Assembly: GCA_022457155.1 (NCBI GenBank)
Contig: JAJGOT010000260.1
Coordinates: forward strand, 558,001-622,000
DNA length: 64,000 nt
Direction of reading: 5' to 3'
Source: Cladopsammia gracilis
Taxonomy: Eukaryota > Cnidaria > Anthozoa > Scleractinia > Dendrophylliidae
Positions 1-64,000 of the stretch are shown here, one piece after another (positions within the stretch are counted from its first letter, which is position 1; every line of letters begins with the position of its first letter). The translations under genes were made by a program, and so were the position numbers. Under the pieces are notes generated by a model. The model was not told the origin of the DNA and made no database searches. It was given only the letters and a program-made list of their open reading frames with translations.

Positions 1-100
1 GCACTTTAAGTTTCAAAATTAACATTGGTTTAGAAGGGGCGTTATTTTCGGAATTCTATGGTACCATACTTTCAATGTCACATAACATTACAATGCAATA

Positions 101-814
101 TTACAATGCTAACAGGTCCTTAAAAGTGGCTTCCAGTTGTACATGTCCTGTCACTGTGACCCGGTCATCTGTAATCAGTCTCACAATGAATCCCTTCTCT
201 GTTGGTGGAAACATGCTCTGAAATAGTAAGAAACAGGTTTTTCGTCAGTCTAGCTCTAAACACAAGTGGCTATTTTGATTGTAGTGACTTAAAGGGGCAA
301 TGTCACATATTTATCACTTTGACAAGCCAAAAAAACATATTTGTATTGACACAAACCTAAAAATAATGGATAAGTTCTGTTAACAATATTACTCTACTAT
401 TGCACTAAAACTATAACAGTGTCTTGATGTGCAAATGACCAGAATTGAAATGGATTGCAACTTTGAGAAAATGTGAAGCTGCAGTCTTTAAAAACATGTC
501 CACATCGTCTGGTTGTGAGAGTGCAAGTTGCTTCAGGATCTGTAAAGTGAGGGTTGGGGAATTGTCATGTCACTTGATGATTTGCTTCAGTAAAGCCATT
601 TTTTAACTTATAACAGAATGCTGTCCAATTTTAATACCTGATACCAACTAAGCTGACGCTCGGCATAAAATGCGTTTGATTTATGGCACTGCTCAAAAAA
701 TACTAAAATACTGTTATTTTAGCCGGCAATTTTCAAGCTTCTTTTAAAAGGTGCTTTTACATTGTAAGTGCTGCCATCCATTGTCAGACGATGGCAAGGC
801 ACGGCCACCGCAGA
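101..814 (-). CDS. 3'-terminal exons of an unidentified minus-strand gene
   Basis: Three consecutive phase-0 exons can be read on the minus strand: 814-761 (18 codons, donor GTAAAA), 539-462 (26 codons, acceptor TTTACAG, weak donor GTTGCA) and 217-101 (38 codons plus TAA, acceptor TTTCAG). The last exon reads SMFPPTEKGFIVRLITDD and continues to a leucine-rich end, with no stop before 101. Exon lengths divide by three and the phases agree, which favours a real gene whose 5' part lies further right or is not recognisable. I do not recognise the protein; there is no signal peptide or membrane segment in the visible part. The last exon is the best supported; the middle donor is the weakest point. 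Confidence 0.55.
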
Positions 815-1042
815 CTGAATTTTTGACAGGCAGATCAACTGTACACTTTTAAAACCGGAAACCACAATAAAAGACACTCATCATTATCTTAATAATTATT
901 GCAAAACTAAGTACCTCCTTTTTCACAAAGTGTTATTTAATACCCAAAGTTTAATTGTTCTTTACACAAAACAGTCTTCTTCGAAATATTTTTTTCTTTC
1001 AAAAAATGAAATTTCAGATAAATTGAGGAGTGCTTCACCTTA

Positions 1043-1196
1043 GAAGTGCCTCTCACCCCTAGAAAGTTATTTTCAGAATCAACTCTATGTACATTGAATA
1101 GTTGAATGGTAAAATATTTCTTGCTTTGAACGTCACGTTTGTGAGTTATAGAGATTTGAATTTACAAAAATGCTAATTAGATGACGTCAACGTGGG
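1043..1196 (+). repeat. dispersed repeat, copy 1
   Basis: About 155 bp shared in inverted orientation with 9799-9954. Both copies carry the block from AAGTGCCT through AGTTATTTTCAGAATC to GACGTCA. Class unknown; no terminal repeats seen. Confidence 0.7.
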
Positions 1197-1311
1197 AATT
1201 TGCCATTATTTCTATGCCAATTTACAATACACAGTTTACAGCTTGAGGATAATTAATTAATTTTGATAAATACTAAAAATAACTAATAGGGTTGGAACAT
1301 TCCATACCATA

Positions 1312-1378
1312 TTACGCCCCCCATATCAGGCCCCGACCAACCATATCAGGCCCCGACTTACCATATTAGGCCCCGTGT
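1312..1378 (+). repeat. short tandem repeat of CCATATCAGGCCCCGAC
   Basis: Three to four imperfect copies of a 19-20 bp unit containing CATATYAGGCCCCG. Confidence 0.6.
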
Positions 1379-2045
1379 ATACTAAGCTTGTTTACCGGCG
1401 ATTCACTTAGATTTCGGTCCTGTTTGATACCCTTGCCAAGCAGTAACTCGCATGCATCAAATTCACAGTATGTAACCTTAAATTACGAAATATCATACCG
1501 GAAATATTGGAACGATAACAAGTCGCAATTCCCGTTCCACTCGGTGAAGAATATGTCATCTGTTCTGCCATTAAATCGCTTAACAGTCTCAACGTTGTAT
1601 TCGCCAATTTAATATCAATATTCACATTGAGTTTTACTAGGTTACCTCTGATAATTCCGAAAGTAACAGGGGCCGCTTCTTTCGGGACTCTGCGGTACGT
1701 CAAAAATAGAAAGGTAAATAGCGGAATAATAAATGAATTTTTGTCACGCCAGCAGCAGTAACACTATATACTTTAGACAGCTTCATACTGAAGTTAAACG
1801 GAGAAAGCTTTTCGGATGGTGCTATGTTTATTTCTTTTATTCTAATCGTTAAATATACTTTTCACAATTCTTATTAATAAAAAAACAATTTCTGTAAAAC
1901 TGCAAGGACCACTCGAACAAACAGTAGCAAAATGTAGCTTGGTCTTTGAGCAGATCAGGATCAGCAGTGAACTAAATAAAAAACTTTAACTTGCAAGGCT
2001 GATCAGACAGCAAATTCGTTCGATTTCTTTTAATAATTAATATAT

Positions 2046-2087
2046 GCCCGATATTTCGATTAGACAAAACTAACCTTCATCAGGGGC
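2046..2087 (-). ncRNA. hammerhead ribozyme-like motif (type I, minimal)
   Basis: On the minus strand: stem I GCCC (2087-2084), core CTGATGA from 2083, one extra A, stem II GGTTAG/CTAATC with a TTTTGT loop, GAAA, stem III made only of the palindrome ATAT, cleavage triplet ATC, then GGGC (2049-2046) closing stem I. Stem II has one G-U pair. Cleavage is untested. Confidence 0.5.
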
Positions 2088-2280
2088 TAGGAATAAATAT
2101 GTGGAAGATTAAATTTCGTCGCGTAATGCGATGAAATTAAACCTTCCACATATTTATCATTACTAGCCGTTTCTAGTTTTCAACAATTACTTGTTTATTA
2201 GGCTATCGTGTGTCAGCATTTTATCTTAGTCCTTTTTAAATATTGTAACCGTTTCTTTCCATCTTTACTTAGCTTACCTA

Positions 2281-2322
2281 GCCCCTGATGAAGGTTAGTT
2301 TTGTTGAACCGAAATATCGGGC
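2281..2322 (+). ncRNA. hammerhead ribozyme-like motif (type I, minimal)
   Basis: Plus-strand partner of the preceding motif: stem I GCCC (2281-2284) with GGGC (2319-2322), core CTGATGA (2285-2291), extra A, stem II GGTT/AACC, GAAA (2311-2314), palindromic ATAT stem III, predicted cleavage after C2318 (ATC). The extra nucleotide between A9 and stem II departs from the textbook core. Confidence 0.55.
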
Positions 2323-2451
2323 ATATATTATTAAAAGAAATCGAACGAATTTGCTGTCTGATCAGCCTTGCATGTTAAAGTTGTTTTATAAAAAAAAAAA
2401 CCACCCACTTAAATTAAAATCAAAATAAACCCCTTGCATGATTATATAAGC

Positions 2452-2846
2452 CCATACACCGAATGCAAATATGGCCGACCAACAATTTTTTGTTTGGACA
2501 GGTTCTCAAGAAAAGAAAAGCAATTAGATAACAATAAAGATCAGGTCAAAATAAGTCATTGTGTGCATTTTGAAGGCCATATTCTTATTTTAGGAGAAGT
2601 TATAGGCAATCAAATTTTGGGAAAAACATGAAAGTGAGGCTAGTGAGGCTAGAATGTCGTTTTTCATACAAATGCTTAAGATTTCAGTGAGCCATAACTT
2701 TGCAACCGTTTAACCAGAAACACTCAAACTTTGCAAGATGATGCACTTAGCAGCACTTGTCTACGTGATATCATTAATTTCTCTGAAAACTTGGCCAAAC
2801 AATAAACTGCCTGACGGCCATAATATTATTTGCATTCGGTATATGG
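2452..2846. mobile_element. TIR element (MITE), about 395 bp
   Basis: Terminal inverted repeats of about 20 bp, CCATACACCGAATGCAAATA at the left and its complement (one mismatch) at 2827-2846. No transposase; the small ORF inside is not conserved-looking. Confidence 0.55.
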
Positions 2847-5076
2847 TGCTAGTAAAACAGGGATGCTTACCCTTTACATTGCTTTAAATAAAAGGCAATG
2901 AAATGAGCCACAATATTAGTAGACCGTTGCCATTTTCAATTATTTCTAAAGAAAAACACAGTGGACATCTAGCCACTTCTGGACAACACAATAACGCTCG
3001 CTTGTCACCTGTCAACGGCACAGTGATAGCCGCCACTAAAATATGCCATAATTGATTGTTTACTTTATCTTAATAGAATAAGGTGCGTATCCCCCCTCCC
3101 CGCCCCTTTAACCTAAAGGGGGAACTTGAATTAAATTTTAATAGGTTTTAAGAAGGGAAAGAATAAGGAAAATGATTTTCGGAACCTGACCAACAGACAG
3201 TTAACCCACGCAAAAGCACCTCAGGTTGCTACCAGTGGACTAAGTTGGTGTCCGTCTATTAATTATTAACTACAATTTACAATTTTAAAGCTTCACAAGT
3301 CTTCAATATTTCTTATTTCTCTAAATTTTACATATTCTTTGAGAAAAGCTATTTCTGTCAAAAAATCACCAAACAATTTACAAAACACCTCTTAATGAAC
3401 TTTATGGGATGAGTATAGAGTTTCTGGATTGCTTGAAATGTGAACGAGATATTTGCATTAAACCCATGTTAGACCTATATCGTAAGTTATGCAAACTGCA
3501 GACTTGTGCTCACAAGAAGAAGCTATAGAAGCTCACAACACCGGATACTGCCATTTATGTTGCTGACCTTTTCTTCCCCCCTGACTCTGACCAAAGGATC
3601 GCGGGTTCTTGGGACGAGATTGGTCCCCAGGTTTCCCAGGATACTGTTGCGCATGGGTAGAAAAAAGAGACTACTGCATCTTTGAGCACAGGCTCAAAGT
3701 TCAGGCATGGCATATTTAGTGATTTTATTGGCGATTTCCACAGAGGAGATAAGTTTTTACAATGCTAAAAGACTATGGTTTTTTATGAAATACCCTTCAA
3801 ACACTAAACAGTATTTTCTCCGGAAACAGTAAACACTAAAATATTGGCCAATATAACAGTAAACACTAAAAAAAGTATGGGTAAATAACACTAAACACTA
3901 AACCCCATTCAGACCCTCATGTTAAGTAGCAGGAAAATGGCATTCAGGTGTAGTCCCACCTTAATTGAATAAGGTGTGTTTCCCCACCCCCTCAATTATA
4001 CAAGGTGTGTATTTGATGTATATATTTTTTCAAACTAACGTTTAAGTAATCACGGCCCGACTGGCATTTTTACCTCTGCCTACGGCCTGTTTCGCTAAGA
4101 CTAGTTCGCTCAAAGGTTCTTAAAAAAAACCTACTGTTACATTTCGTCGGCCATAACTGATTTGTTACTTCTTAATTCATTATCTGTTGTCCTTTTTCCC
4201 TATTAAGTTGTTCACTTTCCTGGCAAGAAAACTGTCAAAATTATTGTACTAGCTTTGATCATCTCATTTTATATTACTACCATACCGCCGTAAACGTAAA
4301 CACTCTTTATGGGTGTTTTGCTAAGTGACGAAGTGACTTGAGGAGCCGGAGGTATCAACCATGCCTCAACAAGCCAGCTTGCGCGTTGGTTTTTGGAAAA
4401 GAACAAAGGATGGAAATAGGAAGCCAAACTAGTGCCACCCGACATATAGCCGATTTTTAATCCTTACACGTACGGCGAAAAACGATTATAAATTATAAAA
4501 AATCGATCATGGAATTTGGAAAACTTTTTTCGAGCGAAGATCGACATTAATAATTAAAAAAAATTCACGAATTCAAAGCTTTTAGAACTGTTATGGCACC
4601 AGTTTTAGCTTAAACGCGTGGCAATAAGTTTCGTTAACGAAATACTGCGGATATAAGATCCCCTCTACCCCCGCAAACGCCCCCCAAGCCCCCCCCCCCC
4701 CCCCCCCTCCGTCACCTTGGAAACTTTTCTGTGTTTCCTTAACAGATACGTGTTACAGTTTTGAATTTGAAAGGAGAAAGGAGAAGTTTTTTTGTTATTG
4801 GTATTTTCTCATCTGCATTTTAATTTCTTATCCGCATCTTCCTATCCGCCATCCACCATGCATCCGGTCCTCATTTTACAGACACCTTGGCAACGGTTCA
4901 ATGAAGGTCAAACTCCGGAAATGACAAAGTGACATCAGACATAAACTTTACCGGTAACCTGACTCCTTATATAGTGTTGCGCAACCGAGCGTTAGGTCTG
5001 ATGTATTCAATAAGTTTTAAAGTGTCACTAAAAGTATTGAAGGTTTTTTAAAAATTAATAAAGATGGTGTTTTTAA
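2847..5076. other. no gene recognised; simple repeats
   Basis: Nothing coding could be supported. It holds a cluster of AACACTAAA-type short repeats (about 3798-3905) and a poly-C run near 4688-4707. Confidence 0.5.
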
Positions 5077-5254
5077 ATGAAGATAGTGGGTTCATGTAAT
5101 CTTGGAATTGTATGGTGTTCTATCAAGTACAGTTCTCGCGTGATTAGAGTGGGGCCTGGTGTTGTAGACAAGGGCTTCATATTGTTAGTTCATGTAGTCG
5201 CGCGCGATAAAGCGTGGGGCCTGATATTGTATATTTACAGCAGGCTCGCCCTAA
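5077..5254 (+). repeat. satellite monomer, isolated part
   Basis: Matches the units of the 8339-9190 array (GTAGTCGCGCGCGATAAAGC, CAGCAGGCTCGCC). It diverges from the unit at about 5254. The LINE fragment lies between this piece and the main array, so the array may have been split by the insertion. Confidence 0.6.
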
Positions 5255-5479
5255 CGTGACTGGATTATGCAGGATCTTCATTTGTAGGAGCGGCTTTCAA
5301 GTTCGTGTGTTCACGTTCTCCTAAGGTTTGCAAAAGGTGAAAAAATGATAAAACTTGTGATTTCATTGAGTAAAAATGGTTCAGCGCACATTGCAGCGGT
5401 GGTATTCGTTATTCTAATACAAGTCACCGCGTTATAATTGTTAAAAGCTCATTAGCATGTTACTGAACTCATTGTCATA

Positions 5480-8338
5480 TTAAAACCGGCTTATGAGCAA
5501 ACGTTCTAAAAAACCGTAGTAAGTTGTAAATGGCACGCGAAGTTGGAAGGCTGTTTGAAATTTGTCATATGTCAAAAAGTTAAGATTTTCATCAAGCAGG
5601 TCTTTGATGTATGTGATTCCAAATTGATGCCATTGTTTAAAGTAGATCATGTGTTTGTTTATCAGAATGTCTTTATTATTCCAGATGATTTCACTTTGTT
5701 TATATTTATTTTCTTCTGAGATGATAAGTTGGTTTTCTTGCCAGTACTTTAGTATTTCAAGATAGAAGGGTGGTACATCATTCAGATCCAGTAATTTAAT
5801 GTTGTAGTTACAATTGAGTAAGAAAGAAAGACCGCCATATTCGTTAAAGAAATGCAATTAAAGTTCTCCAGGAGGAGTTGGAGTGTTGTCGTATTCTTTG
5901 AATCCAGGCAGTTTTGAGCGCGGTGTTCATTATTTCAAAGTCGATCATTTTTAAGCCACCTTTTTCTTGATTTTTGGGGGTTTGCCTACCCAAATAAAAT
6001 TAAAAATCATGCTGTTGATAGCATTTGAAAACTTTGTGGGTAAAGTAAGATTGGAGCTGTTGAAAATTAACTTAGATAAGGCTAGGGTTTTGACGATATT
6101 TATTCTGCTGATTAAAGTAAGTTTCCTATTTTTCCAGATATTTAAAATCTTTTCCATATTTCGCAATTTTTTGTCGAAATTGAGCTTATCGGCCTTACTA
6201 TTGTTGTATGAAAAGAAAACACCTAATGTGCAGATGGGATCGATGGGCCAGTTGAAATTAAAAGGGGTTTCACGTTTATCTTTCCACTTGCCAAGCCACA
6301 TAGCTTCGGTTTTGGACGTGTTGACTTCTAAGCCAGAAACAACTTTGAATTTATTTAGCAGCTCAATTAAATGGCTGACAGATTCTGTGTCACTAAGAAA
6401 CACTGTGGTATCATCTGCATACATGGTCGTTTTAATTTCGAGATTTCCTATCGTTATTCCTTTAATGTGAGGGTGACTTTTGATGGCTCTCGCGAGGAGG
6501 TCCAGGCCAATGACAAAAAGGAGACCTGATAGTGGACAACCTTGTCTCACACCACGCTTTAACCCTATTCGGCCAGGGGGGGGGGGGGGGGGCACAAAGT
6601 GCCCGCACTAACTTTGAACGTTCATAACTTCTTTAATATGTATTCAAACGCCATCAAACTTTGTGACTTTTCCTAAAATTTATCTGGCAACAATTTGATA
6701 TGACAATTTTTTGATCACGTGACTTGATGTTTCCATGGTAACAAGATTTTGACAGCCATGTTTTTTGAAATTTGCATATTTGTACCTTTGAATGAAGAAA
6801 AACAATGTTTATTGGTATAACTTTCATATTTTTACGTCATTTAGCGTTTATTTATTGGTTTTGATTAATTTTGAGTCAATTTGGATGGTTTTTAAGAGGT
6901 TTTAAAAAAATTCAGAAATCCAAGATGGCGGATCCAAGATGGCGGCCGTATAACTAATTACCTAATAACTACGTCATATGACGTCATCGTTCCATTGTGC
7001 GGACCGCAAAGGAGACAGTTTCGGACGTACTATGTACACTCTCGGTTTCATTGTCGTAGTCTTAATGTTCTTGAAGTTACGAAGGGGGGGCACAATGTGC
7101 CCCCCCCCCAGGCTCAGGAACTCAAAAAAAGCCCAGGCCGAATAGGGTTAAGGAAAAGAAATGAGAAGTGTGGCCATTGTTAAGAACACAGCTAGAAATA
7201 TTGGAGTATATAGTCCTAAACCATTGTAGAAATTCCGGTCCAAAATTGAAGAGCAGGAGAGCTTTCTCTAAGTACTTCCACTCAATGGTATCAAAAGCTT
7301 TTCGGAAATCCACGAAAACAGCGATGCCGGGCGAATTTTGTTTTTCCAAGTAGAACATTAGATCTTGTATTAATCAAATGTTTTCTCCGATGTAACGTCC
7401 TTTTACGTAGCCGGTTTGGTCGGGATTTATTATTTTGGGTAATACTTTGTCTAAGCGATTTGCCAATACTTTAGTAAAAATTTTGTAGTCGACATTCAAA
7501 AGAGATATCGGTCTCAGGTTTTCAAGGATGGTATTATCTTTGTTCTTTTTTGGAATAAGAGAAATTATTCCTCGCCGTTGGGATATCGACATGGAACCGT
7601 TTGTGAAAGCATAATTAAAACTTTCAACGATTAGCGATTTTAGTTCTGGCCAGAAATATTTTAAAAATTCAGATGTCAAGCCGTCAGTCCCAGGGGTTTT
7701 GGCAGCAGCAAAATCTTTTAAAGCTTTAAAAGCTTCAATCTCTGTAATTAAACCTTCACACGAGGCTTGATCATAGTCGGACAAAGTCGGGATGTTGTTT
7801 GGATTAAAGAATACAACGTTATCTGGGTTGTCGGCACAATTAGATTCTTGTGATTCGTATAATGATTTGTAAAACTTACTTTGTTCTTCTAAAATATCGA
7901 ACTGGTTAGTGATAACAGTGCCATTTTTAAGCTTTAGTTTGGAAATAACTTTTTTAGAGTGGTTTCGTTTTTCAAGGTTTAAAAAGTATTTGTTGTTCTT
8001 GTCCGGCTTCTAAGAATGGTGCCACAAGTTTTGAGTGCCGTTATTTTTTCGAGACGAGCTCGAAGGGAATTGATTTTGGATATTAATTTCTTGTTGTTTT
8101 TGCTTTTTGCGGCTATTAAAAATAGTTCGTTGAGCTTTTTTTGTAGGAAGGTTTCTTCGTCTTGTCTTTTTCTTGCTTTAGTCTTGGAAAATTTGACAGT
8201 AAAACCTCGGATTTCCATTTTAACGAGGTCCCATTTTAAGCCTAAATCTTCAATGTTTTGGTATTTCTTTATAAAGTGCTTTAAGTTCTCACGCAAGTCA
8301 GAAATGTATTGTTTGTCTTCAAGAAGAGAGGAGTTAAC
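5480..8338 (-). pseudogene. L1-like LINE ORF2 remnant, truncated at both ends
   Basis: Minus-strand reverse transcriptase pieces in order: 8371-7979 (linker region, helical, K/R-rich), 7784-7374 (KTPGTDGL, QRRGIISLIPKK, LRPISLLN, DQTGYVKGRYIGENI), 7358-7152 (VFVDFRKAFD), 6595-5951 (RGVRQGCPLSG, MYADDTTVFL) and 5857-5480. The endonuclease domain and the C-terminal zinc knuckle are missing. A TGA at 7373 replaces what is CGA (Arg) in related copies, a CpG-type decay; frameshifts occur near 8020 and 5950. The RT is also split by a 593-bp element at 6559-7151. Its 5' edge abuts satellite sequence. Confidence 0.9.
6559..7151. mobile_element. piggyBac-like non-autonomous element with TTAA duplication
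   Basis: Bounded by TTAA (6559-6562, 7148-7151) with inverted ends CCCTATTCGGCC / GGCCGAATAGGG. TTAA targets and CCC-type termini are known of piggyBac elements. Poly-G and poly-C runs follow the ends, and the interior has CCAAGATGGCGGATCCAAGA. A diverged relative lies at 49594-50477. No transposase. It lies inside the LINE reverse transcriptase, and removing it with one TTAA restores the frame. Confidence 0.85.
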
Positions 8339-9190
8339 GGCTTCGTATTGTCGGTTTGTGTAGTCGCGCACGATGAAGCGTGGGGCTTGATATGGTATAT
8401 TATGTACAGCAGGCTCGCCGTAGGAAGAGCACAGACAAATTTTTATTGCAATTAAAAGGGTGTCACTTGTTTAAGCGCTTGTCAATAGTATCAGTATCGC
8501 TGAAAGTATCCGAGCATTGTGATTTTTATGGTGGATGGTGAAGTACAGCTCTCACGCGATGGGCCTGATATGGTATGTAGACAGGGGCTTCCTATTGCCG
8601 GTTCGTGTAGTCGCGCGCGATGAAGCGTGCGGCCCGATATTGTATATTTACAGCAGGCTCGCCGTAGGAAGAACACAGGAAAATTTTTATTGCAATAACA
8701 AAGGTGTCACTTGTTTAAGCGCTTGTCTATAGTATCAGTATTGCTCAAAGTATCAGAGTATTGTGGTTTTTATTGTGGATGGTGAAGTACTGAGCTCTCG
8801 CGTAATAGGCCTGATATGGTATGTAGACAAGGTCATGTAGTCGCGCGCGATGAAGCGTGGGGCTTGATATGGTATATGTACAGCAGGCTTGCCCTAGGAA
8901 AAGCACAGACAATTTTTTATTGCAATAAAAAAGGCGTCACTTGTTTAAGCACTTGTCTATAGTATCAGTTTCGCTCAAAGTATCCGAGTATTGTGGTTTT
9001 TATGGTGGATGGCAAAGTACAGCTCTCGCGTGATGGGCCTGATATGGTATGTAGACAGGGGCTTCATATTGTCGGTCCATGTAGTCGCGCGCGATGAAGC
9101 GTGGGGCTTGATATCGTATATGTACAGCAGGCACGCAGTAGAAAGAGCACAGGAACATTTTCATTGCAATAAAAAAGGTTTCACTTGTTA
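8339..9190 (+). repeat. satellite array, about 230-245 bp units
   Basis: GTAGTCGCGCRCGATGAAGC recurs at about 8363, 8608, 8837 and 9081 (spacing 245, 229, 244). Units share CAGCAGGCTCGCC, a T-rich block, ACTTGTTTAAGC and GATGGGCCTGATATGGTATG. Short ORFs through the array reflect the repeat, not genes. Confidence 0.85.
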
Positions 9191-9407
9191 TAGCACTTGC
9201 AGGGGCACTCTTCAGCTTGTACTGTCCTTCGTACAACGGATAGTAATAGTATCGTGCGCGAGCATGGGGCCCGGCGTGGGCTTCTTTTCTAGAATATTTC
9301 GCGTCATTGATTACACCCACACCGTCTTACAACTGCATGTATTCAGTTTACAGCTAGTACGTTATTGATTGATCTTTTAATCTCTTAATCTTTTAATCTT
9401 TTTGCAG

Positions 9408-9490
9408 AGGCAATGAGCGCAGCGGAGCCCACGAAGTTTACCATGGTCACAAGACTTCAAACGAACTCTGAAGGAAACATGTACAACACG
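9408..9490 (+). CDS. possible internal or first coding exon, gene unknown
   Basis: A strong acceptor (pyrimidine tract, then TTTTTGCAG to 9407) and donor (ACG/GTATGT at 9491) bracket 83 nt. Only one frame is open: it contains ATG at 9413 and reads MSAAEPTKFTMVTRLQTN onward. The protein is not recognised and no partner exons were found, so this rests on splice signals alone. Confidence 0.4.
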
Positions 9491-9526
9491 GTATGTGGAA
9501 GGCCTGGTGTGGTTGGGTATCGGGGC

Positions 9527-9690
9527 CTGTAATAGGGGGACTGGTATGGGGGGGGGGGGTCCAATATGGGGGGACTGGAATGGGGGGTTTGGTATGGGGG
9601 GTCAAATATGGGGGGCCTGGAATGGGGGGTCAAATATGGGGGGCCTGGAATGGGGGGCCTGGAATGGGGGGCCTGGTATGGGGGGCTTGG
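9527..9690 (+). repeat. G-rich minisatellite
   Basis: Imperfect repeats of GGGGGGCCTGGAATGG / GGGGGGTCAAATATGG. The glycine- and proline-rich ORFs on both strands here follow from the repeat and are not genes. Confidence 0.8.
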
Positions 9691-9798
9691 GGTTTTAGAA
9701 AACATTCCAAACCCTGCTCAAAAATAAACTGTGGATAGTCAATTGATTCATAAAAAATATTACTTGGAGGTGTAAACAAGCAGTTGTATAATAAATGA

Positions 9799-9954
9799 TT
9801 CCCGGGTTGACGTCATCTAATTAGCATTTTGTAAATTTGAATCTCTATAACTCACTAACACAACGTTCAAAACAAGAAATATTTTACCATTCAACTGTTC
9901 AATGTACATAGAGTTGATTCTGAAAATAACTTTCTAGGGATGATAGGCACTTTA
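9799..9954 (-). repeat. dispersed repeat, copy 2
   Basis: Inverted partner of 1043-1196. Confidence 0.7.
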
Positions 9955-11767
9955 AGGAGGCTCGACTCGGCTTTCACAGGAAAGGCACACTTTGATTGTT
10001 TTTATACTTCACCAAGTTTATAAAATGTGATCAAAGTTTTATGTGTCACTGGTTTCCAACAGGGGGTTACTATTAATAGCAATGCTAGCTTATTGCCCTT
10101 TGTTTTAAACAATGTTATTCTTTTCAAAATCTTAAGTCAGACACTTCATAATGGAAACTTTCAAATGTTATAGTACTCATGTATCACCAGCTGCAGATGA
10201 ACTTTTAAGAAATATTAATGGTTTTCGAGCAAATCAAAAATCATTTTTACGGCATGATATGCAAAGCTGAAACATTAATTTTTTAAAATGCCCTTACATT
10301 ACATAATATGTGACCCTCCACCATATGACTTTAAAGCTAAAGGTGATAGCACGTTCACAACACACTGACACAACACGCTTAGTGTGTCCTAAAACACGGA
10401 TATGCGCATATTTAACTAGATTTAACAAAGGAGAGCACACTTGTTTTGTTTTTCAAGACTTAACACGCTAAATCTTTTATTTCTCTTAGTGTGCGATCGA
10501 TAGCATGCTTAGTGTGCGATCGATGGCACGCCTCGTACGAAAATTCTCGGCGAGATACCAGCCAGATTCAGGCCATAAAAAATATACTATCAGCAAGAAT
10601 CAAACGTGACACAAGTAAGATAAACAAACGAGAATGGAGCAAGTACAGAGCGAGACATATGTACCACTGTGACATTTGGCCAGGCGTTTGGATGTGAGCG
10701 AGAATCGGGCCATATTCAAGCTATCTCGTTTGAAAATTTATGGCCAGACACGAGCGAGATTCAAGCAACACGACAGTCCCGCTCTTAAAACGAGCAAAAA
10801 TCAAGCGACGAATGTTTATCTCACTTAGAGGGAGATCACGCGGATGGATCAATGGAATGCTTGCAAAAACAAATGCGGCTTTTGTTTATTCCCAGCCCGA
10901 AGACACTCCAAACTTTCTGTGATGTTTTAGCGCGGTGGAATATACTTGGAATTGAAGGCTGAGAGTTTGGAAAAGCTTAATCTTAACTTGGAAAGCGAAA
11001 CTACAAAGAAAACAGAGAATTGTCTGTATACTTGTGACTTTCTACATGCCAGTGTGTTTTCAGGTTTCAAATTACTGTTTTGACATATGCAAATTCGGTG
11101 CACTTTTACCACTTTTCCCAAGGGACCGCCATGCACCTTTTTTAATGGCAATCACAACGAACTTCAAAGACTTTAATTTTTTTTCTGCTACCAAACTTTC
11201 CCTACCGTCTTTAATTTCGATTATATATACAGATTATATAACGTCAACAATAAGTACAACAATAACATTTAAGTAAAGTAACGTCAACAATAACAATAAG
11301 TATTGAAAATCAAGCGAGAAGCAACAAAAACATTGGACTTGTTCTTTGTGCAATTTTCTATGCTGATTGTAATTATAATTTCAACCCGTGAGGTACATGT
11401 ATGTTTGAACCTTTGACGTCACTTTATCCCATTCACAACCAAGCCTTGGAACAAGGTTGATTAATGGCGGCCGTAAATTCTCGGACATAAATGTTAAAAT
11501 AAAATGACTTCTTATGTTCGTAATGGATTGAAATTTGGCAAGATGAGTAAGAAAGTCTAATCGACAGTACACGAAAATGTAAAAAAATGAAAATCAAAAA
11601 TTTGATCGCAGTGGCACTTTAAATTAGCAAACTGTCTCACAACAGTCATTGTCAATTAATTAGTACACCTGCAGACCTAGAATGTATCACATAAGATCTG
11701 ATATTATGTTTGGAGTTTCAATAATATTTGTTTATGATAGACTAGCGTAAATCCTGTCATTAATGTA
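9955..11767. other. no gene recognised
   Basis: Only short ORFs lacking familiar motifs. Several CGAGAT/GAGCGAGAT words recur at 10540-10830; I assign no function. Confidence 0.4.
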
Positions 11768-11949
11768 CAGTCGAACCTCTCGTAAACGGACACCATCGGG
11801 ACCAGAAAAAGTGCCTGCTTAAGAGAGGTGTCCGCTTTAATATGGGAGGTTAAAAATGTAGTGTTTGTATGTGGCTGGGACCACGATTAAGTGTCCGCTT
11901 ATGGGAGGTGTCCGCCTACGGGAGGTATCCGTTAGCGGAGGTTCGACTG
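11768..11949. mobile_element. Tigger/pogo-like MITE, TA target
   Basis: TIRs beginning CAGTCGAACCTC and ending GAGGTTCGACTG (about 28 bp with mismatches), flanked by TA on both sides. The interior has several GTGTCCGCTTATGGGAGG-like words. CAG...ACCTC ends with a TA target are typical of pogo/Tigger families. No transposase. Confidence 0.7.
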
Positions 11950-12462
11950 TACTACAAAATTCAGAAAGATGGGTTTGGCAGGGCTGTGCATTGGCAGTGC
12001 CAGGGGGACATAATTTAATATGCAACTCTTACATGTATCTTCAGTGAGAAGAAAAACTGAGTTGTTGTCCTTTGGGCTCCCTATGGTAACTGTAATAACA
12101 AAGCTACATGTAGCCTTGGTTGGTAATAAGAAAATTATTGTTAAATCAACATACTTTGACAATGTAAGTTATTTTCTTCAATGGGTTCTCCATTCTCCTG
12201 TGTGTCCTGATCAAGCTACTGTGAGCCACTGTGCTTCCATTTCTAGTAAATGAAATTAAAATGTTACTAACAACTTACCGCCATATCACATACATGTACA
12301 TGTACAGCTAATATTCTAAAATAAATAGAATGACCAACTGTTATAAAAATACAACTTTTACTATTCCCTGTTCACCCTATTAGGAATAAAAAAATGAAAA
12401 ATGTTTTTAAGTTGGCCTCGCTTAATAATAAATTAATAATATAATAAACAATCATTGCAAGA

Positions 12463-12573
12463 GGTTTTTGTGATATCCAGAATAATGAAGGTCAAGGTAA
12501 GACGTACAGTAGTGTTATCAGCCTCAGCCTCAGCCTTACCGAGTCCTTGATTATTCCGGATATCACAAAGACC
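12463..12573. mobile_element. foldback MITE, 111 bp
   Basis: Near-complete palindrome: GGTTTTTGTGATATCC on the left, GGATATCACAAAGACC on the right, arms of about 40 bp containing AATAATGAAGG / CCTTGATTATT. Confidence 0.7.
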
Positions 12574-13189
12574 ATAGACCATTGAGACCTTTTCAGCTTG
12601 TTTTTTATTGGCAACTAATTGTTATGAACAAATAACCTCAGCTAACTTTATAACCTTTTATTAGTGTGCAGGAGGGTGGGGTTTTTGGCCCAACCCACAC
12701 ACTCAGCAAGCGAAAGCTTACAAAATTCCAGGAGTATTGAACTTGCTCTGTCAACTTCAGAATAACTAGATTACATCATGTGCTCTGTATCCCATGAACC
12801 TATGTACTATACCACAGCATTAAACTGACTTATGGGGTACATTATTTGGCTGGAAAAAGGTTAAATACAATGAAACTTACTAGTAAACAATATTTAAATA
12901 TAGACAATAACTTTCATCTGATACATGTACACTGTACCTTGAACTACACTGTATCTTAGCCAAAACCTCTTCATTCTGTAAACGTTTATAATTGAAATTT
13001 CATTCATCTGGCCTTCTCCACTTTTTCTTTTTTCATTTCTCTCCTTGAGATCTTGGTATTTTGCATTTTTTATTTGTGGCAAACCACATGGAAGGTGTTT
13101 CAAGGCCAGGGCCATCAGGGATTTCTTTTAACATCTCAAGTACATGTATTTCCTAGAAAAAAATTACATTTTCCATAAGTACCGAAAAT
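12574..13189. other. no gene recognised
   Basis: Nothing supported. Confidence 0.4.
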
Positions 13190-13266
13190 TATCTGGGACG
13201 AGAAATGGCGGCGTAAAGAAGCTTTCTCCTTCCCGCTCGCTTCTCAGCAAGAATTCTACTCAATAG

Positions 13267-14226
13267 ATGGCCGCTACTATAACTAATTTCATTGGTAGGC
13301 GTAGAAACAGATCCTCTGGCAACTCTAGCGACGGAAACGGGAGCTCACCGGATTATAAAAAGCCAAAAACCTCTGCCGAGGGCATCGATAACAGCAACAT
13401 TTCTAGTAGCGAAGAGTTCAACGATGAAGTCATGACTGCTCTTGAAATGACTGCAGATATAAATGGCAAATTTCAAATGATCCTAAACAAGCTGAACAAG
13501 CTCGATGAAATTGAAACTTCAGTGAAGAATATTGAATCCACTCTTAATGCTCTAGAGGAAAGGACGAGAAAACTCGAGGACTTTCAGGACACCGCCTCGC
13601 AAGACATAAATGAGATAAAACGGAGATGTAGCTCTACAGAAGGGAAATGTACAGCAGCGCAACAAGCTATCGATAAACACAGCAATCTGTTGGCAGACCT
13701 ACAAAGAAAAGAAAAGGAGATTCAAGTACAAATGGAGGCGCTACACACGAAAGATCTTTATCTGGAAGCATACTCTAGGAGAGAAAATATAAAGTTCACG
13801 AACATCAGGGAGGTCACTTCACCGTCTGGAGAACGCGAAGACACCGAAGAAGTATTAAGAAACTTTCTAGAGAACGAACTTGGTCTACGAGATGCAAGAT
13901 CGGTAGAAATACAGCGAGTGCATCGACTAGGCAAAAGAAGGAGCGACTCTAGTCCACGTCCGATATTAGCAAGATTTTTGCGATATAGAGATTGTGAAAG
14001 CATTCTGGCTCTAGGGCATCGCCTTCGTGATAGTGATTACCAGATGTTCCAGGATCTACCAGTAGAGATCATAAAGCGAAGAAAAGATCAAATGGCTACT
14101 CTGAAGAAAGCAAAACAACATAAGATTCCAGCCTCGTTCAGTAGAGCGGAGCCTGACAAGCTGTATATCCGAGGCAAGATGTGGCCACCAGGGAAAACTC
14201 TTGAACTACATGCAACAGATGAGTAA
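13267..14226 (+). CDS. LINE ORF1 protein (L1 ORF1p-like RNA-binding chaperone)
   Basis: 319 aa. In the L1 family this protein trimerises through a coiled coil, coats the element RNA and has nucleic-acid chaperone activity. The visible layout fits: a Ser/Asn/Lys-rich head (1-50), a long heptad-like coiled coil (about 55-165), an RRM-type core opening with LEAYSRRENIKF at residue 166 and including VEIQRVHRLGKR and RPILARFLRY, then a C-terminal domain (about 256-310; KIPASFSRAEPDKLYIRGKM). The first ATG follows an ATGGCGGCG-containing leader. It ends with TAA at 14224-14226 and is followed by ORF2 on the same strand. No internal stop or frameshift. Confidence 0.85.
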   Translation: MAATITNFIGRRRNRSSGNSSDGNGSSPDYKKPKTSAEGIDNSNISSSEEFNDEVMTALEMTADINGKFQMILNKLNKLDEIETSVKNIESTLNALEERTRKLEDFQDTASQDINEIKRRCSSTEGKCTAAQQAIDKHSNLLADLQRKEKEIQVQMEALHTKDLYLEAYSRRENIKFTNIREVTSPSGEREDTEEVLRNFLENELGLRDARSVEIQRVHRLGKRRSDSSPRPILARFLRYRDCESILALGHRLRDSDYQMFQDLPVEIIKRRKDQMATLKKAKQHKIPASFSRAEPDKLYIRGKMWPPGKTLELHATDE

Positions 14227-14344
14227 TTGAAGGCTTTTCTGACAATTGACTTTTTGAATGTTATAGGCGAGTCGGGAAGAGCGAAGTGGAATAACTACCC
14301 CTGTAGACTTTTCCAAAAGCTACCTTCCTTCCCAACGCTATTAG

Positions 14345-14412
14345 GTTTTATTATTATTATTTTTATTATTACTATTATTATTACTATTATTATTATTATT
14401 ATTATTATTTGT
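14345..14412 (+). repeat. (TTA)n microsatellite in the LINE inter-ORF spacer
   Basis: TTATTATTA runs with ACT interruptions between ORF1 and ORF2; hydrophobic ORFs here are artefacts. Confidence 0.9.
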
Positions 14413-14664
14413 TATCTTTTTTTTGTTGTTGTCCTTTCTGCTATTGATGTTTTTCGTCTTGATCGTATACGATTACAGATTTCTTGGGTTGTTTACTTTT
14501 TCTATAGATACTATTCCTATGTGTGATGTTTTGTTTGTAAAACTTTTTTCACTTAATCATATGCTGAATTTTTGTAAGGCCAAACAGAAAGGGTATGACA
14601 AACACACCAAGGTGCTAACTTATGGTTCACTGATAAAGAAATTATTCAATAACCTACAATCATT

Positions 14665-17600
14665 ATGGAATTAAGAATTGCTTCGTTAAATGTCAGGGGA
14701 CTGAGGGACAATACCAAAAGAAGAGAAGTGTTTAATTGGCTACGCAAGAAAAATTTTCAAATTTACATGCTACAAGAGACGCATTGCACTGAAAACACCA
14801 ACGATTTATGGCGCACGGAATGGGGCTATCAAGCATGTTTCACTTCCTATGAGAGTAACAAAGCAGGCGTTTGCATTCTTTTTAATAATAACTTCAATTT
14901 TCAAATTATGAGAGCTTTTACGGATCCCTTGGGTCGTTTTATTATATGTGACTTAAAAATCAATGAAAAAACTCTAACCCTAGCTAACATATATGCCCCG
15001 AACGAAGATAATCCAATTTTCTTTCAAGAATTATTCGATCAATTAATAGGTTTTCAATGCGAACATGTAATTATTGGAGGCGACTTCAACCTTGTTTTGG
15101 ATGTCGAAAAGGATAAGAAGGGCGGCCTCGCCAGGTCACATTTAAATAGTTTGAAAACGGTCCAAAGCTTTTCTGATCAATTAGATTTACTGGATGTTTG
15201 GAGAATCTTTAATCCCGATGAAAGGCGATACACCTGGAGGCAGCGACTTCCTGAGGTCCATTGTAGACTTGATTTCTTTTTGGTAAGTCAGAGTATAATA
15301 GGTAACACTAATCAGGCAGATATCGTTCCTGGTTATAAAACCGACCATTCCATGATAACACTGACTTTATCCCTACATTCAAACTCTAGGGGACGAGGCT
15401 TCTGGAAACTAAACACATCTTTTTTAACAGAAGAGGCTTACATAAGCCTTATCAAAAACACAATCAAAGAAACACAGAACGAATATAAAGCAGACGAATC
15501 TGTTAGCCCCTCTTTACTGTGGGAAATGATAAAACTTAAAGTACGGGAGAAATCGCTCCACTATGCATCATCTAAAAAGAAACGGACAAAAGAACGAGAA
15601 ACAGAATTAGAGCAAATAATTTCTACCCTACAGAGGGAAATCGACTTTTTAAAAGACAGTGATACGCAAAAATCTGAAGATCTAACAAAACAATTAAATA
15701 CGTATAAGAGGGAATTTGAGAGAATCATAGTATCGAGAACTAAGGGTGCAATTTTAAGGGCTAAAGTTAGATGGTATAACAAAGGGGAAAAAAATACTAA
15801 ATACTTTCTAAATATGGAAAAAAGGCACCATAACCAGGGGACGATAAGCCAGCTGAAGATCAATGATACGGATTTTGTCACCTCAGATGAGACAATTTTA
15901 AGTGAGTGTGAATCTTTCTATAGAAACCTTTACTCATCCAAAATTAACACGCCTAATAATCACGATACACCTTTCTTTCGGCAAGATAACGATACAGTTT
16001 TAAGTATGGAGGAGCAGAACCTTTGTGAGGGGTTGTTAACAGAAAAAGAGTGCCTAGAAGCCTTAAAAGCTATGGAGTCAGAGAAAACCCCAGGAACTGA
16101 TGGTCTACCAGCTGAATTCTATAAGGTTTTTTGGATAGATATAAAAATACCTCTTATCAAAGCTCTTAATTTTTCACACGAAACAGGACAACTTTCAATT
16201 ACTCAGAGAAGAGGCATCATTAAGCTCATTCCCAAAAAGGACGCGGAACCTCATTTTATTAAGAACTGGAGACCCTTAACGCTTCTAAACTGTGATTATA
16301 AAATAGCAACAAAATCTGTGGCTAATCGATTGAAAACTGTACTTCCTAGGCTTGTAAACAACGACCAGACTGGCTTTATAAAAGGAAGATTCATCGGTGA
16401 AAACATCAGACTAATTGACAGTGTTATTAGTTTTGCAAAGGAAAAGAACATTCCAGGTTTACTTTTGTTTTTAGACTTCGAAAAGGCTTTCGACACTTTA
16501 GAACGGTCTTTCATCAAGAAAACGCTTCAGTTTTTTGGCTTCGGCCCTTCTTTTTCAAAGTGGATAAATGTATTTTACAACAATACGGAAAGCTGTGTTT
16601 TAAACAACGGTTGGACTAGTAGCTTCTTTAACATCCAAAGAGGGGTTAGGCAAGGCTGCCCTCTCTCGCCTTACCTTTTTGTCCTTTCAGTTGAAGTTTT
16701 AGCCAAAACAATTCGGAAAAACATAAATATCAAAGGAATCGTTGTTAATGAAATGGAAATCAAGTTAAGCCAATACGCAGACGATACAACTTTAATTTTA
16801 GACGGATCAAGGGAATCTTTAGCTGCTTCTCTTGTGACACTGGACATGTTTGGGGTTTTTTCCGGTCTCAGACTCAATGGTAAAAAAACAGTTGCCCTTT
16901 GGATTGGAGCGAACATTGGGAAGGAGGTTACACTCTTTCCAGAAAGAAATTTTAAATGGCCGAACGATAAAGTAAAAGCCCTGGGGGTGTGGTTTTCTGT
17001 GCATCCCGAAAAGACAGCAACCTTAAACTATGATGAAAAATTGGAAAAAGTCCGTAATATTTTGAGCTCCTGGAAATACCGTAGGCTAACTCTTCTAGGG
17101 AAAATCACAGTACTAAAGAGCCTAGTGGCTTCTCAATTGGTTTACATTTTTTCCTCAATGCATACGAACGAGAAGGTTATCAAAGAGGTTAACAAACTCT
17201 TTTATTCGTTTTTATGGAACTCAAAGGGGGATAAGATCAAACGTAACATAATAATAAACGACTATACAAATGGGGGGCTAAAAATGGTCGATATGGAAGC
17301 TTTCAATAAGTCGCTAAAGGTCGCGTGGATAAGCAAATACCTGGATTCAGAAAACCATGGGAAATGGAAAATTTTCTTTGACTTACAACTTAAAAGATAT
17401 GGAGGCAACATAATACTCACTGGTAATCTCGACAGAAAAGACACCACAAAGTATATCAAAGTAACAGATACTTTCATTAGAGAGATTTTAGAAATTTGGT
17501 CAGAAGTGAACTTCGATGGACTTATAGCTTCCGATGCACAGTTTTCAACGCAAACTTTATGGTACAACTCGCTTATCAGGATTGACAATTCTCCTATCTT

Positions 17601-18432
17601 CTACAAAGAATGGTTTTCTAAAGGAATATCCAAAATAAACCACTTGAGAAGGGCAGATAAAACTTACCTCACATTAAATGAATTTCAGAACAAATACAAC
17701 ATAAAAGTTAACCCTCTCATATATTATGGAGTAATATCGGCACTGAAATCTGCCTGGCGAAAGTGCAAGGACAGCTTGTTACAAATTAGCTCTAACCACG
17801 AAAGTTTCTCAACAAAAATATCCAAAACTCGGAAAGTAACTAAACTAGCATATAACAAACTCGTAAGTCTAAAAAGCGGCACACCGACACATAGCCAGCA
17901 AAAATGGCTGAATGACTGTACGGATGAAAATGATGAGAATGTTAACTGGAAACAGGCCTACCAACTAGCCTTCAAATACTCTAAAAGTGTACGACTAAGA
18001 GAGTTTCAATTTAAACTATTACACAGGCGACTACCAACAAATGATTTCTTAACTAAAATAGGTATAAAAGATAACTCAATGTGTTCCTTTTGCCGTGAAG
18101 AATCAGATAGTCTGTACCATCTTTTCTGGACATGTAAAAAGACATCCTCCTTTTGGGCAAACCTTGAGAGATGGATGCTGTACCATAAAATAACTGAGAG
18201 AAATTTTTCCTTAAAAAGTGCGGTAGCGCTTGGTCTGAGACCGGATTCCTCAAAGTGTCACCACCAAATTAATTTCTTGCTTCTTTTAGCAAGACATTAT
18301 ATTTGGTTATGTAAATACAAAGAAACTAGACCTGAATTGGACGCCTTCTTGTGTCACCTTAAATTTAATTATGAACTAGAATCTAAAGCTGAAAACTCCT
18401 TAATGCGAAAATGGAACCTTCCTGTTAATTGA
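14665..18432 (+). CDS. LINE ORF2: endonuclease and reverse transcriptase
   Basis: 1255 aa, open throughout. The N-terminal APE-type endonuclease shows N9 (ASLNVRG), E38 (LQETH), D140/N142 (GGDFN) and D227-H228 (KTDHSMI), the residues used by this family to nick target DNA. The RT follows with KTPGTDGLPAEFYK, QRRGIIKLIPKKD, DQTGFIKGRFIGENI, FLDFEKAFDTL (D604, D611), RGVRQGCPLSPYLF and the catalytic YADD at 704-707. A C-terminal knuckle has C1140, C1143, H1152 and C1157. In L1-type elements this enzyme performs target-primed reverse transcription. The ATG at 14665 is preceded by stops and begins directly with the endonuclease motif. The length fits L1/Tx1 ORF2. All key residues are present, so it is probably a recent copy. 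Confidence 0.95.
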   Translation: MELRIASLNVRGLRDNTKRREVFNWLRKKNFQIYMLQETHCTENTNDLWRTEWGYQACFTSYESNKAGVCILFNNNFNFQIMRAFTDPLGRFIICDLKINEKTLTLANIYAPNEDNPIFFQELFDQLIGFQCEHVIIGGDFNLVLDVEKDKKGGLARSHLNSLKTVQSFSDQLDLLDVWRIFNPDERRYTWRQRLPEVHCRLDFFLVSQSIIGNTNQADIVPGYKTDHSMITLTLSLHSNSRGRGFWKLNTSFLTEEAYISLIKNTIKETQNEYKADESVSPSLLWEMIKLKVREKSLHYASSKKKRTKERETELEQIISTLQREIDFLKDSDTQKSEDLTKQLNTYKREFERIIVSRTKGAILRAKVRWYNKGEKNTKYFLNMEKRHHNQGTISQLKINDTDFVTSDETILSECESFYRNLYSSKINTPNNHDTPFFRQDNDTVLSMEEQNLCEGLLTEKECLEALKAMESEKTPGTDGLPAEFYKVFWIDIKIPLIKALNFSHETGQLSITQRRGIIKLIPKKDAEPHFIKNWRPLTLLNCDYKIATKSVANRLKTVLPRLVNNDQTGFIKGRFIGENIRLIDSVISFAKEKNIPGLLLFLDFEKAFDTLERSFIKKTLQFFGFGPSFSKWINVFYNNTESCVLNNGWTSSFFNIQRGVRQGCPLSPYLFVLSVEVLAKTIRKNINIKGIVVNEMEIKLSQYADDTTLILDGSRESLAASLVTLDMFGVFSGLRLNGKKTVALWIGANIGKEVTLFPERNFKWPNDKVKALGVWFSVHPEKTATLNYDEKLEKVRNILSSWKYRRLTLLGKITVLKSLVASQLVYIFSSMHTNEKVIKEVNKLFYSFLWNSKGDKIKRNIIINDYTNGGLKMVDMEAFNKSLKVAWISKYLDSENHGKWKIFFDLQLKRYGGNIILTGNLDRKDTTKYIKVTDTFIREILEIWSEVNFDGLIASDAQFSTQTLWYNSLIRIDNSPIFYKEWFSKGISKINHLRRADKTYLTLNEFQNKYNIKVNPLIYYGVISALKSAWRKCKDSLLQISSNHESFSTKISKTRKVTKLAYNKLVSLKSGTPTHSQQKWLNDCTDENDENVNWKQAYQLAFKYSKSVRLREFQFKLLHRRLPTNDFLTKIGIKDNSMCSFCREESDSLYHLFWTCKKTSSFWANLERWMLYHKITERNFSLKSAVALGLRPDSSKCHHQINFLLLLARHYIWLCKYKETRPELDAFLCHLKFNYELESKAENSLMRKWNLPVN

Positions 18433-18690
18433 ACAAGTCTCTTTTCTCCTCGTTTTCGATTTACATATATACATACGCCTTGGTGGCACTATTTGTCATA
18501 CCTTTCAGCTGCGGCCACATAAGTATTGGTATGTGAAAATAGTTATCATATTGTAATTAGTTAATTTATTGTCACACTTGTTAATTTTTTCCTTTCCTTT
18601 TTATTTTATTGTAATTTTTGTTGTTGGTGTTCATTATAATAAAAAAAAAAATAAAAAAAAAAAAAATAATAAAAAAAATAAAATAAAATT

Positions 18691-19190
18691 GTTCACTGAA
18701 TAACTATCTGCCAGGAAAACTATTATTATTTATGGTCAATCTTATGTGTATCAACCATTCAGGACCACTTACTTGATGCCCAAAGTGCTGGGTCTATTCC
18801 AAGACTCCAGACTGCTAATGGTCTTAGTGCACATGTATTTTCCCTTTACACACCATCACACAAGGGTTTAGCCAAGTGAAAGTCTAAAGAGAAAAAAAGA
18901 AATTAAACCTGGCAAACCATAAACATTCTATTAAGACCTCCAGGGGGCTTCTAGAGGGGGGTGGGGGCTTATTTTAAACTTGAAGATGGACTTGTTGTTC
19001 CAGGAACATGTAGGCGATATGCAAGTCAAAAACTACATGTACCACATTTTCCTGATTAAACACCAGGAGCATTTATTTAAAACTCTGCCTTGCATATATT
19101 CGGGGGCCTGCATTATTTTATTAAATAGGGGTAATTTTTCATCATGTTTCGGAAAGTTCTCTCGTCGAAACGATAAAAGAGTTAGAAAGA
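18691..19190. other. no gene recognised
   Basis: Spacer between the LINE tail and the Penelope-like locus; nothing supported. Confidence 0.4.
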
Positions 19191-19289
19191 TTTCTGTAGT
19201 TTTTGGACATACTCCGTCCTGTACTCTTCTAATGTACAATGTTAAAAAATATATCTGTTCGTAAAAATATACATATGTGTTCGTAAAAA

Positions 19290-19333
19290 ACTGCAATTAA
19301 TTTCGCTGATAAAACTCAGCCTCATCAGGCAGT
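19290..19333 (-). ncRNA. hammerhead ribozyme-like motif of the Penelope-like element
   Basis: Minus strand: stem I ACTGC (19333-19329) pairs with GCAGT (19294-19290); core CTGATGA (19328-19322); one extra G; stem II GCTGA/TCAGC with a GTTTTA loop; GAAA (19304-19301); self-complementary ATTAAT stem III; predicted cleavage after the U at 19295 (AUU). It lies downstream of the GIY-YIG ORF, where Penelope-like elements are known to carry minimal hammerheads thought to act as dimers. Confidence 0.6.
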
Positions 19334-19476
19334 ATCTGCCATCTTGGATTCAAGATATATTTGCACCTTGGTGTATGATGCACCAAGTGTCTTATACCGT
19401 TCACATATTTCATGTTAGGTTTCACGAAGTGCCTCCTTCTTCTTCTAGCACTACTCTTGGTTTAACAAAGTCTTTC

Positions 19477-19806
19477 TTAGTGTTGATAACTTTCCCTCGT
19501 CGCCCTGTTTATCCTGACACTTTCTGCAATCTGTCTTAACATGGCATCCTTCCCGTACAATCCAGTCACTGACATCTTAAATTCTTGTCGTTCCTTGTCA
19601 TGCTTCTCCATGCAATGTCTCCACAGTGCTGATTTTTCGCTTTGATTCTCTAAACCCTCTGCGTGTTCCACTCCTCTCGTATAAGCATTTCTGGCTGTTT
19701 CCCCAATGTACTTATCTCTGCATCCCTGGCATTCAATTTCGTATGTTACACCGTGTGCACTACAGGGACCTTTCCCAGCTTGTTTGCAGACCAAAAAAAT
19801 CAGCAC
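19477..19806 (-). pseudogene. GIY-YIG endonuclease end of a Penelope-like polyprotein
   Basis: The minus-strand frame reads YEIECQGCRDKYIGETARNA, then TRGVEHAEGL and KSALWRHCMEKHDKERQEFK. The YE(I)xC..C...YIGET..R....R..EH pattern matches the zinc-linked GIY-YIG nuclease that forms the C-terminus of Penelope-like proteins. The upstream RT is missing. The final segment is broken: relative to the plus-strand copy, short deletions near 19470-19480 shift the frame and give an early stop. Confidence 0.75.
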
Positions 19807-20021
19807 TGTGGAGACATTGCGTGGAGAAGCATGACAAGGAACGACAAGAATTTAAGATGTCAGTGACTGGGTTGTACGGGAAGGATGCCATGTTAAGACA
19901 GATTGCAGAAAGTGTCAGGATAAACAGGGCGACGAGGGAATCCCTTATCAACACTAAGAAAGAGTGGAACTTTGTTAAACTACCAAGAGTAGTGCTAGAA
20001 GAAGAAGGAGGCACTTCGTGA
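19794..20021 (+). pseudogene. C-terminal fragment of a Penelope-like polyprotein, plus copy
   Basis: In-frame KKSALWRHCVEKHDKERQEF through INTKKEWNFVKLPRVVLEEE to a TGA at 20019. It covers the same region as the minus copy but keeps the final 25 or so codons intact. It lacks the GIY-YIG core, which begins upstream of the shared segment. The upstream 50 codons of the longer open frame are unrelated. Confidence 0.7.
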
Positions 20022-20109
20022 AACCTAACATGAAATATGTGAACGGTACAAGACACTTGGTGCATCATACACCAAGGTGCAAATATATCTTGAATCCAAG
20101 ATGGCGGAT

Positions 20110-20153
20110 ACTGCCTGACGAGGCAGAGTTTTATCAGCAAAATTAATTGTGGT
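20110..20153 (+). pseudogene. decayed hammerhead-like motif
   Basis: Counterpart of 19290-19333: ACTGC, CTGACGA and stem II remain, but GAAA has become AAAA and the closing GCAGT is GTGGT, so the core guanosine and stem I are lost. Confidence 0.5.
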
Positions 20154-20257
20154 TTTTTACGAACACATACGTATATTTTTACGAACAGATATATTAATTT
20201 TTTTAACATTGTGCGTAAGAAGAGTACAGGACGGAGTATGTCCAAAAACTACAGAAA

Positions 20258-21095
20258 AAAAATTTTTTCATCAGTTTTCATGATCACATTTTAGATTTTT
20301 TATTCCTAAATCTTAATTCAAAAGCTACATGTAAATTGATCAAAATATTCCTAATATTATCTTGATGAAAATAAAAAACAAGAAGTCTCAAAGAGACTAT
20401 AATAGTCAATAAATTTAACCAGAAATTCAACTGATGATCCCTGACCTTGAGACTTTTATTTGTCTTTTCATATAAACTATTAACTCTGGATAAAGTAACA
20501 ATGGAGCGATCCCAGGATGATAAAGATGACGAATTTTACATCTCGATTACTTGAAAGTCCCATTGACAAAAAATCCAGCAAAATAGAGACTATGCAGTGT
20601 CTAGTGTTGTCATTATTTGTTAATGTTTCTTTTTTTCATTTAAAACTGACAAAATAGCAGTTTAAAGCGGCTGTAGCGTACACTGTAATCATTAATAAAA
20701 ATTAATATTTCTACTGAAACAAAGCATATGGAACATGTCATTAGGTGGAATGGCTGCTGCAGTTTATTCCACCTAAAACTTTACATTTCATGGTAACAAT
20801 CAGTTACACAATACCAAATTCAAATAAACACCGGGCCTCAGATAAACACAGTACATGTACCTCAAAAAAATGCCAGGGGGCATTTATTTAGAACTCGGGC
20901 CCAGCATTTAACCAAGAAAATATGTTATCACACAGGCAAGTGGCAAATCTTCTTGGTAAGTATAGAAATATTGTACACTTTTTGGTGTCATCCTGAAATT
21001 CGCTCACCCTTGAAATGGAGGATACTGAAGTTTCCAACCCTGTATAATGCATACACTGAAACAAAAGCCAAAATGATAGAATGCCTTTAGAATGA
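20258..21095. other. no gene recognised
   Basis: AT-rich; nothing supported. Confidence 0.4.
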
Positions 21096-21775
21096 CAGTC
21101 AAACCTCTTCACAACAGCCACTTTGGGGACAGAGGGAAGTGGCCATTATGGAGAGGTACAACATTTTATTTCAATAAAAATGCTTATTTATAGCATACAT
21201 TTTTTTTTTCATTTATAGCATACATGTATGTATATGTAACACAACCAAAATATTCAAGTGTTCAGAACAAAAATGTTAACAAAACAAAGCGAGTAAGGTC
21301 CAATAAGTACATCAGTTTGTACATGATCGTTTGCTTTTATTATACAGTTTATTTTCTCTTTCGTGAAATGAAGCTGTCAAGAGTTTCTGCTTGAGTGATC
21401 TTTCACACATTTTACTAAGCAAAGCCATTACTTTGCTTGCAGCTTGGTCAAGTTCTTCGTTCCCATGAAACTCAGTAAACAAAGCTACATGTACATCATC
21501 AGCAGCTGCTAATGCTTCTTTCGCTGACTGTAACTTTGGTTTACTAAGGAGGGTCAAAATCGTGCACTAAACATGTGCCACAATTGATAAGATACTGTAC
21601 AGCCAGACAACGTCCAGTACAGATCAGGTTTCTTGACCTTTTATTAATGTACGCCAAAACACCGTTCGTCGATCGTTGTTTAAGTGGCCGTGGTGGAGAG
21701 GTTATTTTGCCAGCTGTGACAAGCTTCAGTGGCCGTTGCCGTTATGGAGAGGTAGCCATTGTACAGAGGTTAAAA
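21096..21775. mobile_element. possible Tigger-like element remnant
   Basis: Begins CAGTCAAACCTCTTCACAAC, close to the TIR of the 11768-11949 MITE, and ends with repeated GTGGCCRTTATGGAGAGGT and CAGAGGTT. The right end and target site are degraded. An 81-codon minus-strand ORF (21557-21312; LQSAKEALAAADDVHVALF) could be a transposase tail, but it is not recognised. Confidence 0.35.
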
Positions 21776-21789
21776 CAAGAGTGAATCAA

Positions 21790-24404
21790 GGGCTCCTAAG
21801 GTATTTAAGTAAATTTACTTAAAATTGCAAAAATTACAAACCAACCTAGATATATGGAGTTCAAGGAATCCTACACTGTTTGGAAAAGTAGTGATTTCAA
21901 AATATACCGGGCTATCGCAAATTGTTTATTCTGCAACTAACATAAATATCCCTGGAGATATTGCGACGATCATCAAAAGAAAGCTATTCGATTTTCTTTG
22001 GAACAAGAAAAACGATAAAAATAAAAGAGAAGGCCTTTATTAAGACTACGATAAAGGTGGAATCCGTATGACTGATATTAATTTAATGATAAAGGCAATG
22101 CGGCTCGCGTGGATCCCGCGACTTTTTTGTCACCCAAATTTAAATTGGAAGTCAGTTCCTGATCACTTTTTTCGTAAACTGGGTGGTCTAAAGTTCCTTC
22201 TTCATTGCAACTACGATGTGAAATTTATAAATCCCAAACTTCCAATATTTTATAAAGAAATTCTATCATCATTCTTTCAAAGAATTAAAATCTCTATACA
22301 GCTACAATCCGGGAAAAACTGTTTTATTTAACAATTGTGAGATTCTAATAGATGGCAAGCCGTTCGTCATAAGCGAATGGCTTTCAAAAGGAATAATTTC
22401 TATTTAGGATCTTTTAGATAATAACGGCCAATTTTTATTTTATAAAGACTTTAATTTAAAATATAATTGTAAGACTAACTTTTTAAACTACTATCAAGTT
22501 ATAAGTGCTGTCCCACATCACCTACTATTAGAGGCAAGAAACAGGAGAGATTTTCACAAAGAAATATTTCTAAATAATCAATATACAAAAACTGAACTGG
22601 ACAAGTCAACAAAGTTAGATCTTGAAATGGCAAAAATAAGAGATTTTTACTGGTTACTGAACTGGAAAGTTCATCATTCGCCACAAACTGGACCAACTAA
22701 ATGGAATAAGCTTTTGTCACTAAATGGAGGAAATTTGGAAAATATTTTTAAATCTGTAAATCAAATTTGCAAAGAGAACAAACTGAAGGAATTCCACTTT
22801 AAATTTATACACAGAATTGTAGTAACCAAAAAGGAACTACACAGATTCGGTATTAAAGAGGATAGTGATTGTGTGTATTGTGGAGAACAAGATTCAATTG
22901 AACATACATTTGCAGACTGCCAATTCACAAAACGATTTATTCATAATGTAGTACAATGGTTCAACATGTGTAATCATGCTAATTTCAATCCATCCACTGT
23001 AGAGTACTTATTTGGAAATTTATCAAACTCAACTAATCCAAAGTTAATTTGGAAATTCAACTACACCCTGTTGTTCATGCGTTATTATATTTATACCAAC
23101 AAGCTACACTGCAACTCCCTGTTAACCCTTTAACTGCCAATCGTACATATTCATACGAAAATCACTAGTAGTGATTAAAAAATCTTAAGCTTTCACATAT
23201 CTACACAAATGATAGTAATGATCCCTTGTTAGGGCAAAGCGATAAGTTTCATAGCATTAACAACCAACTACTTGACTACAACTGTGGATTTCCGCTGCAT
23301 ATGGTTGTTCATTCAGCAGCAAATCCAGAAATGCCCGTTTTCTACTTCCCAGGAAAACAACAAAAAACGCACACCTTTGCATCAATTTCTTTTAATGAAA
23401 AAATAACTCTAAATCCAAAAGTGTACATTTGCAGCTAACTTCGAACCTATTCCTCTGCATCCACTTAGAGAAATTCCCATCAATATTTCAACAGACTGAG
23501 CAATTTCCATTCAATCAGAGCTATTCTTGCGAACTTATAATATCCTAATGCACGACCGAAAGGAATTCTGGGTAATACAACCATACCGGCGGCATGCAAG
23601 TCTACCTACCTCTGTTTGATATATTTTTTATAAGTGTCGAGCCACCCAGACCAACTGGCAAAATATTGCACCGATTGCATTTTTTAGACGTCAAAAGTCG
23701 TCCAAATTGCCTTGGTAGGTCTCGAAATCCAACCACAGAAGGGGCAGAGAGACAACTTCACTCATGGACCGCCATGTTTTGCTACAGATACTTTTGGCGT
23801 TCCAGTCATAGTGAAATCATCTCTCACCTCTGGTTTCTTTCAGACATTTGCCTCTGCCCACCATTCCAGCTTAATGATGCCAGCCTGGGGGTTTCTGCAG
23901 TGAAAAATGACTCGAAAAAGCACTTACAAACCAAATTCTTATCAGATTCGAGTCCGTGTGATCGCTAATCGAGCGAGCAATGGCTGAATACTGACGTCAC
24001 AATAAAAATTTGAGCCCACGTTGATTTGAAACAGCGTATATTTTTATGTGAGCTATTTATATGCAGTCACGAAATTCTACAGATTGCCTAGCCCCACAAA
24101 ACTGCTTTGGGAACCCAAAGAAATTTGGTAGTTAAAGGGTTAATGAACGACTTTATTAACAAAATAACTATTAAATACAAGTTGGAAGATCTCTACTCTG
24201 AACACTAGTACTATTTGAAGCTCCTCGTCTTAATTTGATCAAGCAACCTTTTTATATGATTATATTATTGTATTTATGTAACATATAATATATGAATAAT
24301 TTGTTGTAGATATATGTTTTTAATGTTGCAGATATGTTTCTGATGTACATGTAGGTAATTTGTGAGTGTTAATAAAGATGTCATTAAAAAATATATATAT
24401 ATAT
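21790..24404 (+). pseudogene. 5'-truncated L1-like LINE, interrupted by a TTAA element
   Basis: Plus-strand ORF2 C-terminal half: LFGKVVISKYTGLSQIVYS, IKRKLFDFLWNKKN, GGIRMTDINLMIKAMRLAWI (after a TAA at 22040), then a frameshift near 22285, a TAG near 22406, and 22627-23125 with the zinc knuckle CVYCGEQDSIEHTFADC. The last codons resume after the insertion at 23122-24143 and end at TAG 24206-24208. The 3' UTR finishes in an (AT)n tract at about 24390-24404. The RT core is absent. Confidence 0.85.
23122..24143. mobile_element. TTAA-flanked element, about 1.0 kb
   Basis: TTAA at 23122-23125 and 24140-24143; inverted ends CCCTTTAACTGCCA / TGGTAGTTAAAGGG. Termini and target resemble piggyBac. 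Interior ORFs (23226-23438, 23594-23968) show no transposase features. It sits in the last codons of a LINE ORF2, and removing it with one TTAA joins the two frame segments in phase. Confidence 0.8.
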
Positions 24405-25499
24405 TCTTGGCTTGCACATGATGGCATAAAAATTCAAAAATTTAAACTTTACATCCTACAAAGCTGTTTCTAACATGGTATGTGGATACCAGTATTATAA
24501 TATTTCACAAAAAGTTTCAGGTTTCAAAGATGTTTTGCTTCCGATTGATAAAGGTTTTAAATGTGTCACGCAATTCGTCATGCTATTTCAAATAAGCTGT
24601 GAAAATAAACAAAATTGAAGCAGTTGAAAGTTATTTTTGCATTGTACATGTAGAATGATGCTTATCAGCTACAGTGTGTAATATAATGTAACTTACAGCT
24701 TTTGTGATGAGACTAACCCTTTTTGTGCAATCATGACTTTGAAGTTTGGCCGCCATCATGTTGGTATAACATTCATACACCAAGATGGCCACTCATACAT
24801 GTTTTACTAAAAATGTCTAATTCTCATTCACCTAAAACTCTTGCACAAAATGCTCTGGAGCTTCAAAATTTGGCCCAGATGTGGTTTTAAACTCGCTACA
24901 ATTCCATAAACATTTTCAAATTGAAATCTGTTTTTTAATGCTTCTGAATTTTGATATGACATGATGTAACTTATTCTTACTAAATTTCGGGATTTTGGCG
25001 TCGCAAAAATTAATACTTGTGAATAAAAGTGAGCGCGAAAATTAAAATCGCGAAATTTAATACCATAAAAAAATTAATATATATAAACATTGCATATTAA
25101 AATAATAATTAATAAAGGTTGCGAGTCACAGACTTGTCAGTAATTGTCCCGAATTAAAACTGTCCCTTCTGTCCTTAAAATTCTTAAAAATCATTATTTT
25201 CTTTCTGGTCTTAATAATTTCGTGTAGCACTTTTCCTATCTTCAGCTGCCTGTAGATCATCCAAAACCTCTTTGGTACAGTCATCAGATGTTCCATTTAT
25301 TGGCACCTTGTAGTTAAATTTAATTTGGCATTTAGATTTAATTTCCAGAAGCTAGTACCCTTCAAAATTTAAGTTCTTCTTATTCTACATGTAGATAGCT
25401 ATTTTGTGAACATTCTTTTAGGGCTTGGGAGAGTAAAGAAATGGAATGGCAAAATCGCGAAATTGAATAAACGTAACACTTTTGGTCACTTTTTTCCTG
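24405..25499. other. no gene recognised
   Basis: AT-rich. Words of the type CGCGAAAATTAATACTCGCG recur at 24990-25070, 25450 and 27425-27490, suggesting fragments of one repeat family. Confidence 0.4.
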
Positions 25500-25724
25500 C
25501 AATATCGGTCACATTTGTTGGAACGGTGTCCGCTTTCTTCCCTTCTTTCCCCTTCAATGTTGATGTTCAAGATGCTAGAGTCAAATAAAATTTATGCGGA
25601 CGCAACATTGTGGAGAGAACGGCAACACTGGGGGGAGAGGAGAAGGCCCGCATGTGACTACATTTCTGAACTGACAAATCTGGACTTTTCGTGAAGTGTT
25701 CCAAGTAATTATGTCTTGTATTGT
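25500..25724 (+). repeat. direct repeat, copy 1 (225 bp)
   Basis: Nearly identical to 27199-27424, 1.7 kb away (few differences, e.g. AACGGCAAC / AAGGGCAAC). The ends are not TG...CA, so an LTR identity is doubtful. Short ORFs across it are shared by both copies. Confidence 0.85.
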
Positions 25725-27198
25725 ATTTGTTTTGATGAAGAGATCACTATGAGATAAACTACAAGCAGAACATTTTAAAAAATTGTTACGATGATCTGTA
25801 GCGGTCATGTTTACTGTGCGAGCTACTAGATATATAATATATATTTAAAAGGTCAATAACAGCTTGAAAATCGTGTTATAGCTATAGTTAAACGATGTAT
25901 GATTTAATAGCCGTTTGAGAATGAATAAAGAAAGTAAAAAATTCGAGTGCGTTATGTCGTGAAGGCAAATTTGTAGAGGTTGCTCACATAGCATAATTAG
26001 ATTATGAACAGTAAGAAAAATTAAATCACATGAGAATATCTCGCTCAGTTACTGCATAAAGAGAGTGCAGCCTTGCGCTCGTTGCTTTAGCGAATTTAGT
26101 TTTGAACAGCCCTCATATTTTAATTACTTTAATTTAGATAAGGTGACACGCGAGTCGCTCGTGTGTAACGATTCACCATGCAGCTGAGAAGTGATTTTAT
26201 TGTTCCTATCTATTTTAGAAAGACAATTATTGAACTTTTCCTTTCTAATTTGATTGCATGTGTTATATTTCTTGTTAAACAGAGCATGTAAGAGATGTAG
26301 TGAATAATTCGTACATATTAAACACGGTTCACCATTGTGCCGCTGTTTATTTAAAGAAAATAGTTGTGTTTTCTTTTATAGTCACGATTCACCATGGTGA
26401 ATCGTTAGGATCTTCTATTTTGTAATGTGCAATAAGCTATAATTTACGGTCAATGTTTCATTGTGGTTTATTTGTATTATTTAGACAATGTTTTAGGGAA
26501 AGACATCGTTTAAAGGTGAGAGAATTATGAATTGTTTCATTCAGTCAACTTCACCATTGTGTTCAGACGTCATGTTTACTTAAGGAACAACTGATTGAAC
26601 TGATGCAAATGAACTTAGTATTCAAAAATGTTACTCCAGAAACTGTACTATACATTTTTTAAAACAAAACAAATCTTTAATATAATCGTCTACATCAGTT
26701 TTTTTTTTTATGTTCTGAGCTCGCTACATGCACATTGTCACTACTCACGGAATAACATCAAACATCAGGCATCGACACGGCCACTAATAACATAATATGA
26801 TAGGCTCACTCAAGTACAATTCCAAACACTATTTATTGAAAATGATTTTAAATCCCTCCTTTGCAATTCTAGAAATACTTGAGATTGAAATTTGGCATAT
26901 TTCTGCCACTTTACGAACGGACAATCTTTTCACCCGGAATAAGTAATATGCATGCGCCCTTCTAACGCTATCAATGGGACACTTAAACACCATTGCTCTC
27001 CTCTTGTCTTTTATGTTCTAACAAATTGCAGTTTTCCGATTTTTCTTCTTTTCTTTATTTTAAAGTTACCCTGACATCAAGACTGACTTTTTATAGTCTT
27101 TAAACAACGCACACAAAGTCCCTTTAAGAAAACTGACGTGATATTCACCTGATAACGTACGTAGTTTATCCCCGTCAGTCAACGCCCAGTGACAAATA
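25725..27198. other. no gene between the direct repeats
   Basis: No retrotransposon domain visible. GATTCACCAT recurs at about 26171, 26325 and 26386; the last is part of a 20-bp perfect palindrome (26385-26404). Confidence 0.4.
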
Positions 27199-27424
27199 CA
27201 ATATCGGTCACATTTGTTGGAACGGTGTCCGCTTTCTTCCCTTCTTTCCCCTTCAATGTTGATGTTCAAGATGCTAGAGTCAAATAAAATTTATGCGGAC
27301 GCAACATTGTGGAGAGAAGGGCAACACTGGGGGGAGAGGAGAGGGCCCGCATGTGACTACATTTCTGAACTGACAAATCTGGACTTTTCGTGAAGTGTTC
27401 CAAGTAATTATGTCTTGTATTGTG
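27199..27424 (+). repeat. direct repeat, copy 2
   Basis: Partner of 25500-25724. Confidence 0.85.
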
Positions 27425-27607
27425 GAATCGCGAAAATTAATACTCGCGAAATACAGCTCCCGAATTTTCGCGAAATTAAGTACGCGCGAAGGTACAATAG
27501 TAAATGTACAATAAAAGATGTAGCTTGCGTAGGAATGAAATGAAGTTTACTTTACCGTGTTGGTTCTGTAGTGCTTGAAAAAGCTAAAACATCCTTGGCT
27601 CAGTTAC

Positions 27608-27665
27608 TGCTGTCGCTGAGAGAACTCAATCTTCCAAATCTTCCAAAGTTGTTCCAGGCCGCCAT
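27608..27665 (-). CDS. possible first exon (weak)
   Basis: Minus-strand ATGGCGGCC start at 27665 reads MAAWNNFGRFGRLSSLSDS before a possible donor GTAACT at 27607. The ATGGCGG context is common at metazoan first exons, but it is also common in mobile DNA here. Without the splice the frame stops at 27600. No downstream exon found. Confidence 0.2.
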
Positions 27666-27785
27666 GTTGATTTTTTTTTCAGGCCAAACGCGCACTGCAG
27701 TCATGTGACCAAAATTCAGTAGAAACCAGTCTTCCTCCTCGTTCGATCCACTCCCCCTCTCCCTTAACCTTTTACCTGTAGCGAC

Positions 27786-28349
27786 CACAGGGAGCCCAAA
27801 CGCTTTATCGGCTGTAACATAATCATTTAATAAAATATTGTTATTTACCTGTTTTCCTGTGTCTTTTTGAGTCGTTTCGGAAGGGATTTGAATCAGAGCG
27901 AAGACGGTTGACCTTGCACGTTTCAAATATTATCTTGTCTGCTTCTTCGTAAATACGACGCGCCTATTACGTCTCAAGTTTTCATTATTAATTCAAGTTC
28001 CCATTATTATTAACTATTAACTCTCCAGAAAGAGAGAAAGAGAGCTCTGTTCTCTTTTCTCTTCTCGTGGCCGTTAAATTGAAACCCAAGATTCTCCCCC
28101 GCGGAGGAGAGTTAATAGTTAATAATAATGGGAGCTCGAGTTAATAATAATGGAAACTTGAGACGTAATAGGCGCGTCGTATTTACGAAACGGCAGACAA
28201 GATAATATTTGAAACGTGCAAGGCCAACCGTCTTCGCTCTGATTCAAATCCCTTCCAAAACGACTCAAAAAGACACAGGAAAACAGGTAAATAACAATAT
28301 TTTATTAAATGATTATGTTACAGCCGATAAAGCGTTTGGGCTCCCTGTG
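27786..28349. repeat. large palindrome, 240-bp arms
   Basis: Left arm 27786-28026 and right arm 28106-28349 are near-identical inverted copies around an 80-bp purine/pyrimidine-rich centre (GAAAGAGAG...CTCTTTTCTC). Outer ends CACAGGGAGCCC / GGGCTCCCTGTG, inner ends TAACTCTCC / GGAGAGTTA. No transposase and no obvious target duplication. Confidence 0.9.
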
Positions 28350-28371
28350 TAGCGACTTGACATCCCGGAGG

Positions 28372-28756
28372 TACGCAGCAAATTTTTGGGTGGGTGTGCC
28401 GCTGGGACTCTGAGACCCTTAACCTATACTAGACCATTTTAGCTGCATTTTGCCACCCTATTCTAGACTAAACGCCGAAAAACCCTACCCTATCCTAGTT
28501 CACCTATTCCAGACTCGCTATTTTCCAGAAACTCGTTCACTATCACAGTTATTAGTTAACAGGGGTCAGTAAAAATGCCGTACTGCCCGCCGTAACAATA
28601 TTTAAATGCCATTTGCCAGTAAACCTTGTCTAGACTAAATTCTTCATGCAACTGATCAGTTTCGCTTAAAATGATACCCTATTCTCGACCAAAAATCTCT
28701 GATTACCATACCCTATCCTAGACTATAAAACTGCCTGAAAACCATACCCTTCACAG
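28372..28756 (+). repeat. degenerate repeat rich in TACCCTATCCTAGAC
   Basis: Irregular copies of CCTATYCTAGAC and related words (28420, 28460, 28490, 28680, 28715). No ends defined. Confidence 0.5.
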
Positions 28757-28889
28757 CGACACATAGCTATATAGCTCATATATGGGAATTTTGTGCACAC
28801 GCGCGCGGAATTTTAACACAAAGAGCTGGTTGGTCTTGTCAATGAACGTGTCATGGTGTTCCAAAAATCATTTTCTTTCTTCTATTCCT

Positions 28890-28968
28890 TCTACTGTAAA
28901 GTGAACTTCATCCCTGTTCATCCGTTGCTTCAATAACTAAATGTCTCGCGGAATAAAATGACATTATT
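28890..28968 (+). repeat. 79-bp repeat shared with 35681-35759
   Basis: CTGTAAAGTGAACTTCATCC through GCGGAATAAAATGACATTATT occurs again at 35681-35759 with one difference; the copies diverge exactly where the inverted-repeat element begins. Confidence 0.8.
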
Positions 28969-29400
28969 AACTAAATTTAAATGAATAATAAGTAACTAAT
29001 TAACAATAACAATAACAATAACAATAAGCCAGTTGTTTGTTTTTCTTTTTCTTTTTTTAATTGTTAAATTTTCTAAAACAATGTTACAGTATACAATTCA
29101 TTTTGAAAAATCTAATTTTTGAAGGCTTTTCTCTTTTTTAAAAAAAGTAAATAAATGTGACGCTAGATATACTGTTTTAAATGTACATATCTTATCGTAT
29201 TAGAATTTTAATGTATTGTAAATAGTTATTCTAATTGTTAATAAAATTATTATATAACAATAACAATAACACTAGCACTAACAATAACAATAACAATAAC
29301 AATTTTTTTATCTTTTGCATCTTTTATATGCAAATTTTTCTCATCTTATGTTATTGTTGTTGTTAATTAGTTACTTATTATTCATTTAAATTTAGTTGTT
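28965..29400. mobile_element. inverted-repeat element with AAT/AAC microsatellites
   Basis: Arms 28965-29025 and 29349-29400 are inverted copies (AACTAAATTTAAATGAATAA and complement). The interior holds (AATAAC)n tracts. It is followed 20 bp later by a hammerhead-like motif, so both may belong to one element. Confidence 0.6.
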
Positions 29401-29419
29401 ACTTGTATTCTAAACGGTC

Positions 29420-29459
29420 ACTTCTGAGGATGTATGTTGTAACATACGAAACGTCAAGT
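29420..29459 (+). ncRNA. hammerhead ribozyme-like motif (type I, minimal)
   Basis: Stem I ACTT (29420-29423) pairs with AAGT (29456-29459); core CTGAGGA (29424-29430); extra T; stem II GTATG/CATAC with a TTGTAA loop; GAAA (29448-29451); palindromic ACGT stem III; predicted cleavage after C29455 (GUC). Same design as the motifs at 2046, 2281 and 19290 but a different sequence. Confidence 0.55.
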
Positions 29460-30148
29460 TAATATTTTGTTTTACAACATGCGTTTTATTGTCATGTTTG
29501 TCACTGCAGTTTGTGTGCTATTTCTTATTAAGTTACGATGGCCAAGGAGAATTAATTTTTTTTGTTGATTTAGCTACCACGCACAAGGAAATTTTGCGGA
29601 TTGTCCGACTGAATTTGTTTTGCGGGAGGAAATTTTTGCGGGTTGCAGAGACAGCTAAAATTTCTGCTGGAAGGAAATGTTTGCGGATTTCTGGTCAAGT
29701 ATAAACAAAATCCAAGGCATCGGTATTAAACTGCAATTTTACTTCCCGACCGGAGGTTTGTATAATTCCCATAGTTATGGTTGATGTTCTGGCGCCAATG
29801 TGAACATAAACAACGAGAAAACTAGTGAGTGAATTATTGTACGTTGTTGTAAAAACATAACAGTATTATGATAACAGTCTCTGGTTCTTTTGAGGACATG
29901 TCTGGAGTTGAATCGGGAATACAAATGACTGTTGTGTCGGTCGCCTCAGAGTTATGAGAGTTTACTGTTAAAAAGTTCCTATTGGTGTAAACAATGTTTA
30001 CCCAGCGCCGGAAATTGTGGCCGAAATTAAAGCGCTCTAAACCGCGTTGCAAAAAGCCGTGATTAACCCGGTCGAAAGCCTTTTCCTGATCCAGACAATA
30101 ACAGCGGCCGAAAGCTGTTTATGATTTACATAGTCGATTGTATCCCGG

Positions 30149-31448
30149 TGTTAGGAGGAAATTGGCAATATGAACGAGAATTTAAAGAGTTTTGTGCGAT
30201 TAGAAATGTTGAGTGAAAAAGACGTATTTACTTCACTTTTGACGGTATTATTAAGCTTATATTACGAATAGAATTCAAGTTTACGCTTTGCTGCTAGCAG
30301 TTTTCACGTTTCGCTAACTTCGCTAAGTTTTGCTATTGGTATTAGATCAACAGCTGGATCAATTCAGCTTGGTTTACTCCGCATTCAGCTGTGAAAGGTT
30401 TTGCTTAGTATGAAATTCGCTTTTATTATAAGCTTTTGTGCTATTCATCGAAATTTAATCTTCTAAAAGTCAACAGGGTTTTGTTTTTGACAATCAAACT
30501 TAATTGTTTTAACCTCTTTGAAAAGCATTCAATTACTGTACCAGGTCGTGCTTTCATTCATACCAAAATGTACTACCTTCTGAACAATAGTTTACCTTGA
30601 GTTAATTTATCGTTCTTAATTAGGTTCGTTCCACAACTCCGCGGTGTCTATTCAAGGTTGACACCTTGTTATTAAATTTATCATATTCTAAGTTATGTCT
30701 AGCCGATTTTTTACGTATCAAGCTGTACACACAATAGTTGTTGTTACTGTTCTAAATGAATCTCGTCCGGCAGTCACGTTGTTTTTTCAGTTTTATTTAA
30801 CTAATCAACGACTTTGCAAGTAATGGCGTCATTTTGTTTTTTCAGTATGAATAGTTTAGCTGACTCATCGAAGTTAAATTTAGTAGCTTTTGTTGTAGGT
30901 GAATAACTCGATAATGGTACATCGCTTGTTCGTGCCGTACAAGTTATTTGTCGACCTTGCAAATCTATTGATACGACAGCCGCTTGCTGACTTGGCTTTT
31001 CTGCTACTTCTTTGTTTTAGGGTTTTCAAATGTAGATTACTTTTAAAAATAGTTTTATGAACAATGGACATTTGGGTTAAAAATATATTTTGAAATTTAA
31101 TTTTGCTGAGCTCAAAGAATTTCGCTTGACATTCCTTTGTGTTGAACACTTGTACCTTACGTATATAAGAACCTAGTTTGCAATTGTTAGTTGGATTACA
31201 TCGTTTGATTACATCGTTGGATTACATCGTCAAGTCACAAGTCAGGAATAAACGCTGTTGGAACCAAGTCAGGTTTCTTGATCGCCTTCCTGTTGCGTAC
31301 CAGTTCGTGGTTTGATCCCGTACCTACCGAGAGAGACAGCTCTCCTTTGCAAGCGAGTTGCCCATTTGAGTTAGTTTTCCCCCGTTATCAAGCACCGATT
31401 CCCCTAAAGGCTTTCCTTAGTCGGACACCGGCAAAACCTTCCGTCACA
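30149..31448 (+). mobile_element. probable solo LTR, 1300 bp
   Basis: Starts TGTTAGGAGG, ends CCGTCACA, and is flanked by CCGG on both sides (30145-30148, 31449-31452), as expected for an LTR with a 4-bp target duplication. It contains a TATA box (TATATAA, 31163) followed about 84 bp later by AATAAA (31247), the order of U3, R and U5. No internal retroviral-type coding region. Orientation is inferred from these signals. Confidence 0.65.
31163..31252 (+). promoter_or_regulatory. LTR TATA box and polyadenylation signal
   Basis: GTATATAAGA (TATA at 31163-31169) and GGAATAAACG (AATAAA at 31247-31252), with TTGGATTACATCGT repeats between them. Confidence 0.5.
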
Positions 31449-32055
31449 CCGGATCAGAAAAAGGTTTTTAAAAATACTGCGGTCAGGAATCCCGCATGTT
31501 TGATTACTTTGGTAGAAATTTTATAATCTGTGTTTAACAGAGAAATTGGTTGCCAGTATTTGTCTAACTTGTCGTTCTTCTTGTAAAGCAGGCGGATAGT
31601 TCCTTGACGTTGTGTGTCAGAGATTGATCCGTGTTTAAAAGAGTAATTTAGTAAATCGTGACTTAATAGACCCCAGAAGCGACGATAAAGTTCAACCGGA
31701 AATCTATCGGCTCCCCGCGATTTGCCTCATCGCCTGACAGATTGTTTCTTATCTAGGATTTATTGTTTCTGTGGTTCCAACCACAGATAAAATCTACACA
31801 CGTTAAGTCGAAAAAAAAAAAAAAAAAAACACGCAACTTCATTCGTAACGTACAATACACTCCTAAAACCCAAAAAATATCAATTGACAGTTTTTCCAAG
31901 AATTAACTTTAAATAGCAATCAAATACAAACCACTTAATTTCTTAAACTCAAAAACAACTATTTAATCTCTAATAGTTACTAAACACATGATACCGGAAA
32001 TAGAAAACTCTCGACTTTCGAATAAAAAAAAAACAGAACTACTATATATTCGTAA

Positions 32056-32655
32056 ATAACCCATTCATGTATAACATTGACTTATGCAGCCATTTCTTTT
32101 TCAACTCTCCACAAAAGAAAAATCAATGTCCGCTTCACTTTCTAAAATATTTAACATCGATATCGAAAACAACATACAACTGCGTTAAATCTTTCCTTTA
32201 ACAAGCATTGACAACTACTTAATTAGCCCATTTAACACTAACAGATGTACCACAAAAGCAGAAAACATAGATATTTCAGCCCCCCACATCTGAAAACGTT
32301 ACAAGAAAATATTAAACATCAAACGACATTTAACAGATCGGGCCCTATGGAATATATGAATGATCAATGTTTTAAAATATAAGTGAAGTCGCTTAGCGAG
32401 TGACAACCGGAAATCTCGTGAACAGAGTTGCTTTACCAAGTCGCCTAAAGTTAAGCGAGTCAGCTCAATTGAATTGAACTCTCGTTAAATTTAAGGCACG
32501 AAAGCAGGTAGCTTAAGCGAGTCGGCAATTAATTTTAGTCAATGAGAAGCCAATTGTGGTCATTTATCCGACAGGGCTGTCAAATCGGAAATAAAACACG
32601 CGTTCTATTTTCATGCCTTTCTCGTCGCATATTTCTGTCTTGTTGTACTAGATGT
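32056..32655 (+). repeat. segmental duplication, unit A (empty site)
   Basis: A 600-bp unit duplicated as 32735-34395. Shared landmarks include ATCAATGTCCGCTTCACTTT, GGGCCCYATGGAATAYATGA and GTCGCTTAGCRAGTGACAAC. Unit A reads CCCATTTAACACTAACAG where unit B has a 1.1-kb insertion. Confidence 0.85.
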
Positions 32656-32898
32656 GGTCGCTCAGCGAGTGACAACCAGAAATCTCGTGAAAAGAGTTGC
32701 TTTTCCAACTTAAAGTTAAGCGAGTCAGCTCAATAATCCATTCATGCAAAACATTAACTTATACATCCATTTTTTTTTCAACTCTCCACAAAACAAAAAT
32801 CAATGTCCGCTTCACTTTCTGAAACATTTCACATCGATATCGATAACAACATACAACTGCGTTAAATCTTTCCTTTAACAAGCATTTAATTAGCCCAT

Positions 32899-34013
32899 GT
32901 AAGTGGCAGTCCCGCTAAAAGCGGTCCGCTCGATTTCGCGACCAAAAATCATGAGTTTCCCTTTATTTTTTGCTGGTCAAAAGGCTTTGGTACAAATGTA
33001 TGAAATACACAATTCTTTTTTTTCATATTCTTTATTTTTGCCCTGCTACAAGCAAAAAACGAATGCAGGCCGTCTCGGCCCTTTCGTCGCCCGGGGGGAG
33101 ACTCCCATATGAAAGGGGTGGGGATGCTCGTCGGAAATTTAGAATTAAACCCCTAAAGGAGACCAATCTGGGTGTGGCTCAAGCTTTTTTTGACCCCTAA
33201 AAGATACCATTTTAAAACACAGACAAATATATTATATTAATGTTTCTTCGCGTGCAACCCTAAACGAGGCTTTGACGGCAAAATATAATGGCGTTTTGCC
33301 CAGAACACCCTAAGCGAGACCAAAATGCGAAATGTACACCCCTAAGCGAGACGACGAGCATCCCCGCCCCTTTCATATGGGAGTCCCCCCCCCGGGTTTC
33401 GACGGTGATCGGGAGACTAAAATTGATGGTTTTTGAGAGGCGCGCTACGTAGAAACATCCGTTATGTTGCGTCAGTTTTTTCACATGGTTTGGCCATGTT
33501 CTCTCTGGCAGATAGTTTTGCAACAGTGGCATGATTTTCTCAACTGTTTCGTTCATTGTGTATGGCATAAGCTGTGCACGTGGACAAACATACCATCTTA
33601 AGGTCATATCCGGAGTTTAAAACCAAGTGGACATTATTGACAGTATTGAAAGTGCTAACTCAGTCAGGTTAGTTACTCGAACTTGTTGCTACATTGTGCT
33701 GACGATCCGCAATAACGGCGAAATACCTATCCGCAGTTGCATTTAAACTTTCGGTTTGGTCTCAATCATGCCATTGTTGCGTTACTTTTTCTACGCAGTT
33801 GTCAGCCCTTGCTTCTTATAGTACCGTCGAAAGGGACGAGACGGCCTGAATTCGTTTCTTGCTTGTAGCAGGGCGAAAATAAAGAATTTGAAAAAAAAAA
33901 GAATTGTGTATTTCAAACATGTGTACCAAAGCCTTTTGACCAACAAAAAATAAAGGAAAACTATTTTTGGTCGCGAAATCGAGCGGACCGCTTTTAGCGG
34001 GACTGCCACTTAA
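32899..34013. mobile_element. TTAA-flanked element with 190-bp TIRs
   Basis: TIRs GTGGCAGTCCCGCTAAAAGC (from 32903) and its complement (to 34009) extend about 190 bp each. The right flank is TTAA (34010-34013), the left GTAA (32899-32902), one base off. Unit A shows the pre-insertion TTAA. The core (33402-33815) contains a minus ORF (33607-33260) that I do not recognise. A MITE is nested in the left TIR. Confidence 0.8.
33087..33396. mobile_element. MITE nested in the TIR of the larger element
   Basis: Inverted ends of about 45 bp (CCCGGGGGGAGACTCCCATA / TATGGGAGTCCCCCC; GGGGATGCTCGTCG / CGACGAGCATCCCC) and TTTCG flanks (33082-33086, 33397-33401). The interior has CCCTAAGCGAGAC and CCTAAACGAGG words. 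Confidence 0.8.
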
Positions 34014-34395
34014 CGCTAACAGACGTACCACTAATCGAAATACGGAAAACAGAGATATTTCAGCCGATCCACATCTGAATAAATTACAAGAAAAATATTA
34101 AACATCAAACAACATTTAACAGACCGGGCCCCATGGAATACATGAATGATCGATGTTTTAAAATATATTAATGTGAAGTCGCTTAGCAAGTGACAACCGG
34201 ACATCTCGTGAAAAGTTGCATAAATTTAAGGCAGGAAAGCAGGTAGCTTAAGCGAGTCGGCATTAATTTTAGCCAATGAGAAGCCAGTTGTGGTCATTTA
34301 TCCGACAAGGCTGTCAAATCGGAAATAAAGCACGCGTTCTATTTTCATGCCTCTCTCGTCGCATATTTGCGTCTTGTTGTATTAGATGCGGTCCA

Positions 34396-34937
34396 ACCAA
34401 ATTGCAAAGAAACTGGAACGGTTGCATCTAAATACGAAGTATTCTCACCAAATATTGTAAGGTGGTAGGTGCCGGCGCTCCTATTGTGTCAATGGTGACG
34501 CAATTTCTGCGAAAAATAGCTCAAGACGTCTTTAATATGGCTTTGCATGCGTGGGGCCAACGCTCACGGTTTCTTTCGGTGACTATGGCTCCTGGCAAAA
34601 TATGTTGTTGTTGCTCATTTATATTAGATTCGGCATATGTGGAGGGGCCTAATTTGATTGCATTATACAATGGATTTACTTTTGCGCACTGCAATTAACG
34701 TTAATGTCCCTTTTTTTAGTAGTCATTGGAATACTGAATCATTGCTATTACGGTTTGATTTATGAAAGAGTTATTTCAATTTTAAATGGGTATTAAATGT
34801 TGAGGTGTCATGATTATATAATAGTATGTTAGAAAGGTAAGATTTTGTCGATTAAGCTAACTAAAAAATCTTTCGGCTTGATTATGCAAGAGTATGGATT
34901 TGGCTTTTGTTCTGTCGGTTTTGGAATATTGAATCAT
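34396..34937. other. no gene recognised
   Basis: Short unsupported ORFs only. Confidence 0.4.
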
Positions 34938-35570
34938 TGCCATATGAAGCACTCATCAGTCAAATATTTCAAAAGTATTGCAGGAGAAAATCCAGATGAT
35001 ATTAAAGTTTTGAAAACAGCTCCAACTGGGAAAGCTGCTTTCCATATTAGAGCAATACATTTTACACACGACATTCAAGTTACCAGTGAATAGAGGTTTT
35101 CACTACTGTGCACTACAACCTGACAGACTTAATACTATTAAGACACAACTGAAAAAACTAAAGATACGGTATTTATTGATGAAATCTCCATGGTTGGAAG
35201 TGGTATGTTCAATTTTCTTAATTTGTGATTACCACAAGTAATGGGAACCAGAGAGCTATTTGGTGGAATCAGCATAATATGTGTTGGAGATCTTTTCCAG
35301 TTTCAACCATGTTTGAATTTAAAAATAATGAGACAAATGCAAAAAGATGCCAAAAAATTTGCAGAGCTACTTAATCGCATGAGAAAGGGAAAACATACTA
35401 AACATGATATTGCCATTTTAAATCGAAGAGTTCTTAATGTAAAATCAAAAGAAAAAAATTATCCTATGAATATTTCCTATTTATGTCCTACAAATGCAAC
35501 AGCAGATGATCACAACAATGCTATTTATAACATTCACTTACAAGCACTCATTTTCACAGTCAAAAACCGT
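34938..35570 (+). pseudogene. Helitron-type PIF1 helicase fragment
   Basis: Broken helicase: DDIKVLKTAPTGKAAFHIR (34998-35060), a frameshift, HYCALQPDRLNTIKTQLKKL, IDEISMVGSGMFNFLN (Walker B-like DE), a stop, then 35241-35573 with TRELFGGISIICVGDLFQFQ and NRMRKGKHTKHDIAILNRR. The order and wording match the PIF1-family helicase carried by Helitrons, where it unwinds DNA during rolling-circle transposition. The Walker A GGAGVGKS-type motif and the Rep nuclease are not found. No Helitron 3' hairpin was located. Confidence 0.75.
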
Positions 35571-35680
35571 TGATGAGCCTCCACTAGTTCTAACCACTTC
35601 TGCAGTCACCGGCAAATGAATTTTAAAGCCTTCATACAGTAGCCTTTACGTTCTTTATTTAGCAAGACTCCACTTTCTGT

Positions 35681-35759
35681 TCTACTGTAAACTGAACTTC
35701 ATCCCTGTTCATCCGTTGCTTCAATAACTAAATGTCTCGCGGAATAAAATGACATTATT
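35681..35759 (+). repeat. 79-bp repeat shared with 28890-28968
   Basis: See 28890-28968. Confidence 0.8.
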
Positions 35760-36318
35760 GCCTTGTACATAAAATCTTTGTCGCGTATGTACCCTTCGGA
35801 AAGATTGAATATTCGATTTCCCCCCCCCCCCCCCCCCCAAATCAAGATTCTTCTTTTTTGTTAACCTCACGTTCTAACGCATTAACGAGATGGCTTTAAG
35901 AGCCCTTTGATTATATTGTTAAGGTTGTTTTATTTTGATGGGATAGTTCGGCGATAGTCGTGAAATTTAGACACGAAAATGATTTCGACAATGTTACCTC
36001 CCTCGAGCAGATTTATGGTAATCATTCCAAAATGTGAAGCAGAACCCACTGCACAACCATTACGTCAGCCTAAATTTTAGACACCTGTCACTCAATCACG
36101 GCTACACCGTTGACATTTCATGACATGTACCCATCGCTATAAAATGACTTGGACAACTTCGAATTAAAGAGATTGCTGTAAAACTCTTGAAGTAAAAACG
36201 TCAAGAAGAATAAACAAGTATTCCTGAGAACGCGAGGTGCTCTCCTTCTTGAATCTTAACGACCGTAAAACACTAAGCGTTGAAAGTTACTTCAACAATA
36301 TGAATGGGTTTCGTAATG
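35760..36318. other. no gene recognised
   Basis: Poly-C run at 35821-35838; otherwise nothing supported. Confidence 0.4.
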
Positions 36319-36486
36319 GAGTGTTTTCACATGACGGCGGCCATGTTGGTGTCCCAAAACAATAAAACGGCGGCCATATTGGTGTCCCAAGCTAATTCTG
36401 TGGGGATTAAACTCTTTTCTAATGCAAACACTTTGTTTTGTTCAAATAAATTAGCATAGCTGTAGACCACGGGAGTGAAAACACTC
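36319..36486. mobile_element. MITE with 12-bp TIRs
   Basis: GAGTGTTTTCAC (36319-36330) and GTGAAAACACTC (36475-36486). The interior has two GACGGCGGCCATGTTGGTGT-like words. Confidence 0.65.
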
Positions 36487-36489
36487 TAA

Positions 36490-36519
36490 GGGCCAACCAT
36501 TTTACTTTTTTTTTTTTTT

Positions 36520-36550
<31 letters not shown>

Positions 36551-38276
36551 TAGAATGGGTGATTTGGTATGGGCATGAATTTTTTTTTCAACCGCTTAAT
36601 TCACGCTGATTTTTTTTTCTTGGGGTATGTGCTTGCAGAATATTTTTTCTCCCTCGAACATTCTGCATGAAATTTTTTTTTGGTGGATAGGTTGGTAAAA
36701 AGGCATCCATTAAAAATCAAATTATAAAGGATCTGTAAAAGAATCTTTGAAGAAATGTATTATTAATTTTTTGTATATTAAAGAGTTTTTGACTGACCTT
36801 TATATCACTTTGGTTGTCCGACATATTGGCAAGCAAATGAACAAAATGCTGCAAGGGGGCCCTTTTATATGTTTAACACACCCCACTGAAAAAATGTTGC
36901 CTGTCAATTTTTCAACTATGCTAAATAAGCTAGTAAGTCATGCCTTAAGTTGTTTGAGACAACCTATTTTTGTATAGATAATAGCCTAATGGGGATCCAC
37001 ATTTTATTGTATTTATTAGTGTCTTTTACTGAAAGACATTTTTTAAGAAATTGTGTCATTGGCTTTGTAAGATAACAGACCAGTTTATAGTGATTTTTGA
37101 CTCCTTGAGAAAGTTAACGTTATAGTTTCAGTTTATATTTATATATGAAATTATATTGCAATTGTTGTGATGAATTACTGATTTCATTTACTTATCAATT
37201 TAAACCACAACAGTGTTTTAAAGCTTTATGCTTATATTTTGAAAAAAAATGGATGTGATTACAGTTAAAGTTATATACAAATGTTTTTTATGATAGAAAT
37301 GCAGCTCTTGATTTTATTTATCACATTTTGAAACCATTTGGCGAAAACAATATTTCAAGCTGATTTCAATTATCTTTTATACGTCTAAACCCTCGCTCAG
37401 CCTGGAGCAAATACACAAAGCACTATAATTAAATGGCTGGTGTATTAAACCTGCTGTTTTAAATCCTGTAATTATTTGCCTGAATTGAGAAAATATATAT
37501 TTTAATATATCAAAAGCTACTGTTTGGAGCTGCTCCACATTTATATAATTATTTATTATGAAGGTGACCAAATTTCACAATTGTCCTAGAGACGAAAGAG
37601 GATATGTATTAAAATAAAGGACACATAGAGTGATTTTTTTGGAATATATATTTAGTGTAATAGCAGTTATTACACTTTAATTTATATGTTACTTTGCGTC
37701 TATCAGACTATTAGAGACTGACAAATTTAAGAGATTGTTTCATAGTCTTTGCAAAATCACAAGTTGTCTACAGTTGAAATAGTTTATATATTTAATAGAA
37801 TAGAGAACTTTATCTTTGCATATTTGTATCAACTAGATATTTTCATAATAAAGTTTACTTCATTCCTTGAGTTAGAGTGCACTTAAAACATTGTTCTTCA
37901 GATCACAACACCAGCCGTGATCTTGAATTTGACAAAAAATGTACCAAGATTGGTAACCACGGGTGCTATAAATTTAAAGAAAAAACAATCTGAGGGGGAC
38001 ACATTATTGTGCTATGAATACCTCTTTTATGTAAAATACCCAAGTCCAGATGCTAAAATCTTTCAACAGTTTGCTGATACAAAAGTTCAATGTGTCAGCC
38101 GGCAGGGAACATCTTGCCAGAATTTTTTTTTCCAGCCCACTGTACGTGCGTGAATTTTTTTTGGGACGATGGTCTTGTGCAGGAATTTTTTTTTCTTACG
38201 CATATGCACTTGCAGGATATTTTTTTTCAAAATCACCCATCCCTCCCCCCCCTTAAAAGTAAAATGGTTGGCCCCC
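36490..38276. mobile_element. 1.8-kb TIR element
   Basis: Inverted ends GGGCCAACCATTTTACTTTT (36490) and AAAAGTAAAATGGTTGGCCC (to 38275). Each end continues with GGGTGATTT and T8-9 tracts followed by TGCAGGATAT-like words. Interior ORFs (36747-36977, 37917-38153) are unrecognised. No transposase motif; family unknown. Confidence 0.75.
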
Positions 38277-39785
38277 TATAGCAAAGTGAAATGAATAGTT
38301 CTTGCATTGTTTGTTGTAGCAGCTATTAAGGACGGTGCCACCTATTGTTGTTCTGCGCATGCATTGCGCGATAGTCGCGCGAGACACTGGTTATTTTTTA
38401 AACGCGAACGCGGGTGGTAAAAACTAAGTTCCGCCCACTTTCTATGTTAACTGTCAACTCCCTGGCTCAGTTTCTAAACTTTATATTTAATACAAGATAA
38501 ATAGAGTTCTCAAAAATCTATAAAAATGTGTTTATAGACCTTCTTCAATGATAGAGGCATACAAGCGGGTTATTTTGCCGGTCTGATATCATGTACTGAG
38601 CATCCCAAACCTTTTAACCTACCCGTTGTTTTTTCCCACGGCTTCCCGTGGTGCAGTTTGCAAAAACATACTTTAGATATTTGTATATTTGTCGTGTTTT
38701 AAATTTTGTAAACTGAATTTCGAAGGAACTCCTATGGGAATAACGGTCACAAGATGCCAAGTTGCTGAAACAATGCGTTTTATTTGTTGGATGCGGTATA
38801 ACCGTTCCGTATATGCACTAATGTTTTTGAGAAGGTTTATTGACTATGAATTTTGTTGAAGATGGTACCATTGGTACGACTCGTATGAAATCCCGCTCTT
38901 ATCTGTTTCTAGAGGAAAGAGAAAGGGACCTGGGAACTATTGAGCAATTGGTATGTCGCTCATTCGAAAGCATTTACAAGCTTGACGCTTGGTCAGCGTT
39001 TTTAAAGCACTTTCCACATTGGATCCATTTGAAGAAAGCACAGTTTGTGTGCTCAAAACAGTCACGAATGAAGCGAGCCTTTCGTCGCCATGCTGGCCGC
39101 TTCATCAGTTGTCACTCCATGTATTCATGATGTCATCTCGTAAAATCCCAATTATACCCCCCCCCCCCCCCCCCCCCCCCAGTTATAGACCCACCAGTTT
39201 GGTAACAAAACGTTATTCCGGTTGTATCCTCTCCGATATATTAGCACACCACAGTTCCTTATATAGCAAATCTTTACAAAACTTTGCCCAATTAACTAAA
39301 ACAACGCTTATTAATATTTATCACAATATTTTTTGCTTGACAGCCAAGAAACCCTTACGAAGTTGTATAGGCTTATAACTAGGATTTTACAGTATCTCAG
39401 GCTAAAATTTCCAGATGTAAAGAATGCCGTAGACGTGTTCGAATTTCCGATTCAAAGGGGACAGACCGCTTGCCGCCTTCTTGCTAACTCGCGTGACCTT
39501 CCGGCGCTCCCGCGCGACTCAGTTATAATTGTTTGTAGCGCTTTGTCGGCTCAGTTATAGAAACAATTGTCTACGTATACGAGAATATACAGGCAAGTAC
39601 AAAACTAGGACCGGATCACTCGGACCGGAACAACAGAAACAACAACAACAACAACAAGCTGTATTTGCATTGCATAAGTATTACAATATTGCAACATACA
39701 GAAAGTACAAGGAAAAGAAAAAAAAAAAGAAGAATGTACTAAACTGATAACAATTTGTTTCGTAAATCAAAACAAGATGAAATAA
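38277..39785. other. no gene recognised; repeat-like
   Basis: A block near 38330-38430 (AAGGACGGTGCCACCTATTG, GCGCATGCATTGCGCG) looks like a dispersed repeat. Poly-C near 39159-39180, (AAC)n near 39640 and poly-A near 39715. Confidence 0.4.
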
Positions 39786-39789
39786 AGAT

Positions 39790-39935
39790 ATTAAATGTAA
39801 GGAGAAATTAAGACTCGGAAAAAAATCCGAGTCACAGATGGGATTTGAACCCACGATCCTCTGTGATCTAGTCGGATGCTCTAACCACTGAGCTACTGGA
39901 GACTCTTACATTTAATGGAGACTCCTTACATTTAA
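39790..39935 (-). mobile_element. tRNA-derived SINE-like unit between inverted ends
   Basis: On the minus strand, GTAGCTCAGTGGTTAGAGC (A box, 39895-39877) and GGTTCAAATCC (B box, 39851-39841) form a tRNA-like head. It is followed by a GACTCGGA/TCCGAGTC hairpin around a T7 tract, a plausible Pol III stop. The anticodon arm does not fold, so it is not a working tRNA. The unit is bracketed by TTAAATGTAAGGAG and CTCCTTACATTTAA. Confidence 0.6.
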
Positions 39936-40172
39936 TTTTTCGTAATTATCACGTAATCATAAAGTCATGGAAAGAGGATGATCCCATAAGGTTCATTTGG
40001 TTTACAAGCATATAAACTTCAACAGGATCAACTTTTCTTTTGTTTTACATGAAAATTCGGCAGGATGGCCCCAGTACTTTTGAGTTCGGCGCAGTTGCAA
40101 AGCAAGACGGCGGGCGACGATGACAAAAGCGAAGATAACCCTGGGGCTCTCGAGGCCGTTTACATAGAACGA

Positions 40173-40308
40173 GGATGATCCTAGCGCTAGGATCATCCTA
40201 TCTCCCAGATAGCATGATCCCAGCGCTAGGGCCAAATGCAACCCTTCTCATGTGAACTTAAAGCAGAAAACATGTCGCGCTCGGATGATCCTAGTGCTAG
40301 GATCATCC
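40173..40308. repeat. two 26-bp perfect palindromes
   Basis: Palindromes at 40173-40198 (half GGATGATCCTAGC) and 40283-40308 (half GGATGATCCTAGT, with G-T change at the centre), 110 bp apart, with further CTAGCACTAGCTAGCACTAG and a half copy (GATCCCAGCGCTAGGG) between and after. This could be repeat ends or a dyad protein-binding cluster; function unknown. Confidence 0.6.
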
Positions 40309-40550
40309 TAGCACTAGCTAGCACTAGGATCATTCCCTTTCCATGTAAGTAGGGCCTTAATAATCACAGGTAACATTAAAAAAGAACGTTGCAAACAAAA
40401 AATAAATAATCATTTTTGATATTTGTTAATTTTTCGCTCACGAAAATTTCATTTGAGTAGCGTCAGTATTCTGAACGATGATGTTCACTACGTTTCACTG
40501 TTATACCTTTAGGGGATGATGTTTACTACGTTTCACTGTTATACCTTTAG

Positions 40551-42101
40551 GAGATGCCAGCCAAGTAAAGGTTTCCTCTGACGAATCTGATGGACAGAAA
40601 GAAAGCTCTTTATTGACTCGTGGCATCTTAGATAAAGTTAAAACCAGTGTAACTAACGCAGGAAACAAAGCTCAGGGCTACGTGGATACGGCCAAAGGTA
40701 TGTCATTTGCGTGTTTTTTTTTTTTAATGTAAGGTTGGTGAAGTGAAAGACAATCAAAAACATAAAAACCGTTTCAAACGTTGAATATTCCTCGCTCACG
40801 AAAATTTCATATCAGTAGCGTCAGGGGGATTCTGAACGATGAAATTTACTTCGTTCCACTGTTATACCATTAGGGGATGCCAGCCAAGAAAATGATTCTC
40901 CTGACGAATCTGATGGACAGAAGGAAAGCTCTTTATTGCCTCGTGGCATCTTAGATAAAGTTAAAACCAGTGTAACCAACGCAGGAAACAAAGCTCAGGG
41001 CTACGTGGATACGGCAAAAGGTATGTCATTTGCGTGTTTTGTTTAAAATGTATACGCTCCATGTACCAACAACATGTAACATATCTAAAAAAAAACTATA
41101 TCTAACTCCTGTCCTGCTTTGTACTTAGTTGAGTCAATCAGTTCAGTCATTTAGAATTTTTACGTCTCTTAGTTCAGGCCGGGGACAAATAGCGATAATC
41201 ACAGAGTTCATAGCGGTCCGCTACTGATGCTTCCTTTGATTTAAGGTGTACTGTTTTCGTTTCCTCAGGAAAGGTTGGTGAAGTGAAAGACAAGGTTTCA
41301 AAGATAAAAGTGCCCGAGCTTGGAAACAGAGACATGGATAAACTCCAACAAGTCTTGAAACGTTACATGACTACTTTGGGCGTTAACGAGGATGATATCT
41401 TCAACTTCTTGAAAAAGCGGCGAGGTAAACTAATGAATTTTAATAGTTGTGACTGTAGCTGAGAGACTGGAATTAATTAGTCAAGCGCGATTTTCTATTT
41501 CTTTGTTTACTACCAGTTTAAAGCGGTTTTTACTTGAGTGTCGTAACACCAAAACGCCGTCGCAAACAACTTGAATTTAATGAACCAATAAAACTCGTAA
41601 CAAATACATGTAGCCAGCGCAAAAGTGCGGGAAAACGCGTGCAGGTAAGTGGTTTTACTTCTGATTGGTCGAGAAAGTGGCACGAGATTTTTTAACCAAT
41701 CACAAAGCATAGCAATGCAAATTAAACCAAAACAATCGCGAAAGTACTTTCGACACTCAATTGAAAACCGCCCAAAGTAGCCTGCATGACAGGCGCTTTA
41801 TGACCCAAGCGGAACGAGCGGAGCATTTCGCGCCGAGCGCGACACGAGCGCAAAGCGCGAGACGAGGGAAGAAAAAAAAAACCCTCGTCTCGCGCTTCGC
41901 GCTCGTGTCGCGTTCCGCGCGAAATGCTTCGCTCGCTCCGCTTGGCTCATAAAGCGCCTGTCATGCAGGCTACGCCCAAAGATAATACGGACATTTAAAA
42001 AAAAAAACGTCAGTGGTAATACTAATTTGTGATAATTATTATCTTTTGTTTACCCAGAGTATCGCAATACAGCACAGAAATCTGATGCCGTTGGCAAATA
42101 G
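40551..42101 (+). CDS. small lysine-rich protein gene with a duplicated exon
   Basis: Four exons: A 40551-40697 (147 nt), B 40874-41020 (147 nt), C 41269-41424 (156 nt), D 42058-42101 ending in TAG. All junctions are phase 1 with GTATGT or GTAAAC donors and CTTTAG/CATTAG/CTCAG/CCCAG acceptors. A and B are near-identical, encoding DASQVKVSSDESDGQKESS then RGILDKVKTSVTNAGNKAQG; C gives GKVGEVKDKVSKIKVPELGN, then KLQQVLKRYMTTLG and a DDIFNFLKKRR end. The A/B/C region reads as an amphipathic, Lys/Asp-rich helix reminiscent of LEA-like or lipid-associated proteins, but that is only appearance. The 5' exons are not found. A fragment of exon C (AAGGTTGGTGAAGTGAAAGA) lies at 40728-40751 after exon A. 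AATAAA at 42204 fits a 3' end. Confidence 0.75.
41777..41973. mobile_element. foldback MITE in the last intron
   Basis: Near-perfect palindrome with about 90-bp arms (GTAGCCTGCATGACAGGCGC / complement) around a GAAGAAAAAAAAA centre. Flanked by GCCCAAA on both sides (41770-41776, 41974-41980), a 7-bp target duplication. Inserted in the intron between exons C and D. Confidence 0.9.
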
Positions 42102-42203
42102 TGGCCACAACTTTGAGAGCTACCTTCACTTGCACACAACACTTGTGAATTACCTGGGCCTGTAATTTTTTTTATGACTTTTTTCCCTAACTTCTTCAAT
42201 AGC

Positions 42204-42209
42204 AATAAA
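42204..42209 (+). terminator. polyadenylation signal AATAAA
   Basis: AATAAA about 100 bp after the stop codon of the 40551-42101 gene. Confidence 0.6.
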
Positions 42210-43796
42210 ACACAAAGTGATTTATTTAACTAGAAAAATCTATAAAACAAGAAAAACTTGATAAACAGAAATCACATTTTACTTTCTCACCACTTTGACC
42301 ATTTCGCTGACTTTTGCAATTCAATCCTCCGTTGATTTTTGTTTTACTTTAGTCGGCGATCGGCCATGATGTTATTAGGTGAACAGACTGCTCTGAGTTT
42401 TCCCGCATTGGGATTGCAGTAACATAAGTAGCTGTTTTTTAAGAGATCGATGTAATCTTACCGTAATAGTTACATGTTAGATTAAAAACTTAGTTCATAT
42501 GCAAACAATTTTCAATCATATCATAGCCTTTTTGTTCTTACAGTTGTAAAACTTTTCTTTCATACATCGTCCAGGTTTTGCATCCTTTGTGTTTCATTAT
42601 ATTTAATCATTTATCATCACTGTTATACATGTATAATAGTGAATAAGATATATGGTGAAGTTCGGGCCATTCCTGTTTTTTTTTTAGTACATTGTCACTT
42701 TACACTATGTAAAAGCTCGATGTTATGTGATGTGTTGTGATTTTTGAAATGAAAAGCGAGGAGGGAGGGGCATTTATGAAACAAGGCTGTGATTTTTTTT
42801 TTGGAGAAAACAAGAACGGTTTGTTTATTTAGAATATTATAATATTCAGTAAATATGAGCACCGAAATCTTACTATGTTGTTCCAGGCATTCCGACGCAT
42901 CTTGGGTAGCCAAGGATATGAGGCACGCTGAATTAAGGAACGATATCGTGAGAGCTCGTTCGCGCGCTGCTGTTTAGCTCCTCCCCGGTCCCACAATCTT
43001 TTAAGATTGTGGGACTTTTAGGATTGTGGTGTTAAAACCCCTGGAACAGGCTAAAATCATACATAGTTGACTATAATATAGAATAGTGAAAGAACTGGGG
43101 ACGGAACATGTAATGTTACGCGGCAGATCGATTACGATTTAGATTTCATCTGACAGGAGCCGATTACCCTGATCCTGATAATTCTCACCGGAGTGTGGAT
43201 TCAAAGGATTAATTTATAGACGGACATCAAAATAGCCCGCTGTCACCCTTGCTGTTGCGCTGGTAACGACAGCTTGTCGATGTTAAAAAAAAGTTTCCGA
43301 CCTATATCCCCTCAATAAGCCATTTCCGAGTTGCCTTTAGCCTCTCTATCAAAGCGAGGCTAGGTGCGAAACTTTTCATATGAAAATGAGTGAGGGTCAA
43401 GCAATAAGCCAAAGGCGTGTTCACAAGAAACTCGCGCATTTGTGCGTTTTAAGCTTTGTTCTCAAACTCATTAATTATTCAAATGGTTATTAGCCAAACG
43501 GAGTATTTCATTTCGGTCAGGTGCATGTATCTTGATACCCAATGAAAATACAGATCAAGACATCATCGATTAGTTCAAAAACTGATCAAGACACTACTCA
43601 AGACACTTGAATTTAAATAGCAACCTGAAAAATTACAATAATGCAGTAATTAGCGTCTTCAACTCTGCATCTAAAGCAAGTCGAATGATCCCAAACCTAA
43701 TGAATCAAACAAGAAGAGCATGTTACTTTAGTAAAAAATATTCCCGAAAGAAATAATACCAAACAAGCAAACAAAACTTTGTTTCATTTCCCATAC
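42210..43796. other. no gene recognised
   Basis: A 26-bp palindrome (TCCCACAATCTTT...) at 42989-43014; otherwise nothing supported. Confidence 0.4.
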
Positions 43797-44002
43797 CTTT
43801 TATCCTGAGCATCAAGGGGATTCAATACCTCGACGCCATTTTTGTCTTCCAAATGACGCTTCAGACCATATACTATCCCGTACACAGTTCTGGGTGGATA
43901 CCTTTCACTCGACTCTTTAGCTACTTCCATGATAAACTTCACGAGCCAGTCGTTAAAAATGTATGCCGGAAGAGAGTTGTGAAAAATGCAAAATAATGCA
44001 CT
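43797..44002 (-). CDS. exon with a DUF3504/Crypton-recombinase-like segment
   Basis: Minus strand, possible acceptor AACAG before 44002 and donor AAAAG/GTATGG at 43796. It reads AYIFNDWLVKFIMEVAKESS, then ERYPPRTVYGIVYGLKRHL. This follows the pattern of the N-terminal part of KIAA1958/ZMYM-like proteins (NxWLxKFVxEVRKxDGxxYPPxTLYxxCCGLxRHL), a domain derived from Crypton tyrosine recombinases. The catalytic part would be in later exons, which were not found to the left. It may be a host gene or a decayed Crypton copy. Confidence 0.55.
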
Positions 44003-44092
44003 CTGTTTCTCATTAAAACAAACGGTGCTAATTCACACAGAGAATATATTTGCTTTATTGCATTGTATTTTTATCCGCGGTTGAGAAGCCAT

Positions 44093-44230
44093 ATCAAAAA
44101 CTCGTGCTTCGATTTCATCAGGGGTTACAAACACCTTGTAACAATAAAAGCACTCCGCCTTCGGCGTCGTGCTTTCTTCTCTTTCTCGGTGTTTGGAACC
44201 CCTGATGAAAAACTCGCACTCGTTTTTGAT
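44093..44230. mobile_element. foldback element, 138 bp
   Basis: Inverted arms ATCAAAAACTCGTGCTTCGA...CATCAGGGGT and ACCCCTGATG...CGTTTTTGAT around a CCGCCTTCGGCG centre. It contains CTGATGA but no GAAA or stem II, so it is not a hammerhead. Confidence 0.65.
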
Positions 44231-44727
44231 CTATTACATCAAACGACCGAGACACCGAGTACACGTGTTGGAGTATGTCTAGAGTTTGGGGTTTTCAGCT
44301 ACGAAGGAGTGGAAAACATTCTATAGTTTTACAAAGTTCTTCTAGAGGTCTTTAGCGTTGGCATTCGTAAAAATTACAATGCTGTAAAATTAACTGAAAA
44401 AGAAAAAAAAAACACTGAAATTTGTCAAAATTAACTGATAACTAATAAATGGCCGACAACTGATATCCGAGATTGTAATACCCCCATCCAGACCCTATGT
44501 TGGGAACACGTCTGGTATATATGTGTTTTCAATCACTTGCATCCTTACAATTTAAGCTCAAACTCGTCATTAGATTCGCCAGGCTAGGGTGAGCGCGTTG
44601 AGGGAACGAGGCTGGACCCGCCTACCAAGTCCAGGTACCACGGAACATCTCAAAGGAACGACAAATTATGTGTTGTTATGACAACAGTAAAGCTACAAAA
44701 CAAAATTAAAAGAAAATGCTTTTACGG

Positions 44728-44882
44728 CAGATACCCCGCAGCTCTTTAACAACTTCGAATTTCATTGGACCCTGATATCACGCAGCTCTATTGCTTTCAG
44801 GCTAGGGTCCATTGTTGTGTTGTTTGTTCTATTGTTTTCTCAGCAAATCAGAGAAGACCTTGTCAGAGGTGCGTACTGCCCC
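44728..44882 (+). mobile_element. 155-bp MITE with 8-bp duplication, copy 1
   Basis: Flanked by TTTTACGG (44720-44727, 44883-44890). Starts CAGATACCCCGCAGCTC, ends GTGCGTACTGCCCC. An 8-bp target and CAG-type end suggest a hAT relative. A second copy is at 52369-52524. Confidence 0.75.
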
Positions 44883-44890
44883 TTTTACGG

Positions 44891-45759
44891 GGTACCAATA
44901 GAGTGATGCGATCATGTAGTTACTTTTCATTACTCAATAATTCTCTGAGTCCGCTTGGAGGGTCACAGTGATTAACCACACTCGAATTTTGAAGAAATGA
45001 TTTTTCTTTAATGAACTCTTAGTTTTCACATCTAACAACAACAACAACAACAACGTTTATTCTAACGATTGCTTATCGGCGTTTCGATTTACTATCTGTG
45101 ACATCATTATAAAGGATAACGTCCATGAAGTGCGATTCAAGTTATGAAACAAGCTGAATGTTATTATTAAAATATTTTCGGTTCTAAAGGAAGCCATCAT
45201 AAAGCGTTCAATGTTAATCAGACCCATGATCATGCTCAAGGGATGCCATCTAAACACGATGATATTCATATGCAACTCCATGAAAGTTCTAAATATTTTT
45301 GTCACATAGCACATCGAAACATCCTTGGTTTTTCATATCTGCTTAGATAATCATTGAAATTTATCTCGTAAAATTCATAGAATCATGCTGCTTGAGCAGC
45401 AAGACGTAAAGGAGATCAACACCTATCAATTAACTGGTCAGTCAATCAATCAATCAATCAATCATTTATCTAAACACATAACGCCTAGGAGTAAAAACTC
45501 GTTAAAAAGCGCACATGTAAATAAATCTATCTATTAGTTACGTCTAATGCATAAAAAACGAATACAACTAGGCTAAAAACAGGAGCCCTTCCTTGAACTT
45601 CCTTCAAAAGAGTTGTTTGTTGTCAATCATAACGGTCCACCTTGAAACAATAACAAAAGTATTCATTACTTTTCACCACGATAAATCTCTTCTTTTGATA
45701 TGTTGTACAAAACATATTGCACAATGACAACCGATTTATTAATCTTTTATAAGTATGTT
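44891..45759. other. no gene recognised
   Basis: (AAC)n at 45038-45055 and (AATC)n at 45437-45463. Confidence 0.4.
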
Positions 45760-45880
45760 AATCTCCTTCGCAAAATTCAAATTCATACTTCGTACCCAGA
45801 ATAGTTTTTTTCAAACACTTGTAATTAAAATATTTGCATTTCCTGGAATAATTTGCTGACCTGATCAGTAGCCCCTACAT
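45760..45880 (-). pseudogene. relic sushi exon
   Basis: Shares with exon 49035-49211 the words CGTACCCAGAAT, ATATTTGCATTTC and TGGAAT followed by GCTGA and CAG in the same order, but with indels and no open frame. Probably a decayed duplicate of that exon or of a sister exon. Confidence 0.5.
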
Positions 45881-46539
45881 GAAAATGCAAATAATAGTCC
45901 GCTGAACGTTCACGATCAGTTCCACAGCAATTGAGACAGATCAGAGCAAAAAGCAAGAGAGTGGAGTGTGAGGATATTTTAGAAATAGTCTAATCAAAGA
46001 TTAGGATCGCGTTCGAAGGGCTGTTTCGGGAATGTGACACTGTGTTTTGTCCGATTTAGCACAACAGCGGGGCAATTCTTCATGGAACAGGGGAACGTCG
46101 AGAACAAAATGTCCGTGACTATGCCTTGCACTTGAAGTCGTTCTTACTGTACTTCTCTTCAGTAGACTTCGATGATTTTAGAACTATAATAAATACTTAC
46201 CAACTCATTAAAAAAATGTCGAAAAATATCCACATGGTTCCCGGTTGGTCACCCATCCAGAAACCCGTTTCTCAAAGGTCCCGATGATTTTTCGGGCCCG
46301 GAGATATCTTTTAAAATCAGAATTTATAGAATTGTAGTGTAGTTTTTAGCCTACAAACCAACCCGACTTGTTTGATCAACCTAGAATTTTATTCTTAGCT
46401 TTCAAAACCAGCAAAATTTAAATCTTTAATGTCAACATTGCGCGCATAAAGTAGCATTCCGGACCCGTAAAGTTATCGGGACTTTCAAGAAACGGGCCCC
46501 AGGTCCAGTAAAAACTGTTATCAATAGAGGATCATATGC
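45881..46539. other. no gene recognised
   Basis: Nothing supported. Confidence 0.4.
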
Positions 46540-46692
46540 AATAAATAAATATATCTTATTGACCAAGCGCGACGGCCGTAATGGGAGAATATCGGCCCGA
46601 GGTCTTGACAGTGCGGGGCCCGTACAAAATAGACCGAGTACCAGTACCAGTACGGGCCCCGAGCAAGCTTGGTTAATAAAATATTTATTACA
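46540..46692. mobile_element. foldback element, about 150 bp
   Basis: Arms AATAAATATATCTTATTGAC / GGTTAATAAAATATTTATT, with inner GGGGCCCGTAC / GTACGGGCCCC around GAGTACCAGTACCA. An adjoining pair TTTATTACACGA (46684) / TCGTGTAATAAA (46815) may mark a second short element. Confidence 0.5.
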
Positions 46693-47542
46693 CGATTCCT
46701 GCCGAAGGGAGGATCGCGCGGGATCATTTGGGACAATGCCCGATCCAATACTCGGAGAATATTGGACCGGAAATAGTGCATTCTGATTGGTTATTGGTCC
46801 TCTCACTGTCTTAGTCGTGTAATAAAAAGAAAGATAACAATAGTATCACGATTCTCAGATAATATTGCTTGCTTTCTGACGTCCAAAACCAGCCTGTCAT
46901 TGGTTGAAAATTTCCAGCGGCAATTTATCGGATTCCTCGCGTACAAAACCAAAATTTGAAGTTATCTTCATCTTTTCAATGGAAAGGTCCTTTTTATCGA
47001 AAATTAACGAGCTATTTTTGCTTGTTTGAACGGTTTGTTTACATCGAGCTGTGCCGTGCGCGCGCTGTCGACACTAGCATAAAAATTTAAAATCTGAACA
47101 CTCGTACAAACCTTCGTGTTTTAAGAGCTCATGAAAACCTCGTACCCAGGGCCTTCTCCGCTTTTTTCAAATTCAAAATGGCAGAGAACGCTCTGGGGAC
47201 GAGATGAATCTAATGTTGGTGACACTGATTTCGTTCAATGTCTTCAATCTTCGCCCAAAATAGCAAACTCCTCGTGACATTGCTCCATTAATCTTTGCGC
47301 GGGAAAATTACAAAGGAGGCCATTTCAATGACGTGATCATTTCTCGCTAAGCAGAAACATGAATCAGCTTATATTTCACTTAGGATGGACAATTTGCGGT
47401 GGAATTTCGCACTTATAGCATGCATACATGCGTTAAGTTCTCTTACGGCCGGGAAAACATCGTGTTGGATTCGGCTGTTTCATCGGATTATCGAAGTCAA
47501 AGATCAGCACTGATTGGTCATTTATTTATCATTATAACATAC

Positions 47543-47716
47543 CTGTGCATACCGGCTGCTGTCCTGTCCAGCTCCCGTTTGTTTGGCACTTGCGATCTTC
47601 CGAACCCACCAGCTTGTAACCGAAGTCACAGCCAAAGTAAACTCTACTGTTCTCAGAGTATGACACTCCTACCTTACGGCCGTTTGTAGGAGTACCGGGA
47701 TCTCCACAACCTCCCT
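47543..47716 (-). CDS. sushi/CCP exon 4 of the secreted gene
   Basis: 174 nt, acceptor ATATAG, donor ACAG/GTATGT, phase 1 at both ends. The domain has the four expected cysteines and the late tryptophan: GGCGDPGTPTNGRKVG, YFGCDFGYKLVG, DRKCQTNGSWTGQQPVC. Further exons would lie to the left but were not recognised. Confidence 0.8.
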
Positions 47717-48727
47717 CTATATGCCAAATACATAGGTGTTACATTAGTAAGAAAAACGATGCCCGAATGGACGGAGCTATGGTTCATTAAGTCAGTCAAT
47801 AAGCGACATTCGCAAGCGCTGTCATAAGTGCGGCGATCACCATCGTTAGTCTAAAAAGTGTTAATAAAACGGTTTAGAAACCATGAACAGTGTTCACATC
47901 AAACCCTGAAAGTACATTTAGGTAACCTGTTTCAACTATTGTAGATAAAGGGAGCGAAGGAGCGAGTGCTGACGGTTGAGAATTGGCACAAAAGAAAAGG
48001 GGGGCGAGGAAAGGTTTCTTGCCGGTCGCTCTCCACTTTATGAACTGGAACAGTTTACTTTAAGAAAGCGATTCTTTTTTAACTGTAACCTTTGTAATTA
48101 AAATTCGAATTTTACTTACAATACAATGGTGCAATACAATCATTTAATGTCGTTTTCACAGGAAGTGGTTTCCTTATTCTCCCTAGAATCGCATATGTCA
48201 AAGAAAACTCGCATTCTTATTGGCTAACAAAGCGGGGGTATTTAGCGACTGGAATTGCATACCTGAGAAGAAAGTGATATTGGCATCTTTTCTACATGGT
48301 CGTACAAGAAGCGAGCTAGCTACCGGCAAAAACCGCTATTTCACGCTCAGAAAAAGCATATGTGTAAATCAAACAAAAACGTTGATGAAACCAAGCATAT
48401 TGTACTGAGCTAAATAAAGTAATTTCTATTTAATAGGTGTATAATATACACCGAAATTGAAAAGGTCGTCCAGTTGCTTTTAATATAAATAAAGATGCTG
48501 TCCGAAGTAGAACTTTAATTCCCGTTTCAAAACCGAAACTTGTATCCCAACTCCGTTCTTTTTTCAAAGAAATCCGGTTTTAAAGGTGCAAAAGGCAATG
48601 ATAACAGTTTTGAATAATATTAGTAGTCAGGTATTCTTACAACTAACATCAATGAGTCGCGAAGATAAAGTGAGAATAAAAACATTCCGGCTCGAGCGGA
48701 ATGTTTTTCTTTGACAAATGCGATTCA

Positions 48728-48830
48728 AGAAAAATTCATTGCCAGACTCCAAGTTAAATTTCACTTATAAAACCGTTTTTTGCGCGTGAAATTTAACGTG
48801 GAATTCACTCGTCAGGCAATGAATTTTTCT
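48728..48830. mobile_element. foldback MITE in the sushi gene intron
   Basis: Inverted arms AGAAAAATTCATTGCC / GGCAATGAATTTTTCT with inner GTTAAATTTCAC / GTGAAATTTAAC. A separate hairpin (AAAACATTCCG / CGGAATGTTTT) precedes it. Confidence 0.65.
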
Positions 48831-48857
48831 ATAGTATATATAGTAAATAATATAATT

Positions 48858-48945
48858 TACCCAAAATTCACTTATCACCTGGATTTATAATATTTGAGTT
48901 TCTTGGAATTGCTGATCTGAGAGTACTTTACTGAAACTATCACGA
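48858..48945 (-). pseudogene. relic sushi exon next to exon 3
   Basis: Matches the 5' half of exon 49035-49211 (ACTTATCAC, GGATT, ATATTTG, TTTCTTGGAATTGCTG, CTTTACTG) in the same order and strand, but no frame is open and the rest of the domain is lost. Confidence 0.6.
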
Positions 48946-49034
48946 TCTTACATCAACAAAGATTATTTAATCTTTTGTAGTAAATGTTAACAAGGAAACT
49001 GTGAATAGTTTCCTACGAAGGCATTTGAACATAC

Positions 49035-49211
49035 CTGAGCATTTGAAGGGCAACACAGTCCATTTTCCATGAAAACACATTCGGGTATCAATTCCTTCCT
49101 GGTTGTAGCCTTCGTTGCATTTAAACGTTACTTTGTACCCAGAATTGTACTTATCACTAGGATTCGATATATTTGCATTTCTTGGAATTGCTGGATCCGC
49201 ACAGTCCTTTA
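49035..49211 (-). CDS. sushi/CCP exon 3 of the secreted gene
   Basis: 177 nt, acceptor TTTCCAG, donor TCAG/GTATGT, phase 1-1. It reads KDCADPAIPRNANISNPSDK, then KVTFKCNEGYNQEG, DTRMCFHGKWTVLPFKCS: four cysteines and a tryptophan in sushi spacing. Splices in phase to 50794 upstream and 47716 downstream. Confidence 0.85.
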
Positions 49212-49593
49212 CTGGAAATACAATGAACAAATCTGTGGCCCCCAATGGCTTTTCCATTTCTGATATAGTTAACTCGTTACCTAACTATAGCACTAGTTTT
49301 AAAAACAACTCTATTTTGTTAGAATATTTTGGCACGAGTGTTTAAGTCAGGACGGTGTTATCGAAGTGAAATTGCATGGTTCCAAGCTGCATTTGAGGTC
49401 GATTTCCACCTGCACCAATGCTTATTCATTTTGGGTTTCAGTACAAAGGTACCAGTAGTAGTTGTGATTTGTTATTTGAACCTTTGCCATAAGAGATATG
49501 CATCAAATATACATTATATTATTATATTATCTTTGTAACTGCGTGTCGTAGTCAGTACGTCTGTCTAGCCACATGGTATGAACGTATATTGCT

Positions 49594-50477
49594 TTAACCC
49601 TATGCAGACTGGGGGGGGGGGGGGGGGGGGGTCGAACCCCTCCTCCAGTAAAATTGTGATAACTCTTACACCGAAATAGCTATGAGCTGAAATTCTCAGA
49701 CTTTTCCTAGAATTTATCTAGGGACATTTTGGTATCCATAACATGTCAGTGTGATTAACCATGTTGCCATGGCAACCGATTTTTGACACAGGTTTTCAAA
49801 ATATTAAAATATGGTGAATTTTTTATTTTCAGATCTTGTTCTTTGACTTATAGTGCATTTTCTTGTTAGAATAGTTTTTTCTTGGGACTAGTTCTTGAAA
49901 GACATCAAAAATTTTTAACATCAAATATTTGGGGGAAGGGGTAGGTAAATTTTTGCTCTCTTTTACTTATAGACAAACATTTTGTACTATTTATTAAATA
50001 ACGCTTCTAAGTTCATTGTTTGGATAATAGACATTAGTTTGATACGTGTTGAAACGAAAAAAAAGGAAATCCAAGATGGCGGATCCAAGATGGCGGACAA
50101 TAATTTCAAAATTATACTTTTATCGCCTTTTTTGCTTTTTCTCGCTTTACAAGTGTGTCCTTGTTTGTATTTATTATGTTTCAACATTAAAGATATGATT
50201 TTACAGTTATATTTGATATTTTAAGTATCTGGATGGAAAAATATCAAAGAAACGTCGGAAAAACAAAAATGATGTCATTGTGACGTCATAATTGGGTGTG
50301 GCAGGTCAAAACTGGGTGTGAGGTTTCCTTGTATGGAGGTGAACATTGTGTGAAAATTTCATGGTCCTAGCCTTTCTGGTTCCAGAGATATAAAGGGGGG
50401 GGGGGGGTCCGAGGAGCCCTCCCCCCCCCCACCCCAGTCACGGATTGCCTAAAAAAGCCCAGTCTGAATAGGGTTAA
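49594..50477. mobile_element. piggyBac-like element, TTAA target, in an intron
   Basis: TTAA (49594-49597, 50474-50477), ends CCCTATGCAGACTGGG / CCCAGTCTGAATAGGG, poly-G and poly-C runs inside the ends and CCAAGATGGCGGATCCAAGA at 50071. The shared interior words (CTTTTCCTAGAATTTATCT, TTGCCATGGCAACC) make it a larger relative of 6559-7151. It lies between sushi exons 2 and 3. Confidence 0.85.
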
Positions 50478-50793
50478 AAATGAGCTATTCATCATTTACT
50501 GACTTTCCCACTTTTGTTGTGCAGCGCTTCGGCCTTTGATCTTCAGGCGTTTACGTTTTGCAATTGCGAGCGCATGGACAAAGAAACGTGTTGAGAAACA
50601 TTTGTTTTTATTAGCCCATACAGACGGACAAATGAAGTAAATTTGCTCGTGTGTACGAGGCTTAGAGTAACGACAACAGATACGGCTTAATTATTAATTT
50701 GGAGTTTTCGTTAGTTTCTTGGTGAGAGCTTACATTTGGAGCAGAGGTGTTGTTTTATTATTTATTAATAACATCATTTCAATAATTACTTAC

Positions 50794-50964
50794 AGCAGTA
50801 TGGTCCCACTCCATGCCACTTTCCATTTGCTCGGCAAGTTCTCTGGGATGGACCGGTTAAAGTGAAACCTTGGTTACACACGTAAGTAACAATGGCACCG
50901 AAATTGGTCGATAAGTGCTCAGGCTTTGCATTAGACACTCTCGGCGGTCTTCCACAAGACAAAC
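50794..50964 (-). CDS. sushi/CCP exon 2 of the secreted gene
   Basis: 171 nt, acceptor TTGATAG, donor GCT/GTAAGT, phase 1-1. It reads LSCGRPPRVSNAKPEHLS, then IVTYVCNQGFTLTG, RTCRANGKWHGVGPYCC. Four cysteines and W in sushi spacing, with an adjacent extra C at the end. Joined to the signal-peptide exon the frame is continuous. Confidence 0.85.
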
Positions 50965-52368
50965 CTATCAACAAAAAGAAACAAAAAGTAATATATAGAA
51001 ACAGCAAAGTTTACTGCTGCGATCAGTTACTGTTGTTGCCGTTGTTGTTTTCATGACTAGATCGAAAAAGGTAAAAGAAACGCTTGACATTATAAACAAA
51101 TAAGATACCGTTGGATCTAAACACCTATGAACAATATTACTATCTTGGAATTCCGCTTATGTCACGATCAATTTCATCTTGAGTCTTTGCGAATAGACCA
51201 CTTCTTTCAAAGGGTTCAAGACTGGATAAGACATGTAAAGGAGAATCTAAGGTGAAACCCTCAGGTCAACCCTGAAGATTCGGCCTGTCGAATCAGTTTT
51301 CGGGTCGGCTCCAAGTCCTCAAGAGGATCACGGCGTTCAAGTAGAAGTGGTTCGCATAGGAGCAGTACTTCGTCCTTATCGTGGGCAAGAGCAAAGGAAA
51401 CCTCTTGCATCACAGAATTGAAAGGCAATGACGCCAATGACTGGAAGAACAGAGGTTTAATCTTCAACAGAACAAGGGCGCATGTCCCTAGAAACTTAAA
51501 GTACGAAGTCGGAACCCAAAGAACAGGTTTTAGTTGCCTTCGTGGAAGTTACTCCGCGTCTGCTTGTACACTGCTATAAAGTGAGAAGCCAGACCGAGAA
51601 GAAAAACATTCCGATACAGGTGTCCAATGTTGGACGAGGCCAGTCAGAGTGAAATTTTCAGAGGAGAGCTCCGATGCTTACGCGAGTCGGACATCATCGT
51701 AGTCTTGAGAGACAGTCACTATACAATGGTGTTGCCTTTGAAAGATCGCGAAGCTCCAGTGCCGAACAAGAAGCAAGTAGAACATGATGCTCTCTTGTTA
51801 AAGCGAAAGCTTTAACGTAATGAGCACCTGGTCAACGACTACAAAAGATTAATGGCAGAAATTATTGAAAAGGGCTATTGACAAGGACAAGGTTCCAGCG
51901 GACATCCAGAAGTCTAGTAACGAAAAGTGGTTCATCCCTCATCATGGGGTTTACCACCCCGATAAACTCGCGAAGATACTGGCGCGCAGTTTTTGACTAC
52001 GCGGCCAAATTCCGAGGCAATTAGTCGATCAAGGATCTGCTGCTCAAAGCCTGGATTTAAAAAGACTCTGTTTGGAGTCCTGACGAGATTCCGACAGGAG
52101 AGTATCGCGCTGATGGTGGATAGTGATGAGATCTTCTATCAAGTCAGAATAGTTGATGTGGATTGTACCTTACTTCGCTTCCTTTGGTGGTCTGTCGATC
52201 ACCTAGAAAGTGAACTTGATGAATTTCCGGATAGTTGTACACTTGTTTGTCGAGCCTCTTCCCCCACATGTTCTAATTTTGGTATGCCCCTTACAGCTGA
52301 AGATGACATTGAACACTTCTCAGAAGTAGTTGTGAGCACAGTTGAGAAGGCCTTCTACGCATACGATT

Positions 52369-52524
52369 CAGATTCCACGCAGCTCCTAACAACCTTTAAT
52401 TTCATTGGACCTGGGTATCACGCAAGCTATATTGTTTTCAGGGCTAGGGTCCATTGTTATGTTGTTTGTTCTATTGTTTTCTCAGCAAATCAGAGAAGAC
52501 CTTGAAAGAGCTGCATGCTGCCCC
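52369..52524 (+). mobile_element. 155-bp MITE with 8-bp duplication, copy 2
   Basis: Flanked by ATACGATT (52361-52368, 52525-52532); starts CAGATTCCACGCAGCTC, ends GCATGCTGCCCC; homologous throughout to 44728-44882. It interrupts the BEL/Pao reverse transcriptase; the two sides continue in the same frame. Confidence 0.85.
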
Positions 52525-52651
52525 ATACGATTTTCTGAAGTCCTTACCATCCGTTGAGGAGTTTTCGCAACAAACGGCCTGCGATCTCTGCTTTTTAACC
52601 CGTAAATACGCGCAAGAGTAATGAACGGGTTATCGGTAACGGCGGCTAATT

Positions 52652-52702
52652 CACTCACTCACTCACTCGCTCGCTCGCTCGCTCGCTCGCTCGTTCGTTC
52701 CA
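52652..52702 (+). repeat. (CACT)n-(CGCT)n microsatellite
   Basis: CACTCACTCACT passing into CGCTCGCTCGCT. Confidence 0.9.
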
Positions 52703-52772
52703 TCACTCAGATGTAAACTTTTTCCGCATATCTACGTTGAAATAACAAAATTTGACCTTGGTAATTAGTCAG

Positions 52773-52850
52773 ATCCTAGGTGGCGCAGTTTGTAAGCGAT
52801 CAGACAATAGAGCCGAAGGACGTGAGTTTGATTCTCGTCAGGACGGATTT
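52773..52850 (+). mobile_element. tRNA-derived SINE head, copy 1
   Basis: TGGCGCAGTTTG (A box, 52781) and GAGTTTGATTC (B box, 52824) followed by a T7 run. The flanks AATAACAAAATTT (before) and CAATATTGCGTTAC (after) recur around the second copy, so the two are homologous units of about 200-280 bp. Confidence 0.6.
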
Positions 52851-53071
52851 TTTTGTTTTTTCGAACTGAAAATTACTGGTTTTTTTTTTTGTTTGTTTGC
52901 GTTCGACAAAGGTCGTTACAATATTGCGTTACCGCTCACTCGTTCCATCACTGCACTCAGCTGTAAACTTAGTGACGTAACGCTTTATAACGAATGCGTT
53001 TCGTAACTGAGAACAACGTGAATCCCCGCGTGTTACCTTACAATAACAAAATTTAGTCTTATCTTATTATG

Positions 53072-53147
53072 TGTTCCGCGTTGGTGTTGTGGATTAGAGC
53101 CGCGATTGACAGTCGGAGGCCCGAGTTCAAGTCTCGCTCAGGGCATT
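53072..53147 (+). mobile_element. tRNA-derived SINE head, copy 2
   Basis: GTGTTGTGGATTAGAGC (A box) and GAGTTCAAGTC (B box, 53123), T6 after the head and a (GT)n tract (53203-53231) in the tail. Strongly diverged from copy 1 but with the same flanks. Confidence 0.6.
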
Positions 53148-53882
53148 TTTTCTTTTATTTTTTGTTCGGACTGGACATTATTAAAGTGATGTACTTTTTT
53201 TTTTCTGTGTGTGTGTGTGTGTGTGTGTGTTCGTCAAAAATCCATACGTTTAATTTAAAAAAAATATCGAACCGTGTCAGTGTGAAAACATAAGCTTACC
53301 GCAATATTGCGTTACGCGTTAGCATTTCTTATTCACGGGTTGGCTCTTGGGAGCCTTTGATTAGAGTCGGATTTAGACTGACAAAGTGGATTAGCAATAA
53401 CAGTAGAGTCCTGGAAACTATCCCGAGGCTAAGCGCGCCAAAGAACGCTCGACCTTAGTCGGAGACGGACTTTCCCTGAGGAATTTTATCAACCCAAGAA
53501 GCAAGTTAAGAGGAGCAGTCACCTGTACAAGCTTGATCCGCTCGCTGTTAATGGTCTGCTATGCGTCGACGGCCGGCTGCACAATACATCTTTACCATTG
53601 GAGTCAAAGAATCAGATTATTTTCAAAGAGAATATCATGTGACAGAATTGATACTTGATCAGTATCACAGAATTTGCACTCTGGTAGATAGCATGTCTTA
53701 GCCCTAACCAGACAGACGTTTTGATCTCCCAAGAAAGTTCCGCTATAAAAGGTGTCCTTGGAAATTGCGCCATATGTAATTTGTATGATTTAATTTAGCC
53801 TTTATAATTTAGCCTTTCTGTTCTGGAAAATATTGGCTTCATAAGCTGCTCTGAAATTCGAGTGTAAATAAAGTTTGTGCGT

Positions 53883-53970
53883 GTATGTATGTATGTATGT
53901 ATGTATGTATGTATGTATGTATGTATGTATGTGTGTATGTATGTGTGTATGTATGTGTGTATGTATCAGT
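53883..53970 (+). repeat. (GTAT)n microsatellite
   Basis: About 20 GTAT units with GTGT variants, inside the BEL/Pao integrase region. The YVCM/HTYI ORFs on both strands are artefacts. Confidence 0.95.
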
Positions 53971-55907
53971 GTATGTATGCCAGCTGCCGTCAACGACAGG
54001 TGCCTCTTTGCTATAAAAAAAAAACATGAAAAATTGGCTGACTTGCCAGAAAATCGCAAACCACCCTTTACATCATCCAGTGTAGATTAATTCGGGCCCT
54101 TTTAAGTTTGTCGTGGGCGTAGATACGGCGTAATTTTTGCATGCCTAGCCATTCATAATGTACACATTGAAGTGGCTCACAGTCTAGTGATTTATTGCAG
54201 GTCCTGCGACGGTTTATTACAAAGGGAAGGCAAGTAAGGGAAATACACTCAGACAAAGGGACGAACGTCACCAGTGGTGAGTGAGAGCTGCGTGATGCTA
54301 TTTCAGATCGGAATCATGAGAAGATCCAGATCCATAATTCTCTGTTACAAAAAAACATCAAGCATCAAGTGGTCCTTTAACCTACCATATGGATCTCACT
54401 TTGGGGGCGTCAGGGAGAAAACAAATCACTGATTACGAGAGTTTGGTCACTTTAATGTGAGGTCGATAGCATCATGACTATTCAAACCATAAGAACCATG
54501 TTCAGCGATCCAAATGACATGGAGCCCTTGACACTGCGATAAAGTAATGACCCAAAGTTTGTCATGGACGAGTGTGCCCGACATAACAACGGAGTAACCT
54601 TAAAACTGTTATAAACAAGTATTACTATACTTTATTAACAACAACCTATGATCCGGACAATCCTAAGACTTTCAAGATTATTTGCTGTAAATGAAACTCC
54701 ACGCGAAGCCTGATGAGCCCTATAACTTGTTGATTTTATTTTTAGACGTATACTACACTTACTATTTTAAGACTTGGGCTTGATGCAGTAATAGCGCTAT
54801 GCACTAATGACGTCACGTACTTTTGACCCCCGTTGTGACTCAGACAAACAAACTCCTCCATGCGTTTTCTGCATAAGAATTTTGATGGGAAAATGGTGTT
54901 GGCGAAGACCTTGATGTGGCTTTTATCAATATTTTCTCAAGAACACCTGGGTCAATGTTGAATAGAAAACCTAAAAACTATTCTCGGAACATCTCAAATT
55001 TAGGTGAAAATGCAAAGAATTGATAGAGGGCAGCAATTTTTATGACCATTTATGTTGTCTGAAAGATTTCACCCTTGAGAGGTTCAGTTTGCAGCATATA
55101 CAGCTGAGCTGTTAGAAACGAGGCATTTAGAACCAAGCGGTAAAGTGGTCCATAGCAAAAAAGACAGGTTTCAATGATGGTGAAAAAAAAAAAATGATAA
55201 TCTATCTGTCCATTGCGGCTCCACTGAATGGATACGTTTATTTTAATGCTGTTTATGCGACCGCAGGTAGTAATAGAAAAGTTTATACCCATTGAACGAA
55301 TACTCGAGAGTAAGCAGCTCTCTAATTTATCCAATTGCAGCCTATATACTCTCCAAACGTTACTGTATATGTTCAGTATCCCTTAGAATATATACTCAAA
55401 GACAGGATTTTTGCTCAAAGACAAATTCGCATTGTCATCGCATTGTTCTGCTTTGCTTGTATGAAAGCGGATCGATAAACTGTACAGTATTTGTATCAAA
55501 TACATATTCTGGATCATTTGGAGCTATTTACACATCTTTTTCCAAGCTAGCGATGCACACATCTTAGTCATACAAGAAGAACACAAAAATTTACTTTTCT
55601 CTTTGCCTTAATTAATTTTGGGCACAAGTCGTAAAATGTTTTCTTTATATGCATGAGAGCTAATACTTGGAGTCCGATGATCGGATTTCACCGTGCAGCC
55701 TCGTTACATAATTTGTTGAATTTTAAGCCAAAATCTGCATTTCTTAAATCCGTTTTTCACTCCCTAATGTAACATTGCCTTGTATTTATTATATTTGAAG
55801 TCCCCAAAACGTTCAAAACACGTTTACCGCTGATTTCACCGATTTTTCATATACAAAACACATCACGCTCATAGAAAACCTTTGAGCTGACAGCAAACGT
55901 AAACGTA

Positions 55908-56490
55908 ATATACGTAAAGCATTAATTAACCATCAACTCTCACTTCTTAACTCAAACAGAAAACTGTGCTTTTACAACTCTTTTAAAACAGACACTAAAC
56001 AAACTGTTTTTCTAGATGCTATTATAAATCCCCTCCATAGAACCACTATAAATAAATTTCGCTTAGGAAATCATCAACTCCGCATTGAAACTGGAAGACA
56101 TACTGTACCAAAAACTCCTGAAAATTTAAGAATTTGCACTTTGTGCCAGGTTAATGATGTTGAAAACGAATCTCACGTTCTATTCTCTTGCACTTTTTAT
56201 GATAGCTTTCGAATCAAATTTTTTGATGAAATCACTGCAAAATACCAATTTTTTAAACAATTAGATATTAGTTCAAAAATTTTGTTCCTCTTTAATAGCA
56301 TTGACCCATTTATTTGTAGATCAGTTGCTGCTTTTGTCTATGAAATCATGAACTCTAGATATAAAAAGTTATATAACAAGTGAAACTGTATTAGAAATTT
56401 ACATAATTATATAATTATATAATTTATATAAGGTAATGCCATGTATAGAAATGGAAATACCTCAATAAATTGTTGTTGTTGTTGCAAACT
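55908..56490 (+). pseudogene. 3' end of a non-LTR retrotransposon
   Basis: C-terminal RT-associated segment: TINKFRLGNHQLRIETGRHT, then the zinc knuckle CTLCQVNDVENESHVLFSC and YEIMNSRYKKLYNK, stop at 56381-56383. The LRI..GR wording and knuckle resemble CR1/L2-type or related LINEs rather than the L1-like copies elsewhere in the window. It ends in AATAAATTGTTGTTGTTG, a microsatellite tail. 5'-truncated at about 55908; lies in intron 1 of the sushi gene. Confidence 0.7.
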
Positions 56491-56843
56491 TTGTCTGAGT
56501 CACGTAGCTAGGGAGTCTATCTATTTTTAGTAATAGTGCACAGCGCTATTGGCTATGTTGCTGCGGTTACCCTGCCATCTCTCTTTTATAGTTTATATTT
56601 TAAATTATTTTACATTATTATTTATTCTATTAAAAACCTTTCTTGCACGATAACGTGATTGTCTCGCTAGTCCTGTATGTGCGATTGTTGTGGCGATGTA
56701 CATAGAAAACGGAACAGATGAGAATGATAATATGTAGCGCTTTCCAGGCTCTGTTGCCCAGTTTTTCTTCAAGTTGAAGATAAATTTAATGAAGTCTAAT
56801 GTTATTTGATGTTGCTGTCCGGTCCCTTAACTGGTGGATATAC

Positions 56844-56961
56844 CTGGTTTATCCGCAATGATTGCCTGTCCTTTTACAGCTGAATCGGAAGATTGTATCA
56901 CAAATCCATCCGTTGAAGTAAGAAACGTTAATACGACCAACGAAGCTGTAGCGACTTTCAT
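56844..56961 (-). CDS. signal-peptide exon 1 of the secreted sushi-domain gene
   Basis: ATG at 56961 begins MKVATASLVVLTFLTSTDG, a basic start plus hydrophobic core with a likely cleavage after about residue 19. The exon continues as FVIQSSDSAVKGQAIIADKP and ends in phase 1 at donor G/GTATAT (56843). The next phase-1 acceptor on this strand with a domain is the sushi exon at 50964, giving a continuous frame. The inferred product is secreted, with at least three sushi (complement control protein) modules in a row. Such modules bind proteins or glycans in complement-like factors, lectin-associated proteins and adhesion molecules; the role here is unknown. Introns are about 5.9, 1.6 and 1.3 kb and full of mobile DNA. 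The 3' end lies left of 47543 and is not identified. Confidence 0.65.
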
Positions 56962-57141
56962 GGCATAGAACTTATTGAAAGCTGCGGCTGAAATGTTTTT
57001 AGCAGTGAAGATGGTTATTGCGACACTCCAGTGAGTGTAATATTATATGAAGCATTTAGCGGGGCGAGATCAAGCTTTTATTACCTTGAGTGAGCAGGAC
57101 TCAGAGCTGGCTGCAATTTAATTCGTTAGACAGATTTCATT

Positions 57142-57257
57142 AGCCATATTGATTTTGCCCCCAGGGTATCCAATAATAAACATTGAAAGCAAAGGAATAT
57201 ATTTATTTAATTTAAATGGTCATTATGGGATGCCCTGGGGGCAAAATGGATATGGCT
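57142..57257. mobile_element. short foldback element upstream of the sushi gene
   Basis: Inverted ends AGCCATATTGATTTTGCCCC / GGGGCAAAATGGATATGGCT with CCAGGG/CCCTGG inside; about 115 bp. Confidence 0.7.
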
Positions 57258-57340
57258 GCCGTATCTGCGAAACGGGGTATGAGTGGAGCACTGATTATGA
57301 GTACATTAACAATGATTTTTGTCACGTTTCCAATTAAACT

Positions 57341-57970
57341 TTATACATCAGTATCAGTTCCCTTGAGTGGTGGTTATACATCAGTATCAGTTCCCTTGAG
57401 TGGTGGTTATACATCAGTATCAGTTCCCTTGAGCGGTGGTTATACATCAGTATCAGTTCCTTTGAGTGGTGGTTATACATCAGTATCAGTTCCCTTGAGT
57501 GGTGGTTATACATCAGTATCAGTTCCCTTGAGTGGTGGTTATACATCAGTATCAGTTCCCTTGAGTGGTGGTTATACATCAGTATCAGTTCCCTTGAGTG
57601 GTGGTTATACATCAGTATCAGTTCCCTTGAGTGGTGGTTATACATCAGTATCAGTTCCCTTGAGTGGTGGTTATACATCAGTATCAGTTCCCTTGAGTGG
57701 TGGTTATACATCAGTATCAGTTCCCTTGAGTGGTGGTTATACATCAGTATCAGTTCCCTTGAGTGGTGGTTATACATCAGTATCAGTTCCCTTGAGTGGT
57801 GGTTATACATCAGTATCAGTTCCCTTGAGTGGTGGTTATACATCAGTATCAGTTCCCTTGAGTGGTGGTTATACATCAGTATCAGTTCCTTTGAGTGGTG
57901 GTTATACATCAGTATCAGTTCCCTTGAGTGGTGGTTATACAACAGTATCAGTTCCCTTGAGTGGTGGTTA
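57341..57970 (+). repeat. 33-bp minisatellite, 19 copies
   Basis: Unit TATACATCAGTATCAGTTCC plus CTTGAGTGGTGGT, nearly perfect, with few variants (GAGCGG, CTTTGAG, ACAACAG). Because 33 is a multiple of three, both strands stay open (plus 251 codons, minus 226 codons); no gene is implied. The last unit runs straight into GTGGTTAGAGCATCCGACTG, a tRNA A-box-like sequence with a poor B box (GGTCATAGTTC), so the unit may derive from the head of a SINE. Confidence 0.95.
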
Positions 57971-58010
57971 GAGCATCCGACTGGCGTGCGAAAGGTCATA
58001 GTTCTTTGTC

Positions 58011-59508
58011 CCACGCTCGTGACATGAACATGTTTACATCTCTCTCAATTCATTACCGAGCTTAAAACTTACTATCTTTCTTTATTTATCATCAGTTCCC
58101 TTGTCACAAGGTACTGTATTCATGGTGTGAGAAAAGCCTCAAAGAATGTAGTAGCACAATAAAGAAGTATCAAAGTCTAACCTATCTCAAATATTGTTTT
58201 TCAATACAGGAACACAATACCCAACTTTCCGGTTCTGCTCTGAAATATTAGAACATCCCCTTAAATATTAGAACTTCCCCTCAAATATTAGAACTTCCCC
58301 TCAGAACGGGAAAGGTGACTTTAGGAAACAGTATATTATATGATTTTATATATATTGCGACAGTCTAGGTGAGGTCTTGGAATCAAGTGGCTATATCAAA
58401 TTCACCTGCGAGTTGTTGGCAGCGCGTCGTTTTCCCGCGCAAATGTCGCCGGTTACATGTATTTGCGTTATTGGTTCATTGGATTGTCTGCGTCTGTTGT
58501 AATTGGTCAGAGTAATTGCTTTGGTTTTGGTTTTACGACACTCAAATGAAAAGTGCTCAAAAATAATTAGCAACAAGAACTGTGCTCCCTCTTCTTATCT
58601 TTCATATCTCATCGATTTAGAGGCCCTTTCCGCTTTGACTGTAATTTTGATACACAAGATTTGAACCTGGATCAACACGTACCATCATTCTACATTGAAG
58701 TATACTTACTGCCTGGCCAGAACAACATTGAAAACCCCTTCCACTGCTTAATACGAATATAAAAATGAAATCATCTGGAATAATCGCTTTATCAAAATTA
58801 ATGGAAAACCGTTCTTCTATTCCTCATGGCATAAAAACATGGTATAACTAAAATACGTCACCTTTTAGAAGAGAACAAAACGTTTTTAACTAAATCAGGG
58901 GCCGTATTCATGAAAGCATCCTAAGTCCAAAGAGCCTCTTAAGATATAACTTACGAGATAACTGGTATTCACGAACACCTCCTATTTTAAGACATGTCAC
59001 TGATATTTTTTTCTCGTAAACTTAGGACCTCCTAAATTTTTAAGACATGTCTTAACTGGTATTCAAAAATCCTATCTTAAGTGATATGTCTTAATTTTCC
59101 TTCTAAATTTAGGACCTATTAAAACTTGTCTTGACGGGGGCTAAATTCGACGGTTGACGAGTTTTACGTCGATTTTCAGCGTGATTATTGTGAATCACAA
59201 TAGTCACGATTAGATAAACATTTTAAAGCATTATATTGCTTTCCTAACAAAAATTAAATATTTTAAAGTAATGTCAAACGACACGTTTAATTACATATAG
59301 GCCTTCGTGTCATTAACTGGTTCCACATTTTTTTTCTCATTGCAGAGTTATATTTCCGTTTTTCGTGAAAATAAGCCCTTGTACAAGAAATATCGAAGTA
59401 GACCCTATTAAAATGATGATGGATTTGTTTGTTGCTTTCGCTACTGACCATGAACGAAGATATTATTAGTTTTGCTATCTTAAACTTGAGATGAAATAAG
59501 GGTTATTA
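58011..59508. other. no gene recognised
   Basis: Three AAATATTAGAACTTCCCCTC repeats at 58240-58305; at 58900-59120 a diffuse repeat of CTTAAGACATGTCTTAA-type words. Nothing coding supported. Confidence 0.45.
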
Positions 59509-59722
59509 GCAACCTTTAGATTGGACTACGAGTACGAGATTGAGTACGAGTACGAGTTTTCAAACCGAATTCGTGTGCCTCATATAATTACCTATCACAC
59601 CAATCTTATCCCTAACGTTTATTTGTGTTAGGTCAACAACAGGAAAAAGTTATAGTTTCGGGGGATACAATTATCCCGAACTCGTACTCGATTTCGTACT
59701 CGTAGTCAAATCCAAAGGTCGC
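59509..59722. mobile_element. TIR MITE, 214 bp
   Basis: Inverted ends GCAACCTTTAGATTGGACTA / TAGTCAAATCCAAAGGTCGC, each followed by CGAGTACGAG repeats. Confidence 0.75.
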
Positions 59723-59881
59723 TATTGTATTGTCATCGTAACAACAATTTACACAATACCAAATATTCATGAATGTAATTTTCCTAACTTATTTTTCATA
59801 AGAGCGCGCCATATAAACTATCTCTGATTGGTTTACTTTTACAAATCGATAACTGCCCGCGACCATTAAACTTAGGCAGAC

Positions 59882-62307
59882 TTAAAGGGAACCTCCATTG
59901 TCAGAACAAATTGACGTTAAATTGTTGGAAATGAAGTCTAAATTTAAAATTTTTTAAAGAACAGGTGCAAATATAATTTTAGGGTACAAATAAAATGGAT
60001 ATAAATATCGCCTATTTTCGCTTTTAAATTTCCCGCGCGCCGCCATTTTGAATATTTATTACGTGTTACGGTTGCCGTTATAGGCCATTTGCACGATGAA
60101 GTCATATGACAACTACCAGAATCCTTCAGTATTTTGTTTTGTAGTGCAAATTAGGGCTATTGTTATTTAAACCGCACTGGGTTACTAGAAATACGTGTCT
60201 CGCAGAACCTCGCGAAGCTAGGGGGAGGATGCACTGCAAAATTTTAGCAATGTGGGAGGGAGAGATGGAATTTCTGATTTGACTGGAGAGGTTGAATTGC
60301 ATGCCGGCAGTGGCCCCGAAATTTAAAGTTGAGACATGTTCGTTCCTAGTCGCTTCCATTTAACTTGTACTTAGTACCCTGTCTTCCTAAAATAAAATAA
60401 ATGGGAGCTGGTACTGGTCAGTTTAGGGTTTTGAGCTGTGGGTCGCTGTAACTGTTATGGGACTGGGTACCAAAATATCCTCAGGCCTTCCCTCCAACCC
60501 CCCCCCCCCCCCCAAAACCTATCTTCATTAATTGTTGTCAAAAGGAAAATTGGTCTGCAAGTGGATTTATAGTACTGTTGTGGACATGGGTCGAGGACAA
60601 TATGCAGTGTATGTGTTCTGTTTATTTTGATTGGGTGAGAGTTTTTTTATCACGATTATACAGCTAACTCCTGCTGTCTCGATTAAATTCCATTTTTGAA
60701 GCTTGTTAGTCCTATCTCCCAAATTAACCTGTTCCCTTTAGATACTGCTGTAGTTTTTGTTCTATACACTGGGTATCAAATAATTGCTAACCCAATTCAC
60801 TATTTGCTAGAATGGTTGAGATCGTAGGAGTTTACTGTTGCTGAAGAGTGATATTGCACTAAAAATAACAACTCAATGGTGGTACAGTTGTAGTAAAAAT
60901 AATAATTTAATCTTACTCAAAAACAGAAATGAGACTACAGTAACATAGAATAGTAAAACCTCCTAACATACTATAGATAATAGTTATTAAATGTAGCATT
61001 GTCATATGCATACAATGTTATGTAATTTGAGCTTATATCAAAGTTTCTTAGTGGCATTAGTGAGAATTTCAATAAACATCAATTTACAGTATGAACTTAG
61101 AGAATAGTTTCCAGTGTTTGAGTACTAATATATTATATTGAAAAACAGGTCCTCTTATCATCTGCCTGTCAGTTGTTTAGGTACTTGAAATCTTGCTTTT
61201 TGCAAAAGGTAGATTAAAGAATAATTTATAGAGGGTTGTACTGTATATAAGCTTACGCTTACTTGCCTGTAAATGTAGGTTGTTTAAATTGAAGAGCATT
61301 GGAGAGCGAATTTAAGTGTGTTGATTTGAGCTAGATTTCTTAATCGTTCTTCTTCTCTGAGCCTTTCCTGTAATCTGTGTTTGCTTTTCCCTACCGTATG
61401 AACGATTTTAGCTGATCGTGCAATTCTTGCTGCCTCTCGTTGCGTCTATAAACAAAATCATTTTGTTCAACACTTTCAGTCGGTGTCGCCTCTCCTGATC
61501 GGTTTCGTTCAGAAGGCGTTCAGGGCGTTTGAATCTACTCAAACGGTGTGCCTAGGCTGTTCAAAGTCTTTGTAATCGATGCTCACGTTGCTTCTCCGTT
61601 GCTCGATCGCGGGGGAATTTCAAGTCGCCGTTCTCGTTCCAGCGGAGTTTCGGTGGTTAATTATCTCGGGCAAGGATTTCCAGCTACTTTTTGAACCCAG
61701 TGTTGTTGTTGTCGTTTCTCATTTGCATCAGAAATTGGTCGTGTTTCACCGACGATGAGTAAAGAATAAACCCGTCAGCCCGGCCGCCATTAATCCATTA
61801 ATCGGGTGGAATAAACATGAGAGCGTGCCATTGTCAGCGGTCGCGATTTTTGTTGCCAGGCAACTGCCGGACACCATCAAGTATATAAATATATATATAA
61901 ATATATTTTTCGCTCGAATTCGCGCGGCTCAGCTCCCGAGGGCCGACAAATTTATTAACCTCGCTGCGCTCGGGCCTTTGGCCCTCGCTTCGCGAGGAAC
62001 AATATTTAAATAAGAAAGGAAAAACGAAATGAATTCTGGTAGTTGTAGTCAAATGACACCATCGTGCAAATGGCCTATTGTTAAGAATCGAAGTTCTTTT
62101 GTATGCAACAATAAGACAACCGTAACACGTCATAAATATTCAAAATGGCGGCGCGCGGGAAATTTAAAAGCGAAAATAGGCGACATTCATATCCATTTTT
62201 TTGTACACTAAAATTATATTTGCACCTGCTTTTTAAAAATGTTTAATTCAGACTTTATTTCCAACAATTTAACGTCAATTTGTCATAACAATGGAAGTTC
62301 CCTTTAA
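59882..62307. mobile_element. 2.4-kb TTAA-flanked element with long TIRs
   Basis: TTAA at 59882-59885 and 62304-62307; inverted ends AGGGAACCTCCATTGTCA / complement, extending about 250-280 bp (shared words GACGTTAAATTGTTGGAAAT, GCCATTTGCACGAT, TGGTAGTTGT). The 1.9-kb interior has no transposase; its ORFs (60359-60126, 61825-62133) are unrecognised. It differs in sequence from the other TTAA elements. Confidence 0.8.
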
Positions 62308-64000
62308 CCTTTTGTATCCTGCCCTTCTTTATTTTTTCCTCGCCTGGTTTTTGATGATGCCAAATGGTGATCCTCAAAGTGTTTATATATTGGTTACAAC
62401 CATATAATTTACCCATCAAATGAAGAGTCCCTCTTTCAAAATAAAGTAATAAACATTGAGTGGAATCGACCAAAACATTTTTCAAAGGAAAACAAATTAG
62501 CAATAAAGGCAAATTTTCATTGCAAAAAAATACATTTTTTTAAAGGAAATGTTCTGTAACATTCACATGACACTGAATGACTACAAGACGAACTAAATCT
62601 ATTACTAGATTACTAGATTTATTCAGCTTTCATTTGACACCTCAGGCTCAATTCCAGGTCAACTATGAGACCTACAAGCAGTAAGCACAAACCATACACT
62701 CTGGTCGTTATAATGAATATGGCAGACAATGCCAGTCTGTGAGAGTGTCCACGAACACACGAAATTCGCCATGTAAACAGCACAAACGTTGAGCTTTCTC
62801 ACTCTGCATTGAATATCAAGTGCAAGAATGAAGGGGTGATTTGTTTGGCAACATTCTCGCCATTTTCAGCCAACACAACAGTGGCCAAACACACATTCCT
62901 CATAAAAATAATAAGCCTTCGTCTCATCAAGGTCGTCTTCATTCCCATGCATATTAGGAAAATTCAATTTATAGATTGATTTTTGTTCATCATCTCCTCC
63001 GATCGAGTAGTTTCACTCGTCACAACTTTTGTATACGCTTTCTTTGATAAAATTTAGCAAAATCTCTTGAATTGCGGATCTTCATGTCCTGATCCTTCTT
63101 CCGACAATTTTAAATGGCCGATTTTATCGCTTTACAAACTTTTCGTCGCTGAAAATCGCCTTCAAAAGCTTGCCATTAACGAAAACTCCGAACCAAAACA
63201 AGCCATGAGGTTTGGGGGTCTCAATTAGCAATTATATAAGCTCAACTATAGCAAAACTTGATAAATATATCTAATTTAATGCTTGTAGGAATAAATTGCG
63301 CATATATGCATATACGCATATATGCGTAACTACGATGCGTACTCCGATGCAAAGGGTTCAGAAATTCCTGGATCCGCCCCTGGTGATACTATATTAATAT
63401 AAGTCCTCCCTCCAAAGGTAAAAAATAATCATTTATCTAAATCCCTCCTGCTAAATCTTAATGACAGATAGCCACCGCCTTGGCAGGATCGTAAGGGGGG
63501 GGGGGGGGGGGGGGGGTTTCAGAAGGGGTGCTCATATTTATCTGAAGGTTTTGTAATAGGGGTGAATAAAGCGAGCGCCGGAGGCGCGAGCTTCTGGGGG
63601 GGGGGGGGGGGTGGTGGACTGGGGGCATGCCCCCTCAGAAAGTTTTGAAATCTAGAGACTCGGAAATGCTATTTTTAGCATTCTCCACGAGGTATTTCGT
63701 CAAAAAATCAAATCTCGATCAAGTGTAAAATAACAGTAATTTTTAGTGCTTACAGATAGATAACAGCGTAGCACTTTGAACAAGGTTAACTAAGGTGAAA
63801 GGTTGGAAGCACAAGAATTTATAAGATTGACGAACAGGCTATTTTCAATTTTAGCAATTCTCAAAAACAGTATTACCCGACCGTCTGCACAGTACATTTA
63901 GACCGTACAAAGGTTCACAAAAACAACTTTTCTCTGTCTAGAATAACTAGTACGACTACTTTCCGAATAAAACAGTTTTTGTTTGTCAAAAATTGCCCGA
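62308..64000. other. no gene recognised
   Basis: Poly-G runs at 63496-63517 and 63597-63611, with GCGAGCGCCGGAGGCGCGAG between them, suggest another repeat. A run of CATATATGCATATACGCATA is at 63301-63326. Nothing coding supported. Confidence 0.4.

What the first reader, a model, noticed from the sequence alone, without database searches (positions are those of the whole stretch)
2046..2322. Inverted pair of minimal hammerhead-like motifs in one element
Both arms of the 1980-2387 palindrome carry stem I GCCC/GGGC, CUGAUGA, stem II, GAAA, a self-complementary AUAU and an AUC cleavage site. The two copies differ in stem II yet both still pair. Type I hammerheads with a stem III too short to work alone are known from Penelope-like elements and animal retrozymes, where dimers are thought to cut. 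The inverted rather than tandem layout is unusual.
Basis: partly seen in the sequence, partly recalled or inferred. Interest (0 to 1): 0.75.

Follow-up and report, generated by a model that had tools for sequence, protein, structure and literature searches.

The report
Inverted Penelope-element ends carrying hammerhead motifs
The mirrored pair of small ribozyme-like motifs is a decayed stub of a Penelope-like jumping gene, an arrangement this animal genome holds many times over, and relatives elsewhere in the genome suggest that the ribozyme's cutting activity is not needed for jumping.

Summary
In detail: both arms carry a minimal type I hammerhead (HHR) motif, far beyond chance. Stem II is intact in the minus copy, partly broken in the plus copy. 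'PLE-type minimal HHR' is right; 'unusual layout' is wrong. The motif lies in the 3' end of Penelope-like elements (PLEs; RT plus GIY-YIG). Of 25 neighbouring motif pairs within 6 kb in a 100-place listing, 20 are head-to-head like this one. The anatomy is of single insertions: target duplications of 11-15 bp, palindromic junction, and normally one short and one long ('tail') end (12 of 12 scored by script; 13 of 16 in a second sample by eye; none with two long ends). This fits an endonuclease that cuts and primes on both target strands from two start sites, as reported for an anole PLE. Stems I and II covary across families. Folding predicts that the inverted arms pair with each other and hide both HHRs. 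None of 80 family-B copies read ends at the HHR cut site. A recently amplified family (264 exact hits) keeps both stems but has the core CCGUCGA instead of CUGAUGA. Known kind; the changed-core family and the long/short rule are the interesting parts.

The parts
1884..1975 (-). Long-end 'tail' of the left arm (3' extension past the short start site)
   Evidence: matches the long end of many family-A copies fetched
1976..2091 (-). Left arm: PLE 3' end, inverted, with minus-strand hammerhead
   Evidence: 92% identical to the reverse complement of 2277-2389
2046..2087 (-). Minus-strand minimal type I hammerhead motif; cut predicted between 2050 and 2049; stem II 6 of 6 pairs (one G-U)
2093..2157 (.). 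Palindromic head-to-head junction; each half resembles the end of the PLE ORF (..MNRRDEI stop in L009) plus the start of its 3'UTR
   Evidence: in Rfam it meets only miRNA and small-RNA models far below their cut-offs
2161..2276 (+). 3'UTR segment present in the right arm, missing from the left arm; CTAGCC stands at both sides, so probably a microhomology deletion (inference)
2277..2389 (+). Right arm: PLE 3' end with plus-strand hammerhead, ending at the short start site
2281..2322 (+). Plus-strand minimal type I hammerhead motif; cut predicted 2318/2319; stem II 4 of 6 pairs in a row
1878..2397 (.). Approximate extent of the insertion with its A-rich target-site duplication at both ends (12 nt found for the sister copy L002; weak because it is mostly A/T)
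19191..20257 (.). Second inverted PLE-like insertion in the window, different family, with a GIY-YIG-like frame (by motif only; no Pfam hit) and an HHR-like motif on the minus strand at 19328

Best explanation
The feature is one old, heavily 5'-truncated insertion of a Penelope-like element, and the two hammerheads are the same 3'-end motif written twice because both ends of the insertion were copied from the 3' part of the element's RNA. Model: the element's GIY-YIG endonuclease cuts both strands of a target about 13 bp apart; each free 3' end primes reverse transcription inside the RNA, one at a 'short' start site (in the loop of a conserved GATCAG/CTGATC hairpin, about 65 nt after the HHR cut site in family A) and the other at a 'long' site about 90 nt further on; the two antisense cDNAs join head-to-head at a palindrome. 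The HHR therefore sits on both arms in opposite directions. Shown by sequence: PLE origin, two end classes, target duplications, conserved stems, layout statistics. Inferred: two-strand priming and the joining step (supported by published in vitro work on an anole PLE). The HHR motif is probably a real dimer-type ribozyme in most families, but self-cleavage of the template does not seem to be a step of insertion. In this copy the HHRs have no likely function: a transcript across both arms is predicted to fold them into one long hairpin.
For: PLE origin: L009 (745-aa open frame) and family-B L033 (849 aa) have RVT_1 above its cut-off and a GIY-YIG match (20.4 bits in L009, below the cut-off of 22.6; 26.1 in L033); these frames end just before the 3'UTR with the HHR. 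Listed relatives mostly carry the same domains; named ones include the coral Oculina patagonica and Branchiostoma (best 120 of 2960 listed). Motif: 5029 exact hits of CTGAWGAAG-N8-22-GAAATAT in the genome against 8 for the reversed control; stem II fully paired in 82 of 100 listed, 26 of 44 distinct strings against a shuffle mean of 4.0 and maximum 13. RNAalifold on 11 families returns HHR stems I and II, the GATCAG hairpin and a GATCC hairpin; 13 of 23 pairs have two-sided changes, against a shuffle mean of 6.4 (0 of 500 reach it), 91.5% of cells paired against 79.6%. Ends: 12 of 12 inverted pairs scored by script have one long and one short end, with duplications of 10 nt or more in 11 of 12 against 3 of 132 mismatched flank pairs. 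By eye, L047, L037, L052, L065/L066 and L067/L068 agree. Second sample: 13 of 16 (by eye). Published: the anole PLE protein cuts and extends both strands and starts at two internal sites that define the tail (PMC11167929, main text read); inverted pLTRs, a tail on one of them and palindromic junctions in rotifer Penelope (PMC3846280, passages read). Sequestration: HHR stem I probability 0 for each strand's HHR in the whole palindrome and in a model inverted pair, against 0.86 in a single unit and 0.87 and 0.12 in the two units of a tandem.
Against: Three of 16 pairs of the second sample depart from the long/short rule (L084 neither end clearly long; L086 and L089 long plus an atypical end) and L011 lacks a duplication of 10 nt. 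The anole paper saw no difference in start site between the two strands in vitro, which does not predict a one-each rule. The arms of the window copy differ by ~8%, so either it is old or two different RNAs served. The left arm lacks 116 nt of 3'UTR, which needs an extra deletion. The seven close copies share at least part of their flanks, so they are one insertion event carried by a larger repeat, not seven. The plus-arm HHR is hardly folded even without the left arm (stem I probability 0.001 in 2160-2400), so sequestration is not the only thing against it. One covariation measure, further pair types, is not exceptional (24 against 21.3, 62 of 500 shuffles reach it). End reading was partly by eye. 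Self-priming on an antisense template (PMC3846280) would give a similar palindromic junction.
Confidence: 0.82

Rival explanations
1. A self-primed product: one cDNA or antisense RNA folded back at its end and was copied, giving a hairpin that was inserted. The two arms would then be copies of one another.
For: Palindrome at the junction here and in several small pairs; proposed for rotifer Penelope (PMC3846280, passages read).
Against: The two outer ends differ in class (long against short) in 12 of 12 scripted and 13 of 16 read pairs, and both join target DNA with a duplication; a fold-back copy should repeat the same end.
Confidence: 0.2
2. An active inverted hammerhead pair: the opposite motifs work together (dimer in trans, circular RNA) and the layout is selected.
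For: Loop-less self-complementary stem III (AUAU, AUUAAU or ACCGGU) suits dimers; dimer cutting is published for PLE variants (Lunse 2017, seen only as a title in the reference list of PMC7761336).
Against: Arms are predicted to sequester both motifs; the plus copy has a damaged stem II; the family with a changed core makes the same head-to-head pairs (10 of 11 neighbouring pairs under 6 kb).
Confidence: 0.05
3. A MITE or DNA transposon with long terminal inverted repeats that happens to contain HHR-like sequence.
For: Inverted ends and a target duplication.
Against: Longer copies encode RT and GIY-YIG; no transposase domain was found in the frames scanned; the ends are unequal; many fetched copies have a single end running into the PLE ORF.
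Confidence: 0.02
4. A retrozyme (non-autonomous circular-RNA element with canonical type I HHR).
For: The same genome holds canonical HHRs (L002 2848-2892, 44.1 bits; L014 3618-3574, 32.0 bits against a cut-off of 34).
Against: The motif here has no looped stem III, is not found by the Rfam model, lies downstream of a PLE ORF in longer copies and is paired head-to-head, not in tandem.
Confidence: 0.03

Closest known systems
Penelope/Poseidon-type Penelope-like elements (anole PAc, PMC11167929; rotifer Pen families, PMC3846280)
   Same: RT plus GIY-YIG in one frame, HHR with stems I and II, tail, two start sites, inverted end repeats, palindromic junctions, short target duplications
   Different: Tail ~90 nt in family A against 30-40 bp; duplications 11-15 against the 8-10 bp named in the rotifer passages; the HHR lies in the 3'UTR after the stop, whereas in PAc it overlaps an ORF start (whether it also precedes the ORF here was not tested); one family has a changed catalytic core
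Minimal type I hammerheads of PLEs and Terminons (Cervera and de la Pena 2014; Lunse 2017: neither is held, known only through citing papers)
   Same: Core, stems, missing looped stem III, thousands per genome (PMC7229834, passages: over 6000 HHRs in the coral Acropora millepora, 1508 canonical, the rest minimal)
   Different: This copy is inverted, decayed and predicted to be self-sequestered
Animal retrozymes (PMC7229834, passages)
   Same: Type I HHR in a retroelement
   Different: Retrozymes have canonical HHRs in short tandem repeats and no ORF

Membership tests
Penelope-like elements | Reverse transcriptase with GIY-YIG endonuclease in one frame | tested here: met
   L033: RVT_1 37.1 and GIY-YIG 26.1 bits, both above cut-off; L009: RVT_1 above, GIY-YIG 20.4 bits, below the cut-off of 22.6; L056 (family C): RVT_1 only
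Penelope-like elements | pLTR/3' end with minimal HHR | tested here: met
Penelope-like elements | Optional tail, inverted end repeats, short target duplication | tested here: met
Penelope-like elements | Telomerase-like RT phylogeny | not tested
   no tree built
Type I hammerhead ribozyme | CUGANGA ... GAA core and UH before the cut | tested here: met
   both window copies; one extra nucleotide before stem II
Type I hammerhead ribozyme | Stems I and II supported by compensatory change | tested here: met
Type I hammerhead ribozyme | Stem III that can form in one molecule | tested here: not met
   AUAU without a loop in both window copies; so 'minimal, dimer-type variant', not canonical. The 26 distinct strings all show a loop-less palindrome, but its pattern asked for one of three
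Type I hammerhead ribozyme | Match to the Rfam type I model | tested here: not met
   none for the window nor for the PLE motifs in 19 further loci; the model does not cover this variant
Type I hammerhead ribozyme | Self-cleavage | not testable with these tools
   indirect: 0 of 80 family-B copies read end at the cut site
Retrozyme | Canonical HHR in short direct repeats, no ORF | tested here: not met

The most novel reading that the evidence does not exclude
In PLEs the hammerhead fold is kept mainly as part of a 3' RNA module for the reverse transcriptase, and cutting is optional: a PLE family with core CCGUCGA (264 exact genome hits; six copies compared are 98.1-99.7% identical over 310 nt; long open frames) has lost two core bases, keeps both stems, and still inserts in the same head-to-head way, with long and short ends (L052). 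In the same module the two start sites are used one per target strand, giving the one-long-one-short rule.
Probability: 0.5. Interest if true: 0.65.

Novelty: new member of a known kind. Interest (0 to 1): 0.45.

Why it matters
[quoted passage not shown] This genome offers a direct natural test: families with the usual core and a recently amplified family with a changed core share the same insertion anatomy. It also gives a clear structural rule (one long, one short end) for how inverted PLE insertions form, and shows that Rfam release 15 does not see this large class of motif.

Tried and rejected
Rfam covariance search for the HHR: no hit, judged uninformative because it gave no hammerhead hit on any PLE motif tested. 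MITE, retrozyme and chance origin: rejected. Search of solved structures with the PLE protein: no match. Footprint test for self-cleaved template: negative; it covered 80 of 433 hits, that is 80 of the first 100 listed; the other 20 were not fetched. Pfam on the GIY-YIG-like frame at 19480-19797: no hit. End scoring: of the inverted pairs at hand, 13 were given to the script and 12 were scored; L014 is of the window's own group (long plus short) and L003-L007 are the same event, so they were not counted; L037, L047, L052, L065/L066 and L067/L068 were read by eye; L040 and L057 were not scored. The second sample was 16 of the 20 minus/plus pairs; of the other four, L065/L066 was read and three were not fetched.

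Full report
What is there. The window copy carries, on each arm of a palindrome, GCCC-CUGAUGA-A-stem II-GAA-AUAU-C-GGGC. The cut would fall at 2318/2319 on the plus strand and between 2050 and 2049 on the minus strand. The same descriptor gave 0.005 hits on average per simulated 64 kb and finds three in this window.

What it belongs to. The window lies in an 878-Mb genome. A search with 1975-2400 found seven near-full copies (the window and six others) and many half copies; only 40 of 1199 candidates were scored. The seven share at least part of their flanks (window about 1272-4260), so they are one event inside a larger repeat. Many half copies run from the palindrome into a PLE frame, which in L009 has RT and a weak GIY-YIG match. 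The palindrome's halves resemble the last codons and first 3'UTR bases of that frame. The closest named relatives are in the coral Oculina patagonica, at 57-63% identity, so the host is probably a cnidarian (inference).

Ends. Reading outward from each HHR, family-A copies stop at one of two places: near GTTAAAGTTTTTTTAT (short) or ~90 nt further, near ACAGAAGTTATT (long). The window has a long left and a short right end. Thirteen inverted pairs were given to a script, 12 could be scored, and all 12 have one long and one short end; duplications of at least 10 nt (11-15) are found in 11 of 12, against 3 of 132 mismatched flank pairs. Five further pairs agree by eye: L047, L037, L052, L065/L066, L067/L068. 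In a second sample, 16 of the 20 minus/plus pairs of the first-100 listing, 13 follow the rule by eye; L084, L086 and L089 do not; none has two long ends.

How common. The pattern CTGAWGAAG-N8-22-GAAATAT has 5029 exact hits, its reversed control 8. Among the first 100 listed, 25 neighbouring pairs lie within 6 kb: 20 minus/plus, 3 plus/plus, 1 plus/minus, 1 minus/minus. In this listing the inverted layout is the norm for pairs.

Is the HHR real. Stem II pairs fully in 82 of 100 listed motifs; over 44 distinct strings, 26 pair fully against a shuffle mean of 4.0 and a maximum of 13 in 2000 shuffles. Across 11 families the RNAalifold consensus holds HHR stems I and II, a hairpin GATCAG..CTGATC whose loop contains the short start site, and a second hairpin GATCC..; 13 of 23 pairs have changes on both sides. 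Shuffling the 3' letters gives 6.4 such pairs on average and never 13 in 500; sliding the partners by 1-3 columns gives 1-7; the number of further pair types is not exceptional (62 of 500). The structure was derived from the same alignment, which favours it. Stem III is a loop-less palindrome (AUAU, AUUAAU, ACCGGU) in the motifs collected, though the collecting pattern asked for one of these three. This suits cutting as a dimer, as published for PLE variants (Lunse 2017, cited in PMC7761336; not read).

Does the inverted pair work. Folding the whole palindrome gives probability 0 for the HHR of either strand; on 66 nt alone the minus HHR reaches 0.86-0.91 and the plus HHR 0.14-0.15; the right half alone gives 0.001. 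In a model with an undamaged unit, stem I has probability 0.86 in one unit, 0.87 and 0.12 in the two units of a tandem, and 0 in an inverted pair. The HHRs of this copy are most likely by-products of insertion.

Does cutting matter for insertion. In family B, 433 exact hits begin with the bases right after the cut site. Of 80 read upstream, none ends at the cut site; 77 run at least 30 nt past it and 3 stop 7-14 nt upstream of it by the script's measure. So these insertion templates were not cut there. Family D keeps GCCC/GGGC and GGUUUG/CAAACC, but its core is CCGUCGA: U4 and A6 are changed (the numbering and the importance of these bases are recalled; loss of cutting is predicted, not tested). 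It has 264 exact hits against 2 for the control. Six copies differ by 1-6 of 310 bases, and four loci with open frames of 605-1154 aa carry it. Of 11 neighbouring pairs under 6 kb among its first 100 places, 10 are head-to-head, and L052 has one long and one short end. The anole work agrees: HHR mutants did not change insertion in vitro (PMC11167929, main text read).

What is known. PLEs with minimal HHRs, tails, inverted pLTRs and palindromic junctions are published (PMC11167929, main text; PMC3846280, PMC7761336, PMC7229834 and PMC6155905, passages). Five searches of the held library (search listings) showed no paper whose title or abstract start names a PLE family with a changed HHR core; none of them asked for that directly, and the two key HHR papers are not held, so this is weak evidence of novelty.

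Verdict. The wider pattern, a one-long-one-short rule and a thriving family with a changed hammerhead core, is what deserves follow-up.

Noticed in passing
L052-L055, L059, L060; 264 places in the genome: PLE family with HHR core CCGUCGA, both stems kept, recently amplified
   Followed up: partly
window 19191-20257: A second inverted PLE-like insertion of another family, arms 95-99% complementary in the three main blocks, HHR-like motif at minus 19328 and a decayed partner near 20113
   Followed up: partly
L002 2848-2892 (+) and L014 3618-3574 (-): Canonical type I hammerheads (Rfam 44.1 and 32.0 bits, cut-off 34), retrozyme-like, in the same genome
   Followed up: no
L079, L080, L081, L086: Very short inverted PLE pairs form long hairpins that resemble miRNA precursor models (up to 96 bits, below cut-off); they could be mistaken for miRNA genes
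   Followed up: no
window about 1272-4260: A larger repeat that carries the palindrome; long pieces are about 93-98% identical in six other loci (one partly), and L014 is a more distant relative; its identity was not worked out
   Followed up: partly
window 13267-18432: LINE with two long open frames; the second (1259 aa) has endonuclease, RT and zf-RVT domains
   Followed up: partly
window 57216-58044: Tandem repeat open in three frames (two plus, one minus), reading YTSVSVPLSGG in one of them
   Followed up: no
11 families, e.g. L009:1405-1605 minus strand: Conserved RNA hairpins (GATCAG..CTGATC and GATCC..) between the HHR and the long end, the first holding the short start site in its loop
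   Followed up: partly
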